This document shows, one piece after another, positions 1 through 64,000 of a stretch of DNA of 64,000 nucleotides. The stretch is taken from assembly GCF_000317675.1 (NCBI RefSeq), contig NC_019776.1:558001-622000 (forward strand). The letters run 5' to 3'. Source of the stretch: Cyanobacterium aponinum PCC 10605 (lineage in GTDB: Bacteria; Cyanobacteriota; Cyanobacteriia; Cyanobacteriales; Cyanobacteriaceae). The translations under genes were made by a program, and so were the position numbers. The first letter of the stretch is position 1. The number at the start of each line of letters is the position of its first letter. The notes beneath the pieces were generated by a model. The model did no database searches, was not told the DNA's origin, and saw nothing but the letters and a program-made list of their open reading frames with translations.

Positions 1-1136
1 TCATCGAGGGAATAATTTGCTAAGGAGAAGGAATTATTTTTTAATGCTTCTACAGTGATATGATTATGGTTGCCTTCTAAATGATAAATAATAACCCTCT
101 CCGTATCGAGGAGAGATAAAACCTCATCAACGGCAGTTTGTAAAATGGTTTTCAAATTTAAAGAGGTGCGAATTCTCAGGGCAATATCAGAAATTAACTT
201 TCCCCTCCTCTCGGCTGATTGTAAATTTTGCTTTTGTTGGCTTAATAATTCCTTTAATAATTGAGTTTTTTCTGTTTGTAAAACTTCAACTTGTTTTTCT
301 AAAACTTTAATAACTCCCTGTAATTCTCTGGGATCTATTCCCTCTAAAATGCTACTTTGAGTAATAATGCCCTGTAAATCTCCCTCATCATCCACCACCA
401 CTAAACGACGAAAACCATACTCTGACATTATTAAATGGGCATCCCATAAGGATTTTTCTTTTTTTATCATCGTTAGAGGTTGTGTCATAACTTCCTCGGC
501 ACTAATCTGAGTAATATTAATACCTAAAGCCTGATAACGCACAATATCTCTTTCGGTAATAATCCCCAAGGGTTTTACTGTATTTTTGTTTATCTCTTCA
601 GCAATGACGATGCAACTGATAACATTACGTGCCATAATGTGAACTAAATCAATTACTTTTTGCTGAGGGTAGCCACAAATAATATTGCGACGCATTACAT
701 CATAAACATAACGATGCTTGAGTAAATCCAGAGGTTGCAAACCGCTACGGATACTTTCAGGGGTAACTATACCTAAAACTTCTCGATTATGGTTAACAAT
801 GGGTAAGTGACGAATATTATATTGACGAAAAACATCAATTAAATCTGTTATATTACCTAACTTATCCACAGAAAAGGTAATTAAATCCCTTGTCATTACT
901 TCAGCGACAACCAATTTTTCTAAAGGCAACTGTTGGGAGGATATTTTAACTATATCTCTTTCCGTAACTAAGCCGACTAATCTTTCTTGATTAATTACTA
1001 CAACACAACTTAATCCCTGATTTTGTCTATCTTTGTGACTATTACTTAATAGTTTAATCACATCGAGCAAAGAAGTATCTAAGGCAACCCGAAGAAAGTT
1101 ATAGTTAATAGGGTGGTTTTGTGACAGGGAAAACAT
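1..1136 (-). CDS. CBS-domain / GAF sensor protein, 3' end cut by window edge
   Basis: An open frame runs on the minus strand from ATG at 1136 to the window edge, so about 378 N-terminal residues are visible and the C-terminus is missing. The visible part holds four CBS-type repeats in two Bateman-like pairs (roughly residues 10-125 and 150-270), with phrases such as GLVTERDIV and GIITERDIVRY. A short coiled coil follows, then the start of a GAF domain of the cyanobacterial phytochrome-like type (IRTSLNLKTILQTAV, then LDTERVIIYHLEG). Family knowledge: CBS pairs bind adenine nucleotides, and such proteins usually end in a histidine kinase or GGDEF module. That output domain lies outside the window. 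It is divergent from the photolyase gene, with 141 bp between them. Confidence 0.85.
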   Translation of the reverse strand, partial: MFSLSQNHPINYNFLRVALDTSLLDVIKLLSNSHKDRQNQGLSCVVVINQERLVGLVTERDIVKISSQQLPLEKLVVAEVMTRDLITFSVDKLGNITDLIDVFRQYNIRHLPIVNHNREVLGIVTPESIRSGLQPLDLLKHRYVYDVMRRNIICGYPQQKVIDLVHIMARNVISCIVIAEEINKNTVKPLGIITERDIVRYQALGINITQISAEEVMTQPLTMIKKEKSLWDAHLIMSEYGFRRLVVVDDEGDLQGIITQSSILEGIDPRELQGVIKVLEKQVEVLQTEKTQLLKELLSQQKQNLQSAERRGKLISDIALRIRTSLNLKTILQTAVDEVLSLLDTERVIIYHLEGNHNHITVEALKNNSFSLANYSLD

Positions 1137-1277
1137 AAATCGAATCTCTAATTCATGTCAATATATTATTAACTTACCTTAAAAATAGATTCGATCGAGC
1201 AGTATCACTAAAGGTGATCGTAATAATTACACCTTTTATCATTAAAATAAAATTATAGAAAATTTCTCATAAAAATT

Positions 1278-2780
1278 ATGACTATTGGTGTTTGGATTTT
1301 AGGGGATCAACTGATTGAAAATCATCCTATTTTAGCGGAATTAGAAGCTAACAAAAAAGAAGTAATAGTTATTTTAATTGAATCACTAAATCATATCAAA
1401 AAAAGAAATTATCATCAACAAAAACTAATCTTTATTTGGTCAGCAATGCGTCATTATGCTGAAGAATTAAGGATAAATAATTGGCAAATAAATTATCAAA
1501 TAGTCGAAAATTTTGATGAAGGTTTATTTAATACAATTCAAAAATATAGTCTCACAGAAATCAGAACAATAACTCCGTGCGATCGCACCTTTTTACAATC
1601 AATTAAAAACCTAAAATTAAACTGTGAAGTAAAACTGTATCCTAACCCAAATTTTCTATGGCAACCAGAAGAATTTAAACAATGGGCAGATAAAAGAAAA
1701 AGGTTAATTCTTGAAGATTTTTACAGAGAAAGTAGAAAAAGATGGCAAATATTATTAACAGAAAATAATCAACCAGTAGGTGGAAAATGGAACTTAGATA
1801 AAGAAAATAGAAAACCTCCTAAAAATAACTTATCCCCTCCTCAACCTCTGGTATTTAAGCTGGATAATATAACAAAAAAAGTAATAGAAAAAGTTAACAA
1901 GCTAGACATAAAAACCTATGGTAATAGTGATAAATTTAACTGGGCAGTGACAAGAAAAGATGCTTTAAAAGTATTAGATAATTTCATTAATTATCGTTTA
2001 GAAAAATTTGGAACGTATCAAGATGCAATGATAACTAACCAAGAATTTATGTGGCACAGTCTTATTTCTCCTTATCTTAATGTGGGTTTATTACAACCCT
2101 TAGAAGTTATTAAAACAGTAGAAAGGGCTTATTATGAAAAATCATTTCCTTTAAATTCTGTAGAAGGATTTATTCGACAAATATTAGGTTGGCGAGAATA
2201 TATGTATGGAATTTACCATTATGTAGAAGAAGATTATTTTCAAGCAAACTGGTTTAATCATCAACACCCCTTACCATCTTTTTTTTGGGATAGTAACCAA
2301 GCAAAAATGAACTGTTTAAAACAAGTACTAAAACAAACAGAAAATACAGGTTATGCTCATCATATTCAGCGATTAATGATAATTAGTAATTATGCTTTAA
2401 TTAAAGGTATTTCTCCTCAAGAAATAGAAAATTGGTTTCACAGTGCTTATATAGATGCTTATGACTGGGTAATGCAAACTAATGTGTTAGGAATGGGGCA
2501 GTTTGCTGACGGTGGCTTATTGGCATCAAAACCCTACGCATCTTCGGCTAACTATATCAATAAAATGAGTGATTACTGCTCTAATTGTTCTTATAATCCC
2601 AAGGAAAAAACTACAGAAAATGCTTGTCCTTTTAATTATTTGTATTGGGATTTTTTAGCCCGTCATGAAGAAAAATTGCGCTCTCAAGGAAGAATGAATT
2701 TGGTGTTAAAACATTTAGAAAAAATGTCTCCCGATGAATTAAATAAAATACATAATTTAGCTAGTTCAACTATAGAATAA
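1278..2780 (+). CDS. Iron-sulfur bacterial photolyase/cryptochrome (FeS-BCP, PhrB type)
   Basis: This 500-residue protein belongs to the cryptochrome/photolyase family, in the group once called deoxyribodipyrimidine photolyase-related. It opens with GVWILGDQL, and the FAD-binding helical part covers about residues 220-470. Cysteines fall at 346, 434, 437 and 450. Their spacing (88, 3, 13) is the same as that of the four [4Fe-4S] ligands I recall for Agrobacterium PhrB (350, 438, 441, 454). Family role: FAD-dependent, light-driven repair of (6-4) photoproducts or blue-light sensing. Which of the two applies here cannot be read from sequence. The gene stands alone, with a repeat-family end 23 bp past its stop. 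Confidence 0.93.
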   Translation: MTIGVWILGDQLIENHPILAELEANKKEVIVILIESLNHIKKRNYHQQKLIFIWSAMRHYAEELRINNWQINYQIVENFDEGLFNTIQKYSLTEIRTITPCDRTFLQSIKNLKLNCEVKLYPNPNFLWQPEEFKQWADKRKRLILEDFYRESRKRWQILLTENNQPVGGKWNLDKENRKPPKNNLSPPQPLVFKLDNITKKVIEKVNKLDIKTYGNSDKFNWAVTRKDALKVLDNFINYRLEKFGTYQDAMITNQEFMWHSLISPYLNVGLLQPLEVIKTVERAYYEKSFPLNSVEGFIRQILGWREYMYGIYHYVEEDYFQANWFNHQHPLPSFFWDSNQAKMNCLKQVLKQTENTGYAHHIQRLMIISNYALIKGISPQEIENWFHSAYIDAYDWVMQTNVLGMGQFADGGLLASKPYASSANYINKMSDYCSNCSYNPKEKTTENACPFNYLYWDFLARHEEKLRSQGRMNLVLKHLEKMSPDELNKIHNLASSTIE

Positions 2781-2803
2781 AGTCTTCAAATTTACCATAT
2801 CTT

Positions 2804-2822
2804 ACCTCAGTTCGATATAAAA
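2804..2822 (+). repeat. Left arm of 19-bp inverted repeat around pflA
   Basis: The arm reads ACCTCAGTTCGATATAAAA. It matches 18 of 19 bases of the reverse complement of 3974-3992 on the other side of pflA. It belongs to the dispersed TTAACCTSAGTTCGG end family of this window and starts 23 bp after the photolyase stop codon. Confidence 0.85.
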
Positions 2823-2828
2823 ATATGA

Positions 2829-3020
2829 CTCTATTACTTCTCGTCGTGTAAATTATTGGTTAGGGTAGGCAAAAGGCAAACCCCCCTTTATCCCCCCTCG
2901 AGAGGGGGGAGGGCAAAAGGCAATTATTAAATAATAATTTATAAACTTTGAGTTTTTATTTTCCTATAAACACTGTTCAATAAAAGTTACATAATTTAGT
3001 TTCTATTAATTTATCATAAC
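2829..3020 (+). repeat. Second dispersed repeat, interrupted by a C/G-rich palindromic module
   Basis: The outer parts resemble 39990-40150 in sequence and order: a CTCTATTA block, then GTAAATTATTGGTTAG, then ATAATAATTTATAAACTTT, then a CTATAAA block. In this copy the middle is broken by a C/G-rich module at about 2881-2914, built around CCCCCCTCGAGAGGGGGG and followed by GGCAAAAGG heptamers. The module also occurs at 5197-5236, 38011-38050 and 60632-60672. No gene is visible. The stretch from 3020 to the pflA start must hold the pflA promoter, which I could not place with confidence. Confidence 0.6.
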
Positions 3021-3159
3021 TATTGTAGAAGAGCCAAGAATATCTCCTAAATGGAGGGTTTTAGATAAAATTAACTACTCAAAGTAAGTTGACATAGAAT
3101 GATATTAGAGGGCAAAAAAAGAACCTCATCAAACATCAGAAATTTAACCAACTTATTGT

Positions 3160-3903
3160 ATGAATGATAATAATTTGATTACTGGTTTAATTCATTCCAC
3201 AGAGAGTTGTGGCACAGTGGATGGCCCTGGTATTCGCTTCGTTGTTTTTACCCAAGGATGCCCTCTAAGATGCTTATATTGTCACAATCCTGATTGTCGT
3301 CATATAGAAAATGGAAAAAAAATAACAGTGGGGGAGTTAATCGAGGAAATTGAGAAATATCATTCTTATTTCGATTATTCAGGGGGGGGCGTTACAGTGA
3401 CAGGAGGAGAGCCTTTAATGCAACCAGAATTTGTCAAAGCAATTTTTCAGGAGTGCCATAAAAAAGGAATTCATACGGCTTTGGATACTTCTGGATATGT
3501 GCAGTTAAATCAAGCCAAGGAAGTATTAGAATCGGCGGATTTAGTGTTGTTGGATATTAAATCTTATGATCCTGAAATTTATCGACGAGTAACAAGTGTT
3601 TCTCTGCAACCCACCCTTGATTTTGCCAATTATTTAGCGAAAATTAATAAACCAACATGGATTCGTTTTGTTTTAGTGCCTAATCTAACAGATCCTGATC
3701 ATAATGTTCAAGGGTTAGCTGAGTTTGTAGCAGGATTAAAAAATGTTGAAAAAGTTGAAGTTTTACCTTTTCATAAAATGGGTGAATATAAATGGGAACA
3801 GTTAGGATATGACTATCAACTAAAAGATACCCAAACACCCTCCCCCGAATTGATTGCTAAAGTTTCAGAAATATTTAAAAGAAATGGTTTAAATGTTCAA
3901 TAA
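3160..3903 (+). CDS. pflA: Pyruvate formate-lyase activating enzyme (radical SAM)
   Basis: A 247-residue radical SAM enzyme with the cluster motif CxxxCxxC at C34, C38 and C41 (GCPLRCLYCHNPDC), followed by the SAM-binding GGEP (VTVTGGEPL, about residues 81-89). The N-terminus has the STESCGTVDGPGIR block typical of PflA. Role: uses SAM and a [4Fe-4S] cluster to place the glycyl radical on pyruvate formate-lyase for anaerobic fermentation. No formate-lyase or other glycyl radical enzyme lies in this window, so the partner must be elsewhere. The gene is alone and sits between inverted repeats at 2804-2822 and 3974-3992. A different glycyl-radical activase is the main alternative. Confidence 0.9.
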   Translation: MNDNNLITGLIHSTESCGTVDGPGIRFVVFTQGCPLRCLYCHNPDCRHIENGKKITVGELIEEIEKYHSYFDYSGGGVTVTGGEPLMQPEFVKAIFQECHKKGIHTALDTSGYVQLNQAKEVLESADLVLLDIKSYDPEIYRRVTSVSLQPTLDFANYLAKINKPTWIRFVLVPNLTDPDHNVQGLAEFVAGLKNVEKVEVLPFHKMGEYKWEQLGYDYQLKDTQTPSPELIAKVSEIFKRNGLNVQ

Positions 3904-3973
3904 AATGTATTTTCAATAAATTTAACCGCAGTTTATCTCAAAAAAAATACTTTTCCCTATCACCGCTAAACAA

Positions 3974-3992
3974 TTTTATATCGAACTCAGGT
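3974..3992 (-). repeat. Right arm of 19-bp inverted repeat around pflA
   Basis: Read on the minus strand this is ACCTGAGTTCGATATAAAA, differing at one base from the arm at 2804-2822. Its flank also resembles the ends at 49871-49900 and 61987-62020 (CAATTKTATATCGAACTCAGG). It lies 23 bp beyond the nadK stop codon. Confidence 0.85.
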
Positions 3993-4015
3993 GAGGTAGT
4001 ATCATATTATTATTA

Positions 4016-4933
4016 TTAGGGAATTTCTACAGAGGTTGGCTTGGCAATATGAGGTAATCCCCAACCTAGTTTTTCTCGGAGAATACGGAAAAATTCGGGA
4101 GACTGTAAGCGGATAAATTTGGCTGGATAGGGCGATCGCACTATTACTACTTGATCATCTGGTAAAATATAACAACCAGCATTACCATCAACCACCATCA
4201 CCATTTGATTGGGAGTGGCAGGATAAATAGTTACAGGTTCTTGATTAGAGAAAACCAACGCACGGGAAGCAAGAGAATGAGGACAAATGGGTGCTAACTG
4301 AAATACGGGTACATCTGGAGTAACCACAGGGCCTCCTGCACTCAAAGAATAAGCCGTTGAACCTGTGGGAGTTGATATAATTATCCCATCGGCGGCAATG
4401 TCAACGGGGGCGTGTCTGCCAATGGCAATTTCAAAATGACACATACTTGTCAATGGTTCTCTATGTATGACAGCCTCATTTAAACAAAGGGCTTCCCAGA
4501 GTAAATGTCCATCTCGAATTACTTGAACCCGCATCATGGAACGTTCTTCCACTTCATACTCGTCTCTTAAAACGGCATCTAATATTTTTGGTAGTTGGTT
4601 AAGGTAGATTTCCGTTAAAAAGCCTAAATGCCCTGTATTGACGGCTAAAATAGGAATATTGTGGGGAGAAACCTGTCGAGAAGCAGATAAAACTGTACCA
4701 TCTCCTCCCAAAACAATGACAAATTTCATATCTTGGTCAAAGCCGAAAGGAGCAATTTTTTCAATGGCACTATAACAAACGGGGCGATCGGGTCTGGAAT
4801 ATCCTAAAATACCGGCGTAACCAGTAGCGAGGTGAACTTGATAACCTTCGGCTGTCAATTTTTCCTTTAACTCCGTGGCGACTTGACAAGCAATGGGTTT
4901 AATATCGTTGTAAATTACGCCTATTTTGGGCAT
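4016..4933 (-). CDS. nadK: NAD kinase
   Basis: About 305 residues. ATP-dependent phosphorylation of NAD to NADP in the cytoplasm. Diagnostic features are the GGDGT motif (about residues 76-80, [13 protein letters not shown]), the [10 protein letters not shown] block, and the [12 protein letters not shown] block of the substrate site. I take ATG at 4933 as the start: the only upstream in-frame option is the adjacent TTG at 4936, and [10 protein letters not shown] is the expected N-terminus. Cyanobacteria usually carry two NAD kinases, and I cannot say which one this is. It is monocistronic, with repeats on both sides. Confidence 0.95.
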
Positions 4934-5032
4934 CAATATTCTTCCTGATCAATTAAGTTTTTATTTGCCGTAGTCTGTATAGCACAGTTGACAAATTATT
5001 TTATCATTAAAAGTTGCTATCAGGATATATTT

Positions 5033-5318
5033 TTACCTCAGTTCTACAAGAGAATATAGGATTGGACTGTTGAGGAGAGAGGGAGATGGGGGGATGAGGG
5101 GATAAGGGGGATAAGGTGTCAGGTGTCAGGTTTCAGGTTGCAGGTTTTAGAAGAAAGTAATAAGTATTCGGAGTTTTTTATTCTTAATTTTTCCTTTGCC
5201 CTCCCCCCTCTCGAGGGGGGATAAAGGGGGGTTCGCCCCTTGCCCCTTGCCCCTTGCCCTTTGCCCTTTTCGCCATCATTATCATTCATAGATAAAAATT
5301 TATCTCGAACTCAGGTTA
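5033..5318 (+). repeat. Modular intergenic element (TIR family) between nadK and pstB
   Basis: About 286 bp, bounded by TTACCTCAGTTC at 5033 and CGAACTCAGGTTAG ending near 5318. Inside are GATGAGG/GATAAGG purine blocks, GTGTCAG and GTTGCAG heptamers, AATAAGTATTCGG, the palindromic module at 5197-5236, a run of TTGCCCC/TTGCCCT heptamers, and the end block CATTCATAGATAAAAATTTATC. The same module order recurs at 60493-60744. The right end begins four bases after the pstB stop codon. No coding potential is seen. Confidence 0.75.
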
Positions 5319-5322
5319 GTTA

Positions 5323-6132
5323 TTAACCAAAACGTCCACTAACATATTCCTGAGTGGCTTCTTCCGCAGGATTTTGAAATATTCTGTCTGTTTGATCATA
5401 TTCCACTAAATATCCTAGCTTACCGCTACCCCCTTCTATACTTTTGGCATTAAAAAAGGCTGTATAGTCTGAAACCCTTGAAGCCTGTTGCATATTATGG
5501 GTAACAATGACGATGGTAAAATTTCTTTTTAATTCGTGAATAGATTCTTCTACTTTTAAGGTAGAAATAGGATCAAGAGCCGAACAAGGTTCATCCATCA
5601 AGATTACTTCTGGTTGTAGAGCGATAGTTCTGGCAATACATAAACGTTGTTGTTGTCCTCCTGAAAGGGCTAAACCACTCTGACGTAATTTGTCTTTTAC
5701 TTCATCCCATAAAGCCGCTTTGCGTAATGACTCTTCTACTAAGTCATCCATATTGCCTTTATAACCGTTGATTCTTGCACCCCATGCAATATTTTCATAG
5801 ATAGATTTCGGGAACGGATTAGGTTTTTGAAATACCATGCCAATTCGACTTCTAACTAACACAGGATCAACATTTTTGGCATAAATATCTTTATCTTTAA
5901 AGGTAATTCTACCCTTAATTCTCGCACTAGCCACAAGGTCATTCATGCGGTTAAAACAGCGTAAAATTGTACTTTTTCCACATCCTGAAGGACCAATAAA
6001 TGCGATCGCATTATTTTTGGGTATATCCAGATTAACTCCTGCAACAGCCTTGTGAGAGCCGTAGTAAACGTCAACGTTTTCTGCCCTTAAAACTACGTCC
6101 TCGTAAAAATCAGAGGAAGATAAGTTATTCAT
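5323..6132 (-). CDS. pstB: Phosphate ABC transporter ATP-binding protein
   Basis: A 269-residue ATPase of the PstSCAB high-affinity phosphate importer, acting on the inner face of the plasma membrane. It shows Walker [10 protein letters not shown] (about residues 47-55), signature LSGGQQQR (about 157-164) and Walker [14 protein letters not shown]. The [11 protein letters not shown] opening and [18 protein letters not shown]-loop are diagnostic of PstB. No pstS, pstC or pstA lies nearby, so this is an isolated pstB; cyanobacteria often carry extra copies. A Pho box at 6275-6293 with a -10 at 6249-6254 indicates control by phosphate starvation. Confidence 0.95.
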
Positions 6133-6248
6133 GTTAGGTAATTATTATATAGATAAGTATGGAATCAGATTTTTTAATGACTACTTTGCCTTAAAAGTTT
6201 TATCAAGTAGTCTTGTATTAGTATCGTAAATATTTATATACTTCCATA

Positions 6249-6293
6249 ATTATATATTGTTATGAAGAAATATTCGGTTAAGAACAGGTTAAT
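6249..6293 (-). promoter_or_regulatory. Pho box plus -10 for pstB
   Basis: On the minus strand the sequence reads ATTAACCT, GTT, CTTAACCG (6293-6275), followed after three bases by a weaker third unit ATTTCTTC (6271-6264). TATAAT lies 9 bp further on (6254-6249). Cyanobacterial Pho boxes are 8-bp PyTTAAPyPyW repeats spaced by 3 bp, bound by the PhoB/SphR-type regulator. The first two units match with one mismatch each; the third is poor. The box is about 140 bp upstream of pstB. Confidence 0.65.
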
Positions 6294-6310
6294 AGTTGCC
6301 GTTTAATTAT

Positions 6311-6445
6311 TTAACCTCAGTTTGGAGTGTTGAGGAGAAGAGATGATGAGGGGAAGAGGTGAAAGGGGGAAGTTAATTAAACACTGTTGCCCATTGCCTT
6401 TTTAACTTTGTCCCTTGCCTTTTGCCCTTTGTGTCTCCCCTAAAA
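6311..6445 (+). repeat. Partial modular element upstream of pstB
   Basis: TTAACCTCAGTTTGG at 6311-6325 is a family end. It is followed by GATGAGGGGAAGAGG-type purine blocks and then TTGCCCA/TTTGCCC heptamers to about 6431. No recognisable opposite end was found before the nrdA 3' region, so this copy looks truncated. The rest of the gap (6445-6567) shows nothing I can name. Confidence 0.55.
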
Positions 6446-6567
6446 AAGCAGGGTTGTGTCAAAGTAGATCTCAAAATTCCTCACCTTTACCAAAACGATT
6501 AGGTTTGTTGAGTTTATGATGAGGGCTTTCTACTGACATTCTAGGTGATATTTTGTTTCGTTATAGC

Positions 6568-8862
6568 TTAATTCGCACAAGCGGTACATTCTTCTTTAAA
6601 TGAGTCTCTTTGCACGATGCGTACATAGTAAACGGCTTTACAACCTTTTTCCCATGACATCATTAAAGTATCAAATATATCTTTTGCTTTCAATGATCTT
6701 TCAGGCTCATCTGCAAAATATACTCCCTGATTTAAGTTGAACAGTAGTTCCATGGAAATCCCAGTGTCTATCCATTGTTGAATAGTTGCGATCGCGCTTA
6801 CTACTTGATCTTGATGAAGGGTTTTGTTTTCTTGGTAAAACCAATATTTATCCTGAACGTAAGGCGGTGCAATGGGTACAGTTCCTTTAGCCCATTTGTC
6901 ATAGAAGAATCTACTATAAACAGGTAACACACTAGCGGTACAACCTTGAACCAAGGAAGAAGAAGTATTAGGTGCGATCGCAGTTATGTGAGAATTACGG
7001 ATACCATATTTTTGAATATCAATAGCTAACTTCTGCCAACGAATAGGTTGAGAAGCATTTTCTTCAAACCAAGTGACAGGTTTGCTACCAATTAATAAGC
7101 CTTTACTCCAATCACTACCTTCAAAAGCAGGATAAGCACCTCTTTCCTTACTCAATAACATAGAGGCTTGGGTGCAGTGATAACCAATATTCTCAAATAA
7201 GTCACTAATTTCTGACAAATTATTATATCTCAACTCCCGTTTTGCCAACCAGTCCGCTAATCCCATAGCACCAACACCAATGGTACGATAGCGATCATTA
7301 TGATTCTTTGCATCTTCAAAAGGGGGTATAGTAATATCGATGGTATTATCTAAAATTCTCACTGCCAAAGTACACACCGATTCAATATCGCTATCCTCTA
7401 AATTGGCAAGGTTGAGGGAAACTAAATTGCAACAGTGAGCATATTTATTAGGGGTAACATTACTAAAGCTCTCAGTACACAAGTTCACACCAGGGATATA
7501 ACCATCGTGTTTATTAGGATTGGCTTTGTTGATAGCATCTTTAAACGCAAGGTAAGGCATTCCTGTTTCCACCTGCGCCCGCATAATTTCTTTGAATAAT
7601 TCCCTAGCATTAACTTTTTTATAGAGTTTAATTTTCGTCTCGAGATTAGCTTCAATAATAGAGTAAGCCTTTTCAAACTCCACACCCCAAAGAGGGGCTA
7701 AGTCAATGCCTAACTCGTTTTGTACTTCAAAAGGATCAACTAAAGTCCATTCTTGCTTATTTTCTACCCGACGCATAAATTCATCAGCAATTACTAACTG
7801 CGGAAATACGTCATAAGCCTTACGTCTTTGATCCCCGTTTTCTGTCTGCATTTCCAAAAATTCAGGTACATCCAAATGCCAAATATCTAAACCCACAGTT
7901 ACCGCTCCGGCACGTCTGCCTCCCTGATTCACGGCAATGGCTGTATCGTTGAGTAATTTAATCCAAGGTATAACCCCCCCAGAGGCATTTTTCTTGCCCA
8001 TTACTGAGCTTCCTGTGGCACGGATTCGAGACACATTTACCCCCACTCCACCCCCATTTTTCGAGATTCGAGCTGTATTGGTGATTTCCCTAAAAATACT
8101 TTCTAAGTTGTCATCGATACTAACGATAAAACAACTGGTTAACGAGCCGTTTGGTATTCTTAAATTAGCTAAAATTGGTGTGGCTAAAGAAATACGACGA
8201 GATGCGATCGCTTCATAAAATTTGCGAGCATAATATAAGCGAGAATCAGGAGACTCTACCATAGCCAAAAGTAATGCACAAGTTAAAAACGCTTCTTGGG
8301 GCAATTCTTGAGGCAGAAGATAACGACTGGTTAATAAAACAGCACCAGCATAATCATAATCTAAATCCCAATCGGCATTAATCCAACTTCCTGCTTCTTC
8401 TAATTCTGTCGTAGAATAAGTTAAAATACGCTCATCATATTTGCCCTGTTCTACAAAAGATTGAACGGTTTGAGCATAATTACCGTAATTATAACCACGA
8501 TGAACTAGAGTTTCTTTCCATAAACTCCAAATGTGCAGTCTTCCAGCCACATAACGCCAATCGGGTTGATCTAAATCACATAACTCTAAAGCACAATTAA
8601 TTAAATTATCCTGAATTTCCCGTGTGGTAATTCCATGACGTAAACGGGTTTTCAATCCTGACTCTAAAGCTATAGAATTCACCTCCTTACCATTACACGC
8701 CCAATCTACCACCTTGCGGATTTTGGTGACATCAAGAGGTGCAGACGTACCACTTCTTTTTATAACTTCGATCTGACCGGCATTTTTTGCTTCTTTGTTG
8801 TGACTATGATTGGTTTGATAAGAATAACCAGAATTTATATTTTCTTGAGTATCCAATAACAT
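6568..8862 (-). CDS. nrdA: Ribonucleoside-diphosphate reductase, alpha subunit
   Basis: A 764-residue class I catalytic subunit that reduces NDPs to dNDPs. An ATP-cone lies at about residues 30-120 (IEVIKRSGTSAPLDVTKIRK). Redox and radical residues are visible: Cys in LTSCFIVS, Cys and Glu in GVNLCTESF, Cys in HCCNLVSLN, and the C-terminal CTAC pair that exchanges with thioredoxin. The PNTSSSLVQG block of large subunits is present. The beta subunit (nrdB) is not in the window, so the pair is split in this genome. Two NrdR-like boxes lie upstream (8934-8981), which suggests NrdR repression. The start at 8862 gives the length expected for cyanobacteria. Confidence 0.95.
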   Translation of the reverse strand: MLLDTQENINSGYSYQTNHSHNKEAKNAGQIEVIKRSGTSAPLDVTKIRKVVDWACNGKEVNSIALESGLKTRLRHGITTREIQDNLINCALELCDLDQPDWRYVAGRLHIWSLWKETLVHRGYNYGNYAQTVQSFVEQGKYDERILTYSTTELEEAGSWINADWDLDYDYAGAVLLTSRYLLPQELPQEAFLTCALLLAMVESPDSRLYYARKFYEAIASRRISLATPILANLRIPNGSLTSCFIVSIDDNLESIFREITNTARISKNGGGVGVNVSRIRATGSSVMGKKNASGGVIPWIKLLNDTAIAVNQGGRRAGAVTVGLDIWHLDVPEFLEMQTENGDQRRKAYDVFPQLVIADEFMRRVENKQEWTLVDPFEVQNELGIDLAPLWGVEFEKAYSIIEANLETKIKLYKKVNARELFKEIMRAQVETGMPYLAFKDAINKANPNKHDGYIPGVNLCTESFSNVTPNKYAHCCNLVSLNLANLEDSDIESVCTLAVRILDNTIDITIPPFEDAKNHNDRYRTIGVGAMGLADWLAKRELRYNNLSEISDLFENIGYHCTQASMLLSKERGAYPAFEGSDWSKGLLIGSKPVTWFEENASQPIRWQKLAIDIQKYGIRNSHITAIAPNTSSSLVQGCTASVLPVYSRFFYDKWAKGTVPIAPPYVQDKYWFYQENKTLHQDQVVSAIATIQQWIDTGISMELLFNLNQGVYFADEPERSLKAKDIFDTLMMSWEKGCKAVYYVRIVQRDSFKEECTACAN

Positions 8863-8933
8863 TACTTCTGCCTCGCTACCTTAAGTATTTCTACTCAATG
8901 ACTATTGTTTTTTTGTTTAGACTTCTCTTTTAT

Positions 8934-8981
8934 ACCACATATATGGGGTAGGTGGATCACTCCATACACCATATGTAAAAT
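8934..8981. promoter_or_regulatory. Paired NrdR-like operator boxes upstream of nrdA
   Basis: Two 16-bp sites, 8934-8949 (ACCACATATATGGGGT) and 8966-8981 (ACACCATATGTAAAAT), each match 11 of 16 positions of the NrdR consensus acaCwAtATaTwGtgt by my count. Their starts are 32 bp apart (16 bp between them), the phased spacing known for NrdR box pairs. They lie 70-120 bp before the nrdA start. Confidence 0.6.
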
Positions 8982-9139
8982 TTAGTCAATAAAATTTATT
9001 TTTTCTTTCTTTAAGATTTTGTTCGCCAGACAAATTAATTTTGTTTGAAGTGAAGGGTAATTTTTATTTTTTTCTCGCAGACTAATCATAACAAAATATC
9101 TCTTAACGAAATCTTAAGAATTTTGTATTATATTTGAAA

Positions 9140-9245
9140 CTTACAAATAGATAAAGAAAGAGAAAAAGAGAGAGAGGGGAAATAACTCTTAATTCTTGAT
9201 TCCCATTTCTTAATTTAAAATCTGCAATCTAAAACCTAAAACCTT
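9140..9245. repeat. Degenerate period-7 array
   Basis: An AGAGAAA/AGAGAGG purine run passes into CTTAATT, CTTGATT, CCCATTT, CTTAATT and then TGCAATC, TAAAACC, TAAAACC units, all in one 7-bp register. It is related to the interiors of the modular elements, but no family end is visible. The remainder of the 8863-9340 gap holds the NrdR boxes and AT-rich DNA without a visible gene. Confidence 0.5.
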
Positions 9246-9340
9246 TTTCGTCAAAGAACAAGATTTTAATTAAAATCCTTCAAAAATGCTAATCTGAGAG
9301 TAAGCAGAAATTATATTGAAGCAAAAATAAAACTATTGTT

Positions 9341-10237
9341 ATGTTTAATCATGGTTTAGTATGCACAGATTTTACTGATGGCTTAGATAAAATGATTCAT
9401 TTTGTCTCGGCGTTAGGGGAAGGAGGATTTAAAGAGATTACTTTTTTACATAGTGTTGCTATTTGGAATGAAGGAGAAATACCTCGCATTGACAGAGATA
9501 AAGTAGAAGAAGCGAAAAAGAAATTATCTCCTGCTTTAAACAATGTACCTGAAAATATGAAAGTCAATATCGAAGTTTTATCAGGAAATCCCTCAGATAA
9601 TATTTTGGCTACGATCAAGAAATATAACATTGATTTAGTGATTACTGGCTCACCTGTAAGTACTTCTTTAGAACAAATATTTTTCGGTTCAACAACTGCT
9701 AAACTAAGGAATAAATTGAGGATTCCGATGATGATTTTACGTCCTCAATTAATGTCCGTATATAGAAATGATGAATTTGCACTGAGATGTCGTAATCTTA
9801 ATAGTTTTTGGTTAGTGCCTTATAATCATGCACCCCATCATCGTTACATCCTCGAAAAAATTAGAGGCTATGTGGAAATAGATAAAGGTAATACTTTAAA
9901 AGAATGTCTATTTTTGTCCGTGATTGATGAAGTTTCTCGTAGTGAAATTTTGACGGAAAATAAAGTAAAAGAGGCAGAAAATAAGTTAGCTGAAATTCAA
10001 AAAAGTTTTGTGTCTTCTCCTATTAATGTTCAAACTTTAGTAAAGAGGGGTAATATTTTAGAGGAAACTTTTAAGATTGCTTTTGCTCATGACGTTAGTG
10101 CGATCGCACTTGCTGATAATCTTAAAGAAGATAGTATTTTTAATCGCCTTGTTCAATTAGCGGTTGGTAATAATGCAAATTATCTTTTAAACTGTAGTTG
10201 GTTTCCCCTTATTTACTTTCCGATGAATAAACAGTAG
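9341..10237 (+). CDS. Tandem universal stress protein (UspA-like) domains
   Basis: 298 residues arranged as two Usp-like halves. The first (about 1-132) is clear: GLVCTDFTDGLDKMIHF at the start and the nucleotide-loop pattern ITGSP...FFGSTTAKL near residues 97-118, then RIPMMILRP. The second half (about 150-295) keeps the fold pattern (KRGNILEETFKIAFAHDVSAIAL), but the G-x-S/T ATP loop is not evident. Family role: soluble ATP-binding or adaptor proteins induced by stress. The target is unknown. No operon partner; the next gene starts 279 bp downstream after a repeat array. Confidence 0.8.
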   Translation: MFNHGLVCTDFTDGLDKMIHFVSALGEGGFKEITFLHSVAIWNEGEIPRIDRDKVEEAKKKLSPALNNVPENMKVNIEVLSGNPSDNILATIKKYNIDLVITGSPVSTSLEQIFFGSTTAKLRNKLRIPMMILRPQLMSVYRNDEFALRCRNLNSFWLVPYNHAPHHRYILEKIRGYVEIDKGNTLKECLFLSVIDEVSRSEILTENKVKEAENKLAEIQKSFVSSPINVQTLVKRGNILEETFKIAFAHDVSAIALADNLKEDSIFNRLVQLAVGNNANYLLNCSWFPLIYFPMNKQ

Positions 10238-10299
10238 GATTAAGCTGTTCTGCTCGATAGTTTTGTTTATTTGTGAGGGTAAACAGCGAATGGGTAAGA

Positions 10300-10445
10300 G
10301 GTAAAGATGAATAGTGAATAATTAATAATTAATAATTAATAATTCCGAACACTCATTACTCATTACTCGTTACTTATTACTTTCTCCAACACCTGCAACC
10401 GTCAAACCTGACACCTACCCTTGTCAGATATTCTTATGCTGAAAT
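10300..10445 (-). repeat. Period-7 array with a decayed family end
   Basis: Read in 7-bp steps the array goes GTGAATA, ATTAATA (x3), ATTCCGA, ACACTCA, TTACTCA, TTACTCG, TTACTTA, then CTCCAAC, ACCTGCA, ACCGTCA, AACCTGA, CACCTAC. It ends in TCAGATATTCTTATGCTGAAA, a decayed minus-strand copy of the CTCAGTTCGGTTTAAGAATA end. The register is kept for more than 100 bp. Confidence 0.7.
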
Positions 10446-10516
10446 GGGGTTAAATATCGCTTTAGAAAAGAGTTAGAGGGTCAAAAATATATTTAGATTC
10501 AGTCAATTACAACAAG

Positions 10517-11473
10517 ATGGATTTATCATTAGTCATTCCTATTTATAACGAAGCGGAAAATATTCCTCTACTCATTAATGCCATTACTAAAAGTTTAAAT
10601 AATACAAACCTAGTTTATGAAATCATTTGTGTTGATGATGGTTCTCAAGATGGTTCAACCGAAGTATTAAAAAATATTCTAATGACTACCTCCTGTCTTA
10701 AAGCAATTGTACTAAGACGTAATTACGGGCAAACCCCAGCTATGGCGGCAGGTTTTGAAAATGCGAGAGGTAATGTCATTATTACTCTTGATGGAGATTT
10801 ACAAAATGATCCCACCGATATACCCTTATTATTACAAAAATTGGAAGAAGGCTACGATTTAGTTAGTGGTTGGCGTAAAAATCGTCAAGATGATGCTCTT
10901 ACTCGCCTTTTACCCTCAAAAATCGCTAACTGGATTATCGGCAAAATTACGGGGGTAAAGTTACATGACTATGGTTGTTCTCTCAAAGCATATCGTAAAG
11001 AATTAATTGCTGATATGAACTTATACGGAGAGTTGCACCGTTTCTTACCAGCCTTAGCATATATTGAAGGGGCAAAAATTACGGAAATTCCTGTAAATCA
11101 TCATCCTCGCCGTTTTGGTAAGAGTAAGTATGGACTTGGACGCACTTTTCGAGTAATTATGGATTTACTCACTGTCTTTTTTATCAAAAAATTTCTCACT
11201 CGCCCCATGCACGTTTTTGGGTTTTTTGGCTTAATTTCCATGATATTAGGCTTTTTTATTGGCATTTATCTTTCTTTTCTGAAATTGGGCTTAGGAAGGA
11301 GTATAGGCGATCGCCCCTTGTTAATTTTATGTGTATTATTAATTTTAACGGGAGTTCAACTATTTTCTTTTGGCTTACTAGGGGAATTACTCATGCGTAC
11401 TTATCATGAATCCCAAAAACGCCCCATCTATCGTATTCGAGACATTTATTTTAATAGTGGCAATCAAAAATAA
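10517..11473 (+). CDS. Membrane-anchored family 2 glycosyltransferase (DPM1/GtrB-like)
   Basis: 318 residues. The GT-A domain (about 1-225) starts SLVIPIYNEAENIP, with the nucleotide-sugar loop VDDGSQDGS and a metal-binding DGD in ITLDGDLQNDP. Two C-terminal membrane helices (about 232-257 and 266-292) match the polyprenyl-phosphate hexose synthase group. Likely role: moving a sugar from a nucleotide sugar to polyprenyl phosphate at the membrane for polysaccharide or glycolipid assembly. Donor and acceptor cannot be read. It lies 72 bp before the GAF pseudo-kinase on the same strand, so co-transcription is possible. Confidence 0.85.
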   Translation: MDLSLVIPIYNEAENIPLLINAITKSLNNTNLVYEIICVDDGSQDGSTEVLKNILMTTSCLKAIVLRRNYGQTPAMAAGFENARGNVIITLDGDLQNDPTDIPLLLQKLEEGYDLVSGWRKNRQDDALTRLLPSKIANWIIGKITGVKLHDYGCSLKAYRKELIADMNLYGELHRFLPALAYIEGAKITEIPVNHHPRRFGKSKYGLGRTFRVIMDLLTVFFIKKFLTRPMHVFGFFGLISMILGFFIGIYLSFLKLGLGRSIGDRPLLILCVLLILTGVQLFSFGLLGELLMRTYHESQKRPIYRIRDIYFNSGNQK

Positions 11474-11545
11474 TCAATCAAAATAAACAAATCTATAGGC
11501 TCGGAAAACACTATACTTAAAGATATAGTTGATCTAATAAAACGG

Positions 11546-12970
11546 ATGAGCAGACCTTTATTTTGTCATTGGCAGAAAGATATAGCCCCAGAAATTGAAA
11601 ACAAACGGAAAGATGCGATCGCAGCCTTGGGATTAGACTTAGAAAAAACGATACCTGTATTCGATGAAGCAACCCAAACCGCCGCCGATTCCCTGAATGT
11701 GCCTATTTGTTGCCTAGGAATCTTAATAGAAGAAGAATATAAAATGAAATCCGCCTATGGATTATCCCATTTAGGATTAATGAATGATTTAGCTATATCT
11801 CGAAAAATCCCTCGTCAAGATGCCTTTGCCACTTATGTCATAGATAGTAGCAATTATTTAACAATAAACAATACATTAACAGACTCATTTTTTAGCTACT
11901 CGTTACTAGCTAGTCAATATGGTATCGTTGCTTATTTAGGAGTTCCACTAATTACAGAGACAGGAGAATGTATTGGTTGCTTGGAAATTATAGATACCAA
12001 ACCCCGACAATTTATCCAAACAGAAATTAATTTTTTAATGATTACTGCCCGTTGGTGTTTAGCAGAATATGAACGTAGCATAATCAAAAATTCACTACAT
12101 CTAAACTTCGATAAAAAAGAGACGAAAAATAAAAGTCAGAAAGATTTTCCAGAAACAGAATGTACATCATCAACCGACGAGTTAGCTATCAAGCCTACTC
12201 CTAACTCAGAAAAATATATCAGAGAGCTAAGTTTTCAACTGCTCAACCAACTTATTCAAAAATTGTCAATTCCCCTCACATCGATTATAGGAATGTCCAG
12301 TGTGCTAAAACAAGGAATTTATGGACAACTTAACAGCAAACAAGCAGAGTATTTACAAATCATCCATGATAGCGGACAAGAGATGAGTATTCTTGTAGAT
12401 GAAATTGCAAAACTAGGCAACGTTAAAAGTGAAGTCAATTTAGAGTATGTACCAGTGGACTTAGAAAACCTTGGAACTCAGGTACTTCAAAGTTTAGAAT
12501 CATCTGCACAAAATAAAGAGCATACTCTTCGATTATCCATTGAACCGGGTAAAAAAATATGGAATTTAGATCGGGAAAAAGCAAAAAAAACCCTTTATTA
12601 TTTAGTCAATACCATTATTGAGGGTTCAAGAAGCGGAGGGGAAATTCATTTACATATTTCCCATCGAGGAGACATCCTAAAGATTAGCTGTCGAGTTAAT
12701 CATCCTTGGTTAGGGGAGGGAATCTCCTTAGAAAAAATTGGTCTTTATGAAGAAGTTTTGAATAATAAAGAATTGAGTTCTAATTTAATCGGAGATGAAG
12801 ATCGTTTAAATCCAGAAAATACTAACTTAAGTAACTTAGACTATGATTTAGTCTGTTTATCTTTTAGTGCCTATTTAGCCAATTTACAAGGGGGTAGTAT
12901 ATATTTACAGGGTTCAGTAGAGTCTGGTTATCGCTTTATTTTATCTCTGCCTATTTCTCCTATGGATTGA
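11546..12970 (+). CDS. GAF-domain histidine kinase-like protein lacking the phospho-acceptor His
   Basis: 474 residues: GAF domain at about 35-175, a linker rich in charged residues, a HisKA-like helix pair at about 228-300, and a divergent ATPase-like region to the end. The H-box position reads LIQKLSIPLTSIIG, where kinases have a histidine (LSHELRTPL), so the phospho-acceptor is replaced by Gln. The ATPase part has no convincing DxGxG box, and the N-box is poor (LYYLVNTIIEGSRSGG). It probably binds a ligand or partner and acts as a pseudo-kinase. A cytoplasmic location is likely, since no membrane segment is seen. Confidence 0.75.
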   Translation: MSRPLFCHWQKDIAPEIENKRKDAIAALGLDLEKTIPVFDEATQTAADSLNVPICCLGILIEEEYKMKSAYGLSHLGLMNDLAISRKIPRQDAFATYVIDSSNYLTINNTLTDSFFSYSLLASQYGIVAYLGVPLITETGECIGCLEIIDTKPRQFIQTEINFLMITARWCLAEYERSIIKNSLHLNFDKKETKNKSQKDFPETECTSSTDELAIKPTPNSEKYIRELSFQLLNQLIQKLSIPLTSIIGMSSVLKQGIYGQLNSKQAEYLQIIHDSGQEMSILVDEIAKLGNVKSEVNLEYVPVDLENLGTQVLQSLESSAQNKEHTLRLSIEPGKKIWNLDREKAKKTLYYLVNTIIEGSRSGGEIHLHISHRGDILKISCRVNHPWLGEGISLEKIGLYEEVLNNKELSSNLIGDEDRLNPENTNLSNLDYDLVCLSFSAYLANLQGGSIYLQGSVESGYRFILSLPISPMD

Positions 12971-12993
12971 ATTATAAATAAATTTAATTAAAA

Positions 12994-13015
12994 AGCTCCC
13001 CATAGGTGAGGAGCT
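12994..13015 (-). terminator. Hairpin terminator facing the tnpB region
   Basis: AGCTCC (12994-12999) pairs with GGAGCT (13010-13015) around a 10-base loop. Read on the minus strand the stem is followed by TTTTTAATT, so it suits transcripts coming leftward from the tnpB remnants. On the plus strand it lacks a U-run but lies 24 bp past the pseudo-kinase stop. Confidence 0.6.
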
Positions 13016-13020
13016 ACTTG

Positions 13021-13047
13021 AGTAATAAGTAATAAGTAATAAGTAAT
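13021..13047 (+). repeat. Short AGTAATA tandem repeat
   Basis: Three to four copies of the heptamer AGTAATA in a row, the unit also found at 10370, 43560, 50370 and 60560 inside larger arrays. Confidence 0.7.
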
Positions 13048-13112
13048 ATTGCTTGACATTATAACAAAGTCCTAAAAGATATTGCAACCTTCACTCCGAA
13101 GGCAAGGATTGA

Positions 13113-13238
13113 TTATACTTGCGCTGACAGGATTGATCCAATCAAAGTAGAGGTATATTTTCCCCAAGTATGAGTTTCTGCTTGCCCAACGGCATTTAAT
13201 CCCCTTTGCAAAATTACCAATCCAGCATTTATGTCTCT
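13113..13238 (-). pseudogene. C-terminal relic of a second tnpB
   Basis: On the minus strand, 41 codons from 13238 followed by TAA at 13113-13115 read RDINAGLVILQRGLNAVGQAE and onwards. This resembles TnpB C-termini from the third RuvC aspartate onward (compare HDRDINAAINI in the neighbouring tnpB). The upstream five-sixths of the gene is missing. The relic begins right where the longer tnpB's downstream end stops, so one element seems to have landed in another. Confidence 0.65.
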
Positions 13239-13285
13239 ATATGTGAACTACCCAAGACCGAATCGAAGATTACGGTGTGGGCTTC

Positions 13286-14511
13286 CTACCCAACAGATAG
13301 CGGTGTAGTGGATTTCTTACGTCCTCCTCTACCACGTCTTACATCTGGGCAATAGGCTTTATCCCCCGTTCCAGAGGTGAGGGGCTGTGTGCGGAATTTA
13401 TTTCCGCTCCTTGTAAGCCCCGTCTTTAATATTCGTAGTCCTTCATCTCGGATGTTAATTGCCGCATTTATATCCCTGTCATGCTTTGTCTTACATTTTG
13501 GACATTCCCAATGTCTTATGTCCAAAGGCAAACTATCTACTCTCTTAAGGCATACATGACAAGTTTTAGAACTGGGGAAAAATCTATCTACTTCCATATA
13601 TGTTTTTCCTTCTTGTTCCGCTTTATATTTAAGCATGGTACAAAATTGCCCCCAACCTACCTGTTGAATAGCTTTGGCTAGGCAATGATTTTTTATCATA
13701 CCTTTAACATTGAGGTCTTCTAGCACTATAACTTGGTTTTCGTTTACTATCCTACGAGATAGTTTGTGTAGAAAATCCTCACGGCAATTAGTAATTTTTT
13801 TATGTACTTTAGCAACTTTTAATCTTGCTTTATTTCGATTATTTGACCCTTTTTGTTTACGGGATAATTGTTGCTGTTTTCTCTTTAAGTTAACTTCATG
13901 TTTTTTAATATTTTTGGGTTATCAAACTTACTCCCATCACTGGTAATAGCAAAATGATTTAATCCCAAATCAATTCCTATAGCTTTACCTTCAGAGCTTA
14001 CTTTTGGTTTATCTTTACCATCATCAACCAAGACAGAGGCATAATATTGATTACAACAATTCTTGGTAATAGTTACGGTTTTAATTTTTCCATCAATAGG
14101 ACGGTGAATTTTTGCATAAACCAAACCAATTTTAGGAACATTAAGACAGTCGCCTTTAATACTGACATTACTAGGGTATTGTAAAGACTGCTTACCATGT
14201 TTGCTTTTAAAATTAGGATACTTTGCTCTTTTTTCAAAGAAATTATTAAAGGCTACTCCAAGATTTAAACAAACCTGTTGTAAGCACTGAGAGTAAGTTT
14301 CAGACAACCAAGAAGTTTCCTCCTGTTTTTTTAGCTCAGGGATTAACTTCTTAACATCGTAACCTGATAAACCTTTACCTGTCTGTTTATAAGTCTCATT
14401 CATTAAATTCAAAAAATGATTCCAAAGCCATCTACAACTACCAAAGGCTTTTGCCAGTGCTAGTTTTTGAGATGAATCTGGATAAATTCTGATTTTAATG
14501 ACTTTTAACAT
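13286..14511 (-). pseudogene. tnpB: Frameshifted IS200/IS605-family tnpB (OrfB)
   Basis: The N-terminal part (14511-13885, 208 codons) starts MLKVIKIRIYPDSSQ and carries the first RuvC aspartate at residue 181 (IGIDLGLNHFAI). It then runs into a stop. The reading continues one frame over: HEVNLKRKQQQLSRKQKG, then VLEDLNVKGM with the RuvC glutamate, a zinc finger CHVC...CPKC, and HDRDINAAINI with the last aspartate, ending at 13286. One extra A in the six-base run at 13901-13906 would join both parts into a full-length protein, so this is a one-base deletion or a sequencing error. TnpB is an RNA-guided nuclease of IS605-type elements. No tnpA is present. Confidence 0.88.
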
Positions 14512-14596
14512 TAAGTTAGAGCAAACGAGGTTTGATATAATTTATGTTAACACAAATTCGAGGAAATGTGGAATCCTTCGGATATTTTTTTTGTTG

Positions 14597-14662
14597 GGCG
14601 ATTCATCCCACGCCTATTTGATGTATTTTTTTAGTCGAAAATTAGGCGTGAGGCTTCTCGCC
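14597..14662 (-). repeat. Hairpin resembling a tnpB-element end
   Basis: GGCGA...CACGCCTA (14597-14616) is complementary to TAGGCGTG...TCGCC (14643-14662), giving 8 bp and 5 bp stems with an internal loop. The minus-strand text (GCGAGAAGCCTCACGCC ... GGCGTGGGATGAATCGCC) resembles right-end hairpins that follow cyanobacterial tnpB genes, from memory. It lies 86 bp before the tnpB start, so it may be the leftover of a third element end. Confidence 0.45.
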
Positions 14663-14768
14663 AATTAAGCTAAACTCAGTCCCAATCTTGTTTTTTGATT
14701 CAGTTTTAGTCTAAAATAATTATTAACTCAAGCAAAATAGACAATAAACAAGTCATTTTAGCTTTTTT

Positions 14769-14841
<73 letters not shown>

Positions 14842-14923
14842 GTAAACCAGTGTTGAATAATAGTTAATCTTTCATCATTACACAGATTAATAAATTAAGT
14901 TCAAAAATAATCTCTTATGGAAG

Positions 14924-14953
14924 TTGGCAATTTTTTAACAAAAGTGTTATAAT
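14924..14953 (+). promoter_or_regulatory. Sigma-70-type promoter of tRNA-Ser
   Basis: TTGGCA (14924-14929) and a perfect TATAAT (14948-14953) are separated by 18 bp. They place a start site near 14960, just before the mature tRNA at 14972. Confidence 0.7.
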
Positions 14954-14971
14954 TAGTAGATGTGTCATCTT

Positions 14972-15058
14972 GGAGAGGTGGCCGAGTGGTTGAAGGCGCA
15001 GCACTGGAAATGCTGTTTGGGGGTAACTTCAACGAGGGTTCGAATCCCTCCCTCTCCG
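14972..15058 (+). tRNA. tRNA-Ser (anticodon GGA)
   Basis: 87 bases with the long variable arm of class II tRNAs. Acceptor GGAGAGG pairs with CCTCTCC, discriminator G. Anticodon stem CAGCA/TGCTG encloses CTGGAAA, giving anticodon GGA for UCC/UCU codons. T-arm GGTTCGAATCC. CCA is not encoded. A clear promoter lies directly upstream. Confidence 0.97.
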
Positions 15059-15247
15059 TTAAGAGAAATAAGTAAAAATATTTTTTAGTTTAAATATTAG
15101 CTTTGTTGCTGTTTGCTAAAGTGTGTCTATTTCAGCAATGTAGGGTGAGGCATACTTCATAACCTCACAATGTGTTTTGCTAGGAAGATAATTAAAACTT
15201 TTGTCTATTGCTTCCCCTCACCACAGAAAGCAATTTTTCGGCAAAGT

Positions 15248-16975
15248 CTAATTGTCAAATTGTTGGCTGTAAAAGTCTGCGTATCGTCCTTTTAGGTTGA
15301 TTAGTTCTTCATGAGTCCCTGATTCTACTATTTTACCTTTATCTAAAACTAAGATACGAGTTGCCTGTCTGACAGTAGCTAGACGATGAGCAATAACAAA
15401 CACCGTGCGTTCAGTCATAATTCTTTCTAATGCTTGTTGTACTAATACTTCTGATTCTGAATCTAGGGCAGATGTCGCTTCATCGAGGATTAATATTTTT
15501 GGTTCAAAATAAATAGCTCGTGCGATCGCAATTCGCTGTCTTTGCCCTCCGGAAAGGCTTACACCTCTTTCTCCTACATAGCTATAGTAACCCTGACTTA
15601 AATCAGAGATAAATTCATGGGCATTGGCTATTTTTGCGGCTTTTTCTACTACTTGTATATCAAAATTTTTTTCTCCAAAAGCGATATTTTCTGCTATAGT
15701 TCCTGAAAATAAATTTGTTTCTTGAGGCACAATTCCAATTTGTTTTCTCAGACTTTTTAAAGTGACATTTTTGATATTAATATTATCAATTAAAATTTCT
15801 CCTTCTGTCACGTCGTAAAAACGGGGAAGTAAATTAACTAAAGTGCTTTTTCCTGCTCCTGATGACCCTACAAGGGCAATTATTTCTCCTTTCTTTGCTA
15901 TTAAATTAATTTTTTCTAATACTTTTTGTTCCTCATTATAAGTAAAAGAAACATCTTTATATTCTACTAATCCTTGAATATTCTTAAGTGCGATCGCATC
16001 TTTTTTTTCAGTAACTAAAGGAGGAATATTTAACAACTCAAACACTCTTTCAACAGAAGCCTCTCCTTGCTTAAATTCATTATAATTATTCGTAGTAATA
16101 GAAATAGGATCAATTAGTAAAGCAACCGCAGTAATATAACTAATAAAGTCCGCCCCAGTAAGATTATTAAGATAAATTTGCCATCCTCCTAAAAACAGAA
16201 GAAAAATAATACTCATTGCTTCTAAAAATCCAACTACCACAAACTGTAAAGCTTTAGTTTTTTCGGCGGCGAATCTTGCCCTTCTATTATTTTCTGCTTC
16301 TAAAACAAAGCGATTAATTTCATACTCTTCAGCAGTATATGCTTGAACTAATCTAATACCTGAAAAAACTTCAGTAATCAATGCGGATAGATTAGAAACT
16401 TTATTTTGGCTTTTTCGAGTTAAATTTAATAGTTTATTTCCAAACCAAGTTACTAAAAATGCCATTAGTGGAGCAACAATAAAAGTAGCAATGGTCAACT
16501 GCCAATTAACATAAACCATATAGCCTAAAACGACAATTAATTGTAGAATACTTGGTATAAATTGGTGAAATATTTTATTAATAACTTCTCCGATGCGATC
16601 GACATCTTCCGTTAAACGATAGGCTAAATCCCCTGTTTTTGCTACTTGAAAATAGTTTAAACTTAGGGTTTGTAAATGACTATAAACTAATCTGCGTAAA
16701 TCGAGGGTAATTTTTAGAGCCGCTTTTGCCATAAAAGTATCTTGCCCATATTGGGCGAAACCTCGCAATAAAAAAACAATTGCGGCAACCCCTGCCAAAG
16801 AAATTATCGAAGTTAAATCTCCTTTACCCACATAACCGCCAATACGCCCAGCTAACCATGCTAAGATAGGCCAAAATATGGTAAAAAAAATTGTGCATCC
16901 CATAGCAATGGAAATGGTTTTTCCTTCTTTACGAATATAAGGAATAAGTAATTTATAACTAGATTGAGAAAACAA
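15248..16975 (-). CDS. ABC exporter half-transporter (MsbA/lipid A-type family)
   Basis: 575 residues with a fused membrane domain (about 1-310, six helices expected) and ATPase domain (about 335-575). Walker A GSSGAGKST, signature VSLSGGQRQR, Walker B ILILDEATSALD and the IAHRLAT switch are all present. It would form a homodimer in the plasma membrane; the cargo could be lipid, peptide or drug and cannot be told. No ATG precedes the conserved N-terminus: the frame begins at TTG 16975 (LFSQSSYKLL), and the first ATG falls about 25 codons in, inside the membrane domain, so a TTG start is most likely. Confidence 0.9.
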   Translation of the reverse strand: MFSQSSYKLLIPYIRKEGKTISIAMGCTIFFTIFWPILAWLAGRIGGYVGKGDLTSIISLAGVAAIVFLLRGFAQYGQDTFMAKAALKITLDLRRLVYSHLQTLSLNYFQVAKTGDLAYRLTEDVDRIGEVINKIFHQFIPSILQLIVVLGYMVYVNWQLTIATFIVAPLMAFLVTWFGNKLLNLTRKSQNKVSNLSALITEVFSGIRLVQAYTAEEYEINRFVLEAENNRRARFAAEKTKALQFVVVGFLEAMSIIFLLFLGGWQIYLNNLTGADFISYITAVALLIDPISITTNNYNEFKQGEASVERVFELLNIPPLVTEKKDAIALKNIQGLVEYKDVSFTYNEEQKVLEKINLIAKKGEIIALVGSSGAGKSTLVNLLPRFYDVTEGEILIDNINIKNVTLKSLRKQIGIVPQETNLFSGTIAENIAFGEKNFDIQVVEKAAKIANAHEFISDLSQGYYSYVGERGVSLSGGQRQRIAIARAIYFEPKILILDEATSALDSESEVLVQQALERIMTERTVFVIAHRLATVRQATRILVLDKGKIVESGTHEELINLKGRYADFYSQQFDN

Positions 16976-17077
16976 AATTAAATATAGATAAATTAATATA
17001 TTGACTGTTATGCAGTTTAGCGGAAAAAGGTAACAATCCCAATATCTACTCAGTTAGACAATGAAAGTGTTGGGGTG

Positions 17078-17185
17078 AACCTGAGTTTGGGATAAATTTT
17101 CATTTGTGAGTAATGGCGAAAAGGTTAAGGGGCAAAGGGCAAACCTCTCTGTGTCTCCCCTTAAAAGAAACCCCCCTTACAGTAA
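17078..17185 (-). repeat. Partial modular element, inverted
   Basis: ACCTGAGTTTGGGATAAATT at about 17079 and then TTTTCATTTGTGAGTAATGGCG is the reverse complement of the CATTCATAGATGAAAATTTATC end type. GGCAAAG heptamers follow. No opposite end was found before 17197. Confidence 0.6.
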
Positions 17186-17196
17186 AATAGCCATAT

Positions 17197-17595
17197 CTAT
17201 TCATTAAAAAGTGTTTTTAAATAGCTAGGAATAAATTGTGATTCTCTTGTTTCTGGATTGATACAAATATGTCTAGTAACAGCTTTTGCAATTAGGTTTT
17301 TATCTTTTTCTACCAAATAATTAACATCAAAAACTTTATCACTAATAGGATTTACTTGACATTGAATATTAATCAAATCACCACAAAATAAAGGTTTAAA
17401 AAAATCGATTTCTGCGTGAATAATGGGAATTGCTAATTGCTTATCTGTAAAAAAATTACTTAAATTTATGCCTAAACTTAATAAAACTTCCTCATAAGCC
17501 TCATGACAAATTGACAGTAAATTGGAAAAATAAACTACTCCGGCTGAGTCTGTATCTGCAAAATGAATTTTTCTGGAATAAATAAAATTACTCAT
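17197..17595 (-). CDS. 1,4-dihydroxy-2-naphthoyl-CoA hydrolase (hotdog thioesterase)
   Basis: 132 residues of the 4-hydroxybenzoyl-CoA thioesterase type. The catalytic aspartate motif HFADTDSAGVVYFSN has Asp16 in the position expected for cyanobacterial DHNA-CoA thioesterases such as Slr0204. Role: releases DHNA from its CoA ester in phylloquinone synthesis, the quinone at the A1 site of photosystem I. The assignment is strengthened by menA (22604) and an isochorismate synthase (24018) close by. A general acyl-CoA thioesterase is the alternative. Confidence 0.85.
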   Translation of the reverse strand: MSNFIYSRKIHFADTDSAGVVYFSNLLSICHEAYEEVLLSLGINLSNFFTDKQLAIPIIHAEIDFFKPLFCGDLINIQCQVNPISDKVFDVNYLVEKDKNLIAKAVTRHICINPETRESQFIPSYLKTLFNE

Positions 17596-17703
17596 TATTT
17601 TTTATACTTATATAACATAAAAGTATTTTAATCTTTACTGCATAAATTACCCATTTGCCACTGATATATAAATAGAACATAGTTAGGTAAACAATTTATC
17701 ACC

Positions 17704-17943
17704 ATGAATCAAAATCATAGTTTTGAGGATTATAAAAATGAGATACGATGCCGAAAGTACAGCTACACTGGCCGCTATTTTAAAAGTATTTTGACAGTAA
17801 TCGCTATCTGCTTAATGTTGATTGTAATTGAATTAGCTAGTTTTATGCCTGTTAATGCCAGTAACTCTGTCATTGATGTCAATATCCATCAAGTAGGTGG
17901 AAGAACTATTTATCGTGGTATTCCTGTAGAAAATAATAAATGA
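17704..17943 (+). CDS. Small single-helix membrane protein, unknown function
   Basis: 79 residues. I do not recognise the family. A charged N-terminus of about 25 residues is followed by one hydrophobic helix (about 28-50, SILTVIAICLMLIVIELASF), then PVNASNS, which may be a signal-peptidase site, and a short polar tail. It is either a type II anchored peptide or a small secreted peptide. Its stop overlaps an ATG of the next frame (ATGA), which suggests translational coupling. Confidence 0.55.
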   Translation: MNQNHSFEDYKNEIRCRKYSYTGRYFKSILTVIAICLMLIVIELASFMPVNASNSVIDVNIHQVGGRTIYRGIPVENNK

Positions 17944-17951
17944 GGTTAATT

Positions 17952-18449
17952 ATGTTAGAGTCTTACATGAAACAAATTACAAATTGTATTAACTCTTTAA
18001 GTTCTTATTTGAGAGAAAATCAAGAGGAAAAAAGACAAAATTATTGTGAAAAATTAGAACAAGCATTAGAATTAGTAATTAAGTTTTTTAAGAAATATGA
18101 TACTCTAAATAATCATAGCTTTCGTTGTCAGAATATAGATATAGACTTGCTAATGAATCCCGAAAGAGAAGTAAGATTGGAAATAAATACTCAGAACAAA
18201 ACAGAAGATTTTAAGAAAAGTATGACAACAAAAGAATTAGTTAATTATTGTTGGGATAATAAAATGGATGTGAAAAGTTTAATAACCAATTTATTCAGTT
18301 ATATAAATCAAATTCTCTCAAAAAAGAAGCAGAGAATGAGCAATGAGATAGATAGATATAATTCAGAAATTAACTGTTTAAATGAAGCTATTGACAACCT
18401 CAATGAATTAATTGAAATGGATATTCCCGAAGAAATAAAACAAAGGTAA
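17952..18449 (+). CDS. Coiled-coil protein, unknown function
   Basis: About 165 residues, Lys/Glu/Asn rich, with predicted long helices in the last 70 residues (KKKQRMSNEIDRYNSEINCL). No known domain recognised and no membrane segment. I chose ATG 17952 because GAGG sits 6 bp upstream (17942-17945). An earlier ATG at 17940 overlaps the stop of the upstream gene and adds four residues. The two genes form a likely small operon. A repeat-family end begins immediately after the TAA. Confidence 0.55.
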   Translation: MLESYMKQITNCINSLSSYLRENQEEKRQNYCEKLEQALELVIKFFKKYDTLNNHSFRCQNIDIDLLMNPEREVRLEINTQNKTEDFKKSMTTKELVNYCWDNKMDVKSLITNLFSYINQILSKKKQRMSNEIDRYNSEINCLNEAIDNLNELIEMDIPEEIKQR

Positions 18450-19027
18450 TTAATCTCAGTTCAGTTTAAGAATATCCGATAAGGTTAGGTGTTAGGTGTC
18501 AGGTTGCAGGTTGCAGGTTGCAGGTGTTAGGGTGATGAGGAGATGAGGGGAGAGGGTGAGAGCATTAGTTAGAGGTTAAAGTTGCGTGCAATTTGTCAAG
18601 TATATAGTTACAATTATTAATTATAAGCTCAATTCTTTGCTAACTCTGTCTCTTAAGACTTTTCTCTGTTGACTTGGGTGAGATGGGTCTATTTTTGGGT
18701 TTCGATCGCACTTTTTCATAAATCATAAGAATAACAAATTCTGAGTATTTAGTCTAAGGTGGTCAAATCCGCTAAGTTATGGATAATAAAGGATTAGAGC
18801 GATTGTTAGTTTTTATAAACAAATCATTGACAAAAATCACTTTTGCTTAACTTCTTACCAATGGGGTGAGAGGGGGAAGTAGGGGCTTAGGATTTTTGGG
18901 TTGTAGGGGTTGAATATATTTAACGTCAGTTCGGGTTAAGGCAATTTTATCGTTATTTTTAAGAAGAGGCTATAAGATTTTCTGACTACGAGAAAATAAT
19001 GCTTTCAGCGTATCCAAAACTCAGGTT
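18450..19027 (+). repeat. Modular element, long copy (TIR family, R3 end)
   Basis: TTAATCTCAGTTCAG starts directly after the stop codon at 18449, followed by TTTAAGAATATCCGATAAGG and tandem GTTGCAG heptamers. About 330 bp of DNA not seen in the other copies comes next. The element closes with the conserved 107-bp block (18921-19027) that ends in ATCCAAAACTCAGGTT. That block differs from the copy at 43651-43757 at six positions by my alignment. No gene is visible in the gap up to mnmE. Confidence 0.75.
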
Positions 19028-19068
19028 TCCTAAATCTGATATTCCTGCATTCAACAGAGAAATAGATG

Positions 19069-20493
19069 TTATTTGCCAATACAAAAACGGCTAAAAATGC
19101 GGTCTAAAACAGATTCTGTGACTTCCTCTCCTGTTATTTCTCCTAATGCCTGAATAGCTGTACGTAAGTCGATAGTCCAAAAGTCGAGGGGTAATTGGTT
19201 TTTGATTGTTTCTTCTACTTGAGTTAGGGCTAGTTTAGCACGAGTTAAAGCGGCGGCTTGTCTCTGGTTAATGGCAATATCTAAATTTCTGGCGGTGGTT
19301 TTCCCTTTTTCTATGGTATTAATAATGGCTGATTCTAATGCTTCTATGCCTTCATTTTTAGCGGCGGCGGTGTTGACTATTTGCTTTATTTCTGAAGGAT
19401 AATTGATAGTGTCAGGATTTCCTAAGTCGGTTTTATTGATGACAAGTATAATGTTTAGTCCTTTTATTTTTTCATAAATTTCTGTTTCTTTTTCTGTCCA
19501 TCCTTGACTGGCATCGATGGTAAATAGAATTAAGTCTGCTTGGTTGACGGCTTGTAGTGACCTTTCTACACCAATTTTTTCTACTGTGTCTTCAGTGTTT
19601 CTTATTCCTGCAGTGTCTAATACCTGAATGGGTATGCCTTTTACTACTAATTGGGATTCTACCACATCTCTAGTTGTACCGGGTAAGTCGGTGACGATCG
19701 CACGATCGCATCTGCTCCAAGCATTCAAAAGACTTGATTTACCTACATTTGGCTGACCAACGATCGCAACTTTAATCCCGCTACGTAATAATTCCCCTTG
19801 ATCTTTGGTAGCTAAAATCTGTTTAATTTGTTCTAAACTAGCCTGTAAATTTTGCTTAACTTGGTCTTCATCGAGGGGCGGTAAATCGTCCTCAAAATCA
19901 ATTCTTGCCTCCACTTCCGCCAGAATATCTAAAAGGGTGTGCCGAATATTTTTGATCGGTTGTGCCAGTTTTCCCCTAAGAGATGCTAACGCAACGGTAG
20001 AAGCCTCTACAGATTTTGCTCCGACAATCTCGGCAATACTTTCGGCTTGAGTGAGGTCAATTCTACCATTTAAAAAGGCTCTGAGGGTAAATTCCCCTGA
20101 ATTTGCTAACCTTGCCCCTTGTTCCAAACATAATTCTAATACTTGCTGTACGGGCATTATACCCCCATGACAGTGAAATTCGATCACATCTTCCCTTGTG
20201 TAAGAACGGGGAGAGAACATGGGTAACAACAATGCTTCATCAATGATGGTGTTATGGTCAGGATGTTTGATATAACCATAAAGAATGCGGTGGGATTCCC
20301 ATTGTTTTTTGCCTTGAGGGTGAAAAATCCTTTTTGCTATTTCTAAGGCTGTCTGACCACTTAATCGGACAACACCAATACTACCTTGGCTTGGTACTAC
20401 AGCAGATGCGATCGCAACTATGGTTTCTTGTTGAACAATTTTTTGTGATTTTTGCCATACTGTTAAATCTCGATAACTTTTTACTTCAATCAT
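19069..20493 (-). CDS. mnmE: tRNA modification GTPase MnmE (TrmE), with N-terminal extension
   Basis: About 474 residues. MnmE with MnmG adds the carboxymethylaminomethyl group to wobble U34 of tRNAs. It has an N-terminal tetrahydrofolate-binding domain ([11 protein letters not shown]), G1 [10 protein letters not shown]3 DTAG, G4 NKTD, and the C-terminal FCIGK with its essential cysteine. I start at ATG 20493, which has GGAAAG 7 bp upstream. The longer frame to 20595 would translate a repeat array and overlap accA. No start codon exists closer to the core ([10 protein letters not shown]), so about 22 extra residues precede it. These resemble the N-terminus of four-helix-bundle (S23) proteins ([12 protein letters not shown]). 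Confidence 0.93.
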
Positions 20494-20503
20494 TTTTATT
20501 CTT

Positions 20504-20574
20504 TCCAAAACCTGAAACCTGAAACCTGAAACCTGACACCTCTCCTTATTTGATATTCTTATGCTAAACTGAGA
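20504..20574 (-). repeat. Modular element end between accA and mnmE
   Basis: Four CCTGAAA-type heptamers lead to CTTATTTGATATTCTTATGC and TAAACTGAGA, a minus-strand version of the CTCAGTTCGGTTTAAGAATA end. The outer tip lies one base past the accA stop codon. The array overlaps the region just 5' of mnmE. Confidence 0.75.
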
Positions 20575-20575
20575 C

Positions 20576-21550
20576 TCATTCAATAAAAACACCAATATTA
20601 CGGAATTTTTGATAGCGTAATTCTTTTAATTTATCTGTGGGTAATTGAGATAAATATTCTAAGTTTTCTAAAATAGCTTGTTTAAGAATTTCTGCGGTGG
20701 CAAGGGGGTCAGAATGGGCGCATCCGGGAGGTTCTGGTAAAATTTGATCAATGATACCTAAGTCTTTCAAATCATAGGCAGTAATTTTTAGGGCTTGGGC
20801 GGCTTGTTCCGATTTTTTTGCATCCTTCCACAAAATTGCGGCACAGGCTTCGGGACTAGCAACGGTATAGACAGAGTGTTCAAACATCATCAATTTTTCC
20901 GCAACTCCAATACCTAATGCACCTCCTGAACCTCCTTCTCCAATAACAGTACTGATAATGGGAACTTCAAGACTAAACATTTCTCTTAAATTTCTAGCGA
21001 TCGCTTCTCCTTGTCCTAATTTTTCCGCTTCCACTCCTGCATAAGCACCGGGGGTATCAATAAAAGTAATGATAGGCATAGAAAAACGGTTAGCGTGTTC
21101 CATTAAACGCATCGCCTTGCGATAACCTCCGGGGGATGCCATACCAAAATTACGGGCAACATTATCTTTTGTATCTCTGCCTTTTTGATGACCAATAATT
21201 ACAACTGCTCTGCCCTCTAAACGAGCAATACCACCAATGAGAGCTAGATCATCTGAACCTCTGCGATCGCCATGAAGTTCTAACCATTCATCGCACATAG
21301 CCTGTACATAATCGAGAGTTGAGGGGCGACGAGGATGACGAGCAATTTGTAGTTTTTGAGCAGGAGTTAAGGTACTAAAAATTTCCTGCCGTAGTTGTTC
21401 TACTTTGCCTTCTAATTCTTGTAATTGTCCTGATACGTCTAGTTGTTTTTCTTCTCCTAATTCCCTAATTTGGTCAATTCTCGCTTGTAGTTCTACTAAG
21501 GGTTTTTCAAATTCTAGTAAAAAAGTTCTTTTTTGTGCTGTTTTTGCCAT
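20576..21550 (-). CDS. accA: Acetyl-CoA carboxylase carboxyltransferase alpha subunit
   Basis: 324 residues. Together with AccD it transfers CO2 from biotin to acetyl-CoA to form malonyl-CoA for fatty acids. Expected blocks are present: [45 protein letters not shown] and [12 protein letters not shown] (oxyanion loop). Length is normal for cyanobacteria. accD is not in the window. mnmE follows on the same strand after a short repeat. Confidence 0.96.
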
Positions 21551-21674
21551 AATAGTTTAATTTTATATATATTTCTTTATAATTTGAGAGAAAAGAAAAA
21601 GAGGAGAAAGGAAGAAGTAAATATTCAATGGTGACAAGTTATTTAATTACTAACCACTAATTCCTAATTAATCA

Positions 21675-22604
21675 TCATCTATTATTAAGTATTAAAGATA
21701 CGGATAACAATAAACCACTAAAAAAGTGATATTTAACTGCAATAAACTTACTATTTTGTACTAAGGAAGGGCGATCGTGATTTTCATGCACATGATTAAT
21801 CATTTTTATGGCAGGGGGTAATGAAAGAAAAACAATTAAACTGCTATAGGGTAATAAATGAAGAAAAGTAAATAAAATACATAAGCCATAAAAAACTAAA
21901 GTAGAAGTTGTTAATACCTTTGCACCATTAGCAGTACCTAAACGCACGATGGGCGATTTTTTCCCTGCTTTGATGTCGTCTTCCACCTGATGAAAATGGG
22001 AGCAAAATAAAATAATTGAGGTAGAAATGCCAATCAGTACAGAAGCCCATAAACTACTAACAGAAAAATTCTGAGCCTGACTATAATAAGCAGATGCGAT
22101 CGCCATTGGACCAAAAGTAATAAAACAAATAATTTCCCCTAAACCTAAATAACCGAAGCGAAAAGGAGGTCCTTGATAAGTATAGCCTAAAAAACAGCAA
22201 GCAAAAATTAAACCCATTACAGTCCAATCTCCAAGCCAAAGATTAATCATGATAATTCCCATTAAACCTAAAGCAAGACAGATGTTGCTAATCCAGAAGA
22301 TAAGGGGAGCATTGCCCGTTAAATTGACAACAGAATGAGCTTTATTTACATCTATTCCCGTGTAAGAATCGAAAAAATCATTACTCAAATTTAACCAAGC
22401 GATAATTAAAATAGCAGAGAAAAGAAAAGTAACAAAAATTAAAGGGTTAAATATCCCCGTTTCTCCATAAGCCAAAGCAGTCCCAAAACATATCGGTATC
22501 ACTGCCACAGTGTACATAGGTGGTTTAATCGCCGCATACCATAATTTACCTTTACTTGGTATTTCCTCAACAATGGGCTTTATTTTTTCTTCTGCTACGC
22601 TCAT
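21675..22604 (-). CDS. menA: 1,4-dihydroxy-2-naphthoate phytyltransferase
   Basis: 309 residues of the UbiA prenyltransferase family with about eight or nine membrane helices. The first Asp motif is NDFFDSYTGIDV (about residues 76-87), and the second conserved loop is HQVEDDIKAGKKS (about 206-218). PPMYTVAVIPICFGTA near the N-terminus is typical of MenA. Role: attaches the phytyl chain to DHNA in phylloquinone synthesis in the membrane. It is accompanied by a DHNA-CoA hydrolase gene and an isochorismate synthase gene within 8 kb. Chlorophyll synthase or homogentisate prenyltransferase would show different loop motifs. Confidence 0.93.
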   Translation of the reverse strand: MSVAEEKIKPIVEEIPSKGKLWYAAIKPPMYTVAVIPICFGTALAYGETGIFNPLIFVTFLFSAILIIAWLNLSNDFFDSYTGIDVNKAHSVVNLTGNAPLIFWISNICLALGLMGIIMINLWLGDWTVMGLIFACCFLGYTYQGPPFRFGYLGLGEIICFITFGPMAIASAYYSQAQNFSVSSLWASVLIGISTSIILFCSHFHQVEDDIKAGKKSPIVRLGTANGAKVLTTSTLVFYGLCILFTFLHLLPYSSLIVFLSLPPAIKMINHVHENHDRPSLVQNSKFIAVKYHFFSGLLLSVSLILNNR

Positions 22605-22614
22605 AGTTAATGAT

Positions 22615-22628
22615 TAGACCTCTTGCAA
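22615..22628 (-). repeat. TTGCAAGAGGTCTA motif, possible IS end
   Basis: The 14-mer is identical to 47501-47514 and has one mismatch to 49901-49914. It resembles insertion-sequence ends I recall from other cyanobacteria. No transposase accompanies it. The rest of the 22605-22863 gap shows nothing recognisable. Confidence 0.4.
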
Positions 22629-22863
22629 AATAGAAATTAAAATAAAATTTGGGCATTTTATAGTGAATTTTATCACTGTTTCCAGATCCGAAGTTTCCTG
22701 TTCCCTACCTTCACCAGTTCGTTTTTGGCTAGATGCAGGATCTGAGTTATATGTGTTTAAAATTTTCTCTCCATGAAAATTATCCTTTGTCTGGTTAACC
22801 TCGTCAAATAAGCCAACAAAAAATCAGGCTATCATTATGAAGGTTTAACTGGAAAAAAAGCAA

Positions 22864-23931
22864 ATGTTGACAAAACTCTCCTCTATTATCAATAACTTAG
22901 TAATGGGATTCTTACCCTCACCCTTAAGTGACCCTGTTGCTATTTTTTTAGTGATGATGGCGGTATTGTTGATCGCCCCTCTCTTATTTGAAAAGATAAA
23001 ATTACCCGGCATTGTTGGTTTAATTATTGCAGGAATTATCATCGGTCCTGACGGTATTGGTTTGTTGGAAAGAGATCAAACCATTGAGCTTTTTGGTACG
23101 GTAGGACTTTTATTTTTAATGTTTATGGCGGGTTTAGAGACTAGCTTGGATGATCTCAAGTCCAATGCTAGTAAGGCAAGTATTTTTGGTTTTGCCACTT
23201 TTATTGTGCCAATGATTTTGGGTACTATGGCTTTTACCTTTCTTTTAGGTTATGACATTCTTCCCTCAATTTTAGTCGCATCCTGTTTTTCTTCCCATAC
23301 TTTACTTTCTTTACCTATTGTCATTAAAAGGGGAATTGCTCGTACTCCTGCGGTAACAGTTACTTTGGGAGGAACTTTAATTGTTAACATTGTTGCTTTG
23401 TTAGTTTTAGCTGTAGTCGTAAAAGCTGATCAGGGAGAATTAAGTCTTGGTTTTTGGTTATTTTTAATTCCTGCTTTGATTATTTATACTGTGGCCGCTC
23501 TGTGGGCAGTTCCAGTGGTGGGAAGGTGGTTTTTTCGTCGTTTTGGTCATGATGAGGGGGCGGAGTTTACTTTTGTGGTAGCGACTTTATTTGTGGTTTC
23601 TTATTGTGCCAAATTAATTGAAATTGAGCCGATTATTGGAGCTTTTTTGGCGGGGATTGGTATTCGTCCCCTAATTCCTAGTCTTAGTCCTTTAATGAAT
23701 CGTATTCAGTTTATTGGCAACACTTTATTTGTACCTTTTTTCTTAATTTCTGTGGGAATGTTGGTAAATCCAAAGGATATTGTTTCTAATCCTAAATCTT
23801 TAATGGTTTCTGGGGTGATGATTGTAGTTGCGATCGCAGCCAAGTATATTCCTGCATGGGGAATTGGTAAATTATTTCTCCCTCTCCCCTCATCATCTAA
23901 TTGCCAATCCCCCATACCATTAAAAGCATAA
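22864..23931 (+). CDS. Cation:proton antiporter (CPA2/Kef type), C-terminally truncated
   Basis: 355 residues covering most of a Na+/H+ exchanger domain: FEKIKLPGIVGLIIAGIIIGP, FMAGLETSLDDLKSNA, and the conserved IGAFLAGIGIRPLIPSLSPL block. About ten helices are present. After AAKYIPAWGIGK the expected last two helices and the cytosolic USP or RCK-like tail are missing. The frame ends in LFLPLPSSSNCQSPIPLKA, and the DNA there (CTCCCTCTCCCCTCATCATC) looks like the intergenic repeat arrays. It is probably a damaged gene, possibly inactive. Neighbours are unrelated. Confidence 0.8.
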   Translation: MLTKLSSIINNLVMGFLPSPLSDPVAIFLVMMAVLLIAPLLFEKIKLPGIVGLIIAGIIIGPDGIGLLERDQTIELFGTVGLLFLMFMAGLETSLDDLKSNASKASIFGFATFIVPMILGTMAFTFLLGYDILPSILVASCFSSHTLLSLPIVIKRGIARTPAVTVTLGGTLIVNIVALLVLAVVVKADQGELSLGFWLFLIPALIIYTVAALWAVPVVGRWFFRRFGHDEGAEFTFVVATLFVVSYCAKLIEIEPIIGAFLAGIGIRPLIPSLSPLMNRIQFIGNTLFVPFFLISVGMLVNPKDIVSNPKSLMVSGVMIVVAIAAKYIPAWGIGKLFLPLPSSSNCQSPIPLKA

Positions 23932-24017
23932 AAAACTAATCTTCGTTACCATTTCTATAAAGGCACTCATATTGAAAACTTGATTTTAATTTTTGTTTTA
24001 TTAATAACCTTAGTTTT

Positions 24018-25448
24018 ATGGCAATTATTCCTAATCATCTTTCTGTTTTAGACTATATTCAGGAATTTAAAAAATTAATTTTTTCCTCTAGTTTTAATAT
24101 TAAAAATAATTCATCGCCATCCCCTATTTTTTCTATTTCTTGTGAAGTAGAACCCATAGACCCTCTCATTTTTATTTCAGTTTTACAAACAGATAAACAG
24201 CCTGTTTTTTATTGGCAAAATCAACGCAAAAAAGAAGCGATCGCAGCCATAGGAGCAATTAAAAGTCTAAACATAGATAAAAATATTTGTCAGCAAGATA
24301 AGGATATTGACCGTTTTCAAAAGTGCCAAGAATTTATTAATAATAATCAAAAGTTAATCCACATTTTAAATAAAGATCAGGATAATTATCAGCCACATTT
24401 TTTTACTTATTTTCGCTTTTTTGAACAAAGCCATAATTTTGATAATAAATCTTTTCCTTTAGCTACTATTTTTTTACCATTTATTCAATTAATAAAAAAA
24501 GATAATAAATACTCAGTAACTATTAATACTTATAATCAAAATAAAAAAGAAATTCTTGATTATTTAAAAGATAATTTTAGTGAAAAAATAGAATTAAATT
24601 ATAAAGTTAATTATTCTCAAGAAAATAAAATAAACTCTCATTTAGAGAACGCTAAATATCAAGGATTTATAGATAAAGTAAATAAAGGTTTAGAAGCAAT
24701 TAAATCAGAAAAATTAACAAAAATTGTAGTTGCTCACGCTTTAGAAATAAAAACAGAAAATAAATTCAACATCGTAAAATCCTTAGAAAATTTAAGAAAT
24801 AATCATCCTGATTGTTATATTTTTTCTATTGGTAATGAAGATCAAGAATATTTTATTGGAGCTAGTCCAGAAAGACTGCTTTCTATCAAAGATAATCAAC
24901 TTGTTAGTGATGCTTTGGCAGGTTCTGCACCAAGAGGAAAGAATGAAGATGAGGATTTTTTAATCGGGAATAATTTACTCGATAGTGAAAAAGAAAAAAG
25001 AGAACATCAAGCTGTAAGTAACTTTATTTTTAATCAACTATCTGCCATGGGTTTACAGCCAAAAAAAGCATCCTTACAACTGTTAAAATTATCAAATATT
25101 CAACATTTATGGACACCAATTTATGCAGAAATAAAAGAGGAAATAAATCCCTTAGAAATTGTTAGACAATTACATCCTACCCCCGCCGTCGCTGGAGTAC
25201 CAATTGAGGTAGCCTGTCAAGAAATAGAAACATCGGAAAAGTTCGATCGCTCTCTTTATGCCGCCCCTATTGGCTGGTTAGATTTACAAGGAAATTGTGA
25301 ATTTATAGTGGGAATTAGATCTGCTTTAATTAAAGAAAATTATGCCCGTTTATATGCCGGAGCAGGAATTGTTACAGGCTCAAAACCAGAACAAGAATTA
25401 ACAGAAATAAAACTCAAATTTCAAGCCCTTTTACAAGCTCTAATTTAG
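24018..25448 (+). CDS. menF: Isochorismate synthase (MenF/EntC type)
   Basis: 476 residues with the chorismate-binding domain in the C-terminal half. Key blocks: KIVVAHALEI, FSIGNEDQEYFIGASPERLLS, DALAGSAPRGKNEDED, HLWTPIYAEI, LHPTPAVAGVP and LYAAPIGWLDLQGNCEFIVGIRSA, with the active-site His, Glu and Lys contexts of isochorismate synthases. Role: chorismate to isochorismate, first step of phylloquinone synthesis. The variable N-terminal half is Asn/Lys rich. Salicylate-type synthases share the fold, but the neighbourhood with menA and a DHNA-CoA hydrolase favours MenF. Confidence 0.9.
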   Translation: MAIIPNHLSVLDYIQEFKKLIFSSSFNIKNNSSPSPIFSISCEVEPIDPLIFISVLQTDKQPVFYWQNQRKKEAIAAIGAIKSLNIDKNICQQDKDIDRFQKCQEFINNNQKLIHILNKDQDNYQPHFFTYFRFFEQSHNFDNKSFPLATIFLPFIQLIKKDNKYSVTINTYNQNKKEILDYLKDNFSEKIELNYKVNYSQENKINSHLENAKYQGFIDKVNKGLEAIKSEKLTKIVVAHALEIKTENKFNIVKSLENLRNNHPDCYIFSIGNEDQEYFIGASPERLLSIKDNQLVSDALAGSAPRGKNEDEDFLIGNNLLDSEKEKREHQAVSNFIFNQLSAMGLQPKKASLQLLKLSNIQHLWTPIYAEIKEEINPLEIVRQLHPTPAVAGVPIEVACQEIETSEKFDRSLYAAPIGWLDLQGNCEFIVGIRSALIKENYARLYAGAGIVTGSKPEQELTEIKLKFQALLQALI

Positions 25449-25622
25449 TTAAATGTATTGATGATTTATAAAAATTTTGTTAGGTTAAAATCGGCTCATG
25501 AACAAAATAGAAAAAAATTCAGCACAAATTTGATAACTATGATAGTATCTGAGTTAATTAAGTAAATATATCTATTTAGACAAGAAAATTAAAATATTAT
25601 TGTGTCGAGGAGTGTCAAATAA

Positions 25623-26702
25623 ATGAAAAATCAAAGATTATCTACAGATAATTTGCCCATACAGAAAAATAATTACAATAAACCTTTAAAAATAGGTGTT
25701 ATCGGTGTGGGAAATATGGGGCAACATCATACCCGTGTTTTGAGCTTACTTAAGGATGTAGAATTGGTTGGTATTGCTGATGTTAATGTCGAAAGAGGCT
25801 TAGATATTGCCAGTAAATATAGAGTACATTTCTATGAAAATTATTTAGAACTGTTACCTCATGTGGAAGCAGTGTGTATCGCCGCCCCCACAAGACTTCA
25901 CCATCAAGTTGGCTTGGAATGTTTAAGTAGAGGGGTTCATGTTCTAATTGAAAAACCCATCGCCGCTAGTATCGCTGAAGCAGAGTCTTTAGTTAATACT
26001 GCTGCCGCCTCTAATTGTATTTTACAAGTAGGTCACATTGAGAGATTTAACCCTGCTTTCCAAGAATTAAGTAAAGTTTTAAAAACAGAAAATTTATTAG
26101 CATTAGAAGCCCATCGCATGAGTCCATATTCTCAAAGGGCAAATGATGTATCAGTGGTTTTAGACTTGATGATTCATGACTTAGACTTACTCTTAGAGTT
26201 AGCCGCTTCTCCCGTTACCAAATTGAGTGCCACAGGAAGCCGAGCACCCGAATCTCAATATTTAGACTACGTCACAGCAACTCTTAATTTTGCCAATGGA
26301 ATTGTTGCCACTGTTACCGCTAGTAAAGTTACTCACCGTAAAATCCGTCGTATTGTAGCTCATTGCCGAAATAGTTTAACAGAAGCAGATTTTCTCAATA
26401 ATGAGATTTTAATTCATCGTCAAACAACAGCTAACTATACCACTGATTATGGACAAATTTTATATCGTCAAGATGGTTTAATTGAAAAAGTTTATACCAG
26501 CAATATTGAACCCTTACACGCAGAATTAGAGCATTTTGTTAGTTGCGTGAGAGGAGGTAACAAGCCCTCTGTGGGAGGAGAACAAGCATTAAAGGCATTA
26601 CGTCTAGCTAGTTATATTGAGCAGTTAGCTTTAGATGGAAAGGTTTGGCAAGATTCTTCTTTAGATTTAGGGCAATTAAACGACGAGATTATTAGTCTTT
26701 AG
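25623..26702 (+). CDS. Gfo/Idh/MocA family oxidoreductase
   Basis: 359 residues. A Rossmann fold at the start (KIGVIGVGNMGQHHTRVL) is followed by the family's EKP motif (VLIEKPIAASIAEAE), where Lys is catalytic, and VLDLMIHDLDLLLEL in the C-terminal domain, with the His used by this family. An NAD(P)-dependent sugar or small-molecule dehydrogenase is expected; the substrate cannot be inferred. The first 20 residues precede the fold and may be a short extension. No operon partner. Confidence 0.88.
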   Translation: MKNQRLSTDNLPIQKNNYNKPLKIGVIGVGNMGQHHTRVLSLLKDVELVGIADVNVERGLDIASKYRVHFYENYLELLPHVEAVCIAAPTRLHHQVGLECLSRGVHVLIEKPIAASIAEAESLVNTAAASNCILQVGHIERFNPAFQELSKVLKTENLLALEAHRMSPYSQRANDVSVVLDLMIHDLDLLLELAASPVTKLSATGSRAPESQYLDYVTATLNFANGIVATVTASKVTHRKIRRIVAHCRNSLTEADFLNNEILIHRQTTANYTTDYGQILYRQDGLIEKVYTSNIEPLHAELEHFVSCVRGGNKPSVGGEQALKALRLASYIEQLALDGKVWQDSSLDLGQLNDEIISL

Positions 26703-26735
26703 TTCGATGTTAGGTTTTAGGTTTTAGGTTTGTGG
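26703..26735 (+). repeat. Short TTTTAGG heptamer array
   Basis: GTTAGGT TTTAGGT TTTAGGT in 7-bp register, directly after the oxidoreductase stop. It belongs to the same heptamer vocabulary as the larger elements. The rest of the gap to 26979 shows nothing clear. Confidence 0.5.
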
Positions 26736-26979
26736 TCAAATTTTTCCATAAGCATTAGAAATTAGTAACGCAACACTACTGTATTCGATACAAAAAACCT
26801 ATCTAGGCTCTGCTTTTGGTAATTAAAAACCTTCTCATACAAAGGCTTTAAGCATTATTTAAAATAAAAATCAATTCTTATAGCGAAAGTATCAAAATTA
26901 ATCCTGTTGCTCCTTGCCTGTTCTTTACCTCCTTGACATCATTTTTTCATCAACCCCTACTCATATGAGTTAAAAAACC

Positions 26980-27309
26980 TCAATTAATTGGTTCTCTTTT
27001 CTCTTCAATAAATCTTTTTACCCCTAATGCAAATAAGCCAACTGCTACCATTAAAAACAAAAAAGTCGCCATGGTAGTTACTCCCATGATTAATGTTCTT
27101 ACCGTACTAGCAATATTTGCCGCTAAGGGATTATTAAATTTAATCGGCATATTAACATAGGTCAATATTACGGATTTTGTTAACAAGTAAGCCGCCACTG
27201 CTAAACCCCCAGAAATAGCACTTCCTGTCATGCAACGTAAGGGGGTTATTTTTTCCTGTTCTGCTTCTGGGCTAGGGATGATTGGTTCTTTTTTTTCTTT
27301 GTCTGTCAT
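26980..27309 (-). CDS. DUF3082 family membrane protein
   Basis: 109 residues with a charged N-terminus and two membrane helices (about 32-55 and 75-100). The sequence TPLRCMTGSAISGGLAVAAYLL and the later TIMG-like TLIMGVTTMATFLF segment fit DUF3082, a small family conserved in cyanobacteria and plastid lineages. Function unknown; a thylakoid or plasma membrane location is expected. Monocistronic, with a modular repeat element 40 bp upstream of its start. Confidence 0.8.
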   Translation of the reverse strand: MTDKEKKEPIIPSPEAEQEKITPLRCMTGSAISGGLAVAAYLLTKSVILTYVNMPIKFNNPLAANIASTVRTLIMGVTTMATFLFLMVAVGLFALGVKRFIEEKREPIN

Positions 27310-27348
27310 AAACTCTAATTAATCACAATCTTTAAGGGGATTCTAACA

Positions 27349-27562
27349 AAACCTCAGTTCGGTTTAAGAATATCCGATAAGGTTAGGTGTCAGGTGTCAG
27401 GTTGCAGGTGGTAGGGGTTTTTAGCAAGGGGCTTAAGCCCCTTGTTTAAGTCAGTTCAGATTAAGGCAATTTTATCGTTATTTCTAAGTTATTTCTAAGA
27501 AGCTATAAGGTTTTCTGACTAGGAGAAAATAATGCTTTCAGCTTATCCAAAACTCAGGTTAA
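27349..27562 (+). repeat. Modular element, compact copy (TIR family, R3 end)
   Basis: About 214 bp: AACCTCAGTTCGG, TTTAAGAATATCCGATAAGG, two GTGTCAG heptamers, a perfect 20-bp palindrome CAAGGGGCTTAAGCCCCTTG (27425-27444), then the conserved block 27448-27560 ending ATCCAAAACTCAGGTT. The block has a short internal duplication (AAGTTATTTCT). This is the clearest short member, with both ends visible. Confidence 0.85.
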
Positions 27563-27659
27563 CAAAGATTTAAAAAATCAATGAAGCAAGGGGTAGGGCA
27601 ATTAATAATTAATGAACTTCTCCCCAATACTTCAAGGCTTAAATCATTAACCGTATGAC

Positions 27660-28733
27660 TTACTCTGTTACTTCCAAACCGAAAACACGATTGATAGATT
27701 TTTCTACTTTATAACCAGAATCAATAGTTTCTAAGGGATCTTTTCTGAGACGATGACGTAAACATAGGGGCATTACCCGACGAATATCATCGACAGTTAC
27801 TTCAGTACGAGATTCAAAGGCTGCGATCGCTTTTGCGGCACGATTAGTTACAATATCTCCTCTAAGACCGTCAACGTCTAATTCTGAACAAATTTCAGAA
27901 ATTTTGACTCTAATATCATAATCAATAGTTACTTGAGGTAAGAGATTTTGAGCATCTACTAATTTTCTTTGTAGCTCTTCCTGTTTTTCTTTGTATTTTG
28001 CCATAAATTCTTGGGGATTGCGATCGAATTCTGCTCTTTGTTCAACAATTTGCACCCTTAAATCTGGTTCTTTTACCGTACGAATTTCTGCGTGCATTCC
28101 AAAACGATCTAACAACTGAGGGCGTAATTCTCCTTCCTCTGGGTTACCTGAACCAACTAACACAAAACGGGCAGGGTGACGAATAGAGATACCTTCTCTT
28201 TCTACCGTGTTCCAACCACTGGCGGCAGAGTCGAGTAAAACATCTACAAGGTGATCATCTAAAAGGTTAACTTCGTCCACATAAAGAATTCCTCGATTAG
28301 CTTTTGCCAACAACCCCGGTTCAAAGGCTTTTACCCCTTCAGATAACGCTTTTTCAATATCAATAGTTCCACAAACACGATCTTCTGTTGCACCTAAAGG
28401 TAAGTCAACCATTGGTACTTTTTTACGTGCGATCGCAACTTGTTCTCCATTTTGGATTTTTTCCTTTACCTCATCACCCATTAACTCAAAATCTGTGGCA
28501 GAAGAATTGTAGGGGTCATTTTCTGCGACTTCAATTTCAGGTAATAAATCAGCCAATGCACGAATAGTTGTGGATTTTCCAGTGCCTCTATCTCCCATAA
28601 TCATTACCCCACCAATTTTGGGATCAATGACATTAAGTAGCAAGGCAAGTTTCATTTGCTCTTGACCAACAATAGCGGTAAAGGGAAAGACTAAACGACG
28701 ATTTTTTGGAGGTGCTTCTAAAGTTGCTGTCAT
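27660..28733 (-). CDS. chlI: Magnesium chelatase ATPase subunit I
   Basis: 357 residues, an AAA+ ATPase that with ChlD and ChlH inserts Mg2+ into protoporphyrin IX, the first committed step of chlorophyll synthesis. Walker [10 protein letters not shown] (about 47-55), Walker [12 protein letters not shown], sensor [19 protein letters not shown], and the lid [18 protein letters not shown] are present. Length is normal for cyanobacteria. Cysteines matching thioredoxin-regulated sites are visible in VCGTID and ISEICSEL, as in plant CHLI. Monocistronic. Confidence 0.97.
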
Positions 28734-28904
28734 AATATTAAAAAATAAAATTTTCTAAAAGTTTGATATAAAATTGCAATTACGTGAGAATTGTCCTTAA
28801 TTTTGCAGACTAATTTTCACTGACTACGATAATTTTAGATCTCTATCTTAGCGAAAATGCAAACTCTTCTATCATAGACTTCTTATAGGTTTCACACAAG
28901 GGCT

Positions 28905-28935
28905 AAATCAATAACTTTTAGCCTTTACTTTAAAA
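28905..28935 (+). repeat. Fragment of the second dispersed repeat
   Basis: AACTTTTAGCCTTTACTTT is identical over 19 bases to part of the repeat at 39990-40150. Nothing else in the 28734-29067 gap except the psaB terminator. Confidence 0.5.
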
Positions 28936-29002
28936 TAATTTGAAGATTGGTATTTTTTATCAGGTATAAATTTGCACTTTAAATTAGTAACCCCAAAACA
29001 AA

Positions 29003-29029
29003 AACCCCCCACCAAGTAGGTAGAGGGTT
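29003..29029 (-). terminator. Rho-independent terminator of psaAB
   Basis: On the minus strand AACCCTCTACC pairs over 11 positions (two G-U) with GGTGGGGGGTT around loop TACTT, followed by TTTGTTTT. It lies about 40 bp past the psaB stop. Confidence 0.88.
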
Positions 29030-29067
29030 GAATTGTTAATTACTTAACTGATAGATAAAACCGATTA

Positions 29068-31284
29068 TCAACCGAATTTACCAGCAGTAGAAGCAATCAA
29101 GAACGCCGCATAAGTCAGGATATAGCCAACAGTAAAGTGAGCTAAACCAACCAAACGAGCTTGAACGATGGATAAAGCAACGGGCTTATCTTTCCAACGA
29201 ACTAAGTTAGCTAAAGGAGTGCGCTCATGAGCCCAAACGATGGTTTCGATTAATTCTTGCCAGTAACCACGCCAAGAGATTAAGAACATAAAACCAGTTG
29301 CCCAAACGAGGTGTCCGAATAAGAACATCCACGCCCAAACAGAGAGGTTGTTTACACCGTAAGGGTTATAACCGTTGATTAACTGAGCAGAGTTTGCCCA
29401 TAAATAATCTCTGAACCAACCCATTAAGTAGGTAGAGTTTTCGTTGAACTGAGCAACATTACCTGTCCAGATACCGAGGTGTTTCCAATGCCAGTAGAAG
29501 GTTAACCAACCTAAAGTGTTGAGCATCCAGAACATAGCGAGGTAGAAAGCATCCCAAGCAGAGATGTCACAAGTACCGCCACGACCGGGTCCATCACAAG
29601 GGAAGGAGAAACCGAAGTCTTTTTTGTCGGGCATTAATTTAGAACCACGAGCATCTAAAGCACCTTTAACAAGAATTAAGGTGGTGGTGTGTAAACCGAG
29701 GGCGATCGCATGGTGTACTAAGAAATCTCCAGGTCCAATATTGAGGAACAAGGAATTAGTACCACTATTAATAGCATCTAACCAACCAGGTAACCACACA
29801 GCACTAGCGGTGGAAGCAACACTATCAGGATTAGATAGTAAAGCATCAAAACCGTAGAGAGCTTTACCAGAAGCCGCTTGAACGAATTGAGCAAACACAG
29901 GCTCGATTAAGATTTGTTTCTCAGGAGTACCGAAAGCAACCACAACATCATTGTGAACATAAAGTCCTAAAGTGTGGAAACCTAAGAATAAGGATACCCA
30001 GCTTAAGTGAGAAATAATCGCCTCTTTGTGTTCGAGCATACGAGCTAAAACGTTATCTTTGTTCGCTTCAGGATCGTAGTCACGGACAAAGAAAATAGCA
30101 CCGTGAGCAAAAGCACCTACCATTAAGAAACCAGCGATGTACTGGTGATGGGTGTAAAGTGCCGCTTGGGTGGTGTAATCCTTCGCAATGAAAGCATAGG
30201 AAGGCAAAGAGTACATATGTTGAGCCACCAAAGAAGTGATAACTCCTAAACTAGCAAGGGCTAAACCTAACTGGAAGTGTAAAGAGTTATTGATGGTGTC
30301 ATAAAGTCCTCTGTGTCCTGCACCTAATGCTCCACCAAAAGGAGTTCCTTGAGGAGGATTGTGAGCGGCTAAGATGTCTTTGATGCTGTGACCGATACCC
30401 CAGTTAGTGCGGTACATATGACCTGCTACAATGAAGATAACGGCGATCGCTAAATGGTGATGAGCGATGTCAGTCAACCAAAGAGACTCAGTTTGAGGAT
30501 GGAAACCACCTAAGAAAGTTAAAATCGCACTTCCCGCACCTTCAGAAGTTCCAAATACATGACTAGCAGTATCAGGATTTTGAGCATAAACGCCCCAATT
30601 ACCAGTGAAGAAAGGAGCTAATCCTGCGGGGTGAGGTTTAACACTTAAGAAGTTATCCCAACCTACGTGTACACCACGAGATTCGGGGATTGCCACGTGT
30701 ACTAAGTGACCAGTCCAAGCTAAAGAACTAACACCGAACAAACCAGCTAAATGGTGGTTTAAGCGAGATTCAGCATTTTTGAACCAAGAAAGGCTAGGAC
30801 GGAACTTAGGTTGTAAGTGCAACCAACCAGCAAACAAGAAGAGAGCGGAAAGAATTAAAAGGAATACCGCACCTTGGTATAAGTCTTGATTGTTGGTCAT
30901 CCCGATGGTGTAGAACCAATGGTAAACACCGGAGTAGGCTACGTTTACAGGACTAGAAGCTCCTGCTTGGGTGAACGCATCAACTGCACCTTGACCGAAA
31001 TGAGGATCCCAAATCGCATGGGCGATGGGACGAACGTTTAAAGGATCTTTGATCCACTGCTCAAAATTGCCCTGCCAAGCAACGTGGAATACAGTACCAG
31101 AAGTCCAAAGAAAGATGATTGCTAAATGACCGAAGTGAGAAGCAAAAATCTTTTGATAAAGATTCTCTTCAGTCATACCGTCATGAGTTTCAAAGTCATG
31201 AGCAGTAGCAATTCCGTACCATATTCTTCGTGTAGTTGGATCTTGGGCTAAATCTTGGCTAAATTTGGGAAATTTAGTTGCCAT
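29068..31284 (-). CDS. psaB: Photosystem I P700 apoprotein A2
   Basis: 738 residues with eleven membrane helices expected. One of the two core subunits of photosystem I, carrying P700 chlorophyll, antenna chlorophylls, a phylloquinone and half of the F_X [4Fe-4S] cluster. The F_X loop [12 protein letters not shown] is visible in the C-terminal third, and the N-terminus [16 protein letters not shown] is typical. It follows psaA by about 283 bp on the same strand and ends at a strong terminator. Codon use is more regular than in the neighbours, as expected for a highly expressed gene. Confidence 0.99.
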
Positions 31285-31567
31285 AGCTTTTTTTAGGAAT
31301 TCTCCTGTTACACAATCAGAGTCAACGTTTAAAATACGCTGGTCAATTTTGGATTTTATCTTGCCTAGCCCTCGGAATTAAATTTCTTTAAAAGAAACTA
31401 GGCAAGGAATTAAATTGATTTTTAAATGTTAGTTAATAGTGAAGAATCTAAGATAAATATAGACTTTCAACTATTAACAATTATTGTTAGTTAAAACGGC
31501 TTTATCTGTTATTTTATAACTTATTTTGCCGTAGATTTTCCCACTAAATTAGTGAAAGTTTACATTC

Positions 31568-33820
31568 TTAACCTACGGATAAAATCCGACAGAGGAAGAA
31601 TGCCCAAGTAGTCACAATTCCTCCTAGGAGATAGTGAGCTACACCTACCGCACGACCTTGAACGATACTCAAAGCGCGAGGTTGAATAGCGGGAGCTAAC
31701 TTGAGTTTATTATGAGCCCAAACAATGGATTCGATTAATTCTTGCCAGTAGCCACGTCCACTAAATAAGAACATTAAGCTAAAAGCGAAGACAAAGTGAC
31801 CTGCTAAGAACATAATGCCATAAGCAGATAAAGCAGAGCCGTAAGAATTAATTACGTTAGCGGCTTGTGCCCAGAGGAAGTCTCTTAACCAACCGTTGAT
31901 AGTAATTGCACTTTGGGCAAAGTTACCACCAGTAATGTGAGAGACGCTACCATCAGGTAATACAGTACCCCACACATCAGATTGCATTTTCCAACTGAAG
32001 TGGAAGATAACAATAGATAAGGAGTTGTACATCCAGAATAAACCTAAGAAGACATGATCCCATCCAGATACTTGACAAGTACCGCCACGACCAGGACCAT
32101 CACAAGGGAAGCGGAAACCTAACTCAGCTTTATCAGGGATTAAGCGAGAGCTACGGGAGTACAACACACCTTTGAGAAGGATTAAAACGGTAACGTGAAT
32201 GGTAAACGCATGGATATGGTGAACCATGAAATCAGCAGTACCTAAAGTAATAGGCATCATCGCAACTTTGCCACCGACTGCAACAACGTCTCCACCGAAT
32301 ACAGGGCTAACACCAGCACTAGCGAAAGGAGCAGTTGCACCAGCCGCGGCGGCGTGAAGTCCTTGAATCCATTGAGCGAAAACAGGCTGTAATTGGATAG
32401 CGCTATCAGAGAACATATCTTGAGGACGACCTAAAGCTCTCATGGTGTCATTGTGAATATACAACCCGAAGCTGTGGAAGCCTAACCAGATACATACCCA
32501 GTTGAGGTGAGAAATAATAGCGTCACGGTGACGAAGTACTCTGTCTAAGAGGTTATTAACATTTTTAGCAGGATCGTAGTCACGAACCATGAAGATAGAA
32601 GCATGAGCTCCAGCACCTACAATCAAGAATCCACCGATCCACATATGGTGAGTGAAGATAGATAATTGAGTACCGTAGTCGGTAGCAAGGTAAGGATAAG
32701 GAGGCATTGCGTACATATGTTGAGCAACAATAATGGTCAAAGAACCTAACAAAGCGAGGTTAATTGCCAATTGTGCATGCCATGATGTGGTTAAGATTTC
32801 ATAGAGTCCTTTGTGACCTTCACCAGTGAAGGGTCCTTTATGACCTTCTAAGATTTCCTTCATGCTGTGACCGATACCCCAGTTGGTGCGGTACATATGA
32901 CCTGCGATGATGAACAATACTGCGATCGCCAAGTGATGGTGAGCGGTATCAGAGAGCCATAAACCACCAGTAACAGGGTTCAAACCACCTTTGAAGGTTA
33001 AGAAATCAGAGTAAACACCCCAATTCAAAGTAAAGAATGGTGTTAAACCTTGCGCGAAGCTGGGATATAACTCAGCCATTTTCGCAGGATCGAGGATGAA
33101 CTCATGGGGTAAAGGAATCTCATTAGGAGCAACACCTGCATCTAATAACTTGTTAATAGGTAAAGATACATGGATTTGGTGACCTGCCCATCCTAAAGAG
33201 CCTAAACCGAGTAAACCTGCTAAATGGTGGTTCATCATGGATTCCACATTTTGGAACCATTCCAACTTGGGAGCGGCTTTATGGTAATGGAACCAACCAG
33301 CAAAGAGCATTAAACCAGCCATAACTAAACCACCGATGGCGGTGCAGTATAACTGATACTCGTTGGTGATACCAGATGCTCTCCATAATTGGAAGAAACC
33401 AGAGGTAATTTGAATACCGTGGAAGCCACCGCCTACGTCGGCATTGAGAATGTCTTGACCCACAACAGGCCAGACAACTTGTGCGCTGGGTTTAATATTT
33501 AAGGGGTCTGCTAACCAAGCGGAGTAGTTAGAAAACTTAGCTCCGTGGAAGTACATCCCACTTAACCAGACGAATACTACTGCTAAATGACCAAAGTGAG
33601 CACTGAAGATTTTACGAGAAATATCTTCTAAGTCACTGGTTTGACTATCAAAATCGTGTGCATCGGCGTGAAGATTCCAAATCCAAGTGGTGGTTTTGGG
33701 ACCTCTAGCTAAAGTACGATCAAAGTGTCCGGGTTTACCCCACTTCTCGAAAGAGGTAGGTACTGGATCTTTATCTACGATTACTTTAGCTTTCGCCTCT
33801 TTTTGAGGGCTTACTGTCAT
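31568..33820 (-). CDS. psaA: Photosystem I P700 apoprotein A1
   Basis: About 750 residues, partner of PsaB in the P700 core, with the same F_X loop [13 protein letters not shown] take ATG 33820 ([10 protein letters not shown]) as the start: AGAGAGGA lies 7 bp upstream, and this is the N-terminus expected from other cyanobacteria. An in-frame TTG at 33841 would overlap that ribosome site. psaA and psaB form the usual pair, with psaA first. The 283 bp between them shows no terminator I can see, so co-transcription is likely. The 447-bp region upstream must contain the light-regulated promoter, but I could not fix its -10. Confidence 0.99.
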
Positions 33821-34267
33821 GAGGGATTCCTCTCTCGACAAATACTTAAACTACTACATTACTGAAGATGATAAGGGCTATTTGTCACCATTGTGGTTCT
33901 TGCTTAACAATATTTAAAATTTGTTTAACATTCCCTCAGATAAGGCTTTGGTTTTTAATCCTTTCTCATTTAAGTCAAGATTTTGTTACTTTTCTTTATA
34001 AAATCTATCAATGTTTTAGTTATGCTCTTTTAAGGGGATAAAAAGTTAAAGAACGGATGTTAATCTTTAATATTCATGGGCGTTTCTATCTTTTTTCTTA
34101 ACTTTTGATTAGTTGATGTAGATAATAAAATTTAGCAGTTTTACTATAGATAAAAACAAATATGAATAATAAATTTTTTCTCTAACATTTCATCATTGAC
34201 AATTAAGTCTTTACAATCGACAATAAACAATATTTTTTTAGGATAATAACTTTTTTTTGAGTACATT

Positions 34268-35158
34268 ATGTTTGTTCCTCCCCCATTGCACAAAGGCGAT
34301 ACTTTAATTGCGATCGCACCTAGTGGTACATTAAGAGAAAGAGAAAAGGAAAGATTTGAAGAAGGATTAAAAATTTGGCAAGAAAGAGGTTATGAAATTG
34401 TTTTAGAGGAAAATTATGAAGCAAGGGAAGGATATTTGGCTGGAAATGATGCTATTCGTCGTCAAGCCTTAGAAGTAGCATGGACAAACCCTGAATATAA
34501 AGGAATAATCTGCGTCAGAGGAGGTTATGGAGGGGCAAGATTATTGGAAAATTGGCAGTGGGCAAAAATTAATCCTCCGAAATGGTTCATCGGTTTTTCC
34601 GATGTCACAAGCCTGTTATGGAGTCTTTATAATGAGAACATTATCAGTCTTCATGGTCCAGTTTTAACAACTATTGCTCAGGAGTCTCAATGGTCAATAG
34701 AGCGTTTATTTAATTATATTGAAGGGGAAAAATTGCCGGAGTTACAAGGGAAAGGATGGGGAGGCAAAAAAGCTACAGGAAGGCTGTTACCAGCGAATTT
34801 AACTGTAGCAACCCACTTACTATGTACCCCTGTATGTCCCAAATTTAATGACGTAATTTTAGCCTTAGAGGACGTGCAGGAAGCTCCCTATAAAATTGAT
34901 CGCATGATTACCCAGTGGCGTTTAATGGGCATTTTGGACAAAGTTAAGGGAGTTATTTTAGGTCGTTTCAGTGGTTGTGATGCTCCTGAAAGTATTCCCA
35001 GTTGGACTGTAGAACAAGTATGGTGCGATCGCCTTCAGGGCTTGGAGATACCGATTATTAGCAACTTACCTTTTGGACATGATGGGGATAATGCCTGTTT
35101 ACCAGTGGGGGGGAAAGTAGAAATAGATGGAGAAACAGGGATTTTAAGTTTTCTCTAA
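34268..35158 (+). CDS. LD-carboxypeptidase (peptidase S66, MccF-like family)
   Basis: 296 residues. The nucleophile serine lies in the elbow WFIGFSDVTSLLW (about residues 113-125), RGGYGGARLL precedes it, and Glu/His of the triad fit ILALEDVQEAPYKIDR and NLPFGHDGDNACLPVG. Role in the family: trims the terminal D-Ala from tetrapeptides during murein recycling, or cleaves acylated adenylates (MccF). No signal peptide, so cytoplasmic. It is divergent from psaA, with 447 bp between the starts. Confidence 0.9.
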   Translation: MFVPPPLHKGDTLIAIAPSGTLREREKERFEEGLKIWQERGYEIVLEENYEAREGYLAGNDAIRRQALEVAWTNPEYKGIICVRGGYGGARLLENWQWAKINPPKWFIGFSDVTSLLWSLYNENIISLHGPVLTTIAQESQWSIERLFNYIEGEKLPELQGKGWGGKKATGRLLPANLTVATHLLCTPVCPKFNDVILALEDVQEAPYKIDRMITQWRLMGILDKVKGVILGRFSGCDAPESIPSWTVEQVWCDRLQGLEIPIISNLPFGHDGDNACLPVGGKVEIDGETGILSFL

Positions 35159-35225
35159 TTTCCTAATTTCATAGACTTTTAGGAAGATAAACTGGAAAAG
35201 ATAAACAAAGGGTAACGATGTACAG

Positions 35226-35386
35226 AGCAAAGTTAAAAGGGCAAAGGGCAAGGGGCAAAGGGCAAAGGTAAATAGTTGATGATAATTAAGTTGATGATAA
35301 TTAATAACTTCTAACTCCGAACTCATTCCCCTAATATCTGAAACCTGAAACCTATCCTTATCCGATATTCTTAAACCGACTTGAGA
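35226..35386 (-). repeat. Modular element, inverted, next to argC stop
   Basis: GGCAAAG/GGCAAGG heptamers, GTTGATGATAATTAA units, CTTCTAACTCCGAACTC, then AACCTGA heptamers and TCCGATATTCTTAAACCGAC with a TTGAG tip. On the minus strand this tip begins a few bases after the argC stop codon (35391-35393). The opposite end is not recognisable. Confidence 0.65.
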
Positions 35387-35390
35387 TTAT

Positions 35391-36449
35391 TTAGGGATAA
35401 AAACCAAGAGTGGGCAAACCGAGATTTTCTTCCCATCCCATCATAATATTTAAACATTGTACGGCTTGTCCTGCTTGTCCTTTAATTAAGTTATCAATTG
35501 CTGACATAACAATGACTCTACCTGTACGAGGATCGACTTCAATACCTATATATCCAACGTTTGTACTGCAAGCCCATTTTGTTTGCGGGTAAATTCCTTT
35601 ATCTAAAACTTCTACAAAAATAGAGTTACGGTAGAAGGCTTTATAAACAGTAATTATGTCATCGGTTACTAATCCAGGGTCAGTTAATGTGCCATAAACT
35701 GTGGCAAGAATTCCCCTCGGCATGGGGATGAGATGGGGCGTAAATTGAATTTTTACATCTCTACGAGCTAAATCTGAGCAAATTTGTTCAATTTCTGGGG
35801 TATGACGATGTTTTGCTACTCCATAAGCTCCCAATGAACCATCTGCTTCTGCTAAAAGCAAATTTATTTTTCCTTGTCTTCCTCCTCCTGATGTTCCAGA
35901 TTTTGCGTCGATAATAATTGTTTCTGGTAAAACTAAACCTTGTTTTAATAAGGGGGCTAAAGCTAACAAACTAGCAGTTGGGTAACATCCGGGGCAACCA
36001 ATTAAACTACTGTTTTTGATTTGTTCTCGATATAATTCAGGTAAACCATACACTGCGGTGGATGCTATATCTTTATCTTCTCTTTCGGTTTTATACCATG
36101 CCGTATAGGTGTCTAGGTTTTTGAAACGGTAGTCAGCGGATAAGTCTAATACTTTACAGCCTTTGGCAATTAATTGAGGAGCAAAACCACAGGCTAAACC
36201 GTTAGGAAGTCCTAAAAACACTATTTGACAACGAGATGCGATCGCATCTAGGTTGATAGGCTCTATTTTTGTTTTGACTTTATTATATAGATGAGGGTAT
36301 AAATCGCCATAATCTTTTCCAGCACTACTATCACCCCCTAAATAAACAACCTCAACCTCTGGATGGTCTAATAGTAACCTAACTAATTGTACGCCACCAT
36401 AACCAGACGCACCTACAATCCCCACAGAAACTTTACCTGAATTACTCAT
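35391..36449 (-). CDS. argC: N-acetyl-gamma-glutamyl-phosphate reductase
   Basis: 352 residues. NADPH-dependent reduction of N-acetylglutamyl phosphate, third step of arginine synthesis. NAD(P) loop [17 protein letters not shown], catalytic cysteine in [10 protein letters not shown] (about residues 151-160), and the HRHTPEIEQ block with the acid-base histidine are present. Type 1 ArgC length. Monocistronic; other arg genes are not in the window. Confidence 0.96.
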
Positions 36450-36671
36450 AATTGCTGAAGACGATAAATTTAATCACACTTTTGCTGAATTTTAATACGA
36501 AACCTACAAATTAGATCGCCTCTTTCGGAAAAAATAGGGTTCGAGGCAATTAGCAATGAGTAATGAGCAATTAATTAAAACCTGAAACTTGCCTAAATAT
36601 AAATCAATAGAATCTTGGTAAAATTGATAAAAATTGATCTATTCTGGTGTGATAGTGAATAAGTTTTGATT

Positions 36672-37124
36672 ATGAATATTAATTCTTCGCTGAAAATTTT
36701 ATTACTCTCGTCTCCCGCTGTGATTGGAACTCTTTTTCTTAATCTAGTCTATGGAGATTCTGTTCAAGCCTTGGACTTATTAAACTCTGAAGGTTCTATT
36801 TCTACATCTAATCCTAGTCCTAGTAACTTAAACTGCGATCGCAGTTTCTGTACAGGAAATCAATATTTAGCGGCTTTTCCCCAAGTTGATCAACAAGAAT
36901 CTGTGAATCAATTCCCTAATGTAGAGCAAAATGAAGAAGGACATCTATTATTGGATGTAACAGAAGAAGAAAGCGATACCGCAGTACAAATGTTTGGCTG
37001 TGACTGTGTTAAGGCAATTAATGCTTTACGACAATTAAGAGGTATTCCTGTAGGAGTAGAAGGAGATCGCATTTTACCCGGTCCCTTGATTCGCCCCTGT
37101 ACCCAAAGATTACCTTCTGCTTAA
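36672..37124 (+). CDS. Secreted or lipid-side cysteine-containing protein, unknown function
   Basis: 150 residues from ATG 36672 (an upstream TTG at 36666 adds two). A signal peptide is likely: KILLLSSPAVIGTLFLNLVYG with a cut after VQA (about residue 35). The mature part has Cys pairs: NCDRSFC, then GCDCVKAINALRQLRG, and one near the end (IRPCTQ). The central stretch is Gln/Asn/Glu rich. I do not recognise the family. The conserved-looking C-terminal block with CDC suggests a metal or disulfide role in the periplasm, which is inference only. Confidence 0.6.
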   Translation: MNINSSLKILLLSSPAVIGTLFLNLVYGDSVQALDLLNSEGSISTSNPSPSNLNCDRSFCTGNQYLAAFPQVDQQESVNQFPNVEQNEEGHLLLDVTEEESDTAVQMFGCDCVKAINALRQLRGIPVGVEGDRILPGPLIRPCTQRLPSA

Positions 37125-37283
37125 TGATTTGGTATATCTTAAATTAAAAATATGATGTTTATCTGGGTATTGTGGTGTTGAGGTGATATATATTGTCAAC
37201 TTTTAGTTGTCAGTGAATAACTTTTTTGATTAATTGTCAACTATTTTTTAGTATTTGCTCAATTCCTAATTTTTAATGATTGA

Positions 37284-37973
37284 ATGACTGTATTTTTTAT
37301 CGGTGCTGGTATTGGTGATGCTGATCATTTGACCGTAAAAGCTCATCGTCTCATTTCTCAAGCGGACGTTATTATCTACGATGCTTTAATTGATAATCAA
37401 ATTCTTCAGCTTGTCCCGGAAAATTGTTTACAAATCCCTGTGGGTAAAAGAGGAGGAAAAGTAAGTACTCCCCAAGAAACAATTAACCAATTATTGGCAC
37501 AATATGCACCCGTATATAAAACTATAATTAGACTCAAGGGAGGTGATCCGGGGATATTTGGGAGAATAAATCCAGAAATTGAAACTTTACAAGCTATTAA
37601 TACGGACTATGAACTTATACCGGGGATTTCTTCTTCTATTGCCGCTCCTTTGTTAGCTAATATATTCCTTACAGAAAAAGAAAATAGTCATGGTTTTATG
37701 GTTGTCACAGGACATGATCCTAATTTATTGAATTGGCAAGTCCTCAGCCAAGTTGACACCCTTGTTATTTTAATGGGTAGTAAAAATTTACCTATTATCG
37801 TCGATAAACTCCAAGAGTACGGGCGATCGCATCTTTTCCCCATTGCGATTATTAAACAAGCAGGAAACAGCCAACAACAAATATGGAAAGGCACACTAGG
37901 GAATATTGTTGAGCAAACAGTTAATATTTCTTTATCTCCCTGCATTATTGTTATTGGTAAAGTGGTTAGATAA
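37284..37973 (+). CDS. cobA: Uroporphyrinogen-III C-methyltransferase (SUMT)
   Basis: 229 residues. SAM-dependent double methylation of uroporphyrinogen III to precorrin-2, leading to siroheme and cobalamin. FIGAGIGDADHLTVKAHRLI at the start and IRLKGGDPGIFGR with the SAM loop are diagnostic; length is slightly short (about 240-260 is usual) and no CysG-like fusion is present. hemD follows on the same strand 247 bp downstream with a repeat in between, so both enzymes use uroporphyrinogen III or its precursor. Confidence 0.94.
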   Translation: MTVFFIGAGIGDADHLTVKAHRLISQADVIIYDALIDNQILQLVPENCLQIPVGKRGGKVSTPQETINQLLAQYAPVYKTIIRLKGGDPGIFGRINPEIETLQAINTDYELIPGISSSIAAPLLANIFLTEKENSHGFMVVTGHDPNLLNWQVLSQVDTLVILMGSKNLPIIVDKLQEYGRSHLFPIAIIKQAGNSQQQIWKGTLGNIVEQTVNISLSPCIIVIGKVVR

Positions 37974-37994
37974 GTAAGGAAGGAGTAATTAGTA

Positions 37995-38165
37995 AATAGA
38001 TTATCAAAGGGCAAACCCCCTTTTATCACCCCTCTCGAGAGGGGAGGGCAAAGGTGAATAGTTGATAATTAAAAATTAAGAATTAAGAATTAAAAACTCT
38101 GAACACTCATTACTTTCTTCTAAAACCTGAAACCTGAAACCTGACACCCGATAACTCCGAACTCC
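37995..38165 (-). repeat. Period-7 array between cobA and hemD
   Basis: The palindromic module CCCCTCTCGAGAGGGG (38011-38050) is followed by GGCAAAG, GTGAATA, GTTGATA, ATTAAAA, ATTAAGA (x2), ATTAAAA, ACTCTGA, ACACTCA, TTACTTT, CTTCTAA, AACCTGA (x3), CACCCGA, all in one 7-bp register. No family end of either type is recognised. Confidence 0.7.
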
Positions 38166-38220
38166 AAACCCTCTCTCCCAACCATCCGTGAAATTAGTAT
38201 ATATATTGTAGAGTCAAATA

Positions 38221-39039
38221 ATGTCCAATTATCGAGAATCATATCCCTTAGCAGGAGAAACAATTTTAATTACCCGTGCCTATCAAAGTGGAAATAGTTT
38301 TCGGCAAATGTTAGAAGCCAAAGGGGCGACAGTTTTGGAAATGCCAGCTTTGGAAATTAAACCTCCCTCTAGTTGGCAACCCCTAGATAAAGCGATTAAT
38401 CATATTGCCGATTTTCATTGGTTAATTCTTACTTCTGCTAATGGGGTTGAGTATTTCTTGGAAAGGTTACATCATCTTGGGAAGGATATTAATTATCTCA
38501 AAAACTTAAAAATAGCTGTGGTTGGCAAAAAAACTGCTCATTTTTTGGAGAAATATAATATATCTCCTGACTTTATCCCTCCTGATTTTATCGCTGATTC
38601 TCTAGTGACTCATTTTCCTGAAAGTATTGAGGGCAAAAAAATTCTATTTCCTAGGGTAGAAACGGGAGGTAGAGAAATTTTAGTACAAGAATTAACTCAA
38701 CAAGGGGGAGAAGTTGTGGAAATACCCGCTTATCAATCCACTTGTCCTGATACCATAGATAATACAGTATGGGACGCTTTAGTAAAAGAAGTTATTAGTA
38801 TTATCACCTTTGCTAGTTCAAAAACCGTCCGTAATTTTCATTATCTTGTGACTCAAGCCTTACAAACAACTCCCCAGTTAACTTTATCATCATTATTAAC
38901 AGAAGTTGCGATCGCATCTATAGGTCCTCAAACATCTATGACTTGTCAAGAATTATTAGGTAAAGTTGATATTGAAGCCCAAGAATATACTCTGGAAGGA
39001 TTAGTTGATTCTCTGGTGAAAAAGCAATACACCTCATAA
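38221..39039 (+). CDS. hemD: Uroporphyrinogen-III synthase
   Basis: 272 residues. Closes and inverts ring D of hydroxymethylbilane to uroporphyrinogen III, the branch point for heme, chlorophyll and siroheme. The family is weakly conserved; ILITRAYQSGNSFRQMLEAKGA, WLILTSANGVEYFLERL, FITFASSKTVRNFHYL-like (IITFASSKTV) and IASIGPQTSMTCQEL match its two-domain pattern. It follows cobA. Confidence 0.92.
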   Translation: MSNYRESYPLAGETILITRAYQSGNSFRQMLEAKGATVLEMPALEIKPPSSWQPLDKAINHIADFHWLILTSANGVEYFLERLHHLGKDINYLKNLKIAVVGKKTAHFLEKYNISPDFIPPDFIADSLVTHFPESIEGKKILFPRVETGGREILVQELTQQGGEVVEIPAYQSTCPDTIDNTVWDALVKEVISIITFASSKTVRNFHYLVTQALQTTPQLTLSSLLTEVAIASIGPQTSMTCQELLGKVDIEAQEYTLEGLVDSLVKKQYTS

Positions 39040-39126
39040 ATCATTCAAATTATGACCTTGTTGGTTATAGCAAAATTTACTAATATTTCATAGTTTGCCA
39101 TTGTTTCCGATTTTTTGATCATCATC

Positions 39127-39984
39127 ATGAATAAAATATTAGCCATTGGCGAGGCATTATTTGATTTTCTTCCCCATAAGAAAGTTTTAGGAGGAGCCCC
39201 TGTTAATTTTAGTGTTAACTGTGTACAACTAGGGGCAGAAGTTACTCTGTTAACGAGAATTGGGCAAGATATTTTAGGAGCGGAAATTGTCAAAAATTTA
39301 CACCAAAAAGGGGTTAGTTCTGATTATATACAATGGGATCAGGAAAAAGAAACAGGCAAAGTAATGGTTAATTTAACCAAAAGTGGAGAGCCAAGCTATT
39401 TTATTAAAGAAAATGTTGCTTGGGATTATTTAGCTTTAGATCATAATTTACTCAATAATTTACACAATTACCAAGTTTTATATTTTGGTACTTTAGCTCA
39501 AAGAAATACTGTCAGCCGTCAAACAATAAACACTATTATCAGTCAATTTAAAGGGATAAAATTTTTAGATTTAAACCTGCGTAATCCGATAATTGACCAA
39601 CAAATAATTCTACAAAGTATTTATCAGACTAATATTCTCAAACTTAACTTATTTGAAGCAGAATATCTCATTAATCATCTTAACTTCGATCGCAATCTTT
39701 CAACTTGGTTAAATAACTATCAATTAGATTTAATAGTTTTAACTCAAGGAGAGAAAGGCACTAAATGGATTGATAAAACAGGAGAATATAGTGGAGAAAT
39801 ATCAAGAGCAAAAAAAAATATTAATGCAGATTCAGTGGGTGCAGGAGATGGGGTTTCGGCGGCTATTATAACTGGATATTTACAAGGTTTAAAACCTCTT
39901 GAAATAATTGCTAAAGCTAATAAAATTGGTGCTTATATTGCTAGTCATTCGGGAGCAATAGTTATTTTAAATCAATTTCAATGA
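39127..39984 (+). CDS. PfkB-family carbohydrate kinase (fructokinase-like)
   Basis: 285 residues from ATG 39127 (the frame is open from TTG 39115, but the sequence before MNKILAIGEALFDF has no role). GGAPVNFSVNCVQLGAEVTLLTRIG and the C-terminal DSVGAGDGVSAAIITGYLQG, with the catalytic Asp in GAGD, are the two PfkB signatures. Fructokinase is the most likely activity, given GEALFDFLPHKKVLGGAPVN, but other sugars are possible. Single gene. Confidence 0.88.
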   Translation: MNKILAIGEALFDFLPHKKVLGGAPVNFSVNCVQLGAEVTLLTRIGQDILGAEIVKNLHQKGVSSDYIQWDQEKETGKVMVNLTKSGEPSYFIKENVAWDYLALDHNLLNNLHNYQVLYFGTLAQRNTVSRQTINTIISQFKGIKFLDLNLRNPIIDQQIILQSIYQTNILKLNLFEAEYLINHLNFDRNLSTWLNNYQLDLIVLTQGEKGTKWIDKTGEYSGEISRAKKNINADSVGAGDGVSAAIITGYLQGLKPLEIIAKANKIGAYIASHSGAIVILNQFQ

Positions 39985-39989
39985 TATTA

Positions 39990-40150
39990 TTTAGGCTCTA
40001 TTATGTTGAATATGTAAATTATTGGTTAGTTTAAAAAATAAGGAATTATTGGATAATAATTTATAAACTTTTAGCCTTTACTTTGCTATAAAAAACATTA
40101 AACAAAGATTATAGAAAGTATTTTGTCTTAATTCATTATAAGTGTTGTAA
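39990..40150 (+). repeat. Second dispersed repeat, uninterrupted copy
   Basis: GCTCTATTATGTTGAATATG, GTAAATTATTGGTTAG, ATAATAATTTATAAACTTTT, AGCCTTTACTTTGCTATAAA, then TTAATTCATTATAAGTGTTG. The same order appears at 2829-3020 around an inserted C/G-rich module, and a fragment lies near 28910. The remaining gap to 40364 is AT-rich without a visible gene. Confidence 0.6.
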
Positions 40151-40364
40151 AATAACCATCATTTATAATTTTTTTCTTAAAGTTATTTTTTTCGTAAAAT
40201 ATAGTTTTTAATTAATAAAAGAGTATGGATTGTTATATGTAAAAAATATTTTCATATACTTTAAATTCTTGATTATAATAATAAGAGTCAGTATAAAAAT
40301 TTTAGTTAATTAAAGGTTAAAAACTGCTTAATTTTTGATTAAGCTATAAATAAATTAATAACTT

Positions 40365-42239
40365 ATGGGAGATAAACACTCAGATTTAATTCTAATCATT
40401 GATGATAACGCTACCTATAGAAAAGTCTTGGTTAAGATTTTAGAGCAGGAAAATTTTAAAACTTTTGAGTGTAAAAATGGCTATCAAGGAATAGAAAAAG
40501 CTTTAAAAATACAGCCTAATTTAATCCTTTTAGATATAAAAATGCCTGAAATTAATGGATTTGAGACTTGTATTGAAATAAAAAAGAATAGTGCGATCGC
40601 AAATATTCCCATTATTTTTATGACCTCATTAGACGATTTAGAATATAAAATAAAGGGCTTAAAAATAGGTGGAGTTGATTATATAACAAAACCATTTCAA
40701 CCAGAAGAGGTATTATATAGAGTTAAAATACATTTAAAATTAGTCAATATAAACAAAACACTAAGCCATAAAAATAAACAATTAGAAGCAGAGGTAAAAG
40801 CTAGAAAAAGAGCTGAAAAAAAACTAATTAAATTGAATAAAAATTTGGAGGATAAAGTTAATGAAAAAACAAAACATTTACATCAAGCATTATTAGAGTT
40901 AAGACAAAGAGAAAAGGAATTAGCATATAAAGCCTACTATGATGATTTAACAAAATTACCAAATCGTAGCTGGCTTAATTCTTATTTAACTGATTTAATT
41001 CAAGAAGCAAACAAAAAAAACTTGAGCAACGCAGATGTTTTTCATTCTATTCTCTTTATTGATTTAGATCGTTTTAAAGTAATTAATGATAGTTTAGGAC
41101 ATTTAATCGGAGATCAATTATTAGTCTTGGTTGCTGAAAGATTGATACATTTTTCTCCTGAAAATTCTCTTGTTAGTCGTTTTGGAGGAGATGAGTTTAT
41201 TATTCTCTTACAAGATGATAAATGTGTAGAAAGTGTCACTAATACTGTTAAGTTACTGTTGCAAGAATTACAAAAACCTTTCATTGTTAATAATTATAAA
41301 TTGTTTATTAATGCGAGTATTGGGGTGGCAATTCATAATTATCAAAAAGTAGATGTTACTAATATTTTAAGGGATGGAGATGTTGCCTTATATCAGGCAA
41401 AAAAAAATGGGAAGGGAACTTATGTTATTTTAGATGAAACTACCAGAAATCAGGCTTTATCTAGGCTAGAGTTAGAAAACGATTTAAGAAAGGCATTGGA
41501 AGAAGAAAAATTAGACTTATATTATCAACCGATTTTTTGCTTAAAAAATAATATTATTAAAGGTTTTGAAGCCTTAATTCGTTGGAATCATCCCCAATTT
41601 GGTTTTATTTCTCCACAATTATTTGTTTCCATTGCAGAGGAAATAGGCTTAATCAATTGGCTAAACGATTTTGTATTGACAAAAGCCTGTCATCAATTGG
41701 GAATTTGGTTTTCTTCTTTTCGGAATTTTCCCCATATATTTGTCAATGTTAATTTATCAATTATTAATTTATCTCAAAGTAACATTACAGAAAAAATAGA
41801 CTATTTTTTAACTCAAAAATTATTTCCTGAGAGTTGTCTAAAAATAGAAATTACGGAGGGATGTTTAGAAGATGCAACTTCTTCAACCTTTGAGATTTTA
41901 AACAAGATAAATGATAGGGGAATTAACCTTTGTATTGATGATTTTGGTACGGGATACTCTTCCCTTAGTCGCTTACATTCTTTGCCGATTAAAACTCTCA
42001 AAATAGATAAAAGTTTTGTGGACAAAATTGGTACGCAGGTGAGTAGTCAAACTATTATTAAAACGATTCTAGCTTTAGCTCATAGTTTGGAAATGGAAGT
42101 TGTAGCCGAAGGAGTAGAAAATAAAATGCAGAAAGATATTTTAACTTATCTTGGTTGTGATTTTGCTCAAGGTTATTTCTATTCTCCTCCTTTAGATGTC
42201 AATAGTGCCACTGATTTTTTGGCCTCAGTTTTTGAATAA
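40365..42239 (+). CDS. Response regulator with GGDEF and EAL domains
   Basis: 624 residues: receiver domain (about 8-125, phospho-acceptor Asp in LILLDIKMPEING), coiled coil (about 130-185), GGDEF domain (about 195-355, intact FGGDEF) and EAL domain (about 375-620). The EAL site looks intact: GFEALIRW, VNVNLS, KIEITE, IDDFGTGYSSL, KIDKSFV and AEGVE. Both synthesis and breakdown of cyclic di-GMP are possible, set by phosphorylation from an unlinked histidine kinase. No inhibitory RxxD site is obvious before GGDEF. Cytoplasmic. Confidence 0.95.
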   Translation: MGDKHSDLILIIDDNATYRKVLVKILEQENFKTFECKNGYQGIEKALKIQPNLILLDIKMPEINGFETCIEIKKNSAIANIPIIFMTSLDDLEYKIKGLKIGGVDYITKPFQPEEVLYRVKIHLKLVNINKTLSHKNKQLEAEVKARKRAEKKLIKLNKNLEDKVNEKTKHLHQALLELRQREKELAYKAYYDDLTKLPNRSWLNSYLTDLIQEANKKNLSNADVFHSILFIDLDRFKVINDSLGHLIGDQLLVLVAERLIHFSPENSLVSRFGGDEFIILLQDDKCVESVTNTVKLLLQELQKPFIVNNYKLFINASIGVAIHNYQKVDVTNILRDGDVALYQAKKNGKGTYVILDETTRNQALSRLELENDLRKALEEEKLDLYYQPIFCLKNNIIKGFEALIRWNHPQFGFISPQLFVSIAEEIGLINWLNDFVLTKACHQLGIWFSSFRNFPHIFVNVNLSIINLSQSNITEKIDYFLTQKLFPESCLKIEITEGCLEDATSSTFEILNKINDRGINLCIDDFGTGYSSLSRLHSLPIKTLKIDKSFVDKIGTQVSSQTIIKTILALAHSLEMEVVAEGVENKMQKDILTYLGCDFAQGYFYSPPLDVNSATDFLASVFE

Positions 42240-42376
42240 ACCTATCAAAAAAAATCGTATTAATCAAATAAATCAAGACCATTTTATTATAGAATTTTGA
42301 CAACCTGAAATAACCCTCTGAGGTAGAGTCTTTTATAAGGTAAACACTTCTTCTTGATGACTAATTATCAATAACT

Positions 42377-43450
42377 ATGAAAACTAATACATTATCAGTT
42401 AATCGCATTTTAAATCCTACAGGATGGTTACTTTTAATCTTGCTAACCTTAATTCTCTCTACACTTTCTTTTGTATCCTTAGATAAAAATCAAACTCTGC
42501 CTCTGTGGATAGCGACGCTCATTAGCGGTATCTTAGGTTATATCGTTGTTCCCATACTACAGAAAATTAAAGCCTCTCAAATTATTCAAGAAGACGGCCC
42601 TCAAAGTCACCTCAAAAAAGCTGGAACTCCTACAATGGGGGGAATTTTTTTCATTCCCACTGGCTTAATTATTGCTCTAATCATGGCAAATTTCAGTCCT
42701 AATGTCATTGCCTTAGTATTACTAACTTTTGCCTATAGCTTTATAGGTTGGGTTGATGATTGGCAAATTTTGCGTAAAAAAACAAATTTAGGCTTAACTC
42801 CTAAACAAAAATTAATTTTACAAGTGGGTTTTGCCATTATTTTTTGTGTCTGGATGTTTTTCACTCAACCGGCATCTATCACAAATGTTACTCTACCATT
42901 CAACATCATTTTGCCTCTAAGTTTTCTTTTTTGGTTTGTTGCTGTTTTTGTCATGGTAGCCGAGAGTAATGCTACTAATTTAACGGATGGTGTTGATGGA
43001 TTAGCAGGAGGCACAGGTGCGATCGCATTTTTAGGTTTAGGAATATTAATAGCTAACTCCCATCCTGATTTACTGATTTTTTGTTTAGCCATTAGTGGTA
43101 GTTGTTTAGGATTTGTGTTACACAACCGCAATAAAGCCTCTGTATTTATGGGTGATACTGGCTCACTGGCTTTAGGGGCAGGATTAGCCGGAGTGGGTAT
43201 TTTAAGCGAAAACCTATGGGCTTTATTTATTATCAGTTTGTTATTTTTTATTGAATCTTTATCTGTTATTGCACAGGTAACATATTATAAAGCAACAAAA
43301 GACTCAGAAGGAAAAGGAAAAAGATTATTTAAAATGGCGCCTATTCATCATCACTTAGAATTAAGCGGCTGGAGTGAAACACAAATAGTGGGTATTTTTT
43401 ATATCATTAATACAATTTTAGTCTTGATGGTAGTCTCAATTAGTAATTAA
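42377..43450 (+). CDS. mraY: Phospho-N-acetylmuramoyl-pentapeptide transferase
   Basis: 357 residues with about ten membrane helices. Transfers phospho-MurNAc-pentapeptide to undecaprenyl phosphate to make lipid I for peptidoglycan. Motifs: GTPTMGGIFFIP, VDDWQILRKKTNLGL, ATNLTDGVDGLAGG, FMGDTGSLALG and MAPIHHHLELSGW. No other cell-wall gene adjoins. The TTAA of a modular repeat overlaps its stop codon. Confidence 0.97.
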   Translation: MKTNTLSVNRILNPTGWLLLILLTLILSTLSFVSLDKNQTLPLWIATLISGILGYIVVPILQKIKASQIIQEDGPQSHLKKAGTPTMGGIFFIPTGLIIALIMANFSPNVIALVLLTFAYSFIGWVDDWQILRKKTNLGLTPKQKLILQVGFAIIFCVWMFFTQPASITNVTLPFNIILPLSFLFWFVAVFVMVAESNATNLTDGVDGLAGGTGAIAFLGLGILIANSHPDLLIFCLAISGSCLGFVLHNRNKASVFMGDTGSLALGAGLAGVGILSENLWALFIISLLFFIESLSVIAQVTYYKATKDSEGKGKRLFKMAPIHHHLELSGWSETQIVGIFYIINTILVLMVVSISN

Positions 43451-43759
43451 CCTCAGTTCGGTTTAAGAATATTGGATGAGGGTAGGTGTCAGGTGTCAGG
43501 TTGCGGGTGTCAGGTTGCAGGTGTTAGGGGATGGAGGGATGAGGTGATGAGGGGAAAGGGGGAAACAAGTAATAAATAATAAATAAGTAGTAAGTATTCG
43601 TGGTTTTTAATTCTTAATTCTTAATTTTTAATTCTTAATTCTTAACTATTTAACGTCAATTCGGGTTAAGGCAATTTTATCGTTATTTCTAAGAAGAAGC
43701 TATAAGGTTTTCTGACTAGGAGAAAATAATGCTTTCAGCTTATCCAAAACTCAGGTTAA
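43447..43759 (+). repeat. Modular element overlapping the mraY stop (TIR family, R3 end)
   Basis: TTAACCTCAGTTCGG starts at 43447, sharing TAA with the mraY stop. Then TTTAAGAATATTGGATGAGG, GTGTCAG and GTTGCAG heptamers, GATGAGG units, AATAAGTAGTAAGTATTCG, six TTCTTAA-type heptamers and the conserved 107-bp block 43651-43757, ending ATCCAAAACTCAGGTTAA. Both ends share TTAACCTSAGTT as an inverted repeat. Confidence 0.87.
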
Positions 43760-43829
43760 TTAGCAATTAATTAAAGCCTGAAAACTCGCTAAATCAAACA
43801 TTCCCCCAAAACAACTGAGGTCACTTCTA

Positions 43830-43892
43830 ACGGCGAATCAATGAACCAAGAGTCCCTCACTATAACCCGTCTGGTTTAGTGACGGGAGTGTA
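43830..43892 (+). repeat. Probable 3' end relic of a tnpB element
   Basis: ATGAACCAAGAGTCCCTCACTATAACC runs into a hairpin: TCACTATAACC pairs with GGTTTAGTGA, flanked by TCCC and GGGA. A frame through it reads SMNQESLTITRLV and stops, like the tail of some TnpB proteins as I recall them. No transposase core is nearby. The rest of the gap to 44042 shows nothing else. Confidence 0.4.
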
Positions 43893-44042
43893 AAATATCA
43901 AGTGAAATATAATTTACTTAGTGAACTATAATTGATAAAAGATAAAGATAGATTAGTCAAATCAAAGTATTCAAAACAACCCGCCATAAGAAAAAAGTTG
44001 ACATTTATTTAACATAAATTAGTTATTCTAGGTAAATCCATA

Positions 44043-46523
44043 ATGAGTGAAGCACAAGAATTTCGTCACATTCTCGTGATTGAAGATAGAAAAGGCAGAA
44101 GAATCGTCTTTTTAGAAGAAAGCAACTACACTATCGGGCGAGATTCTCATAACCCCATTATTCTTTACGATTATCAAGTTTCAAGAACCCACGCCACTTT
44201 AATTCGTAAAATGGATGAAGAGGGAGAAAATTTTTCTTATCGCTTAATAGATGGAGATTTACAAGGAAAAAAAAGTACTAATGGTGTATTTGTCAACGGG
44301 CATTCAACTATTTCCCATGAGTTGAAACACGGAGATAGTATTCGTTTTGGTACTGATGCAAAAGCCAATTATTATATTGTCCCTAGCGATTCTAGCATTG
44401 ATCTTTTCAATCCAGAAAACTTAGACCGCATATCCGCTTCACGAGTAACTCTAACTAATCAATCCAGTGAAACAATGATTAGTAAAGAGGAAAATTCTAG
44501 TAATCCTGAAGACCAACAAGAGTTGATTCGTTTAGCCTCATTCCCTGAATTAAGTCCAAATCCTATTATTGAGCTAGATTGGGAAGGAAATATTACTTAT
44601 ATAAATCCTGCCGCCAGTATTAAGTTTGAGACAATTCATGAGGATAAATTAGACCATCCCATTCTTTCGGGTTTATTAACTGAGTACAATAACAGGCAAG
44701 GAAATTTATTTCTCAGAGAGGTAAAAATCGGCTCAGAAGTCTTTGAGCAGTATGTTCATTATTTGTCTGAAAAAAAACTGGTAAGAAGTTATATTTATGA
44801 CTTTACTCAAAGAAAACAAACTGAAGCTCAATTAAAAGATAGTCAATCTCGTTACCTTGCCATTCTTAAACATATTTCTGAGGGAGTTTTTCTTGCCTAT
44901 GCCAGTAATCGCAGAATTATTGAAATCAACGATGGTTTTTCTAAATTGTTAGGATATTCTTCCGAAGACTTAAGTAATTTAACTCTCTACAATATTGTTG
45001 CTAGTGATTTAGCCAGTTTCAATAAAGATTTAACTCAAGTACAAGAAACGAAGCAAGATTTACTAGAAGAGTATCTTTATCGTCGTCCTGATGGTACTTT
45101 GGTAAATTTAGAGTCGAGTGTTAGTTTAATTACTTATCAGAATAAAGAAATTTTTTGTTTTGTACTTCGTAATCCTAATAAGCAGGTAAGTTCTACACAA
45201 GACTATTCCAATTATTTAGCATTTCATGATGCTCTTTTAAATATTCCCAATCAAAATTTATTTGAACAACAATTAGAAATTGCGATCGCAAATGCTCAAC
45301 GTTATCAATATCTAATGGGAGTCTTGTTTGCACAAATCGAAAACTGGCAAGAATATCAAAATCAACACCCAAAAGATGAAAGTGAGAAACTACTAAAAAA
45401 CTTTACTCAAATTTTTCAATCATGCCTTAGAACAGGAGATCTAATAGCCAGATGGGATGAAGACAAATTTGCTGTTTTATTTCCCCATATCAGAGGACCA
45501 AGAGATCCTGCTAGAATTACAAAAAAAATATCCTCAACTCTTACTAGCTACTTACAAGAACAAACAGCCAATAAACAAGTTAAACTAGAGTTGAAATTAA
45601 GTTTATTGATTTATCCCATAGATGGGGAAGATAAATCCTTAATCACCAAAAACGGTTTACTATCCCTTGAACAAGTGAAAATAAGCAATCCTAATTATGG
45701 AGCAACAGGATTTAACCTCACTCCAAAAGGTGCTAGTCTTCTGAAACTAGAAAACTTAATTGGTACAGCCGTAAAAGAACAACAATTCTTCCTTTGTTAT
45801 CAACCTCAAACAGATATTAACACAAGGGAACTAACGGGCTTAGAAACTCTACTGCGGTGGGAGCATCCTGAGTTAGGAAAAATTACTCCCCGTCACTTTT
45901 TGCGTCTAACAGAAGAAACTGATTTTATGTTGCCCCTAGGGATTTGGATTTTACAAACCGCCACCATGCAGATGCAAAAGTGGACTCACGAAAACATTTC
46001 ACCTCTACCTATCGGGGTTAACATTTCTGCCCGTCAATTCTGCCAACCCAACTTTTTAGAAACAATTATCAAAATTCTCGAACAAACTGGATTACCTGCC
46101 CATTTACTGGAGTTGGAAATCACGGAAAACTGTTTCTTACACAATCCTGACTATGCCTATCAAATTTTGAATAAATTATCAGAACAAAAAGTTCGCCTCT
46201 GTTTTGATGGTTTTGGCAGTGGTACTTCTTCCCTTGTTTATTTACAAAAAGTACCCTTTAACACTGTAAAAATTAGCCCTTCTATTATCACTCAATTAGA
46301 TAATAACTCTCAAAATCAATCTTTAGTGCAATGTATGAGTGCATTTTGTCAGGGTTATAATTCCCGTCTAGTGGCTGTAGGTGTGGAAAAACTAGAACAA
46401 ATGGAATTACTAAGAAATTTGGGTTGTCATCAAATACAAGGTAATTTACTAAGTCGTCCTTTACCCTCTAAAGATATTACTACTTTCTTAAATAAAGGAG
46501 ATCACCAGTTAACGAATTCCTAG
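44043..46523 (+). CDS. FHA-PAS-GGDEF-EAL protein with degenerate catalytic sites
   Basis: 826 residues: FHA domain (about 10-115, TIGRDSHNPI and VSRTHATL), two PAS-like regions (about 165-265 and 275-385), a GGDEF-like domain (about 395-545) and an EAL-like domain (about 575-820). The GGDEF motif is replaced by RWDEDKF. The EAL site has ETL, FDGFGSG instead of DDFGTG, VKISPS instead of KIDKS, and AVGVE instead of AEGVE, so three catalytic acids are lost. It probably reads phosphothreonine partners and c-di-GMP rather than making or breaking it. 593 bp after mraY, on the same strand. Confidence 0.9.
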   Translation: MSEAQEFRHILVIEDRKGRRIVFLEESNYTIGRDSHNPIILYDYQVSRTHATLIRKMDEEGENFSYRLIDGDLQGKKSTNGVFVNGHSTISHELKHGDSIRFGTDAKANYYIVPSDSSIDLFNPENLDRISASRVTLTNQSSETMISKEENSSNPEDQQELIRLASFPELSPNPIIELDWEGNITYINPAASIKFETIHEDKLDHPILSGLLTEYNNRQGNLFLREVKIGSEVFEQYVHYLSEKKLVRSYIYDFTQRKQTEAQLKDSQSRYLAILKHISEGVFLAYASNRRIIEINDGFSKLLGYSSEDLSNLTLYNIVASDLASFNKDLTQVQETKQDLLEEYLYRRPDGTLVNLESSVSLITYQNKEIFCFVLRNPNKQVSSTQDYSNYLAFHDALLNIPNQNLFEQQLEIAIANAQRYQYLMGVLFAQIENWQEYQNQHPKDESEKLLKNFTQIFQSCLRTGDLIARWDEDKFAVLFPHIRGPRDPARITKKISSTLTSYLQEQTANKQVKLELKLSLLIYPIDGEDKSLITKNGLLSLEQVKISNPNYGATGFNLTPKGASLLKLENLIGTAVKEQQFFLCYQPQTDINTRELTGLETLLRWEHPELGKITPRHFLRLTEETDFMLPLGIWILQTATMQMQKWTHENISPLPIGVNISARQFCQPNFLETIIKILEQTGLPAHLLELEITENCFLHNPDYAYQILNKLSEQKVRLCFDGFGSGTSSLVYLQKVPFNTVKISPSIITQLDNNSQNQSLVQCMSAFCQGYNSRLVAVGVEKLEQMELLRNLGCHQIQGNLLSRPLPSKDITTFLNKGDHQLTNS

Positions 46524-46615
46524 CTACTGCGTAAATTTTTTTTAGCCAAAATAATTTTCAGGTTAAATATACTTGATTATATTATTAACTATCAATGAAA
46601 AAGGAATATTATAGA

Positions 46616-47191
46616 ATGTCAGACAATCCTAGTTTATTTTTGCCAGAATCTCAATTGTTAATTCTTAATATAGTTTGTGCTTTAGCATGGGCTGATAATG
46701 AATTGAGTGAAGAAGAAACGGAAATACTATTAGAAAAATTTAAGTCGAATCTTCCTCCTGAACCAGAACCGATTTACTTTGATGATCCTGACCCTTTTTA
46801 TAATACTATGGGGTTATCTTCATTTACTGTTGCTGAACAAACTCAAGCCAGAGTTAATGCAGAAATTGCTTTTAAAGACATTTTAAATCGCTATAAACAA
46901 AATCCAATACCCCTTTCTGATTTAGTATCCCAACTAAAAACTAATGAAGACCGTTGTTTATGTGCAAAATTAGCTTATGTGGTGATTAAAGCTAGTCCTG
47001 ACAATCAAGGTAATTTGATTTGTGCTGATGAAAAAATGGTATATCGTCAACTGATTCAATTGTTAAATCTTGATCCTGAAGTCGTGCAAAAGATAGAACA
47101 AAGGGCAGATTATGAGTTAGATAAATTTCAACATCCTTTTAAAGCCTTTATGGGAAATGTGAAAAAGTTTTTTCTGAAAAAAATTATTTAA
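46616..47191 (+). CDS. TerB-like (tellurite resistance B) family protein
   Basis: 191 residues from ATG 46616, which has AAGGA about 10 bp upstream; an earlier ATG at 46595 has no visible ribosome site. NIVCALAWADNELSEEETEILLEKF is the TerB opening, with acidic residues on the first helices; a second similar segment follows (CAKLAYVVIKASPDNQGNLICADEKMVY). A Pro-rich insertion (PPEPEPIYFDDPDPF) separates them. TerB-like domains are membrane-associated stress proteins of unclear chemistry. A repeat end shares bases with the stop codon. Confidence 0.75.
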   Translation: MSDNPSLFLPESQLLILNIVCALAWADNELSEEETEILLEKFKSNLPPEPEPIYFDDPDPFYNTMGLSSFTVAEQTQARVNAEIAFKDILNRYKQNPIPLSDLVSQLKTNEDRCLCAKLAYVVIKASPDNQGNLICADEKMVYRQLIQLLNLDPEVVQKIEQRADYELDKFQHPFKAFMGNVKKFFLKKII

Positions 47192-47450
47192 CCTGAGTTC
47201 GGGATAAATTTTCATCGATGAGTGATGGCGAAAAGGGCAATTTAATGAATATTGAATAGTGAATAGTTGATAATTACTCGTTACTCATTACTTTCTTCTA
47301 AAACCTGAAACCTGAAACCTGAAACCCGACACCTTATCTCCCTCTCCCCTCATCCCCTCATCCCCCTAACACTTGCAACCTGCAACCTGAAACTTGACAC
47401 CTCCGAACTCAAACACATCAATACCCTAACACCTAACCTTTCTGAGGAGA
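47188..47450 (-). repeat. Modular element overlapping the TerB-like gene stop
   Basis: TTAACCTGAGTTCGGGATAA begins at 47188, sharing TAA with the stop at 47189-47191; the end block ATTTTCATCGATGAGTGATGG follows. Then GTGAATA/GTTGATA, TTACTCG/TTACTCA, CTTCTAA, four AACCTGA, CCCTCATCCCCTCATCC, and CTTGCAA/CCTGCAA heptamers up to CACCTAACCTTTCTGAGG. The opposite end is decayed. Confidence 0.75.
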
Positions 47451-47500
47451 GTGAGAATAAAATGTTTTTAAATTGCGCTAACTTTATCTTAATTTTTATG

Positions 47501-47514
47501 TTGCAAGAGGTCTA
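47501..47514 (+). repeat. TTGCAAGAGGTCTA motif, possible IS end
   Basis: Exact 14-base match to the reverse complement of 22615-22628. The surrounding DNA to 47629 shows no transposase. Confidence 0.4.
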
Positions 47515-47629
47515 TTGTTACGAGTTATTCACTGATTGAACACCATCTGTTATTATTGTGTGGGGAGTGATTTAATATTTCTTAAAACTTTGATCAACAT
47601 CAATTTATATAGTTAAAGTAGCGAAAATA

Positions 47630-49567
47630 ATGTTATTCAACAGAAAAAGCCTTTGGACTCAGATCCGACAGACCGTATTTATGTTAGGTTTAATCAACAT
47701 TCTCCCCACATTTACAGAAGTTGTCAGTGCACAGAATAAGCCATTATCGATTTCTCAACGCCCTTCCGTTGCTGTTAGTCAAGTCTCTCTCAGAGAAATT
47801 GAACAAATGGTGGATGAGTTACAGAATCTCATTTATCGGGTCGAAAGTACTTTAATCACTGCTGAAGCTCAAAATACAAAGTATGAAGGATCTATGAGTG
47901 CTGTAGTGCAAGAATTGGCTAAATATCGTCAATATACTAATGTTAGCTATACAGAAACAAAGTCTAATAGTCGTTACAGTAATAATAGGGCTTACGAAGC
48001 GATCGCATCTGCTCAACAATTGTTAATAGAATTTCCCACCCTAGCCCGTCAAAACTTTCCCCAAGCTCGTAGAATGTGGCTAGATGCTAGAAGAGAATTA
48101 TGGGATAATTACCCTGTAGATAGACCTTTTGCTCAATCGGAAATAAGGGCTATTTGGCTCGATCGAGGTACTATAGTCAAGGCAAGATCTAAAGCTGATT
48201 TAGAACCTTTATTTAATCAAATGGCAGAAGCGGGAATTAATACCGTTTTCTTTGAAACTATTAACGCCAGTTATCCTATTTATCCTAGCCGAGTTGCTCC
48301 TGAACAAAACCCCATGACTAAAGGTTGGGATCCTCTCAAAGCTGCGATCGAACTAGCCCATGAAAGAAATATGGAATTACACGCTTGGGCTTGGATTTTT
48401 GCGGCGGCAAATCAGGGACATAATCAAATATTAGGACAACCACAAAACTATCTAGGACCAGTTTTATCTCGCAATCCGACGTGGGTGTTAAAAGATGAAA
48501 ATGGTGCTGTTTTTAATCACACCCCCGGATTTAAAAAAGCCTTTTTTGATCCAGCTAATCCCTATGTTAGAAATTATCTTTATTCCCTCTTAGAAGAAAT
48601 TGCCACTAACTATGATGTGGACGGTATTCAATTAGATTATATTCGTTATCCTTTCCAAGATAATCATACTAGACAAACCTTTGGTTACACCGCCGCCAGT
48701 CGTCATTTCTTTAAAGAAAGCCATGGAGTAGATCCGAAAAAAATTCAAAAATCTTCCTCTGCATGGTCTGTTTGGACTGGTTTTAAAATTAAACAAATAG
48801 ATAGTTTCGTAGCAGAAGTTTCCCAAAGACTCAAAGAAAAACGCCCAGATTTAATACTTTCGGCGGCAGTATTTCCGATGGAAAGAAACCAGAGACTAAA
48901 TGTATTACAACAACACTGGGAAGAATGGATTTACAGTGGTTGGGTTGATGTTATGGTACTTATGACCTATGCTTTAGATACAGGAAGTTTTGAAGCTAGA
49001 ACCCAATCCATACAAGATTTAGCAGGGAAAAATTCAGGCTTAGTTATTCCGGGCATTCGTTTATTAAGCGTACCTGATACCGAAACTTTTGACCAAGTTC
49101 AATCCATTCGTAATATGCCCTCTACTGGGTATGCCTTATTTGCGGCGGAGAATTTTCAACCCACTTTGCAAAAAATGCTCCAACAAACTCAGGGAACAAC
49201 TGCATCTCCTATTCCTTATCGAGACCCCTTTCAAAGCGCACAAGAGCGTTATCAAGCATTACAAAAAGAATGGATTTTTCTATTAGCTAATAATCAAATT
49301 AACATTGATCCCGCTTACTTACAACAATGGTCAGCACAAGCAGATAAATTAGGCGATCGCTTCTCTGATTTAGCCAAAAATCCTACACCAGCTAAATTAA
49401 AAGATCTTGAAAAAGATTTATCTATATTTAAAGTAAGATTCAGCCACTTTTTAGCAAAACATAGCCAAACAAATCCCGAACAAGTAGAAACATGGAAAAA
49501 TCGTTTAGCTACTCTTGAATCTCTACTAAAATATGGAGAAAGAACTGTTTTTTTGACACAAAATTAA
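47630..49567 (+). CDS. Secreted family 10-like glycosyl hydrolase (GHL10/DUF187 type)
   Basis: 645 residues. A signal peptide is likely (basic start, hydrophobic TVFMLGLINILPTF, cut after VSA near residue 34). A helical region (about 50-175) precedes the TIM-barrel domain (about 178-540): EIRAIWLDRGTIVKARS, AGINTVFFETINAS, HAWAWIFAAANQGHN, DVDGIQLDYIRYPF, and WVDVMVLMTYA, all typical of GHL10. A helical tail closes the protein. Likely acts on envelope or extracellular polysaccharide in the periplasm; the substrate is unknown. Confidence 0.9.
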   Translation: MLFNRKSLWTQIRQTVFMLGLINILPTFTEVVSAQNKPLSISQRPSVAVSQVSLREIEQMVDELQNLIYRVESTLITAEAQNTKYEGSMSAVVQELAKYRQYTNVSYTETKSNSRYSNNRAYEAIASAQQLLIEFPTLARQNFPQARRMWLDARRELWDNYPVDRPFAQSEIRAIWLDRGTIVKARSKADLEPLFNQMAEAGINTVFFETINASYPIYPSRVAPEQNPMTKGWDPLKAAIELAHERNMELHAWAWIFAAANQGHNQILGQPQNYLGPVLSRNPTWVLKDENGAVFNHTPGFKKAFFDPANPYVRNYLYSLLEEIATNYDVDGIQLDYIRYPFQDNHTRQTFGYTAASRHFFKESHGVDPKKIQKSSSAWSVWTGFKIKQIDSFVAEVSQRLKEKRPDLILSAAVFPMERNQRLNVLQQHWEEWIYSGWVDVMVLMTYALDTGSFEARTQSIQDLAGKNSGLVIPGIRLLSVPDTETFDQVQSIRNMPSTGYALFAAENFQPTLQKMLQQTQGTTASPIPYRDPFQSAQERYQALQKEWIFLLANNQINIDPAYLQQWSAQADKLGDRFSDLAKNPTPAKLKDLEKDLSIFKVRFSHFLAKHSQTNPEQVETWKNRLATLESLLKYGERTVFLTQN

Positions 49568-49578
49568 ATTCATCTCAG

Positions 49579-49598
49579 TGAGAGGTAATAATCTCTCA
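49579..49598 (+). terminator. Hairpin terminator after the GH10-like gene
   Basis: TGAGAG (49579-49584) pairs with CTCTCA (49593-49598) around an 8-base loop, followed by TTTAGG. It lies 12 bp past the stop; the U-run is weak. Confidence 0.5.
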
Positions 49599-49865
49599 TT
49601 TAGGTAGGTCTCAGGTCGAAAATTCCGTCAAAAGCCTGAGATATTGTAGCATCAAAGCAAAAATACTGAATAACAGGAAATCAGAAAATCTTTTTTTTGC
49701 TGACTCCTGAATTCTGGCTCGGCAATTCCCACCTTGACCAGCTAAACTTTACTCAAGTGTAAGATATAAGTAATAAGACAAATTTAACTAACACTATTAG
49801 ACACCAACGCAAAATTAAAATCAATTTCTATGGGACAGTAGTCGATTTTTTTCTTTTGCCTGTTG

Positions 49866-49914
49866 CCTACCTTAACCGAAAATTTTATGTCGAACTCAGG
49901 TTGCAAGAAGTCTA
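49866..49914 (+). repeat. Repeat-family end (R2) and TTGCAAGAAGTCTA next to pipX
   Basis: CCTTAACCGAAAATTTTATG, then TCGAACTCAGGTT, matches the ends at 3974-3992 and 61987-62020. It is followed immediately by TTGCAAGAAGTCTA, a one-mismatch copy of the motif at 22615 and 47501. The last bases overlap the pipX stop codon. The rest of the 49568-49911 gap holds a terminator and no visible gene. Confidence 0.6.
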
Positions 49915-50181
49915 TTGAAAAGTATTTTGATAGAGTTTATTAACTTCTTGATAGGTTTGCCACTCTCCGTTACCTCTTAAACGGCGTAATTTGTTCTCCA
50001 TTAAAATACGAGCTTCTGTTCTACTTAAAGGCTCAAATAGTGGGGATTGTGACTGTATTACTACTTTAAAAAAGAGACGTTGAGCGTAAAGAGTAGTAAA
50101 TAATTCCTCATTTTTATCGATAACACACAACCGATATAAAAGACCAAAATTAGGGTGATTTATGTATATTTCTGTACTCAT
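49912..50181 (-). CDS. pipX: PII-interacting protein X
   Basis: 89 residues. PipX is a small coactivator that binds either the nitrogen regulator NtcA or the PII protein, linking nitrogen and carbon status to transcription. The start STEIYINHPNFGLLYRLC is a Tudor-like fold signature of this family, followed by ELFTTLYAQRLFF and FEPLSRTEARILMENKLRRLR. Full length. Neither ntcA nor glnB is nearby. Cyanobacteria-specific. Confidence 0.95.
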   Translation of the reverse strand: MSTEIYINHPNFGLLYRLCVIDKNEELFTTLYAQRLFFKVVIQSQSPLFEPLSRTEARILMENKLRRLRGNGEWQTYQEVNKLYQNTFQ

Positions 50182-50339
50182 TAAGGTTATCTAGTCAGGG
50201 TTCATTTTTGCGGTTTATCATGGACGATACTAGATTTTATCGCTTATGGGACAATTATTCTATGGCTAGGTATAAATAACTTAACTTTTGTTTACTTTCA
50301 CTTAGCCCTTCTTATTATGTCAGTCCAATCCCACAATAT

Positions 50340-50617
50340 CAGATTTGGAGAAGTTTCAGATTGACGAAGGTAATAAGTAATGAGAAAAGGGAGAGGTGAT
50401 AGGGGAAAACAAGTAACGAGCATGAGAGTTAGGAGTTTTTAATTCTTAATTTTTAATTTTTAATTATCAACTATTCACTATTCACTAATTACCCTTACCC
50501 CTTTACATCTTGCCTTAACCCTCTCCCCTCATCTCCTCATCACCCTAACACCTGCAACCTGCAACCTGACACCTGACACCTAACCTTATCAGATATTCTT
50601 AAACCGAACTGAGGTTA
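50340..50617 (-). repeat. Modular element, inverted, downstream of the inositol monophosphatase gene
   Basis: AGTAATA/AGTAATG, GATAGGG units, TTCTTAA/TTTTTAA/TTATCAA/CTATTCA heptamers, CCCTCATCTCCTCATC, CCTGCAA and CCTGACA heptamers, then TTATCAGATATTCTTAAACC and GAACTGAGGTTA. On the minus strand its tip lies 25 bp after the stop at 50643. The opposite end is not clear. The gap 50182-50340 shows nothing else. Confidence 0.75.
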
Positions 50618-50642
50618 CAATTAATTTTGTTCACCCACTTAG

Positions 50643-51476
50643 TTAACGGAAAGAAAAAGCAGTATTGTGGGGAGTATTTCCCAGAGCGTTACTGAGTTGA
50701 GAATGAATATAACCATTAGTGGCTAATATTCTTCCACTATCTAAATCGAATTCAGAGCCATCATAGGCAGTGACAAATCCTCCTGCCTCTTTAACTATTA
50801 CAACTCCCGCTAATAAATCCCAAGGTTTTAATCCTCTTTCCCAATAACCATCCAGTCGGCCTGTGGCTACATCACATAAATCTAAAGATGCACTTCCTCC
50901 TCTCCTTACTCCCTGAGTTAAATGAGTCAAATAACAAAATTCGGCATAGTTATTATCTTCTGTTTCCCTACGATCATAAGCAAAGCCTGTTACTAATAAA
51001 CTATTTGTTAAGTTATTTGTTCTGGAAACCCTAATTGGTACACGATTCAATGTTGCCCCTAAACCGTCAGCCGCACTCCATAACTCTTCACGAATGGGAT
51101 TATACACGACTCCAACTAAGGGTTTTCCCGAAGCCAGTAAGCCAATAGAAACAGCCGCTTGAGGATAACCATGAGCGTAATTTGTTGTACCATCAAGAGG
51201 ATCTATTACCCACAAATATTCACTTTCTTGGATGCCAATTGTGCCTGATTCTTCGGCAAGAATACCATGATCAGGATAATGTCTTTTTATGACACTTAAT
51301 ACTTTTTCTTCAGATTTTTGATCTACTTCTGTAATTAAGTCTCCAGACCTACCTTTTTCTCTAATATCTAATTGTTTACCCCAATATTGTTTTAAAATAG
51401 CTCCTCCTTCTTGGGCGGCTAAAATAGCAATATCAAGAAGTTTTTGTTTTTTAAGAAGATTTGAAGATTCGCTCAT
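50643..51476 (-). CDS. Inositol monophosphatase family protein
   Basis: 277 residues. Mg2+-dependent phosphatase with the three metal motifs: LAEESG, WVIDPLDGTTNYAHGYP (signature 1) and KPWDLLAGVVIVKEAGG (signature 2). Cytoplasmic. Substrates in this family include inositol-1-phosphate, fructose-1,6-bisphosphate and histidinol phosphate, so the precise substrate is open. Confidence 0.92.
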   Translation of the reverse strand: MSESSNLLKKQKLLDIAILAAQEGGAILKQYWGKQLDIREKGRSGDLITEVDQKSEEKVLSVIKRHYPDHGILAEESGTIGIQESEYLWVIDPLDGTTNYAHGYPQAAVSIGLLASGKPLVGVVYNPIREELWSAADGLGATLNRVPIRVSRTNNLTNSLLVTGFAYDRRETEDNNYAEFCYLTHLTQGVRRGGSASLDLCDVATGRLDGYWERGLKPWDLLAGVVIVKEAGGFVTAYDGSEFDLDSGRILATNGYIHSQLSNALGNTPHNTAFSFR

Positions 51477-51519
51477 TTTTAAGTTAATTGAGAATTGATT
51501 GGATTTTTTTTAGTTGAAA

Positions 51520-51735
51520 TCTGATAAAGGGCAATGGGCAATGGTGAATAGTTGAGAATTAATAACTTCTAACTCCTGTACGGGCGAATGGCCATTCGCC
51601 CCTAACTAACTCCGTTCACGACTGAAAGGAGTGTACTAGCACAGCGAACTCTCCGAACTCCCTAACACCGTAAGGGTTGAATATACTCAACCCCTACCAC
51701 CTGATACCTACTCTTATACGATATTCCTAATTCTT
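51520..51735 (-). repeat. Period-7 array with perfect palindrome
   Basis: GGCAATG heptamers, GTTGAGAATTAATAACTTC, then the perfect 20-bp palindrome GGGCGAATGGCCATTCGCCC (51582-51601), CCGAACTCC, and a decayed end CTTATACGATATTCCTAATTC. No gene is visible in this 343-bp gap. Confidence 0.6.
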
Positions 51736-51819
51736 ACCAATCTTGTGCGAACTTTTGATTGTCAAAGCTCTTTATTTTATCTATATTGTCAACTTTTAGT
51801 TAACAATTAAATTTTATTT

Positions 51820-53013
51820 TTAATCAGGAAGTTTATATTGAGAAACAATTTTTTCCGCATACTCAGGAACGTGATCTTTTAGTTTTTCTGGATAATTACG
51901 TTTAACATAAAGATAATTGCGGGTAAAGTGAGAGTCAATGGAAAAACGGGCATATTCTAAGCCTTTTGGTCCTACTTTTTCTATCACTACTCCCATTAGT
52001 TTTGCCGCCCACATGGGTAGTGTTACGCCTTGATCATAAGCAGGAATACTGTTTTGTACGGCTTGGGTGCGATCGCCTCTTGAGATAACAGGTTGAGTGT
52101 GCAACTGGTTTTTTACCAAATCAAGCATTTCCCTACCAATATCATTACGAACAACAATCCACTGCCAACCAAAAGGCGCTCCCATATAGCCCACTACCAA
52201 GTCCGCAAGGGAGTTGACATAATCAAAACAGGTCATACAAGAAGGAGCAAAAACATCCTTTAATTGATTAGTTTTTAAACCAAAGAAAGGTACTTTTTCC
52301 ACACTGCCATCTTCATGTTTAAAATGTACCCGAAAATCCTGCATAAACTCATAAGCGACAACAGTATCAGGAGACTTACTGGTAGTCTCTAAAAATTTCT
52401 GCAATCCTGCACGGGTGACATTATCTACACAAGGAGTACCTAAAACATAGAGTTTTTCTAAGCCTAACTTATCCTCTACTGCCCTTAAAGCCTGAATTTG
52501 ACAACCAACCCCAATTACCAATAAGCGTTTCATCCCCGACTGTTCAATCTGTTCAAGCACCGATAAATTAGGGGATAGAGTAGGTTTATTCACCTTTGCT
52601 CCCAGAATTTCCTCTGTAGTGGTGGCAATAATCGGTTTAGGTTGAAAACGATCTTCATCACTGTTTTGAACGCACACAACTCCTTCTACAAGCCCCTGGG
52701 TTAACATTTCACAGGCGATCGTACTCACAATACCAGTCCACTGCGCCCCTTCAATGGGTTCAATTTTTTTTGCAGACATCATTTCCTGATGCACTCCAAA
52801 ATAAAGGTCATTTTCGTTGTTTAAGTCTCGACTACGCCCATGGGCAATGGTTTCTAATTCAGTAATCTGTTGATTAATAAAAGCACAGGCTTCTTTTACA
52901 TAGTGGATATAATAGGTATCGCACAATCCGCATTCACTACATAAGTCTTTTGCAGGGCGACGACTACCTTGTTTTAAGGCTTTAGCTTTACGATGAGAAT
53001 TGATTACGGTCAT
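51820..53013 (-). CDS. bciB: 3,8-divinyl chlorophyllide reductase, ferredoxin type
   Basis: 397 residues of the F420-hydrogenase beta-subunit family. In cyanobacteria this branch (Slr1923 type, BciB) reduces the 8-vinyl group of divinyl chlorophyllide with ferredoxin, FAD and [4Fe-4S] clusters. Visible are DLCSECGLCDTYY at the N-terminus, VLGTPCVDNVTRAGLQKFL, and APSCMTCFDYVNSLADLVVGYMGAP, which carry cluster cysteines. The YIHYVKEACAF block is typical of BciB. It functions with chlI elsewhere in the window in chlorophyll synthesis. Confidence 0.95.
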   Translation of the reverse strand: MTVINSHRKAKALKQGSRRPAKDLCSECGLCDTYYIHYVKEACAFINQQITELETIAHGRSRDLNNENDLYFGVHQEMMSAKKIEPIEGAQWTGIVSTIACEMLTQGLVEGVVCVQNSDEDRFQPKPIIATTTEEILGAKVNKPTLSPNLSVLEQIEQSGMKRLLVIGVGCQIQALRAVEDKLGLEKLYVLGTPCVDNVTRAGLQKFLETTSKSPDTVVAYEFMQDFRVHFKHEDGSVEKVPFFGLKTNQLKDVFAPSCMTCFDYVNSLADLVVGYMGAPFGWQWIVVRNDIGREMLDLVKNQLHTQPVISRGDRTQAVQNSIPAYDQGVTLPMWAAKLMGVVIEKVGPKGLEYARFSIDSHFTRNYLYVKRNYPEKLKDHVPEYAEKIVSQYKLPD

Positions 53014-53039
53014 TTTTGTTTAAATTAATGTCAAAATAT

Positions 53040-53100
53040 TAGTAAAAGTCTGTATTAGGTTTCAGGTTTCAGGTGTCAGATATGAGATTTTAGGTAACTA
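53040..53100 (+). repeat. Short TTTCAGG heptamer array
   Basis: GTTTCAG GTTTCAG GTGTCAG units between bciB and the secreted protein gene, in 7-bp register; no family end. Confidence 0.55.
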
Positions 53101-53104
53101 TTCA

Positions 53105-53878
53105 TTATTCATTCACTTTAACTCGTTGGGTAATCATACGAATACCACCATCACGAATAAGAATAACAGAATACCAGTGATCCTGATTATCGGTAACAGG
53201 TAACTTAACTCTTTTAAAAATTCCTCCTGCAGTTAAAGCATCTAATTCAATGCTAGAAGGTTCAAGATAAAGAGAAGGAGATACTTTTTCTTCTGATACT
53301 CCCCCTAATACAATATCAGAACCAACAGGTTCTTCTAAAATTACGTCAAAATCAAATTCTTGCCCGACATTTACTTTTGCTGGTAAATTTACTCTCGCTT
53401 GAGGAGGATTTTCCCCTGATGTGATTTCTGTTTTTTCGCTAATGATATCTTGTTTAATTAGTTGATTATTAGAAAAATATTGATTAGCTTTTATTTCAGA
53501 ATTGAGGACAAATTTTTTGCCACCACTTTCATAGCTTCCCTCTATTTTGGTTAAAGTTACTGCTGATAATTCCCCTTGTTTTTCTTCCCAAGATTCAATG
53601 CTGGTTGTATATTTCAAATCGGGATATTTTGACCACATTTTTTCTAAGTATTCTTGTAAAGACTCAGAATTGATTCCATCGGAAGAAGCAAATTCGGGGG
53701 AAATATTTTCTGCTAATAGTTCAATATCTTTATTATTAGCGGCACTATCAATTTTCGTTACTATTTCTAATAGGTTTGATGGAATATTATTTGATTGGGC
53801 TTTAACTTGTTTAAATTGGGTGATATTTAAAGATAAACCTAATAGGATTAAAAGCAAAAATTTATTTGTTTTGTTCAT
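53105..53878 (-). CDS. Secreted protein with NTF2/SnoaL-like domain, unknown function
   Basis: 257 residues. Signal peptide: KTNKFLLLILLGLSLNIT with a cut after VKA (about residue 27). Residues 30-150 look like a nuclear transport factor 2 (SnoaL-like) fold (IVTKIDSAANNKDIELLAENISPEF); residues 160-257 form a beta-rich domain (LPAKVNVGQEFDFDVILEEP). No catalytic motif seen. A periplasmic binding or structural role is possible. The family is not recognised with certainty. Confidence 0.7.
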   Translation of the reverse strand: MNKTNKFLLLILLGLSLNITQFKQVKAQSNNIPSNLLEIVTKIDSAANNKDIELLAENISPEFASSDGINSESLQEYLEKMWSKYPDLKYTTSIESWEEKQGELSAVTLTKIEGSYESGGKKFVLNSEIKANQYFSNNQLIKQDIISEKTEITSGENPPQARVNLPAKVNVGQEFDFDVILEEPVGSDIVLGGVSEEKVSPSLYLEPSSIELDALTAGGIFKRVKLPVTDNQDHWYSVILIRDGGIRMITQRVKVNE

Positions 53879-53954
53879 AAAATTAGTGATGTTAAATATC
53901 TATTTTTATTTTTACTAAATATTGATAAAAGTATGATTAATGATTATAAAAAAA

Positions 53955-54005
53955 GATGTCAAGTTTCAGGTTTCAGGTAGTGGGGTTTAAATATGGTTCA
54001 ATCCG
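53955..54005 (+). repeat. Short TTTCAGG heptamer array between two minus-strand genes
   Basis: AAGTTTCAGGTTTCAGGTAG in the same heptamer vocabulary. No other signal in the gap 53879-54063. Confidence 0.45.
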
Positions 54006-54063
54006 TAAGAAGATTTCATATTTATTAATTAATTACCTTTGCCCTTTACTCTTTTACTTTCTC

Positions 54064-55143
54064 TTAATTATTAATTCCTGATAGGATTGAATTACCTGTA
54101 TTTGTACAAAACCAGTGTAATTTATTCGGATTTAAGGCTAATTTAATATTATTTTCATTCCATTGTAGTTCAGGATTGATTAATATTCTTAGGAAGTGAT
54201 TGGAGTTGGGAATTTCGACACTAACTAATAATTCCCGCCCGAAATTTTCGGTTAATAAAACTTTGCCTGTTACGGTTATTTTATGGTTTTCCGTAGCAAG
54301 GGTAATGTCTTCAGGGCGAATACCTAAATCAACTTCGGAAAGAGATTCATTACCTTTAGGAAGGGGTATGATTGTTTCTCCTAGTAAAGCACTCCCTTGT
54401 TTACATTCTAGGTTTAAAAGATTCATTTGTGGACTACCGACAAATCCTGCCACAAATTTATTGGCTGGTTGATTATAGATGCGATCAGGTGTATCAATTT
54501 GCTGGATTAACCCATCTAATAATACCACTACTTTACTTGATAGGGTCATGGCTTCAGTTTGATCATGGGTAACGTAAATTACTGGTTTATTTTGATTAGC
54601 AAATAGTTGTTTTAATTCTGCCCTTACTTTTTCTCTCAATAATGCGTCTAAATTACTTAAAGGTTCATCTAAAAGAAAAACATCTGGCTTTCTGACTAAA
54701 GCACGGGCTAAGGCTACTCTTTGTCGTTGCCCTCCTGAAAGTTGTTTTGGTTTGCGATTGAGTAAATCGGTTAAGCCTAAGTTACTACTAACCACACTAA
54801 CTCTATTTTTGATTTCTTCTGGAGGAATTTTTCTTATTTTTAGGGCAGAGGCGATATTGTCAAATACACTCATGTGGGGATATAAAGCGTAGCTTTGAAA
54901 TACCATAGCCATGTTGCGATCGCCCGGAGGAATATTGTTTAACTCTTTTTCATCAAGGATAACTTTACCATTGGTAGGTTTTTCCAATCCTGCTATCAGA
55001 CGGAGTAAGGTAGATTTTCCGCATCCAGAAGGTCCTAAAAGAGTGATAAAATCACCATCATTAACAGTCAAACTAATATCTTTGACGGGAATTACATTGG
55101 GTGCAAATTGTTTTTTGAGATTTTCTAGTTTTAATTGTGCCAT
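54064..55143 (-). CDS. Sugar ABC transporter ATP-binding protein (MalK/UgpC/GgtA type)
   Basis: 359 residues from ATG 55143; the frame is open further upstream, but MAQLKLENLKKQF is the expected start. Walker [10 protein letters not shown], signature LSGGQRQR, Walker B VFLLDEPLSNLD, and a C-terminal TOBE-like regulatory part (LGIRPEDITLATEN). It energises the two permeases encoded just upstream, 45 bp away on the same strand. In cyanobacteria this group includes the glucosylglycerol/sucrose/trehalose importer; the substrate here is not determined. Confidence 0.93.
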   Translation of the reverse strand: MAQLKLENLKKQFAPNVIPVKDISLTVNDGDFITLLGPSGCGKSTLLRLIAGLEKPTNGKVILDEKELNNIPPGDRNMAMVFQSYALYPHMSVFDNIASALKIRKIPPEEIKNRVSVVSSNLGLTDLLNRKPKQLSGGQRQRVALARALVRKPDVFLLDEPLSNLDALLREKVRAELKQLFANQNKPVIYVTHDQTEAMTLSSKVVVLLDGLIQQIDTPDRIYNQPANKFVAGFVGSPQMNLLNLECKQGSALLGETIIPLPKGNESLSEVDLGIRPEDITLATENHKITVTGKVLLTENFGRELLVSVEIPNSNHFLRILINPELQWNENNIKLALNPNKLHWFCTNTGNSILSGINN

Positions 55144-55188
55144 AATTTTAATCACTAATTCATTATTACTAACTACTAATTGCAAAAA

Positions 55189-56028
55189 CTAGCCCTTGAT
55201 AGCCCCTGCAGTAATACCTTGAACAATACGGCGTTGAAATGTTAAGACAAGTATTATCAGAGGTAATGTTCCCAAAATGGTAGCAGATGCGATCGCACCG
55301 TAGGGGATTTCAAAAGCACTACTGCCTCCTATTTTAGCCACAGCGATAGGAATAGTTTGTAAACTATCTCTAGTGATAAAAGTGAGAGCAAAAATAAACT
55401 CATTCCAAGCAAAAATGAAGGTTAAAATTCCTGTTGTCACCAAAGCAGGTAAAGTTAGAGGTAAAACAATTTTCCACAAAATAGACGTTGTTTTATAACC
55501 ATCTATACGGGCAGAGTCTTCTAAATCCTTTGGTAATTGTAGGAAGAAACTGCGTAAAATTAAAATAGTTAGGGGTAAATTAATTGCAGTATAAGGAATA
55601 ATCAAAGATAAATAATTATTACCTAAATTAAAAAATTTAACTATTTCTAATAAACCCAGAAAAAGTAAAACATAAGGAAATAAACTAACTACTAAAACCA
55701 AAGACAGAATAATATTTTTAAACGGTAAATTTAATCTAGCTAAAGCATAAGCGGAAGGTGCACCAATAACAACACAAAGAATAGTGGAAATTAGAGAAAC
55801 AAAAGCACTGTTGAACATATAGCGAAGAAAAACAAAACCCAAATCGAAATAATGCTCAAGAGTTAATTGTTCTAAATTAGGGAAGTAAACTGTAGGAATT
55901 TTTATTATAGCTTCATTGGTTTTAAAAGAAGTTAAAACTTGCCATAACATTGGTGCTAAACAAAATAGTATCATGAAAATTATGCCTAGCCATAAAATAA
56001 TTTTTTGCTTATTTAATGTATTAATCAT
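55189..56028 (-). CDS. Sugar ABC transporter permease (MalG type)
   Basis: 279 residues with about six membrane helices. The EAA loop reads EDSARIDGYKTTSILWKIVLPLTLPAL (about residues 180-206), which docks on the ATPase. N-terminal FCLAPMLWQVLTSFKTNEAI is typical of MalG proteins. It forms a heterodimer with the product of the gene at 56099-56995; the order is permease, permease, ATPase on the minus strand. Confidence 0.93.
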   Translation of the reverse strand: MINTLNKQKIILWLGIIFMILFCLAPMLWQVLTSFKTNEAIIKIPTVYFPNLEQLTLEHYFDLGFVFLRYMFNSAFVSLISTILCVVIGAPSAYALARLNLPFKNIILSLVLVVSLFPYVLLFLGLLEIVKFFNLGNNYLSLIIPYTAINLPLTILILRSFFLQLPKDLEDSARIDGYKTTSILWKIVLPLTLPALVTTGILTFIFAWNEFIFALTFITRDSLQTIPIAVAKIGGSSAFEIPYGAIASATILGTLPLIILVLTFQRRIVQGITAGAIKG

Positions 56029-56098
56029 AGAGAATTAAAGATTCAGAAAAATTAACGATTATGACTACAACCAGAATCCTAAAATCGAATACTAAATA

Positions 56099-56995
56099 TC
56101 AATTTTTTTGTAATTTAGAAATCAGAAAAAATGTCAAAGCAACCACTAAAATTAACAGTAAAAAAGTAACAACAACTAAAGAAGCACCATAGCCAAAATC
56201 CAGATAACGACGAACTGTAGCATAAATATAAATGGCTACCATTTCCGTACTACCCGCAGGACCGCCCCCAGTCATTACTTGCACTAAATCAAATACTCCG
56301 AAAGATTGAGCAAAACGGAATAAAAGAGCAATCAAAATTTGGGGAGTTAGCAAAGGAATCGTAATTTGCCAAAAACTCTGCCATGGAGATGCACCATCCA
56401 TCTGGTGGGCTTCATACAAATCTGAGGGAATAGATTGTAATCCTGCTAATAGAATAATGGCAATAAAGGGAGTTGTTTTCCACACATCAGCCACGATAAG
56501 AGATAACATCGCCCGATTAGGTTCACCCAACCAATTAATATTTTCAGAAATGAAACCTAAACGCATTAAAATATCATTAACGATTCCATATTGGTCATTA
56601 AAAATCCATGCCCACGCTAAACCCATAATCGCAGTAGGTAAAGCCCAAGGAATCAAAGCAGTTGTACGCACAATTCCTCTTGCAAAAAATGCTTGATTGA
56701 GAATCAAAGCAAAAACCATTCCCAGAATTAACTCAAGGGTGAGACTAACGGCGGTAAAAATAGTCGTATTTCTTAAACTTTGCCAGAAACGCCCATCTCC
56801 TAATAATCGGCTGTAGTTACTAAAACCAGCAAAAATTGATTCTAATTCCGTACCTAAATTCTGTTGAAAAAAACTCATCCAGAAAGCACGGGTAATAGGG
56901 TAAATAAAAACGAGAGTCAGAATAATTAACGCAGGAATTATCAACCACCAACCGATATATTTTTCTTGGTTATAATTATTTGTTGATAATCTCAT
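56099..56995 (-). CDS. Sugar ABC transporter permease (MalF type)
   Basis: 298 residues, about six membrane helices. The EAA loop is YEAHQMDGASPWQSFWQITIPLL, and SFFQQNLGTELESIFAGFSNY lies before the first large loop. It is the first gene of a three-gene operon with the MalG-type permease and the ATPase. No substrate-binding protein gene follows or precedes, so the transporter depends on one encoded elsewhere. Confidence 0.93.
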   Translation of the reverse strand: MRLSTNNYNQEKYIGWWLIIPALIILTLVFIYPITRAFWMSFFQQNLGTELESIFAGFSNYSRLLGDGRFWQSLRNTTIFTAVSLTLELILGMVFALILNQAFFARGIVRTTALIPWALPTAIMGLAWAWIFNDQYGIVNDILMRLGFISENINWLGEPNRAMLSLIVADVWKTTPFIAIILLAGLQSIPSDLYEAHQMDGASPWQSFWQITIPLLTPQILIALLFRFAQSFGVFDLVQVMTGGGPAGSTEMVAIYIYATVRRYLDFGYGASLVVVTFLLLILVVALTFFLISKLQKN

Positions 56996-57215
56996 TATTT
57001 AGTTGTAAATAGTTACAAAAATAGTATAACTGCTAATCAGAATTTCATCAAATTATGACACAATTTTCAAAAATTTCAGTGGATTAAAAATCTTTATGAA
57101 TTGATTTAATTGAAAGTTAAGGAAAAATAAAAATTTTGAAGATAATATTTTTAAAATAAGTAATTGCAAGAGAAAAAAGATATTTTATCCCATTTTATTG
57201 ACATCAAATTTATTT

Positions 57216-57355
57216 TAACTTCAGTTCAGTTTAAGAATATCGAATAAAGGTAGCTTTCAGGTGACAGGTGTCAGGTTTTAATTAATTACTAATTACTAAT
57301 TTTTAATTGCCTTTTATTTACCATAACCAATAAAATTTATTCAGAACTCAGATTG
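57216..57355 (+). repeat. Short modular element next to the GDSL gene stop
   Basis: About 140 bp: TTAACTTCAGTTCAG, TTTAAGAATATCGAATAAAG, CAGGTGACAGGTGTCAGG, AATTACTAATTACTAATTTT, AATTGCC, and end block ATAAAATTTATTCAGAACTCAGATT. Both ends are recognisable. On the minus strand the right tip lies about five bases after the GDSL stop. The gap 56996-57215 otherwise is AT-rich. Confidence 0.75.
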
Positions 57356-57357
57356 TT

Positions 57358-58767
57358 TTAGATAAGAGCCTCAAAAGCAATACCTTCTTCTTGAAAATTG
57401 CTATAGTTAGCAAGAATGTCTTGTCTTTCCGTTTCGCCAACATAGAGATAAGCACCGGGAGTATTTTGATTTTGAAATCGATAGATACTATCTGCTTGAT
57501 TACTATTAACTCCATACACATAAAAGGCGATACCCTCTTCGACAAAATTGGAGTTGTTTTCGAGGATATTTTGTCTTTCTTCTTCTCCCACATACAAATA
57601 TGCACCTTGAAGATTCAGATTTTGAAAACGGTAAATAGGCATTAATTCATCATCAGATTCATCGGCAACATTAAATGCTAATCCTTCTTCAACAAAATCC
57701 GGGTAATTGGCTAAAACGCTTTGTCTTTCCTCTTCTCCCACGTATAGATATGCACCTTCAATGTTGCGATTTTGAAAGCGATAGATAGGAGTATCTAGTT
57801 TTGATTCAGATATTTGGGAGATAATTTCATCGGCTAAATAATCATTAGAAACAGAAGTGGGATGGCTACCATCAAGGAAAAAGAAATCTTCTACGGTCAA
57901 ATTTTCTCCTAAACCAGTATTCCCAGCGAGATAATTTTGATAGCTAATTTGATTAATCAGAGGGCTTTCTAGGTCATTTTGTCGGTTATTAACGGCATTG
58001 GTAAAGACTTCAAAACCATCAATTATTGTGACATTGGCAACGTCATTGAGAGGATTATCAAAAATGTTGATTAATTCTTGATTAACCTGCTGTGCAATGG
58101 TATTTAAAAGCTGATTAGTTTGTCCCGCAAGATCAAGAGGAATGTTATTATCTATTTGTTGGTCTATTTGCAAGGCAAAGGGTATATCTCCTAGAGGAGA
58201 AACTCCCACGACGAAAATATCCCCTGTCTGGTTTTCTATGGAATATATCCCTTGAGAAATATTATTAACAATGTTGTTAACGGTATTGTTAATTAAAGCC
58301 TCGTTATCATCATTTTCGGGGGTAATGAAAATATTTGCAAAATTAGGATTGGCAAGTATTTCTAAAATATCATTACTTCCAGCCGTAATAAAAACTTCTA
58401 TGGTTTCGGCATTTGTGTTATTTGATGGTAAATTCTCCAAAAATATTTGTATTTGAGAAGCTAAGCCTATGGAAAAGTCTTGTAAATTAAGTCCTGCTGA
58501 ACCAAAAACCCCTGTGGTTGCACCAGCAATGGCATAAACTATATTTTCTTCAAGAGGATTTAAAGGAGATGTTGGACTAGAGTAAGGAATAAGGGATTCT
58601 ACATCTACCCCTATTCTAGCTGCGATCGCTTCTGATAAAACCTGTCCGTTGGATGCTTTTCCATCATTGTAGAAGGGAGCAGGATAGAGTTCAACGCCAA
58701 AAGGAGTGGCAAGAGTGGTCAAATTACCAATATCAAATAAACTGTCTCCAAAAAAAATAACTGTCAT
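57358..58767 (-). CDS. GDSL/SGNH hydrolase with three C-terminal DUF5648 repeats
   Basis: 469 residues. The SGNH esterase/lipase domain covers about 1-320: FFGDSLFDIGN with nucleophile Ser9, TAGSNDIL with Asn132, and FLDGSHPTS with catalytic Asp300/His302. Three near-identical repeats follow, starting at 328, 378 and 428, exactly 50 residues apart (IYRFQN...GAYLYVGEEERQ...EEGIAF). They match DUF5648, a beta-rich unit often found at the end of secreted proteins. No signal peptide is seen at the N-terminus, so localisation is open. It probably hydrolyses esters or lipids, substrate unknown. Confidence 0.9.
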   Translation of the reverse strand: MTVIFFGDSLFDIGNLTTLATPFGVELYPAPFYNDGKASNGQVLSEAIAARIGVDVESLIPYSSPTSPLNPLEENIVYAIAGATTGVFGSAGLNLQDFSIGLASQIQIFLENLPSNNTNAETIEVFITAGSNDILEILANPNFANIFITPENDDNEALINNTVNNIVNNISQGIYSIENQTGDIFVVGVSPLGDIPFALQIDQQIDNNIPLDLAGQTNQLLNTIAQQVNQELINIFDNPLNDVANVTIIDGFEVFTNAVNNRQNDLESPLINQISYQNYLAGNTGLGENLTVEDFFFLDGSHPTSVSNDYLADEIISQISESKLDTPIYRFQNRNIEGAYLYVGEEERQSVLANYPDFVEEGLAFNVADESDDELMPIYRFQNLNLQGAYLYVGEEERQNILENNSNFVEEGIAFYVYGVNSNQADSIYRFQNQNTPGAYLYVGETERQDILANYSNFQEEGIAFEALI

Positions 58768-58894
58768 GATTATTTATTCTTACTATTGGGTTAATAAATT
58801 AAGATCATTGTAATCTTTGTTGTTCTTATCCGTCATTGTTTTCACTAAGAAACGATGTAGAATAATTACTATCCATTGTAAAAATTCAATTATT

Positions 58895-59179
58895 ATGACA
58901 AAAGCAATTTGGAAAGGAGTTATTGTTGCCGAAAGTGACAATTGCGAAATAGTTGAAGGAAATAGCTATTTTCCCCCTGATAGCATTAAATCAGAGTATT
59001 TTATTTCTAGTGATACTCACACTACCTGCGGTTGGAAAGGTGTTGCTAGTTACTACACATTAAAAGTAAATGGGGAAGAAAATAAAGATGCCGCTTGGTA
59101 TTACCCCAATCCGAAAGAAAAAGCGTTAAATATCAAAGGTTATGTTGCTTTTTGGCGTGGAGTCAAAATAGAAAATTAA
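58895..59179 (+). CDS. DUF427 domain protein
   Basis: 94 residues from ATG 58895; the frame is open upstream to 58817, but those residues do not fit the family. MTKAIWKGVIVAESDNCEIVEGNSYFPP is the DUF427 start, followed by SDTHTTCGWKGVASYYTLKV and KDAAWYYPNPKEKA, all conserved in this small cytoplasmic family. Function not established. DUF58 follows 40 bp downstream on the same strand. Confidence 0.9.
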   Translation: MTKAIWKGVIVAESDNCEIVEGNSYFPPDSIKSEYFISSDTHTTCGWKGVASYYTLKVNGEENKDAAWYYPNPKEKALNIKGYVAFWRGVKIEN

Positions 59180-59219
59180 ACTTGAATTTATATATCCCTC
59201 AAATTACAATAATATCTTC

Positions 59220-60371
59220 ATGAACCATTCTGTAAGTAGAACTAAAAGCCCTTTAAATTTGATTCGGTGGCTAGAATATCATTGGGCAACTCCCGCTTAT
59301 GGGGGGTGGGTTTTAATCGGTATTGCCTTAAGTTTTTTCGGGGCGGCAACGAATACAATGGCAGGATGGCTTTATGTTTTGAGTGGAATGCTACTTTCTT
59401 TGTTGGGATTGAATTTTGTTGTAGCAATTAATACTCTCAAAAAATTGCAAATTAAGCATTTAGCCATCGCTTCTGTTAGTGCTGGAGATGAATTAACCGT
59501 TTCTCTGAAGATTAATAATCCTACCCAAAAAAACAAAACTTTAATCTCCATTGTAGAACACATTCCCCCAACCTTGGGCAAGGAAATAAAACATAATATT
59601 GAAACCCTACCACCCGGGCAAGAAATACTTTTAACCGCTTATTTACAGACTAATAACAGAGGTATATATCATTGGGATTATCTTAGTTTGAGAACCGCCG
59701 CTCCCTTTGGTTTGTTTTATTGTAGTCGTTACTATCAAGTTAAGACAAGTGCGATCGTTTATCCCCATATTCTCACCTTACAAAACTGTCCTTTGATTGA
59801 TAACTTAGGTCAAGAAGAAGCAAGAAAAAGAGACAGCAATCAAGTTTATAATCATGCCACAGAAGGAGTTACAAAGGCTTTAAGGCAATATCGTTATGGA
59901 GACCCTATTCGTTTAATTCATTGGCGTACAAGCGCTCGTTTAGGAGAATTACAGGTAAGAGAGTTAGAAACCATTACAGGAGGCGAAGAAATTACTATCT
60001 GTTTAGATAACTCTGGAGATTGGGATAGACAAGATTTCGAGAATGCAGTTATAGCAGTTGCGTCAATGTATTGTTACGCCAGTCGTCAACAATTAGAAGT
60101 TAAAGTCTGGATTGGGGATATGGGCTTGATTCATGGAAGAAAAGTAACCCTCGAAACTCTGGCAGGAGTTAATTATGGCGGTATCATGAAAAATAATATT
60201 CCCCAATTACCTTTAATTTGGATTTCTAATAACTCCAATTACCTAAATTCTTTACCTTTAGGAAGTCGTTATTTTTTGTTTAACAAAGATATTGTTTCTT
60301 CTTCTCTCAAGGGAATAATTTATGATTCTGAAAACAGTTTAGTCAGTCAATTACAAAAACATTTACAGTAG
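59220..60371 (+). CDS. DUF58 domain membrane protein
   Basis: 383 residues. Two membrane helices near the N-terminus (about 33-75), then a beta-rich region and the DUF58 block (about 200-300: YRYGDPIRLIHWRTSARLGELQVRELE), with a von Willebrand factor A-like stretch (ITICLDNSGDWDRQDFENAV). In many bacteria DUF58 genes lie beside a MoxR ATPase and a transglutaminase gene; neither is here. Its role in cell envelope assembly is only inferred. Confidence 0.88.
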   Translation: MNHSVSRTKSPLNLIRWLEYHWATPAYGGWVLIGIALSFFGAATNTMAGWLYVLSGMLLSLLGLNFVVAINTLKKLQIKHLAIASVSAGDELTVSLKINNPTQKNKTLISIVEHIPPTLGKEIKHNIETLPPGQEILLTAYLQTNNRGIYHWDYLSLRTAAPFGLFYCSRYYQVKTSAIVYPHILTLQNCPLIDNLGQEEARKRDSNQVYNHATEGVTKALRQYRYGDPIRLIHWRTSARLGELQVRELETITGGEEITICLDNSGDWDRQDFENAVIAVASMYCYASRQQLEVKVWIGDMGLIHGRKVTLETLAGVNYGGIMKNNIPQLPLIWISNNSNYLNSLPLGSRYFLFNKDIVSSSLKGIIYDSENSLVSQLQKHLQ

Positions 60372-60492
60372 ATACACGTTTAATAAATTACAAGTATGTA
60401 GTTAACTTGTAACAATAACTGTTTGCTTAAAGTCTTCAACTTATGAGTATTCTGAACTTTTGCCTGTTTTCTATTCCCTATCTCCCTAACAC

Positions 60493-60744
60493 TAACCTCA
60501 GTTCGGTTTAAGAATATTGGATAAGGGTAGGTGTCAGGTTTCAGGTTGCAGGTTGCAGGTGTTGAGAGAAAGTAATGAGTAACAAATAATGAGTGTTCGG
60601 GGTTTTTAATTCCTAATTCTTAATTTTTCCTTTGCCCTCCCCCCTCTTGAGGGGGGATAAAGGGGGGTTCGCCTCTTGCCTCTTACCTTTTGCCTTTTTT
60701 TCTCCATCATTCATAGATGAAAATTTATCCCGAACTCAGGTTAA
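60493..60744 (+). repeat. Modular element, full copy (TIR family, R1 end)
   Basis: About 252 bp: TAACCTCAGTTCGG, TTTAAGAATATTGGATAAGG, GTGTCAG/GTTTCAG/GTTGCAG heptamers, AGTAATGAGTAACAAATAATG, AGTGTTCGG, TTCCTAATTCTTAATTTTTC, the palindromic module 60632-60672, TTGCCTC/TTACCTT heptamers, CATTCATAGATGAAAATTTATC, CGAACTCAGGTTAAC. The ends form an imperfect inverted repeat (TAACCTSAGTTCGG). Module order equals that at 5033-5318. Confidence 0.88.
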
Positions 60745-60774
60745 CACTACTTTTTCTTTAACCTCCAACTACCA

Positions 60775-61800
60775 TTAGCCCCTCATGGCTTGTTTTTTTT
60801 CTGCTTTTAAATCTCTTTTATTAATACCCTCTATTTCCGCATCCATCAAAGTTCTACCCGTTGCGGCAAGATAAACATCATCTAAACTAGGACGAGATTG
60901 ACTGATACTAAAAATAGGCAAATTAGCTTCTGTTAATGTTTTTTCAATAGTCGTCAAAGAATTATTTTGAGGTTTGACAATTAAATTTAAAGAATTGCCC
61001 TGAGCTTGATTAATAATAATTTCTTGAACAAATGGCAAAGAAGACAACTGATTTTTTGCTGTTTCCACTTCTGATTCAGGGGTAAATTCTCTAATTCTTA
61101 AAGTGATGCGATCGCCCCCTAAACGATCTTTTAAGCTAGAAGGAGAGCCTTGGGCAATCACTTCTCCTTGATCAATAATCGCTAAACTGTCAGCTAAAGC
61201 ATCTATTTCTTCTAAATAATGACTGGTAATTAAAACACTTGTACCAGATTTTTTTAATTGTCGTAGAAAATCCCAAATAATCATACGACTCTCAATATCT
61301 AAACCCACAGAAGGCTCATCCAAAATTAACACCTTCGGCTTATGTAATAAACCTGCGGCTAAATCTAGTCTCTTTCTAATTCCCCCAGAATAAGTGCCAC
61401 ATTGGCGATCGCAATATTCCTGTAAACCTAGAAGTTGTAATAACTGATCAATTCTTTCCTTCCGACAAGAAGCAGGTAAATGATAAAGAGAAGCCTGTAA
61501 ATTTAATAATTCTCTACCCGTTAAAACCTTATCAATGGCAACCTCTTGGGCAACATAGCCAATAATTTCTCTCACTTTTTTTGGTTGAGTAATAGCAGAA
61601 ACGCCCCCAACTAAAACTTCTCCTCCATCAGGTTTAGCCAATGTAGTTAAACAACGAATAGTCGTGGTTTTTCCCGCACCATTTGGCCCTAGTAAACCAA
61701 AAATTTCTCCTGCCTTGACCCTAAATGAGATATTTTTTATAGCTTGAACTTGTCCGTAATTTTTATGCAGTTTTTCAACGACAATTACATCACTACTCAT
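60775..61800 (-). CDS. ABC transporter ATP-binding protein (DrrA/daunorubicin-resistance type)
   Basis: 341 residues. Walker A GPNGAGKTT, signature YSGGIRKRLD, Walker B VLILDEPSVGLD, and SHYLEEIDALAD of the exporter type. The C-terminal part (about 235-340) holds the DrrA-like extension, including RPSLDDVYLAATGR. It needs a separate membrane partner (ABC-2 permease), which is not in the window. The exported compound is unknown. Confidence 0.92.
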   Translation of the reverse strand: MSSDVIVVEKLHKNYGQVQAIKNISFRVKAGEIFGLLGPNGAGKTTTIRCLTTLAKPDGGEVLVGGVSAITQPKKVREIIGYVAQEVAIDKVLTGRELLNLQASLYHLPASCRKERIDQLLQLLGLQEYCDRQCGTYSGGIRKRLDLAAGLLHKPKVLILDEPSVGLDIESRMIIWDFLRQLKKSGTSVLITSHYLEEIDALADSLAIIDQGEVIAQGSPSSLKDRLGGDRITLRIREFTPESEVETAKNQLSSLPFVQEIIINQAQGNSLNLIVKPQNNSLTTIEKTLTEANLPIFSISQSRPSLDDVYLAATGRTLMDAEIEGINKRDLKAEKKQAMRG

Positions 61801-61876
61801 CTGACTACCATATTAGACTGACATTATCTTTAACTATAGTCTCATATTTATCGCAAAATCAGCAAAATACATTGAG

Positions 61877-62090
61877 GGGAATTAGAAGTTCAGGGGAGAA
61901 GGAGATGGAGGGAAGACGGGTTCAGGTTTCAGAGTTCAGAGTTAAGAGTTGAAAGTTATTAATTATTCACTTTTGCCTCTTGCCTACCTTAACCGACAAT
62001 TGTATATCGAACTCAGGTTAATAGGGTTTGAGCATTCTAAACTCAAACCTAACACCTACAACCTGAAACCTTAAAATTAGTAATTAGAGG
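61877..62090 (+). repeat. Repeat array with an R2 end upstream of folE stop
   Basis: GAAGGAGATGGAGGG purine units, TTCAGAG/TTCAGAG/TTAAGAG heptamers, TTGCCTC/TTGCCTA, then CCTTAACCGACAATTGTATA and TCGAACTCAGGTTAAT (61987-62021), followed by AACCTAA/CACCTAC/AACCTGA heptamers. The end matches those at 3974-3992 and 49866-49900. The outer tip is about 63 bp after the folE stop. Confidence 0.65.
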
Positions 62091-62803
62091 AAACTAGGTT
62101 TATGACGAATCAAGTCGAGAAACTCCTGACGAGTTTTGTCATTATCCTGAAATTCTCCAATCATCGCACTGGTAACAGTCCAAGAACCCGGTTTTTGTAC
62201 ACCACGCATTACCATACACATATGGGTTGCTTCCATAACTACTGCTACCCCTTGAGGATCGAGAATAGTTTGGATTGCCTCAGCAATTTGACGGGTTAAA
62301 CGTTCTTGTACTTGCAATCTGCGGGAGTACATTTCCACGATTCTCGCTAATTTGCTTAAACCTACTACTTTTTGATTAGGAATATAAGCAACATGAGCCC
62401 GTCCCATAAAAGGTAACATATGATGTTCGCAAAGGCTGAAAAAATCAATATCTCTGACCAAGACCATTTCATTATGACCTTCATCAAAAATAGCACCGTT
62501 AACAAGTTTTTCCAAAGATTGGTTATAACCCTGAGTTAAAAATTGCATTGCTTCAGCAACTCTTTTTGGGGTTTTTAAAAGCCCTTCTCTTTCTGGGTCT
62601 TCTCCTACTGCGTCCAAAATATTGCGTACCGCATCCATCATTTGTATTTTGTTTTCTTCTTTTGCCTCATGAATTTGGGCTTCTTTGCCATTATGAGTGT
62701 TGCGATCGGGGCGACTGGCTACATTATTATATGTTTCAGTGGTGATGGAATCATGATTGTTAGGTACATTCTTGGAGTTGGAGTTGTTAGAAAATTCTGT
62801 CAT
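62084..62803 (-). CDS. folE: GTP cyclohydrolase I
   Basis: 239 residues. Converts GTP to dihydroneopterin triphosphate for folate and pterin synthesis. Zn ligands and active site: [25 protein letters not shown] and [46 protein letters not shown] is the signature start of the catalytic part. The first 55 residues are Asn/Ser rich and not part of the fold, a common cyanobacterial feature. Confidence 0.97.
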
Positions 62804-63083
62804 AGTTTAAGTTAGGAAAAATTGATATTAGTGCAAAAGTAAAAGTAAATGAATTTGAATGTTAATTCCTAAATTCTTAGCCATGCTTAACCGTCAAGAT
62901 AAGTATAATCTAAAAAATCAAGGTCAACTATCCCTTGAGTTCTAATTTTGTCATCTTGTATATTGGTAGATTATGGGAAGAATTTGTCATCAATCCTGAT
63001 TGGTTTTGTTTGAGAATGAAGGTCAAACCTCAGTAAGAATAAAAACATTCAGACGAATAAAATTAAGTTGATAGTCAACGAGT

Positions 63084-63812
63084 TTATAAAGAACCGCCAC
63101 TAGGTGCAATGGTTAACTTTTCTACTACGGCGCCTTGAGGCAACAAGACAGTGTGTAAAATAGTTTGAGCCACTGTTTCTGGAGTTAGCATCGCCGATTT
63201 GTCGAAATAGGCTTGTACTGTTTCCGTCTCCCAAATAGGAGTATTAACTGCTCCCGGGGAGATAGTCGTTACCCTGATACCATTGGCTCTTTCTTCAATA
63301 GCAAGACATTCGCCAAAAGTTACTAAGGCTGATTTACTCACAGAATAAAGTCCCCATTCGGGAAAGAAATTAGAAGCTGCGATCGAAGCTACATTAACGA
63401 TCGTACCTTTGCCTCTTTCTCTCATAGAAGGCAATATCCCCATGACACATTGAAAAACACTGGTCAAGTTTAAATCTAAAACCTTTTGCCAGTCTTCCAA
63501 AGAAGTATCTTTTAACAAATTGGTATAACCCATTCCCGCATTATTAACCAAAATGTCTATGGGGCCAAAATCTTCAGCAATAGCCTTAATGACAGTTTGC
63601 ACCGTTGATAAATTTGCCAAATCAGTGGACACTATTTTGACCTGCCCCCCGTATTCAGAAGCTAGATCTGCGACTTGTTGCAATTTTGCTTGATCACGAC
63701 TGACTAAACAAAGATCTATTCCTGATGACGCAAATGCTAGAGTTGTGGCTTTGCCGATACCACTACTAGCACCAGTAATGATCGCTCTAAGTCGGTTCGG
63801 GGCATTTTCCAT
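63084..63812 (-). CDS. Short-chain dehydrogenase/reductase (SDR)
   Basis: 242 residues. NAD(P) loop TGASSGIGKAT (about 14-24), NNAGMGY, the active-site Ser in NVASIAAS, YSVSKSAL with catalytic Tyr and Lys, and a C-terminal PxxG stretch (TISPGAVNTPIWETE). Classical SDR; the substrate may be a lipid, sugar or keto compound and cannot be read. The sequence from 63813 to the window end shows no gene. Confidence 0.9.
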   Translation of the reverse strand: MENAPNRLRAIITGASSGIGKATTLAFASSGIDLCLVSRDQAKLQQVADLASEYGGQVKIVSTDLANLSTVQTVIKAIAEDFGPIDILVNNAGMGYTNLLKDTSLEDWQKVLDLNLTSVFQCVMGILPSMRERGKGTIVNVASIAASNFFPEWGLYSVSKSALVTFGECLAIEERANGIRVTTISPGAVNTPIWETETVQAYFDKSAMLTPETVAQTILHTVLLPQGAVVEKLTIAPSGGSL

Positions 63813-64000
63813 GATATTATTGCGTTTACTAGATATTTTTAACGGCTAAATTAGGTTATTCCCTCTTTAGCAAGTAGTTGAAAATATTAAAGATGAATTA
63901 CGACTTATTTGCCAAAATCACCAATGGCAATTATAACACTATTGAGTTGACATAACTTATTTCTGAGTTAATTATTTATTTTTTTTTATCTCAAGCCCCT

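Follow-up and report, generated by a model that had tools for sequence, protein, structure and literature searches.

Heptanucleotide arrays in the Cyanobacterium aponinum PCC 10605 genome as the probable interior of a MITE-like, IS982-related element family

Introduction

To our knowledge, cyanobacteria have been known for decades to contain tandem heptamers, on whose cause there is no agreement. The small dispersed repeats (SDRs) of Nostoc punctiforme, reportedly described by Elhai et al. in 2008 (cited in PMC3116915), are mobile and frequently lie within tandem heptamers or minitransposons; they are said to be 21-27 nt in length, to have a conserved hairpin, and to lack the inverted ends of an IS. 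Cyanobacterial tandem heptamers, including TAACTGA repeats and mixed heptamers, were analyzed by MacGregor (2015; PMC4679880), who found that related Cyanothece strains differ by indels in steps of 7 nt and left open whether an ancestor or a mobile element was the source of the repeats. The BrickBuilt MITE of Porphyromonas gingivalis is an intergenic inverted-repeat element with a 23-bp tandem unit in 19 copies (PMC4596501). The passages of PMC3542288 on the MITEs of Anabaena sp. 90 list 147 of them, 77-541 bp in length and mostly intergenic, and class them as type II, with no IS carrying their ends.

The window considered here is a whole stretch of 64,000 nucleotides (bases 558001-622000) of the 4.18-Mb, 35% GC genome of C. 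aponinum PCC 10605 (G000). The genome was also sampled as stretches totalling 1.26 Mb, in which loci have L numbers (e.g., L048:8928). A sister species of the same genus (G041) served for comparison; the orthologous alignment covers 207 kb, and the identity at the compared loci is about 90-95%.

Results

The intergenic DNA of the window exhibits a distinct period of seven. Its identity at lag 7 is 0.349, whereas dinucleotide shuffles give 0.287 (z=15.5), and the signal is repeated at lag 14 (z=10.3) and lag 21 (z=8.0); there is no lag-7 peak in the coding DNA of the window. This autocorrelation had been proposed in the initial annotation of the window, and its result agrees with the period described there. 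In the sampled 1.26 Mb, 356 exact period-7 runs with at least 10 matched positions were counted, compared with 3-26 for each of periods 2-6 and 8-12, which makes period 7 more than tenfold commoner than any other short period. As in short tandemly repeated repetitive sequences (STRRs), the tandem 7-bp units are located in intergenic DNA. The arrays at 10300-10400 and 38047-38145 indeed run in 7-bp steps across unlike units, as had been claimed for them, and the similar order of units reported at other loci was also found: among neighbouring unlike arrays at most 120 bp apart in the 1.26 Mb, each unit pair has one order and strand, and a second arrangement never reaches four cases.

When 172 loci containing AACCTG were oriented, a common frame was revealed, beginning on the left with AACCTGAGTTCGGGATAAATTTTCATC... 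or AACCTGAGTTTTGGATAAGCTGAAAGC... and finishing on the right with ...CTTATCCGATATTCTTAAACCGAACTGAGGTT. The edges of the frame are inverted ends, with AACCTSAGTTCGG at both termini. In total, 126 left and 150 right terminal inverted repeats were found (19 and 8, respectively, in shuffled DNA). When ends in the 1.26 Mb were paired, a strict motif yielded 62 units and a wider motif 108; nearly all are 57-442 bp in length, mostly 100-280 bp. Elements with heptamer arrays measure about 200-330 bp, and a short form without arrays about 102 bp; most of the paired units are either of this short form or array-bearing ones of 190-280 bp. Like a type I MITE, the element is short, non-coding, and present in many copies. 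The ACCTG arrays occupy a near-constant position inside the right terminus.

Target duplications of 4-7 bp, mostly 4-5 bp, flank 45 of the 108 copies, versus 4.0% expected from controls with swapped flanks, in which the left and right flanks were taken from different copies (binomial p about 4e-34). Five of the 45 are not independent, being in one larger repeated context, and the excess persists without them. The copies at L012:19100, L022:6004, L027:7780, L048:19556, and L057:502 have identical flanks aaactaacaaat / aacaaatagtaa; therefore, in these five cases the element is nested within a larger repeated segment.

A recognised end is at most 250 bp away from 212 of the 427 period-7 arrays, and positions this close to an end make up 7.2% of the genome. 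For about half of the arrays no end was recognised in the vicinity; many of these have interior words in common with the family or are members of a second dispersed family. In the window, where the end models (HMMs) were trained on DNA outside it, 26 of 35 arrays are at most 300 bp from an end, as are 38% of intergenic positions, and regions with arrays contain ends more often (p=0.009). A recognisable end is present at every locus named in the initial annotation except 38045. The features are collected in Table 1.

Table 1. Copies of the element family in the window, and sites occupied in C. aponinum PCC 10605 that are empty in the sister species (E values are those of HMM matches)
Coordinates	Strand	Feature	Remarks
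10300..10451	+	Focal copy; heptamer interior 10308-10418	Decayed right terminus GATATTCTTATGCTGAAATGGGGTT ending 10451, matched at 10410-10437 (E=3.7e-4); no recognisable left end, no duplication
38003..38160	+	Second named array; family interior, in register over ~14 units	No recognisable ends; the 1.26 Mb contains 93 similar stretches; array present in sister-species ortholog with other units and unit numbers
20508..20573	+	AAACCTG array and right terminus	Right end 20535-20573 (E=0.0013)
35236..35379	+	GGGCAAA / AATAGTTGAT / CCTGAAA arrays and right terminus	Right end E=2.4e-7; unit make-up differs in sister-species ortholog
43449..43757	-	Full composite element: right terminus 43449-43490, heptamer interior, type-B left end 43656-43757	E=3.2e-12 and 4.1e-29; type-B left end is a 102-bp module
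47190..47393	+	Type-A left end 47190-47234 and heptamer interior	E=2.3e-16
50436..50616	+	Heptamer interior and right terminus 50575-50616	E=5.7e-14; first half of interior inverted
60494..60742	-	Complete 249-bp element	Both inverted ends; 6-bp target duplication AACACT
27350..27560	-	Complete 211-bp element	Type-B left end; target duplication AACAA
5080..5317	-	Type-A left end 5267-5317 and AAGGGGC / ACACCTG arrays	E=7.4e-12
18452..19027	-	Right terminus with ACCTG arrays 18452-18531 and 102-bp type-B unit 18926-19027	E=5.4e-11 and 1.2e-27
L048:1133-1340		Empty site in sister species, single target AATT	ACCTG array in G000 copy
L062:18489-18739		Empty site in sister species, single target AAGAT	Multi-block array in G000 copy
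L028:2869-3077		Empty site in sister species, single target AAAT	ACCTG array in G000 copy
L048:8928-9132		Empty site in sister species, single target ATTT	Multi-block array in G000 copy

Heptamers are likewise present in the second dispersed family, whose ends resemble GGCTCTATTACTTCTCGTCGTGTAAATTATTGGTTAG (L019:17603-17792). Its ends were found 25 times in the 1.26 Mb, an attempt to pair them gave no pairs, and one copy is missing from the sister species. Two end-like sequences 1191 bp apart (window:2803-3993) flank an ORF at 3160-3903; this may be due to chance or may represent a gene-bearing element. A search of a named genome collection, which may omit records near this genome, with the exact 25-bp right end gave 0 matches.

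Among 196 genomes of the order, the 13-bp end occurs 242 times in C. aponinum PCC 10605, 84 times in G185, 59 times in the sister species, 47 in G077, 44 in G160, and 36 in G072, and in other genomes too; a reversed control gave 0 in C. aponinum PCC 10605 and essentially none across the 196. Elements of 964-970 bp with the mini-element ends, 4-5 bp duplications, and one ORF of about 315 aa were found in G102, G119, and G013. The transposase frame is open in the first two and interrupted by stops in G013. The G102 ORF belongs to the IS982 family (NF033520, E=1.3e-77, 261 bits at a cut-off of 130; Pfam DDE_Tnp_1_3). Full-length copies of the IS982 transposase are present in the sister species (11 copies) and in G173 (several); the IS ends in both are AACCTCAGTTTTGGATAAG, which is near the type-B end of the mini-element, and the duplications are 4 bp. 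As in type I MITEs, the ends are thus common to an autonomous IS, namely the IS982 copies of other genomes. In C. aponinum PCC 10605, only fragments of the IS982 transposase and no intact copy were found, so that any present-day mobility is putative. This genome retains an internally deleted IS relic of 352 bp; internal deletion of an IS is a classic route to a MITE. It can be noted that its end sequences are four times as numerous as those of the sister species, although the full-length transposase is in the latter.

The arrays might also be functional subterminal sites that bind the transposase or a partner, selection holding the 7-bp spacing, a reading that would add to the mini-transposon reading and not replace it. 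It is suggested by the unit AACCTGA, which coincides with bases 1-7 of the inverted end AACCTGAGTTCGG, by the near-constant placement of the ACCTG arrays inside the right terminus, and by related genomes in which arrays are inverted on both sides of an element. However, the same ACCTGNN arrays occur on elements with different ends, the 102-bp units have ends without arrays, and the blocks AATAGTG and AAGAATT are unlike the ends; we consider such a role unlikely.

Four clean junctions were found in the 207 kb aligned with the sister species, each with the unit in C. aponinum PCC 10605 and a bare site with a single target in G041 (Table 1). The focal array shares 57 consecutive identical bases with the element at L048:8928-9132, one of these four. 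Therefore, ordered blocks in register arrive together, ready-made. In-place slippage alone is ruled out by the empty sites. The focal array itself is missing at the orthologous site of the sister species, where its decayed ends are consistent with loss as well as with gain.

Unit number changes after arrival. Among 253 close copy pairs, the commonest gap is 7 bp, found in 124 pair events and representing 18 distinct inserts; there are eight distinct inserts of 14 bp, five of 6 bp, ten of 8 bp, five of 13 bp, and none of 15 bp (p about 5e-6). This excess of 7- and 14-bp gaps between recent copies is as slippage predicts. The comparison of unit number between strains, another proposal of the initial annotation, bore fruit in part: whole orthologous alignments with the sister species contain a slight excess of 7/14 gaps, which is weak, alignment through divergent intergenic DNA being ambiguous. 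As in STRRs, copy number thus changes in 7-bp steps, visibly between close copies and weakly in orthologous alignments. Copies do come to differ in unit number through a local process working in 7-bp steps, either slippage or unequal exchange. The elements are also mosaic, since modules that are not heptameric (24, 59-65, and about 100 bp) are gained and lost between copies. Palindromic modules AACCCCCCTTTATCCCCCCTCGAGAGGGGGG and GGGGCGAATGGCCATTCGCCCC, gained or lost as blocks, are located inside some copies (e.g., window:5080-5317 and 60494-60742).

Ordinary STRRs would be arrays grown in place by slipped-strand mispairing, their unlike units produced by mutation and re-expansion; the register would then be a local by-product, and the recurrence of units compositional. 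The enrichment of 7/14 gaps between copies, the gradual unit transitions, and the heptamer arrays of element-free genomes are consistent with such growth. In contrast, it does not account for unlike units that keep order and strand across loci, for whole arrays absent at undisturbed sites of the sister species, with a target duplication in C. aponinum PCC 10605, or for a 57-bp stretch identical at unrelated loci. As the sole explanation, in-place growth is already contradicted, and we regard this alternative as quite unlikely; it remains valid for the change in unit number.

The register of unlike blocks was analyzed in the same neighbouring pairs (at most 120 bp apart, 1.26 Mb). The commonest phase of the distance modulo 7 accounts for 129 of 181 cases (62 on average and at most 72 at random) and, for gaps of at least 21 bp, for 46 of 86 (30 on average and at most 38 at random). 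Phase locking of adjacent blocks is nearly complete (11/11, 12/12, 9/10), and distant blocks are loosely locked: from AATAGTG at the head to AAACCTG at the tail, five phases occur (0, 0, 1, 7, 5, 3, and 2 cases). The focal array at 10315 departs from the register by 1 bp where ACCTGCAACCGTC gives way to AACCTGACACC; the break sits in AACCGTCAAACCTG, and this variant recurs at L048:1133 and L033:11317. The 7-bp register is real and locally strong, and it is not absolute over 100 bp. A register kept for more than 100 bp, as described initially, therefore holds locally and gives way at the 1-bp break and in the several phases of distant blocks. Since phases vary between loci and the variant with the 1-bp break recurs at other loci, the register is inherited, not enforced.

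A mechanism enforcing a global 7-bp register, which had also been suggested, is not supported and is rejected on account of the phase variation from locus to locus and the 1-bp break in the focal array. Dedicated copying in 7-bp steps by a polymerase, reverse transcriptase, or protein footprint, imposing the register on any intergenic DNA, is extremely improbable: the confinement of the enrichment to period 7 and its multiples and the lag-7 identity that persists between arrays (0.37, against 0.25-0.33 at adjacent lags) agree with it, but the same blocks are spaced in several phases, 1-bp breaks are inherited, many inserts are not multiples of 7 (modules of 24, 59, and 65 bp), and the observed conservation of order and strand is not predicted.

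Discussion

The heptamer arrays are very probably the non-coding interior of a MITE-like family (type I, IS982-related). In the scenario that we propose, the ancestral heptamer blocks would have derived from a cyanobacterial STRR-type array, and a few ancestral elements, with several heptamer blocks already in one register in their interior, would have given rise to all copies. Order, strand, and phase would recur wherever copies land because the ancestral interior was already in register. An IS982-family transposase probably recognised the ends AACCTSAGTTCGG...CCGAACTSAGGTT and moved the element as a unit, insertion leaving target duplications, mostly of 4-5 bp and up to 7. After landing, unit number would shift in 7-bp steps, possibly by slippage or by unequal exchange, while mutations and module swaps would slowly disrupt the register and erase the ends, producing loci like that at 10315. 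The interpretation first given to this DNA is thus partly supported as a whole: its common ancestor is retained in an unforeseen form, the loci being copies of one dispersed element family, and decay in place is not.

Arrays of ACCTGNN abound in genomes without these ends (327 arrays and 0 ends in G058), situated in elements that have different ends (G147, G100) or outside any visible element (G058, G192). Heptamers of this type, therefore, do not need the element. The family may have captured heptamers, or several element families may have seeded them. Elements at L067, L072, L076, and L077 in the related genomes G147, G100, and G185 have inverted arrays, with (AGGTNNC)n at the left side and (ACCTGNN)n at the right, and some of these elements have a different end, GTAACNTCAGTT. 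It is a doubtful idea that the subterminal AACCTGA units putatively serve the element, for example as iterons binding the transposase, and that cyanobacterial heptamers at large were born from such mini-transposons, were spread by them, and then outlived them.

With the IS982-related family, a carrier for heptamers is now identified by its ends, target duplications, empty sites, and an IS family with the same ends, which makes the question testable in culturable strains. Repeat order and register in such genomes should not be taken as regulation or as a copying mechanism.

Several known systems resemble this family in part. The SDRs differ in that heptamers here are inside the mini-transposon, and lengths of 100-330 bp do not fit them. 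Unlike the family described here, the Anabaena sp. 90 MITEs are presented with no mention of heptamer cargo in the passages of PMC3542288 that describe them. BrickBuilt (PMC4596501), with its tandem array within a small inverted-repeat element, is a precedent for arrays inside a MITE; however, its 23-bp tandem unit with leader and tail was not found here, where the 7-bp units come in several kinds, and the present family combines several unlike blocks, set in one register, with IS982 ends, its end sequences numbering hundreds per genome. The arrays are like STRRs and the heptamers of MacGregor (PMC4679880) in their 7-bp units, intergenic position, mixed composition, and 7-step indels. They differ in that most recurrences here are interiors of end-bounded elements with target duplications and empty sites. 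The inverted ends and 4-5 bp duplications match the IS982-family copies of G102, G119, G013, G041, and G173; unlike these IS, the mini-element has no transposase gene, and its interior consists of heptamer blocks and other modules.

Follow-up and report, generated by a model that had tools for sequence, protein, structure and literature searches.

A degenerate FHA-PAS-GGDEF-EAL protein of Cyanobacterium aponinum as a candidate c-di-GMP receptor in a conserved three-gene set

Domains and active sites of protein A

We analysed a window of 64,000 nucleotides from Cyanobacterium aponinum PCC 10605 (GCF_000317675.1, contig NC_019776.1, positions 558,001 to 622,000), in which an ATG-initiated gene at 44043..46523 encodes a protein of 826 residues, here called A, delimited by its open reading frame, Pfam matches and a structural model. 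A and its parts, mraY and the REC-GGDEF-EAL gene lie on the forward strand. Upstream of A lie mraY (42377..43450), so named in an earlier sequence-only reading of the window, and, beyond it, a REC-GGDEF-EAL gene (40365..42239); directly downstream is a gene (46595-47191) whose TerB-like assignment is weak and below the Pfam cut-off. Pfam matches over cut-off in A comprised FHA (residues 29-103), PAS (270-375), GGDEF (393-531) and EAL (575-806), and no REC match was found by Pfam, the N-terminus being the FHA domain. This bears out the FHA-PAS-GGDEF-EAL layout given by the sequence-only reading, except that a second PAS-like unit at residues 158-262 had been overlooked. The full order is FHA (residues 5-118; 44055..44396), PAS1 (158-262; 44514..44828), PAS2 (264-380; 44832..45182; Pfam and model), a GGDEF domain without catalytic motif (388-535; 45204..45647; Pfam and alignment) and EAL (566-818; 45738..46496).

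The AlphaFold2 model used was built from 123 family proteins (mean pLDDT 85); because its pTM was 0.44, the domain arrangement was not interpreted. A model from the 13 orthologs of A was poor (pLDDT 56) and was set aside. All five domains were confidently modelled, the GGDEF and EAL folds at high confidence. PAS1, the most conserved domain of A, is predicted to be PAS-like from its alignment to DosP and its appearance in the model rather than from a profile (Pfam reached only E 0.1): alignments to DosP (PAS-PAS-GGDEF-EAL) begin at residues 161-162, and pLDDT is 87-95 over residues 171-260, except for 68 at 211-220. The EAL model fits solved EAL domains at 1.6-2 angstrom (MucR, MorA, PdeA), and active phosphodiesterases match it best (MorA, Bd1971, PdeA and MucR, Z 33-34.5; FimX, Z 27-29). 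The EAL domain has thus lost its catalytic residues, and its fold appears to be intact.

Loss of both catalytic sites, which the sequence-only reading had pointed out, is real. The former GGDEF motif reads DEDKF (residues 472-476 within RWDEDKF; 45456..45470), and three EAL acids are replaced: the second Asp of DDFGTG by G723 (D722-G723; 46206..46211; Gly or Asn in the 13 orthologs), the KID Asp by an invariant Ser, S745 (K743-I-S745; 46269..46277), and the catalytic Glu by an invariant Val, V779, in AVGVE (residues 778-782; 46374..46388). Retained in all 13 orthologs are E601, N660, E692, D722, K743 and Q799, the ExLxR residues, and the Arg and Asp of the RxxD I-site (R463-D466; 45429..45440). 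In the FHA domain, G32, R33, S47, R48, H50, T79, N80 and G81 occur in 13/13 orthologs; they include the phosphothreonine-reader residues (GR, SRxH, NG) that we take to define the pocket. The first Thr of A is T30, within the FHA domain, and a Thr-bearing tail before that domain is absent. Two threonines in the otherwise variable linker, T136 and T144, are invariant in 13/13 orthologs and are candidate phosphosites.

A conserved three-gene set

A was searched for in 60 related genomes and its neighbourhoods were read; the family considered here is 15 genomes, 13 of which have a full-length A (the ortholog set, from four genera). In 11 of the 15, A stands in tandem on the same strand with two paralogs, in the order A-B-C with gaps of 8-427 bases: B (850-880 residues, FHA-PAS1-PAS2-GGDEF-EAL) shares about 37% identity with A; C has 699-720 residues and the domain order FHA-PAS1-GGDEF-EAL. 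Among these 11, C is ended by a contig edge in G013 and split in G010 (L053:2579-4681), where a TAA stop parts FHA-PAS1 from GGDEF-EAL. G002, a MAG of 67% completeness, retains shortened pieces of the trio in A-B-C order, and an internal deletion has removed PAS2 and most of the GGDEF domain from its A. G011 carries an in-frame fusion of 1240 residues (L061:7546-11268) that joins A residues 1-672 to C residues 138-711; the A part ends inside the EAL domain, whose second half is missing, the C part is PAS1-GGDEF-EAL, and B is absent at this locus. Both genus members, the window's genome (G000) and G001, have A without B and C beside it, and the window's genome keeps a dispersed trio: B lies at C1:960715, C lies near C1:3757449, and both share about 66% identity with their tandem counterparts in G014. 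By gene order and homology, A-B-C is an old, conserved three-gene set of which A is the degenerate member.

The sequence-only reading had joined A to the REC-GGDEF-EAL gene across mraY as an enzyme/receptor module and had proposed looking for their linkage in relatives. The REC-GGDEF-EAL gene is intact, as had been stated (GGDEF and all eight core EAL residues are present), and has no RxxD. We ran the linkage check, and the pairing proved to be a genus-level arrangement (2/15 family genomes) and not conserved. A close match to the REC-GGDEF-EAL protein (95%) exists only in G001, and the next best is 41% (E<=1e-120 across the 15 family genomes, two of the 13 non-genus genomes being only 63-67% complete). 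mraY is present in 14 of the 15. It adjoins A in the two genus members, G000 and G001, and in none of the remaining 12, where it lies on another contig or more than 170 kb from A. These searches rule out a conserved mraY/REC-GGDEF-EAL linkage of A. That A senses c-di-GMP made by that gene's product, as their position on either side of mraY in the two genus members might suggest, is very improbable: the other 13 family genomes all have A or a remnant of it, with no close match to the REC gene. An enzyme/receptor set does exist, with other members than those proposed: judged by gene order, the conserved partners of A are its FHA paralogs B and C, in place of the mraY-side gene. The TerB-like gene was likewise rejected as a partner; it occurs in 8 of the 15 family genomes (E<=1e-20), is adjacent to A only within the genus and lies 8 kb from A in G005.

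Catalytic and I-site residues are divided among the three proteins. All 13 full-length A proteins have RxxD, and none has an intact GGDEF motif or a complete set of eight core EAL residues. The 13 B proteins all have RxxD and complete core EAL residues and none has an intact GGDEF motif, and the 10 C proteins all have intact GGDEF motifs and complete core EAL residues and none has RxxD. These counts omit the G011 fusion, the contig-cut C of G013 (L058), the C of G001, the fragmentary A and B of G002 and the split C of G010, whose motifs are like those of other C proteins; the partial A of G002 reads S723, KIS and AVGVE. Also left out were duplicate rows (L089-L093, L095 and L101, from G013, G010, G004, G040, G031, G012 and G002), L098 (98.7% identical to L074) and L094, from a Gloeocapsa MAG, whose inclusion changes no statement; the A-like protein of L094 has DSHQF, keeps RxxD, lacks N, D2 and E3 among the core EAL residues, and shares 86% identity with its G038 counterpart. 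The distribution of the losses indicates that they are old, with both sites already missing from the common ancestor of all A proteins in the family.

The retained residues stand out from their surroundings. The EAL positions E601, L603, R605, K743, Q799 and P806, which we presume to contact the ligand, are invariant in the 13 A proteins. Ligand and first-metal positions together are 10/10 invariant against 94/253 EAL columns (hypergeometric P 3.7e-5), and the I-site stretch at residues 460-471 (SCLRxxDLxARW) is 9/12 invariant against a GGDEF background of 30/148; both sets were picked with the invariant columns in view, and P values are descriptive. The stretch around RxxD is the most conserved part of A's dead GGDEF domain, any other 12-residue stretch having at most five invariant positions. 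The corresponding stretch of B is 5/12 invariant; it retains R and D but is not where conservation of the GGDEF domain peaks; that of C is 2/12 invariant, both at the end, and RWGGDEF is invariant in the 10 C proteins. A putative secondary I-site Arg position, which we assume to match R420 in PleD numbering, is Arg in 12/13 A, 13/13 B and 0/10 C. Retention of the ligand residues and RxxD in A points to c-di-GMP binding.

Mean pairwise identities over ten shared genomes were 81% (FHA), 87% (PAS1), 65% (PAS2), 55% (GGDEF) and 68% (EAL) for A; 76, 71, 59, 65 and 60% for the same domains of B; and 59% (FHA), 60% (PAS1), 62% (GGDEF) and 68% (EAL) for C, which has no PAS2. The FHA and PAS1 domains of A are the best conserved of the whole set, and the GGDEF domain is the least conserved part of A, a contrast suggesting that A acts through its front domains. 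Its dN/dS is 0-0.26 across five domains and six genome pairs. That A is a decaying gene heading for loss is scarcely credible: both active sites are gone and copies are shortened or fused in G002 and G011, but the low dN/dS, the full length in 13/15 genomes and an FHA-PAS1 region more conserved than that of B and C all speak against it. As judged from these substitution patterns, A is not a pseudogene and is kept under purifying selection.

The wider FHA GGDEF-EAL family

The first 262 residues of A (FHA-PAS1) were matched in 124 of the 291 genomes of the order (E<=1e-25), and A belongs to a cyanobacterial FHA-PAS1 GGDEF-EAL family, defined here by N-terminal homology over about 260 residues. 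Among 130 FHA GGDEF-EAL proteins (near-copies included), both sites are intact in 52, the EAL site alone in 48, the GGDEF site alone in 3 and neither in 27. E601, K743 and Q799 are invariant over 123 aligned family proteins, an alignment that omits three of the 126 references. In the best tree (106 proteins, quick method), EAL changes state at least 8 times and GGDEF at least 11 times, and the 13 A proteins group together with full support. Outside the family, the nearest relatives of A differ among themselves. The eight core EAL residues are complete in the proteins of G031 and G040; D2 (here replaced by N or another residue) and E3 (by Q) are, as in A, lost from those of G038 and G063, the sisters of A with support 0.76. 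Given this position and these losses, the loss of D2 and E3 may be older than the family of A, which is itself marked out by Val779 and Ser745 in its A proteins. In 17 other FHA-family EAL domains with core losses, the residues affected are D2 (11), N (8), E3 (7), D1 (4), E2 (2) and E1 (1), and K/Q in none. A general rule that a dead GGDEF domain keeps RxxD was rejected for the FHA family: outside A, RxxD is present in 52/62 dead and 41/55 intact domains, and independent pairs show no link. Nor did dead EAL and dead GGDEF domains go together on the tree (on average 3.0 of 7 pairs agreed in direction, not significant).

Other tandem FHA-GGDEF-EAL arrays occur in Crocosphaera-like strains, Chroococcus FPU101, Aphanothece hegewaldii, Gomphosphaeria and others. 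Several of their first genes have lost the GGDEF motif (GSDEF in Crocosphaera-like strains, ESDEF in Chroococcus and Aphanothece, DSxTL in G049, G089 and G289), and these keep the eight core EAL residues. The A-B-C division is not strict elsewhere: first genes of G040, G063 and G243 have an intact GGDEF motif, and in the arrays of G049, G089 and G289 no gene has one. Arrays of another family (L085, L086, L135, L136, L137 and L138) have all listed members GGDEF-degenerate and some EAL domains damaged. Ten hand-picked array neighbours gave no output target: eight had Pfam matches with no family in common and two had no match. The Crocosphaera-like arrays (L099:8512-9849, L100:6650-7995, L102:5569-6908, L103:3231-4525, L105:2864-4158) share two divergent upstream genes of 187 and about 233-250 residues, which are equated between strains by their length and position alone. 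In L099 the longer of the two resembles type II secretion protein C weakly, with a match below the cut-off, a possible clue that the output involves a pilus or secretion. FHA-PAS1 is also found on histidine kinases (L130:2440-4482, L131:7914-9947, L141:5667-7664; the first two with a receiver domain), which adjoin GGDEF-EAL genes that in L130 and L131 are also FHA-PAS1. The FHA-PAS1 module may be a shared docking address.

Both sites are lost in only two of the 18 EAL proteins in the window's genome, A and L018. L018 (about G000:C1:549984-552113, some 6 kb before the window) is an FHA-PAS-GGDEF-EAL protein of 709 residues with SADEF and with E1, N and D1 of its EAL domain lost. L013 (G000:C1:194334-195032), REC-type by eye, has an intact GGDEF motif and an EAL domain with D2 replaced by N and the catalytic Glu by K. 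In the same genome we count 20 protein kinase domains above cut-off, one of them interrupted by a stop. PilZ matches occur in 11/15 family genomes and ComFB, the protein type to which CdgR belongs, in 15/15, so other c-di-GMP receptors probably coexist with A. In the open-licence literature we found no publication on slr1951 (the FHA domain of PDB 3hx1) or on tandem FHA-GGDEF-EAL trios.

A probable receptor role, its alternatives and known systems

On balance, we consider it likely that A serves as a c-di-GMP receptor without catalysis of its own, whose FHA domain docks on phosphothreonine, and that it works beside a predicted phosphodiesterase, B, and a predicted feedback-free bifunctional enzyme, C; A is probably a sensor rather than an enzyme. 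The coupling of an FHA domain to a receptor role, anticipated by the sequence-only reading, gains from the conservation across the family. A would bind c-di-GMP in its EAL pocket without hydrolysis, perhaps also holding a c-di-GMP dimer at the I-site, and binding would shift its FHA-PAS end, which would dock on a phosphothreonine partner or be gated by Ser/Thr kinases. B would lower, and C would make or remove, the local c-di-GMP that A reads.

Several observations weigh against such a receptor. The EAL pocket is dispensable in G011, where A is cut at residue 672, and the A of G002 is without PAS2 and most of its GGDEF domain; RxxD retention is not special to dead GGDEF domains in the wider family; and the low dN/dS and invariant residues could also fit a ligand-free scaffold. 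A ligand-free scaffold or heterodimer role is a real rival. A might be a pseudoenzyme partner whose GGDEF/EAL heterodimers with B or C set the activity of these two, rather than a free-standing receptor. The same-strand tandem, the recurrence of first genes with a lost GGDEF motif and the G011 fusion, which attaches A's N-terminal 672 residues to C's PAS1-GGDEF-EAL, would fit heterodimers. The trio is, however, far apart in the window's genus, yet all three genes are retained in the window's genome; elsewhere degenerate-GGDEF first genes keep their core EAL residues, and first genes with intact GGDEF exist. We regard the heterodimer role as unlikely.

Two further views concern what the retained residues do. 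A weak or conditional phosphodiesterase acting through an intact first metal site (E601, N660, E692, D722) would explain why these residues, K743 and Q799 are invariant, but the second DDFGTG Asp, the AEGVE Glu and the KID Asp are each replaced in 13/13 orthologs, and TBD1265 is reported to lose its phosphodiesterase activity when the first Glu of ExxE is changed (PMC12943098); we judge residual activity in A quite improbable. It is distinctly doubtful, if conceivable, that the trio splits the jobs of one GGDEF-EAL protein: C would be the turnover enzyme without a product-feedback site, the dead GGDEF domains of A and B would keep only that site and sense C's c-di-GMP there, and the common FHA-PAS1 would put all three on one phosphorylated partner, giving product feedback in trans that Ser/Thr kinases could switch.

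Comparison with known systems, for which we draw on extracts of the cited papers, sets a receptor reading of A in context. CdgSH (All1175) of Anabaena PCC 7120 is bifunctional with dominant phosphodiesterase activity and has all catalytic residues (PMC8682488); A is without the intact GGDEF and EAL active sites of such FHA-PAS-GGDEF-EAL enzymes, and no GAF domain was found in it, a distinction that follows the description of CdgSH and not an alignment. DgcB of Bdellovibrio has, beside GGDEF, an FHA domain that reads phosphothreonine, and its cyclase is active and under the control of an N-terminal phospho-tail of the same protein (PMC6733907); in A, no threonine precedes residue 30 and the cyclase motif is missing. 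Microcystis FHA-GGDEF-EAL hybrids occur one per genome (23/24) with EAL residues conserved (PMC7063779), and Sll1895 of Synechocystis, with the same domain classes as A, is described alone (PMC4632739); unlike A-B-C, neither is placed in a tandem set in these extracts.

FimX has degenerate GGDEF and EAL domains and binds c-di-GMP through EAL (PMC8389850), and both FimX and LapD are listed among EAL-type receptors (PMC10519070). A shows the sequence features of this type: the GGDEF motif and EAL catalytic/metal residues are lost and the pocket is kept. FimX (Pseudomonas, Xanthomonas) and LapD (P. fluorescens) chains match the A model. A has FHA-PAS-PAS where FimX has REC-PAS, and so differs from the REC-PAS-GGDEF-EAL architecture; LapD has a membrane/HAMP part, which is absent from A. 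In sequence and fold A is nearer to the phosphodiesterases MorA and MucR than to FimX or LapD, and it keeps RxxD. PopA and PelD bind c-di-GMP at the I-site and have lost catalysis. They are receptors on a GGDEF-type domain (PMC10519070), and A resembles them in keeping RxxD in a dead GGDEF domain (R463 and D466 in 13/13) and differs in also having an EAL domain with ligand residues.

Most steps of the receptor reading of A are testable with purified protein. The complementary losses in tandem duplicates, of the cyclase site in A and B and of the feedback site in C, offer a direct route to study the change from enzyme to receptor. Dead GGDEF-EAL receptors are, to our knowledge, best known from proteobacteria; if the receptor reading is true, A would be an FHA-linked dead receptor in cyanobacteria, tying Ser/Thr phosphorylation to c-di-GMP sensing.
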